From contig LSSK01000552.1 of assembly GCA_001969505.1 (NCBI GenBank), positions 1 through 48,943 of the forward strand: 48,943 nt of DNA, in the 5' to 3' direction. The notes under the pieces are model-generated. The model ran no database searches. It worked only from the letters and a program-made list of their open reading frames with translations, and had not been told where the DNA came from. How positions within the stretch are numbered: the first letter of the stretch is position 1; each line of letters begins with the position of its first letter. This DNA comes from Zancudomyces culisetae (taxonomy: Eukaryota; Kickxellomycota; Harpellomycetes; Harpellales; Legeriomycetaceae). A program made the translations under genes and the position numbers. This document shows positions 1 through 48,943 of the stretch, in pieces.

Positions 1-296
1 TCTGTGTGGCAATATTAACAACAGTAAAATATTAAACGCTTTATAAAAAGCACATGGGTTTTTTATGTATGTAATTTGGTAAGTTTATAGAGGTTAGTTA
101 TATTACTAACCTGTATGTCTATCTTTATTTTGGTTTTGGATATTAGTTTTCTCGAAAAAAAAATTTTGCCAATAGAAAAAAATCGATTTTACATTTTATT
201 TTTTTTCGAAAAATTTTTATAGATTTTTTATTACACACGATCAAAGAAAAAGAACTTTAGTAGAAAAATCATAGAGGAGGGAAACACGCGTTTAAA
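1..296. other. 5' flank of NOC4, no gene seen
   Basis: AT-rich sequence with A/T homopolymer runs around 154-225 and no reading frame of note. It presumably holds the NOC4 promoter and 5' leader. No clear TATA element or other site can be assigned. Confidence 0.5.
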
Positions 297-2641
297 ATGG
301 TTGAAGGAAACAAAAGAAAAAGAGAGAGCAATGAGGTAAGTTTTGGCTAACTGCGAGGGGTATAGTCTCATTGTTAACCATTCAGCTTTATGCAAAACTG
401 CGTTTGTGCAAAAGTTGACTATTTCTACATAACTTTTGTGAAAAAACGGTATATATCAACTAATGACATATCTGCAATCTTAGTTTGAAGATACTCAAGA
501 ATCGCTCAAAAGAATCAAAAAATTGGAAACAGGAATAAATGTGAATGGAAAAAACATTAACAATATTGCTGATCTGCTTAATTGGGAGGTAAGAATGTGC
601 TGTTTTTGTATTATTGCTACTATTGTTACTTTTTTGCCTCTATATATTTACAAATATTGGTAGAATTCAAATTTTTTTTTCAAATAAGTCAGATTTCTTA
701 TATTGATGGTGAAATACAATTAGACCGAGTCAAATGAAATAAAATTTGCGATAATCAACTCTCTAGGGAGAGTGTTTGGTGAGCTTTTGGACAATGACAA
801 GATAAAAAGCCCTGATATGAAGGTTGATTTGGATGAAGTTGATCAAAATAGTGTTATTACCGATGAAAACGAACAAAAAGCAGTATTGAGTGCATGGATA
901 GTCAAAACTTACAAAGAATTCATCAAGAACCTACTTTCGAATTTCGAAGGACGAGACATCGCATTAAAGGTTTGTGCCAATACTTACATAATAATTATAT
1001 TAACCTTCAAGTGGGTTATATTTCAGTAAAATAAGCACCTAAAGCTCAACATTTGGTTTTCGAAACAAATAGATTGGCTCACTAAGAATTTTAATGAGTT
1101 TGGTAAAGAAGGAAGGTGCATTTTTGTGCCGTAGAAGCAAGATTTATACATTCCCCAAGAGTCTTTTTGAAAAAATCGTTGAAAAATTGATACAAGAACC
1201 CAGTCTCGAGGATGAGGTAATCCGAGTGTTTGTTGATTCATACATTAACCAATACCCAGATTTGAAATTTTTTGGACTACAAAGCATAGCGTAAGGAGCT
1301 TTTATTTTTATTTTTATATTATTCTTTCTATAATTTTTATGATTTAAAAGGGTGGTGCGCTAGAGAATGGAAGAAAGGCTGGTACTGATCATCAACTTGT
1401 GATATTATTACCAATAGATCCATCGTTTCAATAGACTACGATCCTATAAAAAAGAAATCAGTGGAATCAACAGGAAAAAACAGTGACCTTAGTAAGAAAT
1501 ACGAAGATATAGCACAGCGTACATTTGAAGTGCTGAAAAACATCAAAGGTATCGGAAAGACTGAAGAGATAGGCAAGCTATTTTGGATAGCTGCACCCGA
1601 AAAATCCGAAAAAAAAGCTGGAGTTTTCAAATCACATTCACACAGAAGAATGTTTAGTGAGGCGTGGTTGTCCCTTATGCGCATACCATTGCCAGTAGAG
1701 CTTTACAAGATGATCTTAATGGTTATGCACAGACGCATATTGCCCGGAATGCACGACCCATGCTTACTTATGGACTTTTTAACTGAATCTTATGACTCGG
1801 GCGGCCCTGTGAGTCTTTTGGCATTAAATGGCTTATTCACTTTGATTACTGAGTACAACCTTACCTATCCAGAGTTCTATACCAAACTATATGCTATGTT
1901 TGATAAAAATCTTTTGCAAGTGAAGTATAGATCCCGCTTCTTTCGGTTAGCTGATACATTTTTGTCTTCATCTCACCTTCCTTCGTACTTGGTTGCTGCA
2001 TTTATAAAGAGATTGAGTAGAATATCTCTTACTGCCTCGCCCTCCGCTTTAGTCATTGTCGCTCCGTTTATTTACAACCTACTTAAACGCCACCCCACAT
2101 GTATGATACTCATTCATCGTGCTGATAGCGAAGACTCTCCGTCTTCGTTGGAAAAGGACCCCTATGACTTTAACGAACCCGATCCTGCCAAATCAAACGC
2201 GCTTGAAAGCTCTCTATGGGAAATCTTGGTAAGTATCTGACCTGTTTTTCTCTCACTCAAGTACTTTTATCATAAACATAAACATACTTAATTTATATAT
2301 TGTGTATTTTTACACGCTATAGCCAATTCAAAACCACTATTACTCCAACATCTCCATTATGGCAAGCATTTTCAACGAACCATTTAAAAGCTCTGAGTAT
2401 TTATTGGAGGATTTCTTGGATCACACATACTCTACCGTAAGTTTTGCTCTGTATTTGAAAGATAAACATTTAGCAGCTTTATAGGAAAAACTGTATAAAA
2501 ATATTTGTATTCATTGATTTATAGATGATTTCTGCTGAAACCGCAAAACAGATAAAGAAGCAGCCAGCTCTCTCGGACCCCGCTCCTACATCATTTTTTA
2601 GATCTGGTGAAGTTCTTGGTGATATTTTTTCCCTTGATTAG
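297..2641 (+). CDS. NOC4: Nucleolar complex protein 4 (NOC4/Utp19), seven exons
   Basis: Exons read from splice signals and frame: 297-335, 484-588, 724-969, 1073-1290, 1418-2228, 2323-2436, 2525-2641; total 1650 nt, 549 aa, close to yeast Noc4 (552 aa). Every intron is GT...AG; all are phase 0 except the fourth (1291-1417, phase 2). The fifth exon carries the CBF/Mak21-type core, with RRMFSEAWLSLMRIPLP and later DPYDFNEPDPAKSNALESSLWE. The last exons add NHYYSNISIMASIFNEPF and the LEDFLDHTY tail typical of NOC4. Family knowledge: Noc4 pairs with Nop14 in the SSU processome in the nucleolus and is needed for 40S subunit assembly. An apparent frame break near 1030-1130 is resolved by using the acceptor at 1072, so the gene looks intact. 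Confidence 0.93.
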
Positions 2642-3318
2642 GTCAATTTATTTCCCAAGATGCTTTATTTATATTTATATTTATATTTTAATAGTATCTA
2701 TTTTAATTCAAATTAGTTGTATATACCATTTATTGTCAGTTGTAACGCTCTTATCCACTGTGCTACTTAATTACCAATCTATAAAGTACTACTGACTACC
2801 CTCTTAAAACAAACATTTACTGCGCTCCTGCCCAGTTCTTGCTAGATGCCCGACCTCGGGCTGTAGTTCCCCCAACCACCCTTTTCCTTCTTTTCTATGT
2901 ATTCAAAGTGGTTTTATGCTATTTAGTCTATGTTATATATATCGACTATGGATGCTTGGATAAGTAATACCACATCTTGCAAACTATAAAATCTAAATTT
3001 GTTACAACACCAATTCAGCCTTTGGATACATTTCTGATCGATTTTTTTTAACTTTGGCCAGGGTTTTGTTGCATAAAGGTAGACTTGGCCAATCAATTGA
3101 TAATTTTTGTTTACTTTTAAATTAATTGCCATAAAAAAAAGTGAAGAAATTGCACTTTCAAGCAACCCACAATTATATTTTGTTTAAGGTTTTACAATTA
3201 CAGTGATATATAAACTCTATTCTCGAGTGGAGGGGAGAAAAAAAATAAGTCTAAAAAGCTCTGTAATCGTCACCTAGTAACTATAATGTAATATACACAC
3301 CAATTCATTCAATCAAAG
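2642..3318. other. Intergenic region NOC4 to kinesin, with hairpin and TATA-like site
   Basis: No gene seen. A locally GC-rich patch at 2820-2880 contains a 14-nt inverted repeat at 2848-2861 (GCCCGA-CC-TCGGGC). A TATATAAA sequence lies at 3207-3214, about 105 nt before the kinesin start codon, and is a candidate core promoter element. The function of the hairpin is unknown; no T run follows it. Confidence 0.4.
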
Positions 3319-6300
3319 ATGGACGATCAAATAAAAGTGCTGGTAAGAATAAAACCACTAAACAATGAAGACAAAAATGAGAAAAGCAGGAATATATGGG
3401 AAATTGGTGAAAACACAATAACCCAAAAATACATCTCTGGTGATCGGAGTATGGTTGGTTTCAGCTACACCTTCGATCGGGTTTACGATCAAGACACTCA
3501 AACAAGAGTACTGTATGAAAACTCTATTCGAACGGTGGTCGGATCTTGTATAGACGGGGTAAATGGTACCATTTTTGCCTACGGCCAGACCTCTAGTGGG
3601 AAAACTTTTACAATGTATGGGAATCAATTTGAAGCCGGAATAGTACCGAAAGCCGTAAAAGAGGTTTTTGAGCGTATTAATGGTGTTTCGAATAGACAGT
3701 TTTTGATAAAGGTGTCTTATCTAGAAATCTATAACGAAGTGATTAGCGACCTGCTTGATAATACGAAAAAAAATCTTCGAATAACTGAAACCACAAACAG
3801 GGATATCAAAGTAAAAGATTTGACAGAAAAGGTGGTGGAGAATGTAAATGATGTTACACAGATTCTTCAAATAGGAGAGCGTAACAAAAGCATTGGTTAC
3901 ACTGATATGAACGAAAAAAGCAGTCGGTCCCACACAATATTTAGACTTGTAATTGAGAGTGTGGAGAGGCCAAACGAAATCACTACCAGATCGAAAAGAC
4001 TATCAACCGCTGGTAGTAATAGTAACAATGATGGTGGTCGACTCGCAGGGTTGGTAAGAACAAGCACTCTGAGTCTAATTGATTTAGCAGGCTCAGAACG
4101 AGTAGGCCACACAGGTGCGGAGGGAATCAGACTTAAAGAAGGAGGGCACATAAATAAGAGTCTTTTGGCACTGGGGACGGTGATTGCCAGACTTGGTGAA
4201 GGGGGAGGGTCTGAGAAAATGCATATTCCCTATAGGGATTCCAAACTTACGCGAATATTACAACCTTCATTGGGTGGAAATTCACAAACCATTATTATTT
4301 GTACGGTCACTCTTGCAGAGGAGTTTTTTGATGAAACACATTCAACACTCAAATTTGCGAGTAGAGCAAAGTTGGTGAGTAATAAAACACAAATAAATGA
4401 GGAGATACGAGGGGACGATATATTCAGTACATATACGCTTGAAATTGAGCAACTTAAAAACATGGTTACCGAGCTCAAAAGCAAGTATGCTCATGAGCAA
4501 GAGGATAATATAAGTTTGCGGCATAGAATCGACCTTTTGGAAGCGAGGAGAGAAAAAGATATTAGTGAGGTTCAAAGGAAAGTGGAACAATATGAGCTTA
4601 TAGTTAACGAACTTAAAAATAAGATGTCATTCGAGGCTGAGGAGCATGCAAAGCTATTTTCTAGTAAGATTAAGGAGGTTGAGCAGGAAAGTAACAAGGT
4701 GGCCGCCACATATATCAAAAAGATCCAGGACCAGCAGGATGAGATTTCTTTGAAGAACACCATGATAAGTCGGCTTGAAGGTCAAAGCAAATTGGATATA
4801 GTGTGTATAGAACGAAAAAATAAAATAATTAGTGATCATGAACAAAAGGCTGAAACAGATACCAAGCGTATTATAGAGTATGTGAACAAAATAACAGAGC
4901 TTGAAGCTGTATATAGGCATGTATTGTGTCTTGTACAGAGTAAAGTTGATCATTTAGATTATAAGCTTCTCAGCTTGGATGACAAATGGGCAATGGCCGA
5001 AAAAAAGATTTGTAATAGTAGCCAGATTATACAAGAGTTGAAGATAGAAAACAAGCGTTTGTGTTCAGATATCGAGTTGAAAAATGTTAAGATATGCGAA
5101 CTTGATGCTCTGAATTTGTCTCTGGTGAATGATAATGAAAAGCTAGTAACACTACATACCAGTGTGCTAGAAGAACTGAATAAACAAAAAGAACTAATCG
5201 CAACAATTGAGCATGAGCATCAAGCTAAGACTGTCGAGCTTAGCAACGAGCTATTGAATGTAAGGGATGAAAAAAACAACAAAGTAGCCGAGCTTGAACA
5301 GAAATTAGCCGATACCTATAAGGCGCATAAACATGACATGTCAGAGTTAGTCAAAAGACATGCAATTCAAGAACAGAGTGGTGTAGAGAAAGCTAGCGAA
5401 CTTGAAACGCAAAACAAAACCCACTTGGACCTCATTAGTACTTTGCAAGCAGAACTAGAAAAATATAACCAGGAGAAAGAGAGGATAATAGAGGAGAAAA
5501 ACAGTGAATTGGCTAATGACCGAGTAAAATTTGAAGCTGAAATATCTGAACTATGTACCATCAACGAAAAGTTGAAAAGTGAGAGAGACGAACAAATGGA
5601 AAGGGTAAAAGAACTACAGCGCGAAATTATCGATCATCACAACATAAGTGAGAGCGAAGTCGTCAACCTAAAAAGTGCCAACGAGGCGTTGAGGGAAAAA
5701 AATAGTGAATTGATTCAGGAGATGAAAATAAAAGCTCAAGAAGAGGATAGCAAGCTTAAAGAGATGGAGGCACAGCTTCAAACTAGAATTCAGGACTATG
5801 ACTCTAAACTTGCCGAGCTGAGAAATACCAATGAAAGTCTGATCTCGGCGAAGAATGCAAAAATAGAGGAAATCGAAAAGACAAAACAGAGTCATCTTTC
5901 CAGAGTGGAGCAGCTGAATCTTGAGATAGACACTGGTAAGAAACTTTTGCAAAAGCTTGAGGAAGATTTGACATGCACCAAAGCCTCGCTTGATGGTGCA
6001 GTTCTGGAAGCAAAAGAGTTGGCGGGCAAAGTAAATGTGCTGCAAAAAACTTTGGATGACAGAGACTCGATCGTTCTTGACATGGACAAAAAAATCAAAG
6101 AGTACCAAAGAAACGATGTTGAGGTTAAACAAATCGTAGAAACAGCCAAAAAGCAAATGGAGGACTTGGTAGATCTTAAAAATCAAGAGCTAAAAGAGTT
6201 ACAGGTGGCCTTTAGCAGTGTACAATCAGAAAAAGACAACGAGCTCGCTTGCTTACACGCTAATATCGCTGATTTGAAAAAAGAGCTGGAGCAAGCACAT

Positions 6301-7380
6301 ACAGAAGTAATGAGGCTCCAGGGGGAAATAAGCAAAGTACAGAATAATATGGAGCAAAAGTTATTCGAGGCATCGCAACTACATCAAAATGAGATGGATT
6401 TGTTGCGTCAACCGAGCAAAGATCACCACACTGCCAATGCTGATGAACACAATCGGGTAATTGAGTTATATTCTTTGGATCTGTTTGACGCTCATTCTAA
6501 GCTGAAAAATGCTTATCGGCAAGCAGAAATAAACGCTAAACTGTCCACCTCTTCAAACCAGAATGACCACAAGCTGCAAAAACTCTATTCGCTTGCTGAG
6601 CCTGGGTCTGATTTTCTACATTCCTTGCAAAGTTTGACCAACACAATTAATCACAAATTTTCTAGTACACTTGTCTCCATTAACAAATATGGCAGTAAGA
6701 ATTCTCAAATACTGAGTGAGATACATCTTCCAAAAAAACTTGCCGGGACATCGAACAGCGAATCGCTTGATCTTTGTGCGCCAGTGGATGTTTTAGACGA
6801 ACTTGTTCCTGCTCTAAACTCGTTCCTCGAAACCATTTCTGCAAATTTAGACATTCTTCAAAAACTAGCTGCTGAATTGAAAAACACAAAGACGCAAGCA
6901 TTACAGCAATACCAAATTGGTTCGCAAAAAGAGGCTTTGTTCGACATTCAGCTCAACCCTGAAAACGCCTCCTCCACCCCAATACCAGGTATGCCTTCTG
7001 AGCATCACTCCTCACGAAACACGATCGATGGTGTGCCGGCACCTGACGCCACTACCCGTCCTAGCCCCGGTACTTGTGGTAGACGCAAGCGAGCACACGC
7101 ATCTCTATCCACTATTCTTGGCGGTAGCACTATAACAAAGGTCCCAATGATTACGACGGTCAAATCACCGCTTAGTACCCCACCGATACTCATTTCCAAA
7201 TCTTTTGTAAGCGCTGCAAACTTCAACGATGTCGTTGCTCTCACCCTTATTAATGATAAAGACTCTGCACCAGTTGTAGATACTTCATCAACCTCAGTAG
7301 AAGTGTCTCCGAATAAAGTCAAAAGGTTAAGAGCATTGGATAAACACAGCTCTCATTCTTTTTCCAGTCTTCGTGAATAG
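3319..7380 (+). CDS. Kinesin-7/CENP-E-like motor protein with long coiled coil
   Basis: 1353 aa in one uninterrupted exon. The motor domain covers about residues 5-358: P-loop GQTSSGKT at 89-96, switch I NEKSSRSH, switch II DLAGSE, then HINKSLLALG and HIPYRDSKLTRILQ. Heptad-rich coiled coil fills roughly 370-1085, and a Ser/Thr/Pro-rich tail with a basic RRKRAH cluster follows. The motor is N-terminal, so plus-end-directed movement is expected. The short N terminus (MDDQIKVLVRIKPLN) and motor sequence resemble the kinesin-7 group (CENP-E, Kip2); the very long coiled coil favours a CENP-E-like role at kinetochores or in long-range transport. The subfamily is inferred; kinesin identity is certain. 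The start directly precedes the first motor strand, so no upstream exon is needed. Confidence 0.93.
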   Translation: MDDQIKVLVRIKPLNNEDKNEKSRNIWEIGENTITQKYISGDRSMVGFSYTFDRVYDQDTQTRVLYENSIRTVVGSCIDGVNGTIFAYGQTSSGKTFTMYGNQFEAGIVPKAVKEVFERINGVSNRQFLIKVSYLEIYNEVISDLLDNTKKNLRITETTNRDIKVKDLTEKVVENVNDVTQILQIGERNKSIGYTDMNEKSSRSHTIFRLVIESVERPNEITTRSKRLSTAGSNSNNDGGRLAGLVRTSTLSLIDLAGSERVGHTGAEGIRLKEGGHINKSLLALGTVIARLGEGGGSEKMHIPYRDSKLTRILQPSLGGNSQTIIICTVTLAEEFFDETHSTLKFASRAKLVSNKTQINEEIRGDDIFSTYTLEIEQLKNMVTELKSKYAHEQEDNISLRHRIDLLEARREKDISEVQRKVEQYELIVNELKNKMSFEAEEHAKLFSSKIKEVEQESNKVAATYIKKIQDQQDEISLKNTMISRLEGQSKLDIVCIERKNKIISDHEQKAETDTKRIIEYVNKITELEAVYRHVLCLVQSKVDHLDYKLLSLDDKWAMAEKKICNSSQIIQELKIENKRLCSDIELKNVKICELDALNLSLVNDNEKLVTLHTSVLEELNKQKELIATIEHEHQAKTVELSNELLNVRDEKNNKVAELEQKLADTYKAHKHDMSELVKRHAIQEQSGVEKASELETQNKTHLDLISTLQAELEKYNQEKERIIEEKNSELANDRVKFEAEISELCTINEKLKSERDEQMERVKELQREIIDHHNISESEVVNLKSANEALREKNSELIQEMKIKAQEEDSKLKEMEAQLQTRIQDYDSKLAELRNTNESLISAKNAKIEEIEKTKQSHLSRVEQLNLEIDTGKKLLQKLEEDLTCTKASLDGAVLEAKELAGKVNVLQKTLDDRDSIVLDMDKKIKEYQRNDVEVKQIVETAKKQMEDLVDLKNQELKELQVAFSSVQSEKDNELACLHANIADLKKELEQAHTEVMRLQGEISKVQNNMEQKLFEASQLHQNEMDLLRQPSKDHHTANADEHNRVIELYSLDLFDAHSKLKNAYRQAEINAKLSTSSNQNDHKLQKLYSLAEPGSDFLHSLQSLTNTINHKFSSTLVSINKYGSKNSQILSEIHLPKKLAGTSNSESLDLCAPVDVLDELVPALNSFLETISANLDILQKLAAELKNTKTQALQQYQIGSQKEALFDIQLNPENASSTPIPGMPSEHHSSRNTIDGVPAPDATTRPSPGTCGRRKRAHASLSTILGGSTITKVPMITTVKSPLSTPPILISKSFVSAANFNDVVALTLINDKDSAPVVDTSSTSVEVSPNKVKRLRALDKHSSHSFSSLRE

Positions 7381-7783
7381 GACCATCTATTTTGGTTTAC
7401 ACGTATAACCCTACTTTTTACATCTTTATATCACCGATTTTATCTTTGTTTTTTCTCTTCCTCACCCTTTGTATTTGTCTGAATGATATAGGAAGGAATA
7501 CAACATTCCCCTCCCTCTACAAATGCCACATGACAATTTTGTAGATAAAAGTAATTTCTTTGACTCTGTTTATTATATAAGCGTAACCTCGCTTTTAATA
7601 CATTGTCAACTCTATAAATCCTCAAGAGACAGGGTTATTGTCCATGTTTCGACTTTAGTTTATTAACGTGGCGCGAAAATCTAAATAAAAAGTGAATACA
7701 AAACCAGTAAAACTAACAAAACAGCATTGGTAACTTTGTCTAAGCATATCCCATGAACGCTGCCCACCTCAATGTCCCTTTCT
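7381..7783. other. Shared 3' flank of convergent kinesin and GDPD genes
   Basis: Kinesin reads in from the left and the phosphodiesterase from the right. The stretch holds only AT-rich sequence, including an AATAAA at about 7684 usable as a poly(A) signal. No other gene seen. Confidence 0.4.
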
Positions 7784-9124
7784 TCAGTTTCTTTCATAGT
7801 GATAACCCAATCTCAACATTTGTGCTTCAAATATGTTCTCACAGAACATGTAATCAACACCCAACTCGAAAAAGTGGTACAACTCCTCGCGTTTATTGCT
7901 TGGACAAAATGAATCGCGGTCTGTGTCCCTGGCAAAGTTAATGCCTCTTTTAATATTTTCAAACATGGTGCTTCTTTTCTGTACAGCAACGCTCGAGCTT
8001 TTACCTTTATCTTGCTGACAAATTAGCCCATTCGCTTGCTTTGAATCATAGTGTGTGTATGTTGAAACTGCAATACCGTTGGCGTGACAGGCGCTGACTA
8101 TTCCCTTTGGTGTTAGAAATCCTCCCATAGCTTTGATCTCATCTTCATTATATTTATTTCCCTTTGATTTGAAGTACTTCTCTGGTCCAGATACGAGGAA
8201 ATTCTTGTTGAATCCAAAGACATCTACAACACCTGCAAGCTGTTGAATTCCCTTTGGTGTATATAAATGAGGTGTATCCTGGTCAAGATATAATAGGGGA
8301 ATGCTGGTGACTCCTTTTAGGTAGGTAATGGTATCAAGATCAAAAGACTGGATTCCTGCTACCTTATTTTCATTTCTGAATTTTGGTTCTATATTGACAG
8401 CATAATCCAGAAGGTTCTTTCCATCAAAATTATCAAAAACATTTGGTGCTTTAAAACCTTCAGGTTGTTTTGTAACGTTATATCCATGCTTTTCGAATAG
8501 TCCCAACACTATTTTCTCAAAGTGTCTATCCACCTTTCCTGTTTTGTTTGCAATAATTTCGTTGAAAATCTCTGGTGATTTAAGCTCAGGAACCACCCCA
8601 AAGGACTTGTTATTGTGTATCATCTTTAGTCTTTCAATATCGACCAAGTATTCCTCAAAAGTTGGAATATGAAATACGTTGTTTAAATAATCAGTACATT
8701 GTTTACATGTTTTCTCTCTGACGTTGTAGAGCTGTTTTAGCTCTGCGTAGTCAAAGTCAAAAACATACCAGTCAGTCTCATTGAAGCTAGTATATTTCCC
8801 ATCGTATACAAAGTGTCTCTTACGATCTGCAAACTGGGGTAGATCCTGGATGTTTGTGTTTCGGCCCAGGCCCAGATCGTGTACTATCACAACCACACCA
8901 TCTCTGGTCATCACTAGATCTGGTTCAATATATTCTGCCCCCTCAAAAGCTGCCAATTCATAGCTGCCAAGTGTGTGTTCAGGCATGTAAGCCTTCTCTC
9001 CCCTGTGCCCCAGGATTATGCTTGGCTTTCCATCAAGTGTGTTCCACTGGCATCCAGAGTGACTTTTACCACTAACTGCCTGTAGGCTGTACAGGGCTGC
9101 TAACACTCCCAAATTTAGATACAT
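7784..9124 (-). CDS. Secreted glycerophosphodiester phosphodiesterase (GDPD family)
   Basis: 446 aa. Residues 1-19 look like a signal peptide (hydrophobic core LGVLAALYSLQAVSG), so secretion or cell-surface location is expected. The catalytic pattern of the family is complete: HRGE at 40-43 with PEHT at 48-51, EPD at 67-69, and the second catalytic His in VHD at 82. Cysteine pairs such as KTCKQC suggest disulphides. The family hydrolyses glycerophosphodiesters to glycerol-3-phosphate and an alcohol; the length and secretion fit fungal and animal extracellular GDPDs that scavenge phosphate or lipid head groups. The exact substrate cannot be read from the sequence. The gene is intronless and ends 403 bp from the kinesin stop, converging with it. 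Confidence 0.9.
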   Translation of the reverse strand: MYLNLGVLAALYSLQAVSGKSHSGCQWNTLDGKPSIILGHRGEKAYMPEHTLGSYELAAFEGAEYIEPDLVMTRDGVVVIVHDLGLGRNTNIQDLPQFADRKRHFVYDGKYTSFNETDWYVFDFDYAELKQLYNVREKTCKQCTDYLNNVFHIPTFEEYLVDIERLKMIHNNKSFGVVPELKSPEIFNEIIANKTGKVDRHFEKIVLGLFEKHGYNVTKQPEGFKAPNVFDNFDGKNLLDYAVNIEPKFRNENKVAGIQSFDLDTITYLKGVTSIPLLYLDQDTPHLYTPKGIQQLAGVVDVFGFNKNFLVSGPEKYFKSKGNKYNEDEIKAMGGFLTPKGIVSACHANGIAVSTYTHYDSKQANGLICQQDKGKSSSVAVQKRSTMFENIKRGINFARDTDRDSFCPSNKREELYHFFELGVDYMFCENIFEAQMLRLGYHYERN

Positions 9125-11206
9125 TTCCGTTTGCTTTGCTGATCTGTTTAGCTGTTATGTTATTCCTCTTAATAAGCTGCGACTGTGAAAGGAATTTATG
9201 AACTATAATAATTCTTGCGTTCTTTGTGTTTCCCTTTATAAGCATTCGGGGTTTCCGTCGTCTTTTCAATACACTACAAGGTTGTTTTTTTTCCACTTCT
9301 TTCCTTTTCTTTCTTTATTTGATCTTTCAGATGTGTGTTTCATCAGGGGTTGTTTATTCCGGAAGACCCACAATTATCCGCTTCAAGAAAAAGCTTGAGT
9401 ACATGAATAGCTCTTTGGTCCACTCTCTTTGGTTCGCTCTCTTTGGTTAATACTCAAAGTAACTTTCCCATATGATGTGTTGATAGATCTCTTTTTTTTT
9501 TGTTAGATAGATGTGATACATGAGAGTTTTCTGTTACGTCTACTAAATGTAATTTGAAGGATAAATCGTCGTAGTTTATTTTCGCACCAATAGCTCGTGG
9601 CTTTTTTTTTTTCACTACCGCAATTTCACGTTCAGAGATTTTCATTTCACTACGGCCAGACAAATCAGTAGCAGTACCACAACAATAAGAGGCTGTAAAT
9701 GTTCAGCTAAACGACCACGTTGCGAATTACTCGGAGATGTACTCTATTTCTCCAATTAGATAGCAAGTTGAGCGGAAAGAAGCACAGCAGTCAAGTTTAC
9801 TAGTGTAATGTGTTCTGTGTTGTAAGATTAGACCTTAGGTATTATCTATTTAAATATTTGTCACAGCTTTCTTCTCTACGCACCAAATCAGTTGTAAAGT
9901 AAAGCCATTGAAAAAATAATTTAAAGTTCGCCACTTTTGTTTTTGTGGAATGAACTGCATTTGTAAGAGGTACACGAAACCACACCAAATCAAATCACAT
10001 CATATCAAAACAAAAAAAGCTAGCTGTGAGTGCACGTGTGAATAGTTAACCCAACCATCTTACCCATTGTCAATCTTTCTATTCCCCGCCTGGAACCATC
10101 TATTGAGGTTTATTTTAAAATGAATAGGCGTGCCTATACTTTTGTATCGCGTTTTTCTGACACATTTGTTATCTACTACAATCATCTGGAATCAGTATTA
10201 TCAGGTACAACCTCTCATTTGGTTGTACACAACTGAAAGTATATCTTAGCTAATGAATCATCAAGGGTAAAGTCACAATTCTTTAAATTTTTAATCAATC
10301 TTCTGTTAGTTCTTATTCATGTTTTCCAGTATTAAAAAACACGATATATTGGGTATACTTAATTATATGAGCGTCTTCATACCCTTCCCAAACTGTAAGG
10401 CTAGCGCCGCGCCATTTTTAATCTATTTCTTGATTTTACACCACAATACTAACTTTTCAGGTTTTACCTGTATCTGTGTAAAGACTACAATATTCTCACC
10501 CTACTCACCCTACTCACCCTTCTTATCTTAAAAAAATCATTACCTGAGTATTACCTTTGTAAATAAAATCAAGGCAAACTCACTATTTGGAACCAGTACT
10601 TTTACACAACTTAATATTTCTCGCTTTTTTTTTAATATATGCCTTACTTATTGATTTTGTTAATTTGATTTTCTCTACCTAGGGGTAATACTGAGGTTGG
10701 GCCTTTGGGGCAAAATAAGAACTCGTATGTAATCAGACGGGGAACTTTTCTCTATTTAGAAGGTTTCGTATTTACATCTCCCTCATATACCTGTTTAGTA
10801 AATTATCCTATGAAGAAAAGTTGAATCAACTAATTTTAATCTATACTTTTGGGACATTTGCACAGCATTGGGTTAAAAATAAAGCGTGAAAGGCCGAATT
10901 TGTCTCTTCAGTACTATGCTTAACTTTATAATACTGGTTCTATATTATAGCAATAACGCACAATGCTGTAAACCAAATTAATGCAAAGTTAATGAAGCTA
11001 AAAAAAAAGAGATGCGACTATTTAAGACGACCCTTGGAGACATCTTTTCTAGTTTCTCCTCTTTCTTTTTTCCCTTTACGCTTCATTTTTATCTCCTATT
11101 GATTCACATATTTCACAACCCCCAGACATAAAAAATCGAGCTACATTCAATATATTCGAATTAAATAAATATAAGGGTACCATAATTATAACATTCACAG
11201 TATAAA
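9125..11206. other. Divergent intergenic region between GDPD and amino-acid transporter
   Basis: About 2.1 kb without a supportable gene. It lies between two divergent genes and so should hold both promoters. Poly-T and T-rich runs occur at about 9283-9310, 9490-9500 and 10625-10635. Three tandem copies of CTCACCCTA occupy 10495-10521. A GCATTGGGT word at 10865-10873 recurs in other intergenic regions of the window. No RNA gene recognised. Confidence 0.4.
10495..10521. repeat. Tandem repeat of CTCACCCTA (3 copies)
   Basis: Three consecutive copies of a 9-mer, the last with one changed base. It is a short, isolated minisatellite in the transporter upstream region. No function can be assigned. 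Confidence 0.7.
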
Positions 11207-12700
11207 ATGAACAAGGCAAAAATTATAAATTTTTTAAAAACACTATACGTGAGAAAATCGATTGAAGATGTGCTTGCGGAATGTGACAAGTCCAAGCTTA
11301 GCAAAAACCTAGGAATGTTGGATCTCATATGCATTGGAATCGGTGCTACTATTGGAGCAGGAATATTTGTCCTTACAGGTATGGTTTCAGCGGACGTAAC
11401 AGGACCAGCATCGTGTATATCATTTATCATAGCTGCAATCGCATCAATGTTAACAGCATTCTCGTATGCAGAAATGGCCTCCATGATTCCTTCATCAGGC
11501 TCGGCATATGCGTATACGCTCTCATCTCTAGGCGAGTTTACTGCATGGATAGTATTTTGGAATATACTGTTGGAATTTATTGTTGGTTCGGCAACAATAG
11601 CATCCAGTTGGTCAACATATTTAAATGAAACTTTGCATAGCATATTCAATGTGAGCATCCCAAGCACTATATCACAAGCACCGATATATTTTGAAACAGG
11701 ATCAGGCTCATTTCATGTAGGAGAGGCATATTTAAATATACCAGGGATTGTTATATCCTTGCTTATAACGGCTATTTTAGTCATTGGTATAAGCGAATCG
11801 AAAACCGCAAACAATATTATTGTAGCCATAAAACTCATAACTATATGTATATTCATATTCGGTGGAATAAAATACATCAACCATGACAATTATATCCCGT
11901 TTGTGCCTGAAAGAAAAAACGGCAAGTATGGAGCAGTTGGCGTAATAACAGGTGCACAGAGACTCTTCATGGCGTACATAGGCTTCGATGCTGTTTCTAC
12001 CGCAGCACAAGAAGCGAAAAATCCCAAAAGAGACGTTCCTATTGGAATAATCGTTTCTTTATTGGTGTGTCTGATTGTCTACGTCTCACTATCCGTAGTA
12101 CTTACAGGTATAGCTAAATATAACACATTAAGTGGTATTGCAATATCTCATATCTTTTCTGAACTTCCTGGAGGAAAGTGGCTTCAAATAAGCGTATCTC
12201 TGGGTGCATTAGCAGGTTTAACATCCGCTTGTCTTGTATGTATAATGGCTGCATCAAGGCTTTTTATGTGTGTTGCAAACGATGGATTACTGCCAGGCTT
12301 TTTCATGCGAGTACATCACAGATTCAAAACACCATACATATCAACTCTTGTGGTGGGGATAATGGTAGCTATTTTTTCTGGATTTCTCCCAATATCCGTA
12401 CTTTCAGATATGACATCATCGGGAGCACTGGTAGTATTCTGTTTTGTCAATATTGGTGTTATGGTGTTAGGGAAAGTGTCCCCAGAGGCAGAAAGGCCGT
12501 ACAAAGTCCCATTTGGTTCTTACATTCTACCCGGAGTAGGAGCAGTTATCACATTTAGTTTGCTTTTGATGGCCGAAAATTTAACCAGGATACAAATGAG
12601 CATTTGGTTCGCGCTGGGTTGTATCGTTTATTTTATCTCCTCCCGGAGGGGTTCGCGGTTGCTCCATTGTACAAAACATGACTCAGCCACCAGTGAATAG
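11207..12700 (+). CDS. APC-superfamily amino-acid transporter (CAT type)
   Basis: 497 aa, single exon. The N-terminal segment has the APC signature IGIGATIGAGIFVLTG, which forms the unwound first transmembrane helix that binds the substrate backbone. About 12 hydrophobic helices follow, with conserved patches such as FSYAEMASMIPSSGSAYAY and FIGFDAVSTAAQEAKNPKRDVPIGI. The end (AERPYKVP, then two helices) matches the C-terminal region of cationic amino-acid transporters and bacterial YfnA-like permeases. The sequence resembles the CAT/YfnA branch more than the yeast Gap1/Can1 branch. Plasma-membrane or vacuolar amino-acid uptake is likely; specificity for Lys/Arg is only suggested by family. 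An ancient bacterial origin is possible but cannot be tested here. Confidence 0.88.
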   Translation: MNKAKIINFLKTLYVRKSIEDVLAECDKSKLSKNLGMLDLICIGIGATIGAGIFVLTGMVSADVTGPASCISFIIAAIASMLTAFSYAEMASMIPSSGSAYAYTLSSLGEFTAWIVFWNILLEFIVGSATIASSWSTYLNETLHSIFNVSIPSTISQAPIYFETGSGSFHVGEAYLNIPGIVISLLITAILVIGISESKTANNIIVAIKLITICIFIFGGIKYINHDNYIPFVPERKNGKYGAVGVITGAQRLFMAYIGFDAVSTAAQEAKNPKRDVPIGIIVSLLVCLIVYVSLSVVLTGIAKYNTLSGIAISHIFSELPGGKWLQISVSLGALAGLTSACLVCIMAASRLFMCVANDGLLPGFFMRVHHRFKTPYISTLVVGIMVAIFSGFLPISVLSDMTSSGALVVFCFVNIGVMVLGKVSPEAERPYKVPFGSYILPGVGAVITFSLLLMAENLTRIQMSIWFALGCIVYFISSRRGSRLLHCTKHDSATSE

Positions 12701-15243
12701 TTATTTATTAGTCACGTATTATCGTATTAGTTATGCTTGTACAAACAGATGCCACCAGCTAATTTGAAACAATGTTTTATTTTTGAGCGCGGTACGCCCA
12801 GTTTAGATAAAGATATTCTTTTGTGGCTGATACAAAATGGAAACAGGTACTGATAACTTGCGAGTGTTGTTTGGTGGTACTTATTTCAAGACTAATAAGA
12901 GAACTTTAGAAGTGCAAATGGTACAGTGGCGAATGTTTTATCTGCACAAAAAAAAACGGTAATGCTGTTGCACATATGATTTTTCGTTTTGTGAAATCTG
13001 CTAATTCAAAATTTCTTGAAACCAACTCTGATATTTTATTTTATTTTCTTTTTTCTCTGTTGGTACATGCTTCAAGAACCTCGCAACTAATACTGGCTTG
13101 AATTGGCATGTAATATTGTCTTAATTAATCAATTATATCCAACAATTAGTCATGTTTCGGTATATTTTAGACCACTAGCAAGTAATTAACAGTTGTAAAA
13201 ATAGGCGTACATCTTTTCCACCTATAGTTTTATTTATTTCCATCCATAAATCTGTGTTAGTTCTGTTTTTTCATTTAGAAAATTCTATTTAAATTGAAAA
13301 CATCTTTATAAAATTAATACTCTAAACTATTTCGGAATTATAAATGATTATAAAGGGAGGAAATTGCTTTGAATATAGCCTTTCTTGGATGACTTTAAAT
13401 GTATTTATAACCCAACGGGTATTTAGAGTTTGTAGTTTAGATGATATACAGAGGTTAATGTATATTATGCTTATCACCGGCATTTTCTAAACAGAGATGC
13501 ACACATACAAAAAAACAAAAAGCTCCAATCTACTCCAATGGAAATGCAACAAACACATATTTACGACTTGTATCAGTTTGTAATTTTGTTGTTTTCCGAC
13601 TTTTTTGTATCATCGCTTATTATTAACCTTTACTAAATAAGTAACTAGCTAACTAGCTCTCAACTTTCTCACCTTCCATTTGCTAAATTGTTATAATAAA
13701 GGGAGTACTCCTTTTCTCATTTATCCTTATCTTTGTCTTCTGACAATTTATCCAAGTAGTGTTGATTATAATCATGGCGAGTAACTATTATCGGCTACAA
13801 AAACTTGTTTTTTTTTGCACATCACTCATGGAATGATAGCCTCCATCCTTGTACACAGATTTGAATTTTTTTTAAAGCATATTGAACATAAAAATGTAGA
13901 AAACTGGTAAAATATGATCGTAAAGATCAAGAAAAAGGTATGTTAACTCTGCGAAAATATCCTAAGCTTTTAATCAGAACATAAAAAAAACTTGCACTAA
14001 AATTTAGGGTAAATAAGCCGAGTCTTATCTGTAAACCATTTCGACGTGTAAACAATTCCCTGTCCACATCCAAGGGGTTTATTTACATATGTAGCACTAC
14101 GTACCAAAGCTTGAGTCAGTGAAAAAATACCAGCTAGATACCCAAGAATGCGAATAGGTGTATGCATAACACCAATTGCTCTTTATTTAAATAATTGGGG
14201 TTGTGAACTTCCCATGGGTTAATTAATTACCACTTTTTTAAAAAAAAAAAAAGAATCTCATAAATTATACCAAAGCTGATATTTTTTTGTTTTCTAGTAT
14301 AAAAGCTTTCAGCTTATGTATAAGCCCAACTTTGTGAACATAAAAGGAAATTTTTGTTTGTTTCTAGAAGCTTAAATAAAGAGCACCATTTAGCTTTTTG
14401 TTAGTAGCGAATAACTCGCTTATAAATTGAAGCTAATTTACCAGATGTGAATTATATAAGCATTAATATCTAAAAATAGCAAAATTTAAAATTTTATAAA
14501 CTCGGCACAACAAAAGGCACAAGTATGGAGCAGAGGTTGGAAGCTAAAACTACCATAACAAAAAAGAAGTATTATGTAAGGGTTATGTAATGAAAAGAAC
14601 AAATATTGATGCTGTATTCGCCAGTTCTGAATATGAATATGGTAGCTTTCAAATGGTTATGCCAAAATTTTTGCTAAAATTTCCGAACATTTACCAGAGG
14701 GATTGATACGAAAACCGAAATGTACAGTTCTGAAATTACTTAAGCAAAGAATCTTGTTCTATCTTTCCTCCCATGTTCAATACTAAGATCAATCAGCAAT
14801 AAGCGTAAAAATGGATATATCAAAGTAAATAATAGTTACTATCGCTTAAAGGCAAGTTATCGAGATATCAAAAATGCGAAATAGGGAAAATGAACTAAAA
14901 CGAAGCCATAGCAAAAATTGTGCATTGCCCAACGATTTTATAATAAAAACAAAAGGTAAATAAAACCTCTAAAATAACGAAAGTTTTACACGACTGACCG
15001 TACCCTACAAAAGAAAGGGTAGTCATAAGGTCATACGTGGCATCATTACTGTACCCACAATGCAAAAAACACGCTCCTCATTCCTCTCTTCATTTCCGGC
15101 GTGGATAAGTTTGCTTTCGGTCTTTTGATAGGCATACGAAAACAACTAATATTCTCCTAACTTCTTTTTATCCTTAAAATGTTTTGTAAATAGATATAAA
15201 CGTTGTAAATAAAAACGGAGTATCTAGAAATGCTGAGTATTCC
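12701..15243. other. Intergenic region, no gene recognised
   Basis: About 2.5 kb of AT-rich sequence with homopolymer runs (for example 13807-13815 and 14233-14253). All frames are full of stops, and I saw no tRNA, snoRNA boxes or conserved domain fragments. It may hold the 3' end of the transporter transcript and the promoter or leader of the 1999-aa gene. An upstream non-coding or small exon of the latter cannot be excluded. Confidence 0.4.
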
Positions 15244-18200
15244 ATGGATTCTGTGAGCGGATATAACACCAGCACCTCGATATCGTCATACAATTTTTCG
15301 AGTGACGATTCTGAGAACGGATCTTTAATCTTTTATAGCAGGAGCTTCGAATTTGAACAAGAAAACCGAAAGAGTAAAATAGGAGTTCGAAGTAAGAATT
15401 TTTCATTAAAGACTACAAGAGAATGTAACAGTGATAATAGCATAAAAAGTGATAAAAAAATAGAGGCAAATGTACGCAGTCCAAGAAACTTAGAAACCAT
15501 CGAAAAAGGAAATGAAATAAAGCAATCTGAAAACCCTAGCGGTTTTGATGGCTATTCAAACACCCCAGAGTATATACTCGAAACAAGTTCACTCAGCGCT
15601 AATTTTACATCAATTTTTAGCGAACAAGAGGCTTCTCAAAAAAACGATTATAGCATCAATTCTATAGCTTATAGTGAACAAGAAAAAAGCAAGATAAACA
15701 AGGAAAACGACTGTGATATTTTGGATAGGAGCTCTGATATGAGTATAGATCTATCTCAAATTCGTGCAGGTGCACAGTACTCTTTTCACGAAAACAGCAT
15801 TTCTCGCAAAGAGGAGGACGGAACTGTATTAATACCATTGTACATTGAGCCCACCAACTCACAAAAAATAGCCACTGATTATGTAAAAACGGGGATGGAT
15901 AGGAATTTTTTCGCTAAAGAGAATGAGATGGAAGGTATTATAAGAGACTCAAACGTAAACTCTCAAAATAATCCAAGTAATTCTTCTAAAACGGAGATAG
16001 GAGGGTTTAAGGCCACGAACCAATACGTTTTCAATGATTCAACCAACTCCTTTGAATCTGAGACGGATATATACATGATTTCACCTGCACACTTAAAAGT
16101 GAATGGGTACGGATCAAAAAATAACGGATATATTAAATCAGAGGAGGAAAAAGATAAATTTTCATCTGTTATAATACACCTGGATCACAACGATGAGGAA
16201 GGTAACATTAAAAAGCCATTAAATACCTCATCTAAAGTAAAAAATAAGCGTCCTATTACCATCTTACATGAGCTTTCAGGTCCCGGTACATCACATGAAA
16301 TTCAGAACCGTAAAGATGAATATAATAATGCGCGGAAACAAACGAAAAGCAAAAAACGCTCCAAGACAAATACGGGAGTGGAGTTTGAAAAAAAAAATCC
16401 CAAACATGGTAGTGAAGCTCCTCCTTATCGCAAAAAAATAGATAATAAAACAGATATAGTTAACAAGAAGAAATTTTTAGGAATTTTTGAGGACCAATCT
16501 TCCAAATCAGATTTTTCTTATGGGAAAGCCGGTCTTCAAGCAATATTTCCAGGAAATCAAGAATTTGTGAATGGAATAAATGAAGCTGGGAATAGAAAAA
16601 ATTCCCTTAAAAACAATGTGCGTGATAATAGCATGGCAAGAATCAAAGAAATAAGGGAGTCAGGTATCAAACCAACAAAGAAAAGGTACGAAAGTGTCGG
16701 TGGAGGAGATAGAAACAGTGTTTCTTTAAACACAAAGATAGATACTAAGTCACAAGAGATACATGCTAGAGACGTTGTTTCAATTGCAAGCCGAGAGTAT
16801 AGGGCGGAGCATCAGGATAGTTCGTTGAATACACGCAAAGGCGCCAAAATAAAGAAAAGATCCTCAAAGACAAAAACCATCGCAAGCTTGATGTTTTCTA
16901 CAATATCGAACATTTTCAAAGAGAAAACTGTAGATGCGGTAATAGATGAGCGGTTTGAATATATAGGGGATGGATCAAAGGGTGCAATAGTAAAGTTGAC
17001 GGGAATATCATCTTCAAGAGTAAAATCAAAAGTTAATAGGCGAACGTCGCTAGATACAATCAGTAGTTCGAGTTCTGCAAGCTATTCAGGTTCTGACAAC
17101 AATTCTAATGAAAACCATGATGAAATGTCAGGGTCTAGGGTTGAAGATGTCAATGACACCGAATCGCTGGATAGAAAAAATAACGTTAGAACTAGGGATG
17201 TGCTTTCTCTAGTATTGGATGAAGAGGACATGCAAGATAATACTTTTAAATGGTACGATGATAGCGACGATGATGGTTATGCTATAAATAGCAGTCAAGA
17301 TGACAATATATGCTTAAGTGTTCTGGTAAATAGAAATAAGGAAAGAAACGAACCACAGGGACAAAGCACCAGTGATTTATCCGGCATAAGGAGTGAAGCT
17401 TCGCTTGAAGGTCGAATTGAAGAGAATGAGCATGATCGGCAGGTATTTGAGAGAAAGTTAAATACTACTGGTGATTCAGAACAAGGCCCCGCACAAAAAA
17501 CCCCGCAACAGCCCAAGCCCAAATCTGATTCAGAGCCACAACTAGAACATGATCCCGGGTTTGTGCTCCAGAAGGAACAGTTTCATCAATACGAACGGAC
17601 AGTCGAACATATAGCTGATAGCAAAAGGTTAATATCCCAAGCATCAAGAAAAAATATTGGAACCGAGGTTTCGAACGCACACTTGGATGATCATTCTATT
17701 TCGAATGCACCAAATAAATCACAAGAAAAACAAAGCGCTGATATCTCCCAAAATATGGCGGTTAAGTCGGAACGAATTAGCTTGGCAGAGTTTTCAAATG
17801 AAAGCTTTAAAAGCATTGATGAAGAATCGGCATACAAAAGCTGGCGAACGCCATCATTAATCAACGATAGAATGTACACTTCAGAAAGCGACAAAAAGAA
17901 TGTCGCAGAAAAGCCTGAAGGTAACCCTGATGAAGATTTGGATCAAAACTCTCAAACGGGTAGTCTGTTGGTAACACAGAGTGAAAAATACAAACCAGAA
18001 TCTACACCTAGTACAACAGGTGAGATAGAAAACAAAAATTTGGAGTTTATGGCGCCTATTAAGATCGATGAATCCAGACAAAGGGGGTTTCGTAGGATCT
18101 ACTCACTCGATAACAATGTGCAGAAAGTGGGGTTTTTTGGGGGGAGAGCCGATTCTGATGGAAATGATTTGAATTTTAGGTTCCATTCTGTTCAAAGCTT

Positions 18201-21200
18201 AGGCAAAGAGCTTTCAATACCGAAATATCTGTTTAATGGTATATTATTTATGAATTCGGATAAGACAGGGTCAAAATACATTAGAAAATATTCGCTATTA
18301 TACAAGGGTACCACAGCAGCTTCCTCTAAGAGAGTGTCCTTTGAAACAAAAGCAATAAAAAAACAAAGGCTAAAGGTCGGCGGTGAAAGGGAAATGAGTG
18401 AAGATGACGAAAACTCATCCTCAATTCCGTCACTGACCACAAAGTTCCATCCAGCAAGCTTAAGTATAGAGGGTAAAACCCATTTGTTATCGGTGCTGAA
18501 CAAAATTGACCAGAGAAATAGAGAAAACAATGCAGACTACATTGCGATGGATATGGCACGAGATTTGCTTTTGGCTGAGCCAAGTCTAGGCAAAGTAGTA
18601 GGTAGCAGTAGCCCCAAAGACTCCCCCCTCAGAAATTCAAGTATTAACATAATTTCAGAGTACACAAATGTATATGGCTTTAGCCCGCAAGGAAATACCA
18701 GTATTAATATCGAAAAAAGCGTAGAAAGTAAATCATCTGTGTCTGTGATAGAAAACAAGGATTGTATTACACCTGAAACTAACGAGACACAGCTTCTAAT
18801 GGGATCCCCACCAGGATTTGGTTTAGAAAAGGATTCTTGGCGTAGCCCACATGGCAGATCCCCCAAAAGTACACCAGCTTTACGAAATGATGTCTATCCC
18901 ATGATGAACTCCATAGCTGTAGTATTATCAAAGGGGGCTTTTGGACTGCGATCTTTTCAGGATGTGGCACAAGTTAATGCGCTGAATGGCATGGAGCAGG
19001 AGCTTGAGCAAAAACTGTACATTTTATTAGCCGCACATACAAAAAAAATCTACCAGAGGAGCATTGAGATGTATTCACAACTTAATTTGCAAACTAATGG
19101 TTACAAGCAAGAGATAAACGATGATAAATATCACAATTATATCGAAAGTGCAAAAAAAGCTGGAGCGGGAGCTGAGGTAAATATGGGAGCGGGAACGGGG
19201 ATTCGAACGGAGAGAAGAAAAAAAAAGGGAAAACAGGGAAATGAGAAAAGGCTACACAAGCTTCCACAGGGTGGAGATTTTGAGAATCCACAGGATGGAC
19301 TATCAAAGATAGAATTTGCGTCAGATACACCTAACAGTTTGAGTTCGCCCGTAGGCCCCACCCAAACAACCCAGACCCTGGTTTCTAGTAGCGAAAACGT
19401 GAATTACTGTGAAAATGAGCGTATAAATAGGCAAGTTCTTCTCTACAGCTTTTCAGCTGCAAAACAGATTCTTATGGAGAGGATTGAAACTGAAGCGGAA
19501 AATAGTGATAGTGTGAACATTGGTGTGTTTCTAAACAGATTTTTTTCCAAGGAAGCAGCTATTTTAAATTTACCCGTAGATATGTATAATGATATGTACT
19601 CATTTTTGGATACAAGTATTGAGAATAGGGGACGAAGAAGAATTTCAAGTGACTACTTTCTTGGAAGAAGCTATCGGAAAGAATATAACAGGGATTCAGC
19701 GGGTGAGGTTCCATGTCATGAACGTAAAAGATCACAATCCACAGGAAATTTGACAAAATTTTCAGCAAAATCCAATAACCATTTGCAAGAAAACGCGGAC
19801 GATGTAAGCTCGATATACACCGCTGAATCCAGGGGTAAAAGGCCCTCGATAAGAATATTAAGTCCTAACCGTGAGCAAAACCTTATTCGGATGAGTTCGA
19901 TATATCCACAGATAAGGAGCCAGGAAAATAGAATCTCTCGAATTGAGCTTTTCGATGTTGGCCTTGAGGATTTTAGTAAAAGCAACAGTTTGACAGGAAT
20001 AAAGATAAGAAATTCTATACTAACTCACGAAAAATCAAGAAAAAACAGTTCCGACTCTAACAAGCGTAGTAGAAATGCTGCAGATCCACATTTCTCTAAA
20101 CTGCGAATAAATACAAACCAGTTGATAACTAACGGTCAGAGTTCGTGTGTATCGCAATATTTCTATGAAAACAAACACAGTGCAGCTTTACATCCACATG
20201 CTGGCTATTCTGTAGCTCCTTGTAATATACCTGCCAGCACCGAACGTCCAGTTGCCGTTAATGACTTGGTTTCATCTTACTTTATAAAGAATTCTGAAAA
20301 AAATGACATGTGTTCTAAACAAAAATACATCACTCGTGAGAAAACAGGACCAGGTCCCGACAGACAGGTTAGGTTTAACGACGAGGATCTAATCACTGTT
20401 TATATATATAGCGATTACTCTGATGAATCGCCGAGTTCGGCATCAACAACATATTCAGAGTCAAACGTAGATTTATATTCACCGCTTCTTTTTACCTCAA
20501 CATCGCCACGAGGGACACGCTTTTTGCAGCAACACCTTTCACAAAATACACTTAAGCACCAGTACCAGCCGATTGTCCCCACTACCTCAAATTTGGTTGA
20601 TTCACCAGATATTAACAGCGGCGAGGATGGATCCACGCTGGATGATACACGCTCTTTCAATAGAAACTCTTCACTTTGTGAATTTAACCCTCGAGAGATA
20701 TCTGCGGATAGAACAGTACCCCAAAACATCGACAATTCCCTATCTTTGGCACATGTATCTAAAAATATCGTTTATGCCGAAGCTCTACCCTTTCAAGGAG
20801 GTGTAGAGGACCTAACCCTCAAAACAAAATACAATTTGGAAGATGATTATTACGAAAAATCCTCTGATTATTCTGATATAGATTCTGACATAGATTCTGA
20901 CGAGAGCACAACGGCTCATAACAAAACACATGAAATATCCTCCTTTTCAACCTCAGTCTTCCAGAAACATACATTCTCCCCTTTCCTTGAGTTTAACGTC
21001 GCGAATAATTCCAATGAAATGGATGATATTATAGATGAAGAGTATAATTACAATAATAACCAACCAGTGCTAAATAACCTGAATGGCTACACCTCCTCAC
21101 CCAACATAGATACTGCAAAAACTACAAGTGATGAGGATATACAGCCAGGAATTGAAATTGTAGCACCTCACCAAGTCGAGGATTCTACAGAAAGTGAGGA

Positions 21201-21243
21201 ATATACTGATTTTAGCGATGATGAAGATGATGATGAGATGTGA
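15244..21243 (+). CDS. Giant, mostly disordered protein of unknown function with two PP1-docking-like motifs
   Basis: 1999 aa in one exon; not recognised. Most of it is low-complexity Ser/Asn/Asp/Glu/Lys sequence expected to be disordered, ending in a strongly acidic tail (DFSDDEDDDEM). Four patches look more ordered: about 544-595 (MFSTISNIFKEK to AIVKLTG), 1069-1116 (LLSVLNKIDQRNRE, MARDLLLAEP), 1215-1281 (MEQELEQKLYILLAAHTKK) and 1396-1459 (FLNRFFSKEAAILNLPVDMY). Two sites fit the RVxF docking motif for protein phosphatase 1: KRVSF at 1029-1033 and RQVRF at 1707-1711, the latter followed by NDEDL as in many PP1 regulators. Many Ser-Pro and Arg/Lys-x-x-Ser sites suggest heavy phosphorylation. 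A role as a scaffold or PP1 regulator is only an inference. The first in-frame ATG after an upstream stop was taken as start. Confidence 0.8.
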   Translation: MDSVSGYNTSTSISSYNFSSDDSENGSLIFYSRSFEFEQENRKSKIGVRSKNFSLKTTRECNSDNSIKSDKKIEANVRSPRNLETIEKGNEIKQSENPSGFDGYSNTPEYILETSSLSANFTSIFSEQEASQKNDYSINSIAYSEQEKSKINKENDCDILDRSSDMSIDLSQIRAGAQYSFHENSISRKEEDGTVLIPLYIEPTNSQKIATDYVKTGMDRNFFAKENEMEGIIRDSNVNSQNNPSNSSKTEIGGFKATNQYVFNDSTNSFESETDIYMISPAHLKVNGYGSKNNGYIKSEEEKDKFSSVIIHLDHNDEEGNIKKPLNTSSKVKNKRPITILHELSGPGTSHEIQNRKDEYNNARKQTKSKKRSKTNTGVEFEKKNPKHGSEAPPYRKKIDNKTDIVNKKKFLGIFEDQSSKSDFSYGKAGLQAIFPGNQEFVNGINEAGNRKNSLKNNVRDNSMARIKEIRESGIKPTKKRYESVGGGDRNSVSLNTKIDTKSQEIHARDVVSIASREYRAEHQDSSLNTRKGAKIKKRSSKTKTIASLMFSTISNIFKEKTVDAVIDERFEYIGDGSKGAIVKLTGISSSRVKSKVNRRTSLDTISSSSSASYSGSDNNSNENHDEMSGSRVEDVNDTESLDRKNNVRTRDVLSLVLDEEDMQDNTFKWYDDSDDDGYAINSSQDDNICLSVLVNRNKERNEPQGQSTSDLSGIRSEASLEGRIEENEHDRQVFERKLNTTGDSEQGPAQKTPQQPKPKSDSEPQLEHDPGFVLQKEQFHQYERTVEHIADSKRLISQASRKNIGTEVSNAHLDDHSISNAPNKSQEKQSADISQNMAVKSERISLAEFSNESFKSIDEESAYKSWRTPSLINDRMYTSESDKKNVAEKPEGNPDEDLDQNSQTGSLLVTQSEKYKPESTPSTTGEIENKNLEFMAPIKIDESRQRGFRRIYSLDNNVQKVGFFGGRADSDGNDLNFRFHSVQSLGKELSIPKYLFNGILFMNSDKTGSKYIRKYSLLYKGTTAASSKRVSFETKAIKKQRLKVGGEREMSEDDENSSSIPSLTTKFHPASLSIEGKTHLLSVLNKIDQRNRENNADYIAMDMARDLLLAEPSLGKVVGSSSPKDSPLRNSSINIISEYTNVYGFSPQGNTSINIEKSVESKSSVSVIENKDCITPETNETQLLMGSPPGFGLEKDSWRSPHGRSPKSTPALRNDVYPMMNSIAVVLSKGAFGLRSFQDVAQVNALNGMEQELEQKLYILLAAHTKKIYQRSIEMYSQLNLQTNGYKQEINDDKYHNYIESAKKAGAGAEVNMGAGTGIRTERRKKKGKQGNEKRLHKLPQGGDFENPQDGLSKIEFASDTPNSLSSPVGPTQTTQTLVSSSENVNYCENERINRQVLLYSFSAAKQILMERIETEAENSDSVNIGVFLNRFFSKEAAILNLPVDMYNDMYSFLDTSIENRGRRRISSDYFLGRSYRKEYNRDSAGEVPCHERKRSQSTGNLTKFSAKSNNHLQENADDVSSIYTAESRGKRPSIRILSPNREQNLIRMSSIYPQIRSQENRISRIELFDVGLEDFSKSNSLTGIKIRNSILTHEKSRKNSSDSNKRSRNAADPHFSKLRINTNQLITNGQSSCVSQYFYENKHSAALHPHAGYSVAPCNIPASTERPVAVNDLVSSYFIKNSEKNDMCSKQKYITREKTGPGPDRQVRFNDEDLITVYIYSDYSDESPSSASTTYSESNVDLYSPLLFTSTSPRGTRFLQQHLSQNTLKHQYQPIVPTTSNLVDSPDINSGEDGSTLDDTRSFNRNSSLCEFNPREISADRTVPQNIDNSLSLAHVSKNIVYAEALPFQGGVEDLTLKTKYNLEDDYYEKSSDYSDIDSDIDSDESTTAHNKTHEISSFSTSVFQKHTFSPFLEFNVANNSNEMDDIIDEEYNYNNNQPVLNNLNGYTSSPNIDTAKTTSDEDIQPGIEIVAPHQVEDSTESEEYTDFSDDEDDDEM

Positions 21244-21517
21244 TGTTAAGTGTATAATATACCACTGGGTTACTTCATAATTTAAATCATGCGTACATCT
21301 TGCTATTTGAATTAGCGATTCACCTACGTTCATTTTCTCCTATTTTTACATGTACTTTTTTTTTTGCAAGGAGATTATTATTACCACCATGATAAGATAT
21401 ATATATAAAAAAAAACTGCTGATTCTACAAGGCGATGTGTATTAAAAAAAATGAAAACTGGTCATTGTGAAACAAATGTAAAGATTAAATATGTATAAAA
21501 AAGTAGTATAAAAAAAA

Positions 21518-22586
21518 TTATTTAGGGGTTGTGGTGGGAAGAGTCTGGTCAAATAACAGTTTGTATCCACCACCCTTAAAATTGGTTATAATATAAACTG
21601 CATTATATACTGTAAGTATACCACAGATTAGAGATATTTTTTGCATTGTATGTTCTGGAAGTTCATTAAAGACAAAGGAATTTAAGATGATTGTATTTCC
21701 AGAATACAGAACAAAGTATAGTGTGAATAGAAAATCGACACGTCGTACACCTAAAGCTACAAGCATCCCGAGCATCTTTAGAGTAAAAAGAATAATGACT
21801 AGCAGTACCAGGATGTAAACGAAGGGGTTCTTGAAAAATACTGAGCTTTCGCTGACTTTGAATACGCTGTATATTATTTTGACTGGTATTATTGTAAATG
21901 CTCCAAGAATAGAGCTCGAGATAACTCCATAGATGTGAAGATAGTTTTTTAAATCCAGAGACAAAAGGATAAGGGTAATGAATAGAATAAACATATACAG
22001 ACCAACCACTGTTGTTAACTTTGGATCCGTTACATGTGTAATAAGCAGAACCAGATCGACTACTTTTGCAGAATCTAATGAATTTACTACAACTATGATA
22101 AGCCCAATTACGCAGATATTAATGCCATATTTTCCTATTGTGTTGACTTTTTCTTTACATGCAAAAGACGAAAGAAGGTTTCTATTTAATAATCAATTGT
22201 TACCATTTAGATTAAAATTAGTGTGCTTGATTCATGTTAAGAGTTAGATAATATAAGACGGTATTGTTTTATACAGATATCATAGATACAAATATACAAG
22301 TGAAGTAGTGCAAGTACCCAGATATAATTCCGATGGCATAGAGGGTTGATGCAAGGCTTATTGGTAAAAAATAGTAGCTGATTATGAACAAAAACTCTCC
22401 TAAAAGCAACGAGCCAATTCCAAATTTACACAACCGACTTTTAGTGTATTCAAGACCGTAGTTTTCGTTGTTGTTATCTTCTGAGCATAAATGCTCTTGG
22501 AAGTGTTTTTTAAACAAAACAGAGCTCAGGCCGATAAAAACTCCCGAAACTATGCATATTAATATTCCTATTATTTTATCACTCAT
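21518..22586 (-). CDS. NIPA-like magnesium transporter family protein, two exons
   Basis: Exons (minus strand) 22586-22318 and 22181-21518, intron 22182-22317, phase 2; 933 nt, 310 aa. The joint restores IISGNLLSSFACKEKVN, which fits the NIPA/DUF803 pattern of a helix end followed by a KE-K-N loop. About nine hydrophobic helices; the motif LLLGEFLFIISYYFLPISLASTLYAIG corresponds to the NIPA segment LGE...A...AP..L..PLGA. The family belongs to the drug/metabolite transporter superfamily; human NIPA1/2 and some fungal homologues transport Mg2+. The protein is divergent and lacks the long fungal C-terminal tail. Substrate is inferred from family. It converges with the giant gene, with 274 bp between the stops. 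Confidence 0.82.
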
Positions 22587-24029
22587 TTTTCCAACTTGGT
22601 TGCCAAGTTATTCTGGCGCATCCCCTGTTGATATCGCTTTATATACTTCCTATAATTGAAAAGGGTCGCTGATAACATTAAACTTAAGCTATTTCTATAA
22701 CTTGATGTCCTTTGTCTCACAGGATGTATTTTTTTTCGAAGTATGACCCCGATTAAAATGTTGAAGTGCTTGGTGCCAGTGAAAAGTTGTATATCTTCTT
22801 ATGTATTGTAAAGTAGCCTGAAACAAAAAATAATAATAGATGCTAAACCTGAAAGATATCAATGCTTTATATTAGAAAAGTGATACACTAATTATCAAAA
22901 AAGTTTATATTATTTCTAACTCCGAAACCCACTTTATATTGATATAATGGAAGGGATGTTATATAACTAAGTTCTTCGCACTCACTAAATCTAGTCCAGT
23001 TGAATTTAAGAATACAAAGATCGCTGGCCATTTTGCTTAGTTTTTACACAAAAGCATTGGGTTCTTTTTACTGCGAGTTTGTTTTCTCGTCGGCTCTAGA
23101 CACATTTTAATAAAAGTCAGTTGCCAATATTTGAAAATGGCTAGCAACAATGATAATCCGAAACTAGTTGAAAATAGTCAACCCGGATATCACTCGCACT
23201 TTGTAGAATAGAAATCTGCTACAGGGTGGCAGCCTGCTTCACACATTTCCTACGCATATATATTTTCTTTATCTTTCTCTTATTTTTTTTTTTGCAGAGC
23301 GCAAATGTCATTTGGCGACTTTAATATTTTATACGTTATTTCCAGCTTTGCAATACAATATAATCTGCAAATTGCTTCAGAGGGGTGAGAAAAAAACAGC
23401 AGTAATCCAATCCTTCATAAAGAAAAAAAAAACTAGGTTCATATTCACTATTGGTATTTTTTGGGTCTTACTTTAAGAGCATTGGGTACAATCCAAATGA
23501 TTAATGTAGGGCACACCTTAACTGAGCAAAATTTCAACTGAATGATACAAGCCCCATACAATAAAAATGAAAGCACCAAAATACTCTACACTCTGTTAGC
23601 TTAGGCTTAAGCCACTGCAGAGGTTAGTAAAGTCAAAACCAAAACCAAAACCAAAACCGTACCGAATCTTATAGTGCTTGACAAGTATCAGTGCTAATGA
23701 CCTCAACAGTCCCAAACGATGATACAGCTGCTATCACCTCAAACACAAAGCTGATGGGATGGTTCAAACGCTCAGGTTTTTGGACTGTTCTCTGTGCTTT
23801 ATTTCGGCATCACATTATATAACATTGGGTCTAGATGGTTAGGGAACCTAGCTTCCTTTAATTATATCCCCCCAAACAAAACGGATATTATTACCCAATT
23901 AAATTGTCTTGTTTTTTTTCCATAGAGCTTTTCATTTATTTGCATTTTTATTCTCAGTCATTGGCCAGCTAGCTTTTTGGCGAAAAAAAATTTTTTTTAC
24001 ATCAAAACAAGCGGAAGGGGATAGGGATG
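22587..24029. other. Region upstream of NIPA gene and RNA locus
   Basis: No protein gene is supported. A 7-bp perfect inverted repeat (AACTTGG/CCAAGTT) sits at 22593-22609 just before the NIPA start. CATTGGGT words occur at 23055-23062, 23480-23487 and 23823-23830. Four AAAACC copies lie at 23635-23658. A TTATATAA element at about 23811-23820 could be a core promoter for the RNA locus downstream. An A8/T8 palindrome lies at 23983-23998. Confidence 0.4.
23635..23658. repeat. Tandem AAAACC hexamer (4 copies)
   Basis: Four exact copies of AAAACC. The reverse complement, GGTTTT, occurs three times in tandem at 30365-30382 downstream of the second GNAT gene. These short arrays are telomere-like in form only; they are internal and may be simple slippage products. 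Confidence 0.7.
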
Positions 24030-24078
24030 GTAAGGCATGCATTTGGTACTTTTTTTTTGTGAAAATTTTTTTTTTAGC

Positions 24079-24086
24079 TATAAAAG
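24079..24086 (+). promoter_or_regulatory. TATA-like element upstream of MRP RNA
   Basis: TATAAAAG about 40 nt before the predicted RNA 5' end. It could serve a Pol II or type-3 Pol III promoter, but the distance is slightly long for the latter and AT content makes chance matches common. Confidence 0.35.
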
Positions 24087-24118
24087 CAAAATAAAAAGAA
24101 AATAATCAGGTTTCTAAA

Positions 24119-24510
24119 TAAGAGACAACACGAAGATTCGCTTTATACATCGGGGTTTTACTTATGGGGTCATCCTGCCTATGGTGGGGTGTCTCTGTAT
24201 CGACCCTGGGGAAAGTCCCCGGACAAGTTTGGCAGAAAGTGCCAGCCGTAAAGGTAAACATGCAGGTCTACTTCGATTTCAACCGACAATTCGTTCTCTT
24301 TTGGCGTAGAAGTGTGGATGCTTCTGTTTCTGAAAATGGAATTTGAGTGTGTTTGCACCGAGCCTGGTTCGTTTTGGTTAAGGTTGGGATGTTGTGAAAT
24401 GCCAATTGTCATAGCAAAGTTATGCGAAATTAGTGCTTTGATAGATAGAGAGTTTCTCTCTGTTTCTCACGCTCTAACCTCAACGGGGCTTACTCTTGTG
24501 TTGTTTCTAC
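24119..24510 (+). ncRNA. RNase MRP RNA
   Basis: The core at 24205-24244 (CCTGGGGAAAGTCCCCGGAC, then TTTGGCAGAAAGTGCCA) is nearly identical to the human MRP RNA CR-I/P8 region. Helix P4 forms between 24213-24220 (AAGTCCCC) and 24485-24491 (GGGGCTT) with U24216 bulged, as in all P/MRP RNAs. The P8 loop holds the MRP-specific GARAR motif (GAAAG, 24235-24239), which separates it from RNase P RNA. Positions 24121-24133 pair with 24496-24508 as a 13-bp closing helix P1 with two wobble pairs, which sets the ends to about 24120 and 24510 (about 390 nt). The product is the catalytic RNA of the nucleolar RNase MRP, which cleaves pre-rRNA at A3 and some mRNAs. A TATAAAAG sequence at 24079-24086 may be its own promoter; see findings for a possible intronic location. 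Confidence 0.95.
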
Positions 24511-24550
24511 AAACCTAACATACTTTTGGATTTTCAGAAGAGAGGATTAT

Positions 24551-24569
24551 CTTTCTGTTTGACAGAAAG
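24551..24569 (+). other. Perfect 8-bp hairpin in first host exon
   Basis: CTTTCTGT and ACAGAAAG flank the loop TTG. It lies 40 nt downstream of the MRP RNA 3' end, at the start of the proposed host exon. It could act in 3' processing (for example as an RNase III substrate separating MRP RNA from the host) or be incidental. Confidence 0.45.
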
Positions 24570-24644
24570 AACCAATTCTAAGAAAAGTCAGTAAACTGTA
24601 AGTACCTATTATCTTTATTTGAGCTTTTATTTTTTTTAAAAATT

Positions 24645-24720
24645 TGCGATATGATGTCAGAATTTCTTCACCCGAATTTAATGTGGAACATTTTTCTTGA
24701 GCTTTTTAACCCTGATCGCA
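24645..24720 (+). ncRNA. Box C/D snoRNA, snR47/U36 homologue
   Basis: Box C ATGATGT at 24651-24657 and box D CTGA at 24712-24715, enclosed by a 5-bp stem (TGCGA 24645-24649 with TCGCA 24716-24720). The guide before box D contains GAGCTTTTTAAC, complementary to 18S GUUAAAAAGCUC; the fifth base upstream of D pairs with the first A of AAAAA, which counts to yeast 18S A619. The guide before D' (CCGA, 24672-24675) contains GAATTTCTTCAC, complementary to 25S GUGAAGAAAUUC, and selects the second A of GUGAA, yeast 25S A2220. These are exactly the two targets of yeast snR47. It is intronic in the proposed host transcript. Confidence 0.93.
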
Positions 24721-24901
24721 TGCCATTTTTATTTATTGTTTTATAATTTTATGAATCATCTTGGTTCTTGTTCACATAGCTAACGTTTGAATTTCAACTA
24801 CTATTTAGTGTGCGTTTGACAAACCTTAAGGCTCTGGCTTTCTTAGAGAATCTTTTCTGGAAATTCTTTTCTTTTCACCGTAAGGTGTTATAAGAAGCGG
24901 A

Positions 24902-24980
24902 CAGAATGATGAAGATAAATCAAAGGCTTAATATATGAAACCGTAGATTTGGCATTTGCCATGTCTCGTTACTGAAAATA
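24902..24980 (+). ncRNA. Candidate box C/D snoRNA, possible new 18S guide
   Basis: A perfect box C (ATGATGA, 24906-24912) and box D (CTGA, 24972-24975) lie within the intron 24880-25043, with D 68 nt before the 3' splice site. The terminal stem is weak. The guide before D contains GTCTCGTT, complementary to 18S AACGAGAC; N+5 selects the G in AACG, two bases from the known U30 target (human 18S A1383). Only 8 nt of match to recalled rRNA, but the next bases fall in a variable part of 18S. No convincing D'/C' pair. Confidence 0.6.
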
Positions 24981-25213
24981 TCTCTTGATTTGTTGCTGAC
25001 TTTTCGCTTTTGTACTTGAAATTTGGTGTTTCAACTATTCCAGAGCTACTGGCTTACGGTTGGTAAACATCGAATGTTAAGCTACAGCAGTGTATTTCTT
25101 ATTTTTTTGTATAATAAATCTGACTTTGTGGACTTGCAATTTCCAACTATCAGCTTTTTGAAGGTAATTATATGCTACTTTATGTACCATTTATTCAATA
25201 GGCATTTTTTGCT

Positions 25214-25310
25214 GTATTATTGATGACAACATTTGTTTTCCAGGATAGCAAGATAGCTCTCTATCCGATGAGCGAAGCAAATACCTTCTAAGAAGCCCTG
25301 AACTTTTATA
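25214..25310 (+). ncRNA. Box C/D snoRNA, U61-like
   Basis: Box D CTGA at 25298-25301 follows CCTTCTAAGAAG (25284-25295), which pairs with 18S CUUCUUAGAGGG over 12 bp with one wobble. The fifth base upstream of D pairs with the second U of CUUC, human 18S U1442, the target of SNORD61. Box C is imperfect: UUGAUGA at 25220-25226; a second CCGATGA at 25265-25271 may be C'. D is 77 nt before the 3' splice site of intron 25164-25378. Guide evidence is strong, box C evidence moderate. Confidence 0.75.
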
Positions 25311-25462
25311 CATGTTTATTATTGACGGTTCTCTTTTTTAAAGAAAAGATTTACTAATCTTTCTTTCTTTCTATACAGGGTAGATGACGCAAGGCTCTAG
25401 TAGTCGTTGGCTTCAAGCAGAGTAACAAGGTAATTACAATTCACATTATTTGTGAACCTGCC

Positions 25463-25560
25463 ACTAGATGATGTTTTTTAGTTTAATATCTGTCAATCCA
25501 CTGAAGACATTTGTTGTCTATCATGTTGATTCGTTTTTATACGACCTGTTCTGAATTATA
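25463..25560 (+). ncRNA. Dual-guide box C/D snoRNA for 18S U1269 and G1428
   Basis: All four boxes are visible: C ATGATGT 25468-25474, D' CTGA 25501-25504, C' ATGTTGA 25523-25529, D CTGA 25551-25554. The D' guide contains ATCTGTCAATCC, complementary to 18S GGAUUGACAGAU, and N+5 selects the first U of GAUUG (yeast U1269; human U1326; snR55/U33). The D guide contains GACCTGTT, complementary to 18S AACAGGUC, and N+5 selects the first G of GGUC (yeast G1428; human G1490; snR56/U25). D is 78 nt before the 3' splice site of intron 25430-25632. No strong terminal stem is seen. Confidence 0.88.
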
Positions 25561-25720
25561 GCACCATTGTTTATTTAATGAGTTTATATTTCAACACTTT
25601 TCTAATCTAAATTCATTATTTTTTCCATGTAGGTATTTCTCGCTTCCCTTTTATTATAAAAATGTTGACATTTATATGAAAAATCTTTATTAAATAAACA
25701 AAATATCAGCCATACTTTCT

Positions 25721-26089
25721 TTTCATGTTCTTTGTTTTTTTTGACAATTATAAGCTCACTAAATTTTGATTAGTTTTGCTAATTCACCTGAAACGGCCGA
25801 AAGTTAGCCTAAAGCTAGGAAAAAAAAGGCTGGTGACTCATCATCGGCTTCGATGGCTTTTTCCCAGAAAATCATAATGGCTATGCCACATATATGAGGC
25901 TCGTTGTGACGCAGAGCAGTCAACTCATAACTAATTTACTGGTCTGTGAATGTGTTTTTTGCATCATATCTATTTATGCGGTTTTACAAGAAAAAGAAAA
26001 GGTAGTAGAAAAAAAATGAGTGATAGTAAGTGTGGTGTACCACGCTACAACAATGCCATATTTTCATCTTTCAGCTTAGACAGAGCTGT
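25721..26089. other. Downstream flank of host RNA and GNAT gene
   Basis: Between the probable end of the host transcript and the stop codon of the minus-strand acetyltransferase. AT-rich with a poly-T run at 25733-25741. No gene seen. Confidence 0.4.
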
Positions 26090-26794
26090 TTACTCCAATT
26101 CCAACCATTCTACAAGTTCCTTTTTCAAGTATGAGTTCCATTGGGTTTCGTAAATGGCATATTCGTAACTATCTATGTAGTGATTGTCCATAACGAGCAC
26201 CTCTGACAATACATACTCAAGAGGAACCTTTGCAACCTTCTCCAGCCATTTTCGCATTGGTATGTTATCTTTGGTAGTTTTAAACACAACTTTATGAAGC
26301 TTCAATACATCAAAGCTCGTCTGTAGACAGTGGTAGATTGCCTCGCTCCCATATCCACCCTTCCACATTCTATGATCTAAAATTATCCCAACTTCAGCAT
26401 TTGCCGATCTTAGGTCGATATCTTTGAGGCCACAATGTCCGATTATTACAAAATCCTCGTCAATACCATTTGTCCCGGCCTTTAGTATCTCTTCTTTGCT
26501 GAATTTGTCTACAAGGCTACCTAGATTCTTCACGGTAATTGCAATTGCAAAAGACAAATCTTCACCAAGTGCGTTTAGTCTTTCTCTATTTTTTCGTCTT
26601 TCTACGACTTCCTCGTGTGACCAACCTTCTGGTGCCTTAGCCATGAACATTAAATACTTCATTGTTTCAGGACAACTTAGTATCCGCTGTACTGATGCAT
26701 CTGTTGTCTCGTTGAACGGCACGAGCGCTAACCTCTTTCCGTGAATTGTGTATGAGGTTGGCACAGTTATTTCGTCGTTGGGATAGTTTATCAT
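26090..26794 (-). CDS. GNAT-family N-acetyltransferase (RimJ/RimL type), paralogue A
   Basis: 234 aa, single exon. The N-terminal part (GKRLALVPF, LSCPETMKYL) leads to a GNAT core: VIIGHCGLKDIDL (beta-4), NAEVGIILDHRMWKGGYGSEA, where the GGYGSEA stretch is the acetyl-CoA pyrophosphate loop (R/Q-x-x-G-x-G/A family), and LKLHKVVFKTTKDNIPMRKWLEK (beta-6/alpha region). Such proteins acetylate small molecules or protein N termini; the substrate is unknown. It is about one-third identical by eye to the gene at 29642-30358, which is placed head to head across a 2.85-kb non-coding gap. The start codon begins the segment INYPNDEITVPTS, which is conserved in the paralogue. Confidence 0.85.
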   Translation of the reverse strand: MINYPNDEITVPTSYTIHGKRLALVPFNETTDASVQRILSCPETMKYLMFMAKAPEGWSHEEVVERRKNRERLNALGEDLSFAIAITVKNLGSLVDKFSKEEILKAGTNGIDEDFVIIGHCGLKDIDLRSANAEVGIILDHRMWKGGYGSEAIYHCLQTSFDVLKLHKVVFKTTKDNIPMRKWLEKVAKVPLEYVLSEVLVMDNHYIDSYEYAIYETQWNSYLKKELVEWLELE

Positions 26795-29641
26795 TGTTTG
26801 GGTAATTTTTCGTGTGTAAATCTTTGCCTAAAATTAAAGTATATTAAAAATAATATTATTTCTTTAAGAATCAGTGCTGTTCTGGTTAAATAGAATATTT
26901 CTTTGACATATGTATGTGATATAAGTATTAAATCCTATTTTATCCTGAAAACAAAAAAAAATTTAAAATTTTTTTTTTATTATTAGTAAAAATCCTCGGA
27001 ATCGATCAATAAAAACAAACCGAGTTTCATATTTTGGATTTGGGGAAAGGTCACTATGCCCCTATTTCATATTAGTGGTGGAATTACAAAATGAAGGCCA
27101 ATAATGTCGGGATTTTTTTTTTGTAGTTGGATGAGGAAACAATTTGATGTTAAAGTCAAATGCATTGATATATTAAAAAGTAAAATTAAAAATCAAAAAA
27201 TGGTGAGAATAAATGGTCAAGATCTGGTAACGATCATATATAAATATCACTATCGTCTGTTGATCTAGGCAGGGATATTCAAAAGTATTAATATTTATAT
27301 TTTATAGTCTAACCCAGTGACTGTGTCTAGTGTCTCACTTCTACCCTCATTTATGTTGCAGCTCGATAAATAGAAAAAGAGTTAGGTATGAAGACCGGAT
27401 TAATGATGATTTTAATAAAATGTGTTTGATGTGATTTTTAGATGTTTGTTTTTTATAGCTATTGCCTTTTGAATCTTTTATTTCTCCATAATATATACAG
27501 AAGATGTTGTGTATGGAGTATCCCACTATTTCGATGTCAAAATATACAACTAGTCACTAAGTACAAACAAGGTAGTAATAAGGCATGCTATATCAACCGT
27601 TTTTCAGTATTTCTTTTTTCTTTTTCCTTTTTTCTCTTTTATCTCAAACACTGTTGAGATTATCATAGTAGATAACGATTTTTTCTGGAATATGAAATAA
27701 AACCAAATGATATTTACAATTTGGAATATAGAGTGTGGTGAAATGGCTCGATAGGCATATACACAACGAGTTAATTAAGTATTATTATAGTTACATGTTA
27801 TATAATTCATCATGTGAAAATTTGTATGCTACTAAACTATCTTTGTAGGTTTGGTAAAAGAACAAATAATATATTATGTTTACTATGATGGAATATTAGC
27901 AAACATCAACCTTCTGTCATATTCACATACTTGAAACTAAACTATATCTGTATTATTGTTTTAAAAAATGAAGGTAGGTGCGTATACGTGTAATAAAAGT
28001 GTGCTTCTTTTTTTAGATTTAACCCAGGCATATAACAGGTAAAGATAAGAAATAAAATAAAAATGATGTGATTTTTAATGTTTCAACTTGTGTGTAACAA
28101 AGTGAAGTGAACAAAAATTTTACAGGTTACACGCCACAGAAAAAAATGTGCAAAGGGACATGGAGAGGGGTCAAGTGAAGTGAAGTGGAGTGAATTGGAG
28201 TGAGGATTATTTATTGAAAAGGTGTGGAAAGCTGGGATTATGCTAATTGTATAGATTTAGTTAAACATATATAATGTTTATTTTTTATTTTTTTTAATTT
28301 ATATAATTTTTGTTATCTGTTGGCATTAATTAAAGTGAACTAGAACAATTTACTTTAGCAAATACGCTATTTTAGGAAAGAAAAACGAAAAGAAAAAGGT
28401 AGATAGGAGGAAAAGTATAATGGATATCGAGATACTATTATAAACTTTTTTTTTTGATAAAAAGGATGTTGCAATCTGGGTTGTAAACAATTATACACGT
28501 TACATTGAGGGCTGCGCGTAGAGTAATAAAGGAGGAAGGAGAAAGGTAAAAACTATGGAGGAGATGAACAAGATGTGTTTGATATTAAATGATATTTGGA
28601 AAGTGTATATTAGCACGGATTTGTAATCTTTTGTAGCGCTTATTCAGGTATTTCTAATGGTTCTGTTAATCTGACCACAATATTGGCTATCAAAGTTCTA
28701 CTGGTGCTAGGTAGCAGTATGTGATTGATTAATGCCAGATTATAAATTTGCGAAAAACAGAGGCTAGTGCAGTAATATATATTATCCAGTATTACAATAT
28801 ATATTTATAAAGTCTGATATTCATTTCAAGGATTTGTAATTTAGCATCAATATACCATGTAATATGTGTTCCATATTACAAATGAAACAAAAAAAAATAA
28901 AGTAAGAAGAGGCCGAAAAATACCAAAATAATAATTTCATGCTAACAGCACAATCATCGCTGATTCGATTTTGTGTGGTTTAGCTTTCTAATCCCTCACG
29001 TTTTTCTTAATAACTGATTTACCCTTTGGCGATGTAAATATTCACTTCAAAATAAATCATAAAACAATCTCGTAAAATGTGAATGTGCAAGCAAATAGAC
29101 GCGGGCAACTGTCACTTCATTTTAGATTTTGATGGTTTCATCAAATTTCCCTGTTGGTAAGAAATAAAAAGGTTAGCGTTTACATAAACCCACAGTAATA
29201 AAAAAAAAAGTGATTCAAATAATCGGTGGAAATTAGCTTAGGAACGAATAAAAAACAATTTGCTAATTAAATTGGGATCAAATGGTGGTTATGTTCTTCA
29301 ATGGCAAAGATGGATTGTTCAACAAATTAACACTGATCCCTTTTTTTACAATGTAACAATTGAACCCGGTTCTTGTAGTTGATACAAAGTATGTATTTTT
29401 TTTTTACTTTAACTAGATGAAAAAATAATAGCAAAATCTAATAAATTAAAGCACAAGTACCAGAAACAAACTACCATGGCCTGATACTGAATATTTCCGC
29501 AGCCAAAAAAGGCAAAAAAAACTAGTAAAACTCTTATAATAAAATTTTTTTTAGTAGGAAGGTTGATGGGCCAGTGTCAACTTATAAAGGCCGAGATAAG
29601 AGAAAGAAAAAACAAGACAGGTTACTTTGAGCTAAAGTGGA
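26795..29641. other. Divergent intergenic region between the two GNAT paralogues
   Basis: About 2.85 kb, very AT-rich, with no frame that looks coding. An A9T3A4T10 tract lies at 26952-26979. A degenerate 5-mer repeat (GTGAA/GTGGA) covers about 28173-28205. ATGATGA occurs at about 27405, but no box D or guide follows. No RNA gene recognised. Confidence 0.4.
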
Positions 29642-30358
29642 ATGGAAAAACTAGTCAACTACCCAAATTCGTCGGTAAAGATACCAACTGATCTGTCCTT
29701 GGTTGGAAAAACGGTTGTATTGGTTCCAATGGACGAAACTACAGACCAGGGTACGTTTAGGGTTCTAAATTGCCCCAAGACGCTAAAATTCTTGAAATAC
29801 ATGCAAAATAGTCCATACGGCTGGACGATGGAGCAGATAGTTGAACGTCGGAAAGTAAAGAACGAAATGCAGGAAAGGAATGAAACAATATATTTTGGTC
29901 TGGGTGTGCTCATTAACGGAAGGGCAAAGATTAGAGAAATGGTTGACGAAAATGATATACTGATAAAGAACATAAACGGAATAGAGTGCGAATATTCAAT
30001 AGTAGGAAACTGTGGAGTTCACCATATGGATTTGAAAAACGGGAATTGCGAGCTGGGAGTAGTGTTAGAACGGAAATTTTGGCGAAAAAAATTGGGAACC
30101 GAAACATGTTATCTGGTATTACAGTACATGTTTGAGAAAGTGGGTGTTCATCGGGTTTCGTTTTATACAATAGAAAAGAATACAAATATGCGTGGATGGT
30201 TGGAAATGCTGTGCTGTAAAAAAGTAGAAGCTATAGTTAAGGATCATACATATACGGATGGAGAATACGTGGATTCATATGTATACTCGGTTTTTGATCG
30301 TGATTGGTACTCGTATCTACGTGATAAGTTGTGTAAAGTAGTCAATGATGCTTTATAA
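29642..30358 (+). CDS. GNAT-family N-acetyltransferase (RimJ/RimL type), paralogue B
   Basis: 238 aa, single exon. The order of conserved segments matches paralogue A: VNYPNSSVKIPTD, LVPMDETTD, LNCPKTLKFLKYM, PYGWTMEQIVERRK, SIVGNCGVHHMDL, NCELGVVLERKFWRKKLGTET and the YVDSYVYSVFDRDWYSYL end. In the acetyl-CoA loop it has KKLGTET where A has GGYGSEA, keeping one of the two loop glycines. A duplication followed by substantial divergence is the simplest reading; the inverted orientation suggests an inverted duplication. Substrate unknown. It is followed by three GGTTTT repeats at 30365-30382 and an A/T palindrome at 30421-30439. Confidence 0.84.
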   Translation: MEKLVNYPNSSVKIPTDLSLVGKTVVLVPMDETTDQGTFRVLNCPKTLKFLKYMQNSPYGWTMEQIVERRKVKNEMQERNETIYFGLGVLINGRAKIREMVDENDILIKNINGIECEYSIVGNCGVHHMDLKNGNCELGVVLERKFWRKKLGTETCYLVLQYMFEKVGVHRVSFYTIEKNTNMRGWLEMLCCKKVEAIVKDHTYTDGEYVDSYVYSVFDRDWYSYLRDKLCKVVNDAL

Positions 30359-31319
30359 CAGCTTGGTTTTGGTTTTGGTTTTACCAGTCTGGAAAATACC
30401 TAGAAACAAAAGAAGAAAGAAAAAAAAATTTTTTTTTTTGCAAACCTCAATGGTTTTTCAAAGTTTGATGACTTTGGAGGACGGGATAGAGAGAGAGATA
30501 GGAAGAGAAAGTGGGGGTGAGAGGGGAATGAAGGAATGAAGGAAGAGAGCAAGTGGTGTCTGTGAGTTTAAAGCATTTGGGTGATGCAGATTACAAGAGT
30601 ATATATTTACTATGTAGACTCGTGTTAAATTAAAATTTGAATTATATCTAGTGCTTTTTGTTAAAACAGACAACCAGGTAGAGTAGATGTGGTGGTGTGG
30701 GGGGGTGAAGGGGGTGAAGGGAGAGACTAGAAAATAATAATGTTTACTTGATATGTATTTATATTCAACATAATAATCATAATAATAAAAAACAAATGAG
30801 CAAATGAATTTGTTGTGCAGCCAGCCAAGCAGCCAGCCGCTTTACAAATTTTTGTTAGGTATATTTTCATGAATTGATGGAATTTTGATCCAGTTTGAAA
30901 TCAGAAAAAAAAAATTTTTTTTTTCCAGCTAACTATATTTTTGTTAATTGCCTAAAACGAATAAAAGTCTGGTAAAATTATATGGGAAGTTGGTGGTGGT
31001 GGTGGGGAGGGGTGGAGAATAGTGGGAAGGGAGAAGGAGAGGGAGTAGTTACAACTATTTTAAATTTAATCATTGTAGGTAAATTTGAGGTAACATAAAT
31101 GGGAAAAGTAAAAAAAAAAATTTTTTTTTTTTTTTGCAAAGTTCAAATGTTAAATCGAAAATAAATGAAAAATGAAATAATATACAAAAGTAATAACACT
31201 AGGCCACAATAAATCTAGTAAATATAGAATCGAGACAAGTCAAAACAAAACAATACAATTCAGAAAAAAAATACAAGAAAATAAAATCAAAATAAAATAA
31301 AAGCGAGTAAATAGTGTGT
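30359..31319. other. Intergenic region upstream of RRP12 with A/T palindromes
   Basis: No gene seen. Three long A-run/T-run blocks occur: 30421-30439 (A8T11), 30905-30924 (A10T10) and 31110-31135 (A11T15); the first and third are followed by GCAAA. Purine-rich GA/GT stretches lie at 30480-30545 and 30680-30730. The blocks probably exclude nucleosomes near the RRP12 promoter. Confidence 0.5.
30905..31135. repeat. Pair of long oligo(A)-oligo(T) palindromes
   Basis: Perfect A10T10 at 30905-30924 and A11T15 at 31110-31135. Similar blocks occur at 23983-23998, 26952-26979, 30421-30439 and 38681-38695, always in intergenic DNA and never inside a gene. Confidence 0.7.
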
Positions 31320-34300
31320 ATGTTTGTAAATATGGTACACGAATTGAAAACAGAAATAAGGAATATAAAGAACCAAATAACTTTGGCACAGACAAATGTT
31401 AAGAAAAGAGCAGAAGTGCTGATAGCCGTTGAGGAGTCGATAAGAGAGCAGCAGAGAAATGCAGGCGAAAGTATAGAAGGAGAAATAAACGCTTCAAGCT
31501 ATGTAGCAGCATTATTGGCACTGTTGGATCAGCAGCAAAAAAACGACATAGAAATACAGGAAGGCAATGTTGAAGCAAACGAGGTGAAAGAGGCAATAGT
31601 GTATCTGATTGGAAGGGTAATACAGTATGTGCCAGAAAAGGTGTTACGCAGCCAATATTTTAGGATTATGGGTATTTTGAGTAATTCAGTAGATTTGAGC
31701 AGTGCTACTGAGACTGAATTGGTATCAATAATCTCGAGCATGGAAGCTTTGTTAAAGGGTCTGGACAGAAATGGGTGGCAACAGAGTGTCTCGTATAAAG
31801 GGTTGCAGGCAATTTTAATAATGTGCTTGGATTCAAGAGAAGAAGTACACAAAAGAGGAATAGAAGCGGTAAAAGTAATTATGCAGGAGGGATCAAAAGC
31901 AAAAGGCAAAAACACAAGTCAATCAAAATTGCAAAGTCAACACCCTATGGCAGTTGATAGTATAACTTTTGCAATGGAGATGCTAGAGAATGGACTTCAA
32001 CAGCAAGATGGAGCGGGTGGTGTTGATATAAGACAAGTCAAGTTAGTTTCAGCACTTTGTAGTGCTGTTCCAAAAGAAAAACTGGCATATATGGTATGGA
32101 GATTGATGGAGATAGCGACAATCAAAAATAAAGAACAACAGCAACAGCAACAACAACAAAAGAAGCAAAGAATTGGTGAAAATGGTGTTCATAATGGAGA
32201 TGCAAGTATTGAAGATGATGAAAATGAAGAGTTGGAAGAATTGGAAAAGATAGTAGAAGGGCTTATTGAAGGAATCCATCAATTGTTTAAGGCAGCAGTA
32301 GAACTAAAAGAAATAAACAAAGTAAAAGAACTTGTAGAGCAGTTGAGAAAGCAAAAGCCAGGAGCTAATAACAGCAGTGGTGGAGGAAATAGTAATGAAG
32401 GGGTGGGAGCGGGTGTAGGCAAGGCAATAGATGCAGAGATATGGATACGAGTGATGGAGGTGGTGGTTGGAGTAGAATACATCGAGGGTGTAGAGAGTAT
32501 GGAGTATTTGGGATCAGAGACGGCTGTTTCAGTGTTAGATGGAGCGCAAGTGTTGAATATATTTAGGGATATGAAGGGGTATTTAGAAACAGGTACTCAA
32601 CGAACCAAAAAGGCAGCTGCAAAGGGGATGAGGAGAATAATTCGAGAAAAGATAGTTACCAACTATAGCGGTAATAGCAGCGCGAATTTGCAAGCCATGA
32701 TGACAATGGAACAGGAGATTGGAAAAGAACTGGAAGAAGCGATGGGATACCAATATAGAAACGAATGGAAGGAAGTGTTCAAGCTAATTAGAGAATACAT
32801 GTATGTAGGACAGCCATTGTTGCCACAGACAGAGCCACAAGGGGTTAGTAATGAAGAAGTTAAATCACAAAAGAAAGGATTAAAGATGGTCAAGCTTAGT
32901 GAACAAAAGCAAAAAATAATTGAACATGTGGCAGCGATGCGCGGAGATCTAAACCAGCCGTTTAATGTTCAAAACGAAGTTGATAACATGTTGACAGCGA
33001 GTGTTAGAGCACTGGGACCACGGCAGTTCTTGCAGGTTCTTCCGTTGAATCTCGAGGCAATATTGACAAAGGATTACAGCACTAGTCGAACATGGGAGTT
33101 GCCATTGATGAAGGGAGGTATACAAGGAGCGGAAATTGGACACTTTATAAATGAAATGATACCAAGAGCAGACATGATGGGGCAGCAGAGCCGGGAGTTG
33201 TTGGTGTTGTCGTTATCGAGTGGACAGGATTCGGGTAATAACAGCAATGGTAAAGCAATACAGGCAAAAGTGCTCAAAACAATAGAAATGCAGATTTGGG
33301 ATTTGTTTGTGGAATATACTAGTAACAACCCAGTGGATGTAGAACAGAGTGTTACTAATGAGTTTATGCAGGAAATGATTAGACGTATTGTAGCAACACC
33401 TCAATCCATTGACAACAACGACAACAACAACATTATTAATGGTAGTGACAATCAATCCATAGCTATGGCTGACGAGGAAACACGTATCAAAGAAATGATT
33501 GTTAGTGGATTGAGAGGGCTGGCCAAGTATACAAAGACACTGATGCAGTCACAATCCGACAATTTGGGTACTACCAGTAACTGTGTAAATGTGGTGGTAC
33601 AGACAGCTCCTCAATTGATTTCAATTCTGTTTAATGAGTTGAATAGCAATGATTCCAATAATAATAATAATAATAATAATAGTGGTATAAACACCAGAAC
33701 AATAAATGCAGAGTTGATTAAGGAGACGGCTCGTGAGTATTTGGGACTTTGTAGCGAGCAGCAAGTTGTAGAATTGTACGGACAGTTGGATTCCATGGTT
33801 AACAACAGCGTTTCCAGTATAACCAACGGTGATAAAGATAGCAACGTTGATCAGGTATTGGTGATACTTGAGGTGTTGATTATTATAGCACCGTATTTCA
33901 ATTCGGAAATTGCTCAACAAATATTGAACAAGTACCTGGTTCTACTAAGTAACTCTGATAGTAGCAGCAGCAGCAATGATTTGTTTGATAATCAAGAGTT
34001 AAAAAGAAAGGTTTACAAACTAATAACCGAAGTTATTGGCAAGCTGGAAAACCAACCTTTAGTCATCCATGAGGTTTTGAAATCAGTTGTTATTTCCAAA
34101 AGTAATGATGCAAGCAATAATGCCTCCAGGAGTGGAGGGGAAGTATCCTTGGGGTTATCTGTGAATATCAAGGATCGTATAAAGCTGATTACAAAGTTGA
34201 TTGAAATGCAAATCCATGCTTATTCATCATTCCAGAATTTGGAGATTAGTACTCAAATGAATAGTGAAGCGGAAACTGTAACCAAACTGCTTATTGGAGA

Positions 34301-35597
34301 AACAGTTGTATACACCAAAAACATTAACGAAAAAATTCGGGTTTCAAGTCTTAAACTCTTGGAAAATATTGCTAAACTTACTATTCTTCGATTCAACATT
34401 GTAAATGGTAGTGGTAATGGAGGACTAAAATGGGTAATTGATGTAGTGGCTGCAGGTTTAGCTTCTCAATCTGCTGTAATGATATCCGCTACAATCAATA
34501 GCATTACACACTTGTTGTTACATTATTACAACGCCGAAACCAGCGAAAATAACAATAGTGTTGAAGGACTGGCGTATATCAACGAAATCTTTGATACAGT
34601 CATCTTGTTCATTACAAAAGATGTTTCTTCAAACAAGAAAAAGGACGGTAGTGGAAATGTCAAGAATAAAAAGAATGGAAATAAATCCGTTGGCAATGGC
34701 AATGGTAATGGTAATTTTGATGCTAAGAACTCGCATGAAATCATAAATAAATCAATCCTCAACTTTTTCAAGACTTACTCATCACTTATCAAGACTCAAA
34801 TTGAAAAGAATCGGCTGATGGTAATGTTGGAATTTATAAAAACTCATAATTATGGTAAAGGTAACAAGTACCTGTTGGTAAAATTTATCAAGATCTTTGG
34901 TAACGACTACATTTCACCACTCTTTATCGCCCAAAATCAGAACCAACCAGGTTCAAATACCCAGGAACTGTTGTCTCACTATAGACGGTTTTATAATAGC
35001 GTGGTCAGATTGATGAATCCAAACACCAACAAGGATGCCGATACTCTTGAACTCGATAACCTTACTGGTGGCAATAAAAATGGCAAAAAAGAAAAAAGAG
35101 ATAAAAGAAGAAATGCTCAACAAAACAAACAAATGCTTCTTGACGACTATATCTCAAATAACACCAATTCCAACACCAACAATGATAATGGTATTGATGA
35201 TGATGGTGATGGTGGTATGGCTATGGACTTCCTTTCCAAATCTGCCTTTTCTCGTTTTACAACCTTTAAAAATAACTCAAATAAAGGTTTGTTTGGCAAT
35301 GACGATGATGGAATCAACATTGATTTTAAAAATGGCAAACTTGTCGTTCCTAATGAACAATCACCAACAGATAACAATACCGGAAACCAAAATGACACCA
35401 AAAAACCATTTTCCATGTCAATGTCAATGTCAATGTCACATTCAACAAATAAACAACAAAAAGGTGTTGCTAATAGAATAAAAGATGCAAAGAAAAAGAA
35501 AAGCGATACACTAAAGAAAAATGCACGGTTCCAACCATATGCATACATTCCGCTCTCTGGAAAACCAAACAAAAACAGAAAACTAGTCAAAAACTAG
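31320..35597 (+). CDS. RRP12: Ribosome biogenesis/export protein RRP12
   Basis: 1425 aa from the first ATG at 31320 (a second in-frame ATG at 31332 is also plausible). HEAT-repeat protein with the NUC173-type region. Typical segments: ILIMCLDSREEVHKRGIEAV with HPMAVD downstream, NMLTASVRALGPRQFLQVLPLNLE, TWELPLMKGGIQGAEIGHFI, and the C-terminal FQPYAYIPLSGKPNKNRK, which matches the RRP12 tail. RRP12 binds pre-40S and pre-60S particles and helps export them from the nucleus. The gene is intronless. It carries a Gln tract near residue 272 (32136-32160), Asn tracts (33651-33680 and others), and a Met-Ser repeat near the end, all coded by simple repeats. Its stop is only 5 bp from the stop of PEP4 on the other strand. 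Confidence 0.93.
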   Translation: MFVNMVHELKTEIRNIKNQITLAQTNVKKRAEVLIAVEESIREQQRNAGESIEGEINASSYVAALLALLDQQQKNDIEIQEGNVEANEVKEAIVYLIGRVIQYVPEKVLRSQYFRIMGILSNSVDLSSATETELVSIISSMEALLKGLDRNGWQQSVSYKGLQAILIMCLDSREEVHKRGIEAVKVIMQEGSKAKGKNTSQSKLQSQHPMAVDSITFAMEMLENGLQQQDGAGGVDIRQVKLVSALCSAVPKEKLAYMVWRLMEIATIKNKEQQQQQQQQKKQRIGENGVHNGDASIEDDENEELEELEKIVEGLIEGIHQLFKAAVELKEINKVKELVEQLRKQKPGANNSSGGGNSNEGVGAGVGKAIDAEIWIRVMEVVVGVEYIEGVESMEYLGSETAVSVLDGAQVLNIFRDMKGYLETGTQRTKKAAAKGMRRIIREKIVTNYSGNSSANLQAMMTMEQEIGKELEEAMGYQYRNEWKEVFKLIREYMYVGQPLLPQTEPQGVSNEEVKSQKKGLKMVKLSEQKQKIIEHVAAMRGDLNQPFNVQNEVDNMLTASVRALGPRQFLQVLPLNLEAILTKDYSTSRTWELPLMKGGIQGAEIGHFINEMIPRADMMGQQSRELLVLSLSSGQDSGNNSNGKAIQAKVLKTIEMQIWDLFVEYTSNNPVDVEQSVTNEFMQEMIRRIVATPQSIDNNDNNNIINGSDNQSIAMADEETRIKEMIVSGLRGLAKYTKTLMQSQSDNLGTTSNCVNVVVQTAPQLISILFNELNSNDSNNNNNNNNSGINTRTINAELIKETAREYLGLCSEQQVVELYGQLDSMVNNSVSSITNGDKDSNVDQVLVILEVLIIIAPYFNSEIAQQILNKYLVLLSNSDSSSSSNDLFDNQELKRKVYKLITEVIGKLENQPLVIHEVLKSVVISKSNDASNNASRSGGEVSLGLSVNIKDRIKLITKLIEMQIHAYSSFQNLEISTQMNSEAETVTKLLIGETVVYTKNINEKIRVSSLKLLENIAKLTILRFNIVNGSGNGGLKWVIDVVAAGLASQSAVMISATINSITHLLLHYYNAETSENNNSVEGLAYINEIFDTVILFITKDVSSNKKKDGSGNVKNKKNGNKSVGNGNGNGNFDAKNSHEIINKSILNFFKTYSSLIKTQIEKNRLMVMLEFIKTHNYGKGNKYLLVKFIKIFGNDYISPLFIAQNQNQPGSNTQELLSHYRRFYNSVVRLMNPNTNKDADTLELDNLTGGNKNGKKEKRDKRRNAQQNKQMLLDDYISNNTNSNTNNDNGIDDDGDGGMAMDFLSKSAFSRFTTFKNNSNKGLFGNDDDGINIDFKNGKLVVPNEQSPTDNNTGNQNDTKKPFSMSMSMSMSHSTNKQQKGVANRIKDAKKKKSDTLKKNARFQPYAYIPLSGKPNKNRKLVKN

Positions 35598-35602
35598 ATC
35601 AT

Positions 35603-36895
35603 TTAGATGCTGTTGGCAAATCCTACCTGATGGTTGTCCATATCATAAACAGTATAGTACCTTCTCAGGAAACTGTCACCAATGATCCAGATTGGCCCAA
35701 GAGGTGGAGGAATATCCAAACCCATAAATGAACTGATACATGTTCCTTGTACATTCATGACATAATCTTTTCCTTCCAACACGAATTCTTTGCCTCCAAA
35801 TGTCATTGCAAATGGTGGCAATTCTGGCACTTTTGCGCAGTCAACAACATACTGGCCAGCAAAGTTCTTTTCGGCACCAATTTCCTTGTTGATTAGTTCA
35901 GCCAAATCCGAAGGAATGGCAATCAATGATGTACCTGTATCAATAGCTGCGCCCGTGTTCTCCAACTGAATCTTCTCCTTTCCAAACCGGATGTATTCCA
36001 AATCAACTTCCCAGTATCCCTTACGGCGGATTGGAGCATAGTGGATGTCTCCGGTGTATTTCTTCTCGTTAATTGCACCAAACAACAATTCTCCAACTTC
36101 TCCCTCTCCACTCTTCTCAGTATCTGTTAAATATACTGAGAACAAGTTGCGTTTCAACATCTTGTTGTTCATCATGGTATAGAATGGTGGAACAACCTTG
36201 TTGACCGAAATGGTGTCATACCCAAGCCCCAAAATTCCATCAAACTTACCAAAAATGAACGCAAGGCCTGGCTCCTTCAACGCCTCTGCAAAGTCTTGGC
36301 GCTCCAGTTGGATTTGGCCTATCTTGACTGCGTCATTGCTGACTATTCCCTCAATGCTTCCGCTACCATAGTGGATTTCAAACTTGGTTCCATTTGCCCG
36401 ATACGTGCTACTCTTTTCACTGTCGTATTTTTTGTGGAAGAAACATGCAATGCTGCTACACTTCTTGCTGGGAACCCACAAGTTGCTTGATCCTGTATCA
36501 AATACCACATTGAATTTTTGTCCTGGTGTTCCTATCTCGATTTCTCCATAGTACTGTGCGTTCATAAAGTTGCTTAGTGGTACACCATATTCACCCTCTC
36601 CTGCCACCAGCGTTTGCTCTCCTGCTTCTACCTCTGTTCCTATTTCCTCACTCTCTCTTGCTGCGATATCTGATAGCACTCTTTGTCCTCCGCTCTTGTA
36701 GAATCCTAGGTACTTGTGCCTCAAATTCCTCCCGGTATCCGCATATCTCTGCATCCTCTCTCCTATTGTCTCAGTGATTCTCTTGATTGGAACCTTCAAC
36801 GTTCCTGCTACGTCCTCGCTTCTGCCCTCTACCTTCGCCCCCATCATCATGGCTGCTGCCACTGACACAATCAGCCCTTTTTTTGTCATTACCAT
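35603..36895 (-). CDS. PEP4: Vacuolar aspartic protease (proteinase A)
   Basis: 430 aa, single exon. A hydrophobic N-terminal signal (GLIVSVAAAMMMGAKVEG) is followed by a propeptide to about residue 100, then the mature pepsin-like protease from about YGVPLSNFMNAQYYGEI. The two catalytic motifs are intact: DTGSSN with Asp133 and DTGTS with Asp319. The flap Tyr lies in HYGSGSIEG. Two disulphides are expected (KKCSSIACFF and DCAKVP...GTC). The length, the short loop pattern and the end NHQVGFANSI match fungal proteinase A, the activator of vacuolar hydrolases. N-glycosylation sites are few (NGT). A second Met two codons downstream could also start the protein. It converges with RRP12 with overlapping 3' UTRs. 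Confidence 0.93.
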   Translation of the reverse strand: MVMTKKGLIVSVAAAMMMGAKVEGRSEDVAGTLKVPIKRITETIGERMQRYADTGRNLRHKYLGFYKSGGQRVLSDIAARESEEIGTEVEAGEQTLVAGEGEYGVPLSNFMNAQYYGEIEIGTPGQKFNVVFDTGSSNLWVPSKKCSSIACFFHKKYDSEKSSTYRANGTKFEIHYGSGSIEGIVSNDAVKIGQIQLERQDFAEALKEPGLAFIFGKFDGILGLGYDTISVNKVVPPFYTMMNNKMLKRNLFSVYLTDTEKSGEGEVGELLFGAINEKKYTGDIHYAPIRRKGYWEVDLEYIRFGKEKIQLENTGAAIDTGTSLIAIPSDLAELINKEIGAEKNFAGQYVVDCAKVPELPPFAMTFGGKEFVLEGKDYVMNVQGTCISSFMGLDIPPPLGPIWIIGDSFLRRYYTVYDMDNHQVGFANSI

Positions 36896-39061
36896 CTTTA
36901 GTTTTTTTTCTCTTCTCTTCTCTTTTAATCTTGCGTTATTTGTACTTGCGTTTATATTTATTTAATCGTTTTTTATTATTATTCCTTTTTTTTATTTAAT
37001 ACACTACAACTTGATTTCTTAAAATGTTTAATGTTAAACCTGGTTTTATATTACTTTTTTATATTTTATTTTGTTTTTCCGTCATTCTTGTGTTTACTAT
37101 TTGAAACATAATCATGAAAATAAAATAAAGTGCAACAAAAAATAAACCGTTATTTTTTCTCTTTTTTTTTTGTTTTTCTTTTTTCCCTATACTGTTTTTA
37201 CCAATAGGATGAAATTAAATCCCAAGACATTAGTGTTAATTTTTGGCACCTATTACGCAACACTTTTTTTATTTTTTTTTATTATTTTTTTAATTTTTTT
37301 TTATCGCTTGTTTTCAAATCCCTTTTTACTCATTTTCCCTCCTCATTTCTCTCCTTTGCTTTCCTTTGCTTTCCTTAACTTTTCGTTACTTTTTTTTTTT
37401 GGTCTGCATATCTTGTTATTGCCCTTTTTATTACAATTTCATTTTTCCTACTTGGCAATCCCTCAAACCCTACCCTCAATTTTCTCATTCTCACAGAAAA
37501 TACATCTCTCCCCTTCCATCTCTCTATTTACCTTCCTCTTCGGTTACAGCTGCAGCATTTATAGATAGATGCTTCTTTTTTTCTTTCACTTGGTATATCA
37601 TTTATTTGATAAAGCTCAGCTTTTACCATCTCTGCCTTTTTTTTTCATTGTAAAACGTCAATGGCTGAAACTAAATTGATTTTATGATATGGTTCACATG
37701 ACCTCCCATCATCATCTTGAATAACAATCTACGGAAACACACGTAATCTGGTGAAATAAAAAGAGAGAAACATCCTATATTATAGCTCATAGCCATCTAA
37801 TTATTTAGTGATTGCAACTACAAACAAACACCTAGTGTGGATAATGATAAAGGTTCATTTCCGTATTTCTATCTCACCCTCTCCTTCACCCTCTCCCTTT
37901 CCGCCCCTCCCTCTAATCCTTTTACTTTTACTTTTACTTTTTGATAAAATAAAGACATAAAGTAGAAATGTATGAATAGTTAATATTTTGTAAATCCTGC
38001 CCAACAAAGACGTCCCACCAGGTGTATTACCAAGAACTAGTAATGTGACCAGCTCTTGTTTAACCGATACCATAGGTTGTTATTCGTGTTATTCATGTTT
38101 TTGTTTTTAATAGATATTTTGGTAGGTTTGGAATTAATACACGTTCTTTGCAAAGAAAAAATGAATGCTCAACAATACATTATCTTCCCCACTTTTTATT
38201 TTTATTTTTATCTATTTATTTTATTTTTACGCTTTCATTTCTTTACATTCTACTTGAATTATTTGTTGGTACATTTTCTTTCCCCGCCCCCCGCCCTCCT
38301 TCTTATCCTTCAACTTCTCCTGCTTATTAAAGATCGTGTTTGTACTCGTTGCACTACATCATCATTTATAAATAGGCGGATGTACGAATGTATTAATACA
38401 TGAATATCCAGAATGTAAACCATAGCCAGCTTATGGATGTTGATGTAAATACCTTGCCTGGTGTTTACAAAGTGAAAGAAGGTCAAGGATATCAACAGAC
38501 AAAAATATCTTTGTAAATATCCAAATCAAAACACTCTTTTCATCATCTTTTTTTGTTTTCTACATGTATGTTTATACTTGATCCTTGACTTATCCAGAGT
38601 TGTATATCAACTTCAACTATGATATTCACTAAAACTTTAATCTTAAATTACCTAAACTAAATAGCCCAGTTAAAGTAGAGAAAAAATTTTTTTTTCTTCT
38701 TCCTCCTCATTAACTTCCCCTCCCCAGCCCCTCCGAAAAAATTAAAACAAAGTCTCCAGATCTATTAGGTTTTTAATACAATTTTGATTATTTTTTGATT
38801 TGCGATTATTATCAAAAAATAATGAAAAATTAAAAAATTAACAACAGAAATATTATAGTTTGAATTATATTACATTACATTACAATACATGCCAGAATCC
38901 ATATACTTCAATATACCTTGATCAAAAATAAATAAATCCATCGATTCGAATTTACGATATACGGTATACGATATACGATATATAGTCTTTGGTATTCAGA
39001 GAGAGAGGAAAAGAGAGAAAATATAGATAACAAAGCAGTTTAGCAATATATATAATACAAA
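36896..39061. other. Divergent intergenic region between PEP4 and mL54
   Basis: About 2.2 kb, extremely T-rich on the plus strand near PEP4 (36896-37460), then AT-rich. It holds an A6T9 block at 38681-38695 and a TATACGA-type tandem repeat at about 38952-38983, shortly before the mL54 start. No coding or RNA gene recognised. Confidence 0.45.
38952..38983. repeat. Tandem (A)TATACG-type microsatellite
   Basis: Four imperfect copies of a 7-8 nt unit (ACGATATA/ACGGTATA) 80 nt before the mL54 start codon, possibly in its promoter or 5' leader. Confidence 0.6.
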
Positions 39062-39636
39062 ATGAGTTTTATCACTCCATTTCTAAAAGCAACTGCTGCT
39101 TCGAAAATCACCTACATTGCACCCCAATTCTACTCTCTAAATGTTGCAATTAGAAGGTTTACATCCAATACCTGTAAGTTTTCTTTTTCTTCCCCCCCCC
39201 CTTCTTTTCTTTCTCTCATCCTTACCTCTATAAATTTCCAAAATCTATAATAGCTAAAAAAAAAATCTAAAAACAAAAAATAAAACAAAAAGTGATTCTC
39301 ATTTAATCAAAAAAATATCAACATTAATTAGCCTCAAACACAAGTTCTAATGTAAATCCAACCGAACCCCCACGCGAAAAGTCTTATATTCTAAAAGGGA
39401 TGCCTCTAAAGGGTCTCAACTACTCCTCAAAGGGCGAAGAACTGATAGCGTTAGACGATTCAGAGTATCCCGAATGGCTGTGGACTCTGTTACAATCCAA
39501 AAAGGCCTCGGAAATGACAGCAAACGATATAAGCGAAAGCGATAGCTCCGACCCTCGTACTGCTAGACTACTGCTAAAGGCACAAAATAAGGCCGGTATT
39601 AAAAAGGCCAACTTTTTGAAGAAGAAAAAGAAATAA
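39062..39636 (+). CDS. MRPL37: Mitochondrial large-subunit ribosomal protein mL54, two exons
   Basis: Exons 39062-39173 and 39332-39636, intron 39174-39331 (GTAAGT...TTAG, phase 1); 417 nt, 138 aa. The N-terminal exon encodes an arginine/serine-rich presequence-like segment (MSFITPFLKATAASK, AIRRFTSNTS). The second exon has the diagnostic MPLKGLNYSSKGEELIALDDSEYPEWLWTLL, matching the mL54/MRPL37 core G-P-LKGL...K..DP.A..D..YP.WLW, and a basic KKANFLKKKKK end. It is a structural protein of the mitochondrial 54S subunit. The gene symbol follows the S. cerevisiae name. It converges with STE50, with 131 bp between the stops. Confidence 0.92.
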
Positions 39637-39767
39637 ACAGCACGACCCCTTCTCTCCTCTCTTCTCTCCCCAACCCCTTTTTTCTTTTCTTTTTATATCA
39701 TTTATTACATATTTATTTGGTATCAAATCTATTCTAGTATGTTTCTATTTTGTTTAGTATATCTGAA

Positions 39768-41268
39768 TTAAGTTTTCTTTTTTGGTCTAGTTCCGAAACC
39801 AATATCATCACCACCCGCGCCTCTAGAGATATTGTTATTATTACCGCCATTATTATGCTTTAGTACCAACATGGGATTTTCACCCAAATCTAAAAGTTGT
39901 TGGAATATTAACAAGGGTTTGTCCTGGCTCTTAAGCACGATTTCTCGCTGTTTCCGCTGTTTGCTACCGGAAGAATTATCGTGTTTGCTGGATTCACCCG
40001 GAATTAACAACCGTAGCTTATCCTTATCACCGTGTGGAGCTGCAAGCGCGTGTTCAAGCAAAGATGCAGGTGTACCACTGGTGATGGTCGTGCTATTTAC
40101 TGGCATCATGTTTGTTGGTGTTGTTGTTGTTGATGTTGGTATTGCTGCTGTTGGAGACGAAGGTGATAACCCGTTGGTGACAATTACTAGCTCGTAATCC
40201 CTCCAATCGCCCTTTATGTTGTATTTTTTGAGCGCATGTGGTAAAACTTTGTAGCATGGATCTTCAAGTCCTATTCGGACAGATTTGAAGGGATTCGCGT
40301 CTGATATTTCTAAAGTTGGTTTGGGTTTTTCTTTATGTTGTCTTGCTTCTTCTGTCTCAACGTCTCGCGCTTTAGCTTTTGCATTCGCATTTGCATTTGC
40401 CTTGTCTTTTCCTCCTTCACCTTCATTCTCTTGTTCCTGGGTTACCCTTTCATGACTTTTTTCAAATATATTGTTAGCATTACCCACACGATTTTCAAAA
40501 GTTCTGACTGATGTGAAATACCTACTACTCGTCGGACTAACATCTGTATCTCCACCAACATTCAAATTCTTTTTGTTTCGCTGCTCTGTTCCTACACTGG
40601 TATCACCTATCCCGCCAACTTTTCTTAGTTCCTCATCCCGCCTTTTCCTCAGTGTTGGGCTAGTAAGACTACCAGTACTATTGGCGCTGTTGCAGTTGGG
40701 ACTGTTTCCTCGTTCCAAATCCTCAATCTTTCTTTGCAATGTATTTACCTTTTCAATCAACATATCAATAGTTTTCTCCTGTCTTGCGACTCTATCTCGC
40801 AACTTGGACATTTCTAGATTGCTCTGTACCTGCTCCAAAAGCGGAATATATGTGTCTATTGTTTCTTGAATATTGAATTTCCGTTTGAGATGGTAAATTT
40901 CTTTGAGTATTGACATTCGAATGCCTAGCCTTTTAACTCCGATTTCCAACAATCCGGAATTATCCAGTCCTACTAGAACCTGTCCATCAATTTCGTGTTC
41001 TACTTATTTGAAACATTTGGATATTTTTTAGCTTTGTTTATTATCATATTATTGGGTTGGACAGGTACAAAAAGTACATTTAGTTAGCCGTCAAATGTGT
41101 TTGTAAAAAAAAAAATACATTAATAATAAACAAAGAAAAGAGGAGTTGCTTACCAAGTAGATTGTGTGAAATATCTGTAAATCCCTTTGCTTCAAACCAC
41201 TTGATTACTTGCTCAACAGTCCAAGACTCTACATTAGTCGATTCTAACGTGTAGATTTCATTATCCAT
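39768..41268 (-). CDS. STE50: STE50-like MAPK adaptor (SAM and Ras-association domains), two exons
   Basis: Exons (minus strand) 41268-41154 and 40999-39768, intron 41000-41153, phase 1; 1347 nt, 448 aa. The joint rebuilds a SAM domain: SWTVEQVIKWFEAKGF, then LLGEHEIDGQVLVGLDN and LGIRMSILKEIYHLK. A coiled coil follows (EMSKLRDRVARQEKTIDMLIEKV). The C-terminal part is a Ras-association domain: SVRIGLEDPCYKVLPHALKKYNI, WRDYELVIV, DKPLLIFQQLLDLGENPMLVLKH, with a long low-complexity insert. In yeast, Ste50 binds the MAPKKK Ste11 through the SAM domain and Cdc42 through the RA domain, serving mating, filamentation and osmotic signalling. The first ATG is at 41268; codons upstream of it are not needed. 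Confidence 0.92.
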
Positions 41269-41312
41269 TCTATACTCCAATTGATTCTCAGAATATGCAG
41301 ACAAGTGGTTAT

Positions 41313-41370
41313 ATTTGTATTTGTATTTCTATTTCTATTTCTATTTCTATTTCTATTTCTATTTCTATTT
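41313..41370. repeat. TATTTC microsatellite in STE50 5' leader
   Basis: About eight copies of the hexamer TATTTC (variant TATTTG at one end), 45-100 nt upstream of the STE50 start. On the transcribed strand it reads as GAAATA repeats. Confidence 0.8.
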
Positions 41371-43935
41371 AAACCTGTGTGAGTCTTTTCTTTTGTGTCT
41401 ATTAAACCAAGTTTGAAAGATTGTTTTTTAGAGTATTAATGTTTACAACAATAAAGAATGGAAATAATTTTCAAGTCAAGTTGTTTATTCCAGTATTGAA
41501 AAAAAAATGTTAAGCCGCTAAAAAAAATGCTAGCTTTGTCGACTGTACCAAAATATCGGAATTCTCTTGTTTTCCTATTTGCTCACTTTGTATTGTGTTG
41601 TGTTGTGTTGTATTGTGTTGTGATAAGTGAGTGTGTATTTTTTTTTTTTACATGTCTTGGTTAAACAAAATGTTTTATTATAAAAGAACAGTTAAGGTAG
41701 TTTGGAGCTTTAGTGTCGAAAATATCAAAAAGGAAGAAAAAAAAAAGCTTTATAAACAGCAAAGAGGGGTTTATCAAAAACTTTTGGGACCCTTAGTATG
41801 TTGCTGTTATATACTTTTTGCGTCAATAAAAGAGCCTTTTTGTTTTTTTTTACAAGTTTCTAATTTAGTAAATTAACAGTCTTTACAAAGTATAATGTAA
41901 AATAGTATCAGAAATTCGTTTATTGGGATTTGAAGTAGAAAAAAAGATAGCTAGATAGAGAAAGAGAAACGAAAAGAGTAGGGAAAGAAGAAAGAAGAAA
42001 GAAGAAGCAAGGAGGAAGAAAATGGAAGAGAGTGTTGTTTGTGTAGGAGAATTGGGGATGGAGAGAGAGAAAGTTGCTAAAGTATTTGACTTTGAAACAT
42101 TTGATTTGCGATCCAAAGTATGTTGTAAAGATTGTGGATATCAGCAAAACACTACCTAATAATAGAAAAAAACATCAAGAACCACATTTTATCAACCCAC
42201 ATCGACACACACACACGCCCCTCCCTTTCACCTTTCACCTTTCATCTAAATGTTTACATTATCTTATGGCTACTTTTTGAATAATAAACAGCCTATAAAG
42301 AAGCTTTAAAAATAAAAGGTACAAGATATATTAAAAGCGATTCCTTTTTCATAAGCCTTATTGTTGCTATATTTAGTAGTGTTGAGATAAAAATAAAAAT
42401 AAAAATAAACATTAATGAGAACCAGAACCAGAACCAGAATAAATTAATACTAAAAATAAATATAAAAAACAAATATAGTAAGGGAAAATTAGCCCGCCTT
42501 TTTCAAATTGTTTAATATTTTTTTCTTTAAATACAACCATTAAATTATTAGTCAAAAATAAAATAATTGTATAATGGGTGGTGGGATAGGTAGTACAGAT
42601 TTTAGTTGGTGTTACGAAGGGGAGGGGGGTATGAAGTATGAAAAAAAAAACAAACAAAAAAAAAGTGCAAGTAAAAGTAAAAGAGTGGGGGGAGGGGGAT
42701 ACTTGAATATTTTTATTTAATTTATTTTTAGCAAAGTAGAAATAAGGAGAGTTATCATGATTACGATATAAGAGCAAGTTTATTTGGTATTAATTAAAAA
42801 TAAATCTAGGTTAATTAATTACAAGGGAGTTTTGACAAGCTGGTAAAATAAATAAGAAAAAAACAAGGTAAAAATAGGTAAAAGAAGTTGAGAGAGTGAG
42901 TTGAAAGAGTGAGGACTAGGATGAGGAATAGGATGAGAATGAGAATGAGGGAGAGTGATGTGTGTATTGAGTGTATAAGAAAGCTAAAAGCATATTGATT
43001 GGTGTGATTGTGAAAAAAATCAAACGATGATGAAAAAAATAACGAGTTTTATCAAAGCCATATGATTCATGGAACAATAGATAATAATAAAAATAATAAA
43101 AATAATAATAGTAATAGCAAGAAGGAAAAAAAAAAAGAAAAGCAAAATAGAGGAGGAAATACAAAAGTAAACCAGCTTTCCAAGAAATAAATTTATCTGC
43201 ATGGCTCAATACAAATTCGGTTTTGTGGGCTGAACATGATAAATGAAGTTTCTTACAAACAAAACACTCTAGAAAAAAATAAGGTTGTGAATATAGATTT
43301 GGTTTTATTTTGGTATGAAAAGATCAAGTGATAATTTCAAATTTGATGAAATCTCAACACCACCTCAATTTTCCTTCACTTGTTCTTTTAGTTCCCACAA
43401 CCTCTCTAACTAACTAACTAACTCAACGTCCAACATTCAACATGATCATCACTATCATTATCATTATCACTATCACTATTGTCTGCAACCTACTTTTTAA
43501 AAAGGAATTAATTACAAAAAAAAAATAATATACTTCAGAAATTTACCCAATATTTTACAAGCAAATAGAATAAAACGAAATAATAAAGTACAGGTAAAAA
43601 AAAAATAAACTAAATCTCACGCCAAAAAAAAAAAATAAAAGCATCAAAAATTCAACAACATTTTACCAATCTGCTCTTATCTAATTTGCTTGAAATTGTG
43701 TTTTTCGTTTAGTTTTTATTATATTACATTATAATGCATTCCATTATATTATACTACATTATATTACACCATATGTTTTTCTGTATACATTTTTTTATTG
43801 CTTTTGCTAAAAGATAAAAAAATAAAGAGTAATACATAGGTAACAAATAGCAACATTTTCCTATAATAAATGATAAAAGAAAAAGATTAAAAATAAAAAC
43901 TAGAATATAAATTTTAAAAATAACTAGAAAGAAAA
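41371..43935. other. Intergenic region between STE50 and CBS-PB1 gene
   Basis: About 2.6 kb, AT-rich with many simple repeats: GAAAGAA-type purine tract at 41940-42020, AACCAG repeats at 42417-42437, homopolymer and CA/GT runs at 42640-42700, ATTATC/ACTATC repeats at 43455-43480, and TATTACAT-like repeats at 43715-43768. One 45-codon frame at 42022-42159 is mentioned in the findings. No other gene seen. Confidence 0.4.
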
Positions 43936-46540
43936 ATGAGTTCAAGCCAAGCGGCGCGAAGTAGACAGGCAAAGAAGGATGAGGTAAATAGATTTAATAT
44001 GAAGTGGAATAATGTTAAACAAAAAAATAAAGGGTGTTTATAGAGATATAGAATTTAGAGATAAATAATAAATAAATGAATAAACAAATAAATAGGCAAT
44101 TAGAAAAAAAGCAGAAATGGGGCTAATAAAAAAGCAGACACAAGCGAAAAAGAGTTCAGTGGTAGGAGGATATCAAGATGGGGGAAGTAGCGGTAGTGTA
44201 TTGTATGGACAAACAGGGTCGATGGTTGGAGGAACAGAGGTTTCTGGAACAGTAAATAGCATGGTCAGGGGTATAGGAGATGCAGGTAGTATTGGGTATG
44301 CAGGAGAGTCGGATTTGGGCGTGGAGGATAGTAGAGGGGGCCGGAAAAAAAAGATCAATGCAGGAACAGTGGCAGCACTGAAGCCACATGTGGCATTTAC
44401 AGTGCGAGAAACGATATCGGTAGTGGAGGCAGCACAGTTGATGACGGCGAAGCGAGCCGATTCGGTATTGGTGATTGATGAGGAGGAGCGATTGGCAGGA
44501 ATATTTACGGCGAAGGATATAGCATTCCGTGCAGTGGCAGAGAGAAGAAATCTACACAACACAATGGTTCGAGAGATAGCAACACGAGATCCATTTTGTG
44601 TAACAGTAGATGCGTCGGCAATAGACGCATTGAATACAATGGTGGATAGAGGATTTAGACACTTGCCGATATGTAATGAGGAAGGCGATATAGTAGGGTT
44701 GCTGGATGTGATCAAGTGTATGTATGATGCACTGGAGAAGATGGATCGAGCATATCAGAGCACACGGGCGTTGTATGATGCGTTAGAAGGGGTGGAGAAG
44801 GAATGGAGTGTGCAATCGACACAGCTGGTGAATTTTGTGGAGCAGTTGCGGGACAAAATGACGTGTCCAGATGTTGAATCGATTCTGGGAGACATCGAGC
44901 CAGTGTTGGTGACGCCGAGGACGACAGTGTATGAAACGGCACACTTGATGCGGGCAAACAACACGACGGCGGCGATGGTGATAGATGAGGAGCAAGGGTT
45001 GTTGTCGGGGATATTTACGACAAAGGATATAGTGCTTCGAGTGATTGCGGCAGGGTTGGATCCAGTGAATTGCAGCGTGGTACGGGTGATGACGCCGCAC
45101 CCCGATACAGTTTCGCCAGAGACATCGATATTGGATGCATTGAAGCAAATGTATGAGAGAGGATATTTGAACTTGCCAATTATTCGGGAGAACGGAGAGA
45201 TTTTGGGGGTTGCAGATGTGTTGGGATTGTGTTATGCGACATTGGAGCAAATGAAGTTTATTCAGAATGGATTGATGGGAGAAGGAGGAGATCAAGCAGG
45301 ATTAGGAATGGCGATGGGAATGGGAATGGGAGGCATGGGAGGAATGGGGATGGGAGGAATGAGTATGGGAATGGAAGGACCAGTTTGGTCACATTTCTTT
45401 AATGAAAATTTTGCAACAGATTTTGATAATCAATCAAGCAATGTATTTTCAGCAAACAATAATAATAACAACAACAAAAATAACAACAACAACAACAACA
45501 ATAATAATAATAATAATAATAGCAATAATAATAATAAAGCCAATAGTATAAGCAATAGCAAAATGATGGAACGTCGTATGGTATCCAGTGGTATAGTTCC
45601 ATCACCATCATTTGTCAATGGTACATTACATTTGGCTGGAGATATATTCCCAAATGAATCAGCATCGATGATAGATGATATTCAATCGGCAGTTAATTCC
45701 AAAGTTGGAGAATATCAAGACCAACAACAAAATTTACAACCAATGGAACCAATGGACCAAACACAAATTCCAGTAGATATTAACTCGAGCTATTTAAATG
45801 AGAATGATAGAGGAATAACAATAGCAACAGGAGGAGGAGGAATGATATCTAGTATGGGAGGTGCTAGCAAGACAGTCTCTAACATTGCGTTATCATATTC
45901 TGGGAACAGTACAATTGGATCGGTGGAAGTGTATTCATTTAAATTCCGGTCACCAAACGCACGAATTCATCGATTCAATTCGCCAGTTAACGACTATGAA
46001 GCACTACACACAGCGATAGTCGACCGATTGATAGCAGAAGGAATCCAAGATGCCGAAACGTTGGTGTTGGAAATTGGATTGGTATATGTTGACAGCGAAG
46101 GAGACTTTGTGCAGTTGAGTAATGGGATGGATTTGGTAGATGCGGTTGAGCAATCTAAACGGCAATCTAACCAAGAACAACGTGTGTTGGTGCAATTGAA
46201 TGCGACTGCTGAGGATTTGCAGAAACGTGTTGAGGATAAGAGGAAAATGATGGAACAAATGGATGTTTCTGCACCTGTTATGGTTTCTTCAAACTCAAAC
46301 TCAAATTTAAATTCAAGTTTAAATTCAAACTCAAACTTAAATGCTAATGTTGCGGATAATTTGGTCAAGCAAAGGAAGAAATGGCAGGATTTATCTTTTA
46401 CTAATCATGAAAATGTACGAGAAGTTGTAAAGGGTCCGTTTGGAGTATCGGGATCGTTGATTACTCCAATCTCCATCTTTACTGGATTAATAGTTGCAGG
46501 TTCTTTTATATATTTGGCGAATTCAATTGGGAAACGTTAG
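43936..46540 (+). CDS. CBS-PB1 domain protein with C-terminal membrane anchor, two exons
   Basis: Exon 1 is a 48-nt exon 43936-43983 (MSSSQAARSRQAKKDE); intron 43984-44095; exon 2 44096-46540. The joint gives AKKDEAIRKKAE, the N-terminal motif of fungal CBS-PB1 proteins, so the Met at 44117 is not the start. Total 830 aa. Four CBS motifs lie between about residues 100 and 410 (ISVVEAAQLM...GIFTAKD; ASAIDALNTM...GLLD; TTVYETAHLM...GIFTTKD; TSILDALKQM...GVAD), likely binding an adenine nucleotide. A Gly/Met-rich linker and an Asn tract (45457-45540) follow, then a PB1 domain at about 627-717 (VYSFKFRSP, LVLEIGLVYVDSEGDFVQL), and a transmembrane helix near the end (IFTGLIVAGSFIYLANSIG). Homologues occur across fungi, for example the S. 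pombe meiotic protein Mug70. Precise role unknown. Confidence 0.92.
45457..45540 (+). repeat. AAT/AAC trinucleotide tract coding poly-Asn
   Basis: An almost pure run of AAT and AAC codons inside the CBS-PB1 gene, coding about 25 Asn with a few Lys/Ser interruptions. It lies between the CBS block and the PB1 domain, so length changes would be tolerated. Confidence 0.85.
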
Positions 46541-46594
46541 TATTTTATTTATTTAGTTATTAATTTTATAATAATATAATAATATTAATATTAA

Positions 46595-48784
46595 TTAAGA
46601 AGTGTGAGAAAATACAAGAGCAGTTCTGTTTGGTAAATAAATCAAAATATAATTATCACGACCACAATAACCACCACCACCACCTTTGTTATTGTCATCA
46701 TTATCGTTATCGTTATCGTTATCGTTCTTATTTTTACCATTAAAAGAAAAGAATTGAGTCGAGTTGTCAATTCGATTATGACCCATAAACTGATCATCAT
46801 CTGAGTTCAAAACTATTTGGTATTTTCCAGCCCAAGCTGTAGGAATACGGTAATCACTAAACGACTTGGTAGGATGGAAATTAAACACCCACAACAAATT
46901 GCCTCGTTCAAACACCAAAACCTTATCTCCCTCATGTTTATACGATACATATGTATCGTTTGAAGGTCTGTTACATCCATTCAACAACCATTTATACTCA
47001 CTCTCCAATTTGTTCATCGCACAATCAAACCGGTACAAATACTTATACCGCAATAACTCGTCCTCAATCAAATTGAACTGTCGTCTCGCATATTGAAACG
47101 ATGAATTGTTCCCCTCCCGTGGGAAATCCAACCACTCAGGATGCCCAAACTCATTTCCCTCAAATGTCAAATACCCCTCTCCTCCCAACCCAAACGTAAC
47201 CAACCTAATCATCTTGTGCAACGCAATCCCCCGGTCAATCACATTTGTCCTTGGTGAAAGCTCCGACATGTTTGTATACATTTCGCTGTCCATCAGCCAA
47301 AACGCAATTGTTTTGTCCCCTACCAATGCCTGGTCATGTGATTCGCAGTACGTTATCGTCCGTTCCAAGTGTCGTCGGTTGGTCAGTTGAAATGCTATAT
47401 GTCCAATATTCCATTCCTCATCGCTTTTTTCCTTGAGGTACTTGATCCACATATCTGGTATCGACATCCCTAATCGATAATCAAACCCGACTCCTCCTTC
47501 CCAAGTCGGTCGACACAGTGCTGGCATTCCACTGACATCTTCTGCTATTGTAACACACCCCGGGTATACTGTATGCGCCATATGGTTGGCCAGCATCAAA
47601 TACACCACTGCATCTTCGTCAGTTGCTCCGTTTGCAAAATACTCATCATAGTTTCCGCTAAATCCTACTCCAATTCCGTGGTGCTGATACATCATCGATG
47701 TTACTCCATCAAACCTAAACCCATCAAATCCAAATTCCTCCATATAATACCGCAGATTCGATAACAAATACCGTATCACTTCGTATTTCCCATAATCAAA
47801 TAATCGACTCCCCCACAACTCATGTCTCCCTTTAAACCCTGCATGGAAATAACAATCATCGCTACCATCAAACTTATTCAATCCATCCTCAATATTATCA
47901 CTCGCATGTGAATGCACCACATCCAAAAGCACCGATATCCCTTGCTTGTGCGCCTCGTCTACCAATTCCTTCAAGTCCTCCAATGTTCCATACCGCGACG
48001 ATGCTGCAAAAAACGCCGTTACTTGATACCCAAATGATGCATAATACGCATGCTCCATAATCGCCATCAACTGAATCGTATTGTATCCAAGTTCCTTAAT
48101 TCGTGGTATTGCTGTCCTTGTAAATTCCTTGTATGTTCCTACTCTTGGCTCCGGTGTTGATATTCCTACGTGTGCCTCGTAGATACGTAAATCCTCCTCG
48201 GGCTTTACCCGTGCTTGTCTCATCGTGTACTTTTCCTCCTCACTTGGGTTATAGAACACTCCTTCATATAATGGACTGACATTCAAATCCTGAACTACAT
48301 ATTTACTCCATGCTGGTATCCTATATATCCTTTCTTCCTCTCCTTCTCCTCCTTGGTTCTTTTTGATCAAAAAACTAACTTTAACCTTTGACATGTGTTG
48401 GATCGCTGGAACTTTTTTTTCTTTTCCATCCTTGCTTTTACTTGTCACATGTGGAATCTCCACCTCCCAAACACCATATTCATCAACAACCATTTTGTGG
48501 CTCTCCACATTCCACTCATTAAACTCTCCGACCAAACTTGCTCCTATCGCATTTGGTGCCCATTCTCTATACACCACTTTGTCCTCCTTTATCAAAAACC
48601 CAAACTTTTCATACCCTCGTGAAAAACTCTCTATTCCTTTTCCATCTGTACAGTTTTCATTGCGATCGATATCACCTAGCCATTCGTTGAATCTGGCATA
48701 CCGATTCTTGAAATATCCTTCATATGGCTTTAGATATGGATCATCATTCAACACCTGCGTACCATCACTTGGTTTTGTTTCCAT
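46595..48784 (-). CDS. GLC3: 1,4-alpha-glucan (glycogen) branching enzyme
   Basis: 729 aa from the ATG at 48784, close to the usual 700 aa of eukaryotic branching enzymes. The N-terminal CBM48 region ([21 protein letters not shown]) precedes a GH13 subfamily 8 barrel: [21 protein letters not shown] with nucleophile Asp359, AEDVSGMP with acid/base Glu415, and [32 protein letters not shown] follows. It transfers alpha-1,4 chains to make alpha-1,6 branch points in cytosolic glycogen. An odd feature is an insert of about 20 residues (Asn-Asp repeats then Gly5) between FSFNGK and [17 protein letters not shown] near the C terminus, coded by a TTATCG microsatellite at about 46697-46727. It converges with the CBS-PB1 gene, 54 bp apart. 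The last 159 bp of the window are its 5' flank. Confidence 0.95.
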
Positions 48785-48943
48785 TTTCTTTATTATATTT
48801 TCTTGTGTTGTATGTTTCAAATATTTATGCTATAATTTAATATACTACTTTGTTATTTAAAATAAAAAACACCGAAAAGTTGTTGCTGTTGGTTTGCAAT
48901 CCCCTTTTTTATTTTATACTGTTTTTTTTTTGTTTTTTTTTGT

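Follow-up and report, generated by a model that had tools for sequence, protein, structure and literature searches.

RNase MRP RNA is usually described as independently made. In S. cerevisiae, its gene NME1 is a Pol II gene and, to our knowledge, no introns are involved in its arrangement with the neighboring SNR66. The entries for these two genes in a published gene table adjoin on one strand (YNCN0013W and YNCN0014W; PMC9731477), and snR66 is listed as a C/D snoRNA in the excerpt of a second source (PMC4330371). The available passages of papers naming both genes contain no statement on their co-transcription. The Zancudomyces culisetae locus that we describe here is similar in that the MRP gene has a snoRNA gene as its immediate neighbor on that strand, but the guide RNA is a different one. 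Since NME1 and SNR66 are neighbors on one strand, an MRP gene located beside a C/D gene is not in itself new.

A mixed host of another kind is found in S. pombe, where, according to the excerpted account of mamRNA/snR107-snoU14, a hairpin that spans the junction of two exons brings in Pac1, an enzyme of the RNase III kind, and is cut (PMC12508059). As far as that account goes, and in our best reading of the Zancudomyces locus, the two hosts would share an intronic C/D RNA, an exonic RNA and a hairpin that is made from the exons flanking an intron. The exonic RNA in S. pombe is a C/D snoRNA located downstream of the intron, whereas in Zancudomyces it would be the MRP RNA, located upstream. Cleavage by Pac1 is described for the S. 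pombe hairpin, whereas the Zancudomyces stem is predicted only, and is predicted before splicing as well.

In the sections of two insect and crustacean studies that treat the sister ribozyme, RNase P RNA is intronic within recipient genes (PMC4287351, PMC6797745), and the MRP RNA carries Pol III signals in all 26 surveyed insects, even where the RNase P RNA is intronic (PMC4287351). By these partial accounts, the animals provide a sister ribozyme that comes from a Pol II host transcript, as we propose for the Zancudomyces MRP RNA; unlike the intronic RNase P RNA, however, the Zancudomyces MRP RNA is exonic in our best reading. Fungal polycistronic C/D snoRNA clusters with introns are also on record, one of which includes snR55 (PMC3596301). 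The Zancudomyces guide set differs from clusters I-III as they appear in the available text of that paper, which has 0 occurrences each of MRP and snR47. The Auricularia rDNA spacer, in the part of its description available, holds RNase P, MRP and SRP RNA together with U14 (PMC9849065). Both that spacer and the Zancudomyces locus group MRP RNA with other small RNAs, possibly a snoRNA, at a ribosome-related locus, but the Auricularia set resides in an rDNA spacer and the Zancudomyces set at a putative spliced snoRNA host. Within the literature searched, which was partly excerpts and had most subscription papers outside it, we found no report of an MRP RNA that shares a transcript with snoRNAs. 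The original prediction had suggested that such a combination under shared transcription would be new, in keeping with this search result.

The window that we analyzed is one whole contig of 48,943 bases, taken from a 23.1 Mb assembly of 859 contigs to which all genome-wide counts refer. The features listed below were assigned by sequence or by prediction, from the MRP RNA and the C/D RNAs to the signals for splicing, the promoter-like elements and the stem.

23982..23998, + strand: upstream A/T tract, G-A8-T8
24030..24035, + strand: proposed donor GTAAGG, probably a chance occurrence
24061..24075, + strand: A/T tract, G-A4-T10, immediately 5′ of the TATA box
24079..24086, + strand: TATAAAAG, putative TATA box for Pol II, 42 nt upstream of P1 in the MRP RNA
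24121..24508, + strand: RNase MRP RNA (matched by Rfam over 24123-24505, with the ends taken from the predicted P1 helix)
24509..24597, + strand: inferred host exon 1 after MRP, continuous with MRP in the best reading
24514..24537, + strand: branch- and acceptor-like CCTAAC (24514-24519) ... TTTTCAG (ends 24537), with TTTTCAG overlapping the stem arm
24528..24543, + strand: 5′ arm of the predicted 16-pair stem (partner 24851-24866, exon 2)
24550..24570, + strand: 9-bp hairpin within the predicted junction structure
24577..24591, + strand: 5′ arm of a second predicted cross-intron stem (partner 24834-24847)
24598..24808, + strand: putative intron 1, GTAAGT ... CTAAC ... TTTAG, by sequence signals only
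24646..24720, + strand: snR47/SNORD36 box C/D RNA, intron 1 (Rfam 60.3 bits)
24809..24879, + strand: putative host exon 2, with the 3′ arms of both stems
24880..25043, + strand: putative intron 2, donor GTAAGG, by sequence signals
24902..24976, + strand: candidate box C/D RNA, intron 2 (box C 24906, box D 24972; approximate ends)
25044..25163, + strand: putative host exon 3
25164..25378, + strand: putative intron 3, donor GTAATT and CTAAT branch-like site, by sequence signals
25215..25305, + strand: U61-like box C/D RNA, intron 3 (under cut-off)
25379..25429, + strand: putative host exon 4
25430..25632, + strand: putative intron 4, donor GTAATT and CTAAT branch-like site, by sequence signals
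25463..25534, + strand: snoR14-like box C/D RNA with CTGTCAATCC before CTGA, intron 4 (under cut-off; distal box D is TTGA)
25633..25715, + strand: putative last host exon, AATAAA at 25693-25698 (inferred 3′ end)

The MRP RNA in the window matches the full Rfam model RF00030 (positions 1-266) at 92 bits, compared to a cut-off of 50, and this match at 24123-24505 is the sole one over the cut-off in the whole genome; two weak matches elsewhere (25.8 bits) are under every Rfam cut-off. Its predicted fold contains a P1 helix that pairs 24121-24131 with 24498-24508 (pairing probability 0.89-1.0). The MRP RNA was expected to lie directly upstream of the snoRNA-intron host, head to tail, and the Rfam matches for MRP RNA and snR47 are indeed on the same strand with 140 nt between them. 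An exact search of viral contigs using the MRP and snR47 cores returned 5 and 6 loci, respectively, with 0 at the Rfam cut-off, and nothing was matched in a plasmid search. The window also encodes a glycogen branching enzyme whose nearest named fungal proteins are those of Smittium and Furculomyces (65-67% identity), in line with a source in or close to the Harpellales. Two rows with more bits, one at 51% identity and the other at 55% (labelled Brassica cretica, partial coverage), were taken for odd or contaminated records.

The signals of the proposed host introns are present as originally stated, with donors at 24598, 24880, 25164 and 25430 and acceptors ending at 24808, 25043, 25378 and 25632. 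For intron 1, the acceptor at 24808, which has a CTAAC at 24781-24785, seems preferable to the one at 24780. A stricter scan provided 36 candidate introns, from which only approximate lengths and signals were taken. The expectation that each of the four introns holds one C/D RNA is confirmed at the Rfam cut-off for one of them, while two others match below the cut-off and one has its boxes only. The SNORD36/snR47 RNA of intron 1 is the one that passes (60.3 bits, cut-off 30; boxes C and D present). Boxes are also present in the intron 3 RNA (snoU61, 21.8 bits, below its cut-off of 55) and in the intron 4 RNA (snoR14, 25.7 bits, below its cut-off of 40), the latter carrying CTGTCAATCC before CTGA, which we take to be an 18S guide of the U33/snR55 type. 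The candidate in intron 2 has a box C (ATGATGA) and a box D (CTGA) as its sole basis; its only Rfam row, sR52, is at chance level (16 bits versus 50, E 4.1). The U3 and SNORD24 families had no match in the genome, and the control genomes gave none either, so that their absence is not demonstrated. The spliced host contains stops in 3/3 frames, and its 3′ end faces an acetyltransferase gene on the opposite strand.

We found no TATAWA in 24100-24600, and the nearest one upstream is at 24079. Consequently, the snoRNA host is without a candidate promoter of the TATA kind that would be its own. Measured from the TATA box to the Rfam 5′ end, the distance is 44 nt for MRP (42 nt to P1), 39 nt for U2, 38 nt for U6, 40 nt for U5 (CATAAA) and 31 nt for SRP RNA (CATAAA), and no TATA-like element is present within the last 100 nt upstream of RNase P RNA. 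The MRP distance is close to the U2, U5 and U6 values, which suggests that transcription starts near the 5′ end of MRP.

The small-RNA promoter type of this genome has a further element, CCCCATA(A/G), which precedes the Rfam 5′ ends of U2, U5, U6, SRP RNA and RNase P RNA by 65-92 nt (found in 5/5). U1 and U4 were left out of this set, U3 was not found, and the RNase P match barely passes (28.8 versus a cut-off of 28). Because the element was derived from the same five genes, the pattern is a description and not an independent test; CCCCATAR has 0 occurrences in 157 kb of non-ORF sequence, counting both strands of one contig. The MRP gene does not conform to this type, as no exact CCCCATA lies within 300 nt upstream of it. 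The nearest exact plus-strand copy, CCCCATAC, starts at 23552, 569 nt upstream of MRP. A degenerate copy, TTTCCATAGAG, is located 206 nt upstream, at a different distance from the usual one, and scores 8.3. The RNase P site scores 8.1 with a matrix built without it, and the 95th percentile for random windows of 400 nt is 9.2.

Upstream A/T tracts and TATAAA are also present at the U14 locus, which we judged by eye to be another non-coding host; there, the closest CCCCATA on the upstream side precedes U14 by 636 nt and one of the TATAAA sites by 179 nt. Across the genome, the pattern GAAAATTTTT-N(0,30)-TATAAA has 32 sites compared to 38 for the reversed pattern, indicating that an A/T tract followed by a TATA box is not a specific motif. 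For the combination before MRP, we therefore go no further than a plausible core promoter for Pol II. Among 17 of the 32 pattern sites, just 6 have an ORF of 100 aa or more that starts within 300 nt, as do 36/235 of the TATAAA controls and 22/308 random positions. The tracts had at first been likened to the ribosome-biogenesis element RRPE, and this candidate was dropped, the count being under the reversed control and the genes behind the sites being mixed when judged by eye.

The 3′ flank of the MRP RNA is predicted to pair with exon 2. The outer stem (24528-24543 with 24851-24866) contains 16 consecutive pairs, wobbles included, with probabilities of 0.86 to 1.0, and it spans 24537/24538 unbroken. 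Thus, TTTTCAG is an arm of the predicted stem, and an intron ending at 24537 would split it. The joined fold of 24512-24597 and exon 2 has a free energy of -46.2 kcal/mol (z -4.27), which was equaled in stability by 0 of 1000 shuffles of the separate parts, while the interaction was as strong in 1 of 1000. The interaction energy of 24512-24597 is -21.5 with exon 2, compared to -7.3, -5.9 and -3.4 with exons 3, 4 and 5. When the fold starts at 24538, the outer stem is shorter (10 pairs) and has a different register. That shorter exon 1 (24538-24597) and exon 2 fold at -38.9 kcal/mol (z -3.88, 0/200 shuffles); with separate shuffling, 1/1000 was as stable and 2/1000 had an interaction as strong, and 1000 genomic non-coding pairs gave 1 and 3, respectively. 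Pairwise exon folds at the other three host junctions yielded z-scores of 0.51 to 1.09, with structure in 0/3. In the first test, the cross-junction pair count was not significant (0.245 of shuffles reached the value), whereas the energy was. Folded alone, 24506-24600 is unremarkable (z -0.96) and needs exon 2 to stand out. These stem statistics carry some selection, since four junctions were examined and the folded region was lengthened once the first result was in.

The 16-pair stem is predicted with identical probabilities when the RNA is folded unspliced and when MRP is included, and the MRP P1 helix is also predicted there. Therefore, stem formation needs no splicing in silico, and the stem by itself is no proof of splicing. 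The exons flanking the snoRNA intron are predicted to pair, as at a junction hairpin, but this pairing is not one that forms only after splicing.

Because no TATAWA lies between MRP and the host and because the MRP 3′ flank pairs with exon 2 in the predicted fold, shared transcription is our best reading. The locus would be one Pol II unit that extends to ~25715, with MRP as its 5′-terminal exonic product and four intronic C/D RNAs behind it, which we consider marginally probable. Two separate neighboring genes could instead be present, where the MRP gene has its own promoter and its RNA ends or is cleaved after 24508, and the host starts from an unseen promoter in or just after MRP. Such independence agrees with the Pol III signals of MRP RNA in 26 insects, by the available part of that survey (PMC4287351), and with the uncapped, intergenic MRP gene of Ostreococcus described in an excerpt (PMC7671301), as well as with a TATA box 42 nt before MRP and TTTT runs after it at 24524 and 24531. 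The T runs of four, however, are shorter than the 8 after U6, just 89 nt extend from the P1-set MRP end to the first intron, and both the lack of TATAWA in 24100-24600 and the predicted pairing of the MRP 3′ flank (from 24528) with exon 2 argue against separation. We regard two genes as an unlikely arrangement that still carries appreciable weight. It had been put forward as the alternative in the original prediction, and its MRP promoter element TATAAAAG is present, while its downstream-starting host lacks a candidate TATA promoter.

The same prediction had favored an MRP RNA within a 508-nt intron, whereby exon 1 ends at 24029, the intron occupies 24030-24537, and splicing, debranching and trimming free the MRP RNA as they do the RNase P RNA of insects. 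All the cited letters are present (GGTAAGG with the donor at 24030, TATAAAAG at 24079-24086, CCTAAC at 24514-24519 and TTTTCAG ending at 24537), the G/GTAAGG donor and the CTAAC...TTTTCAG acceptor are ordered correctly, the CCCCATA element is absent at its usual distance, and intronic RNase P RNA has the animal precedent outlined in the available sections of PMC4287351 and PMC6797745. In non-ORF sequence, CTAAC...YAG with no AG in between is rare, at 0.159 per kb, giving an expectation of ~0.015 in the 92 nt from the Rfam MRP end to the first donor, compared to 0.75 per kb for GTAAGN. By these chance rates, it is mildly surprising to find an acceptor-like motif after MRP, but not to find the donor-like one. 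Nevertheless, the proposed intron contains the A/T tract and TATAAAAG; its acceptor AG (24536-24537) is paired with a probability of 1.0, the unspliced fold included, within a stem that continues unbroken past the splice site; and its 3′ flank to the acceptor is 29 nt for MRP, where the four C/D RNAs have 67, 73, 88 and 98 nt. The 508-nt intron is probably wrong, and an intronic MRP RNA is improbable in our estimation. Of the original proposal of shared transcription, the common transcript is thus kept as the best reading and the intronic state of MRP is given up. A nested MRP gene with its own promoter inside host intron 1 would explain both the TATA box and the acceptor-like site, each being real and the RNAs independent, but it requires a host promoter and exon before 24030, where we saw TATATAA (23816) and an A/T tract (23982) but no exon, and it leaves the stem across 24537 unexplained. 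We consider nesting highly improbable.

Under the favored single Pol II unit, we infer from the elements described above where transcription starts, which polymerase is used, that the RNAs share a transcript, and that this is cut, as well as the enzyme that cuts it. The A/T tract and TATAAAAG at 24061-24086 would drive one Pol II transcript that starts at or near 24121, so that the MRP RNA would retain the transcript's own 5′ end. The host would be spliced four times, and one box C/D RNA would come out of every intron. The MRP 3′ flank would reach over the snR47 intron to pair with exon 2, and the resulting double-stranded structure, which begins 20 nt after P1, would then be cut by an endonuclease that may be an RNase III. 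Finally, 3′ exonucleases would trim the MRP RNA back to the P1 helix.

The genome has four RNase III domain matches. Two are in one long ORF, whose fetched part has an intact RLEFLGDSVL, and the other two are in two proteins with altered motifs (ERLEMMGKKVL and EKLAGLGKQIL). Judged by eye, they represent one Dicer-like protein and two mitochondrial ribosomal relatives, and no stand-alone Rnt1/Pac1 was found among the four matches. The release of MRP could also be coupled to the processing of the snR47 intron, with the cut timed against splicing and the promoter and structure together setting the ratio of ribozyme to guides. As the stem is predicted in the unspliced fold too, this coupling is less probable, and we assign it a low likelihood.

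If the single Pol II unit is true, parts of the ribosome assembly kit, the RNase MRP RNA and the rRNA-methylation guides, would come from one transcript, and MRP could come under the same Pol II control as the methylation guides. The locus would then also provide a natural test of how the correct 3′ end of a ribozyme is formed from a long spliced precursor.

Protein-coding genes that share the contig with the MRP/snoRNA locus include:

1650-2240, CBF/Mak21 family gene
26090-26794, minus strand, GNAT acetyltransferase gene, closely downstream of the locus
29642-30358, plus strand, GNAT acetyltransferase gene, downstream of the locus
31320-35597, RRP12

The two GNAT acetyltransferase genes lie close together, both a short way downstream of the locus.

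Across the assembly, the MRP RNA has a single match over the cut-off. Eight contig pairs (for example C145/C280, C176/C390 and C449/C655) carry identical matches to the A/T-tract-plus-TATAAA pattern, as if the assembly held both haplotypes or duplicated stretches.

RNase III domain matches were found on contigs C776, C768 and C31. Judged by eye, these appear to comprise a single Dicer-type protein plus two others whose catalytic motif is altered, and no stand-alone Rnt1/Pac1-like enzyme was seen among the RNase III domain matches in the assembly. A U14-like RNA (L040) was also located:

C716:31932-32048, minus strand, 36.7 bits, below the cut-off of 64

Judged by eye, it seems to lie in a further non-coding host, several of whose introns contain C/D RNAs.

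Six consecutive T occur within the predicted RNase P RNA (L004) and seven within the SRP RNA match (L008). Such runs agree poorly with transcription of these two genes by Pol III, unless terminators in Zancudomyces culisetae are longer. Five small RNA genes, encoding these two RNAs together with U6 (L005), U2 (L006) and U5 (L007), have in common a CCCCATAA/G element, located 65-92 nt upstream of their Rfam 5′ ends. In other organisms, the polymerase differs among these genes. The shared element is a candidate for a PSE-like element of Zancudomyces culisetae.
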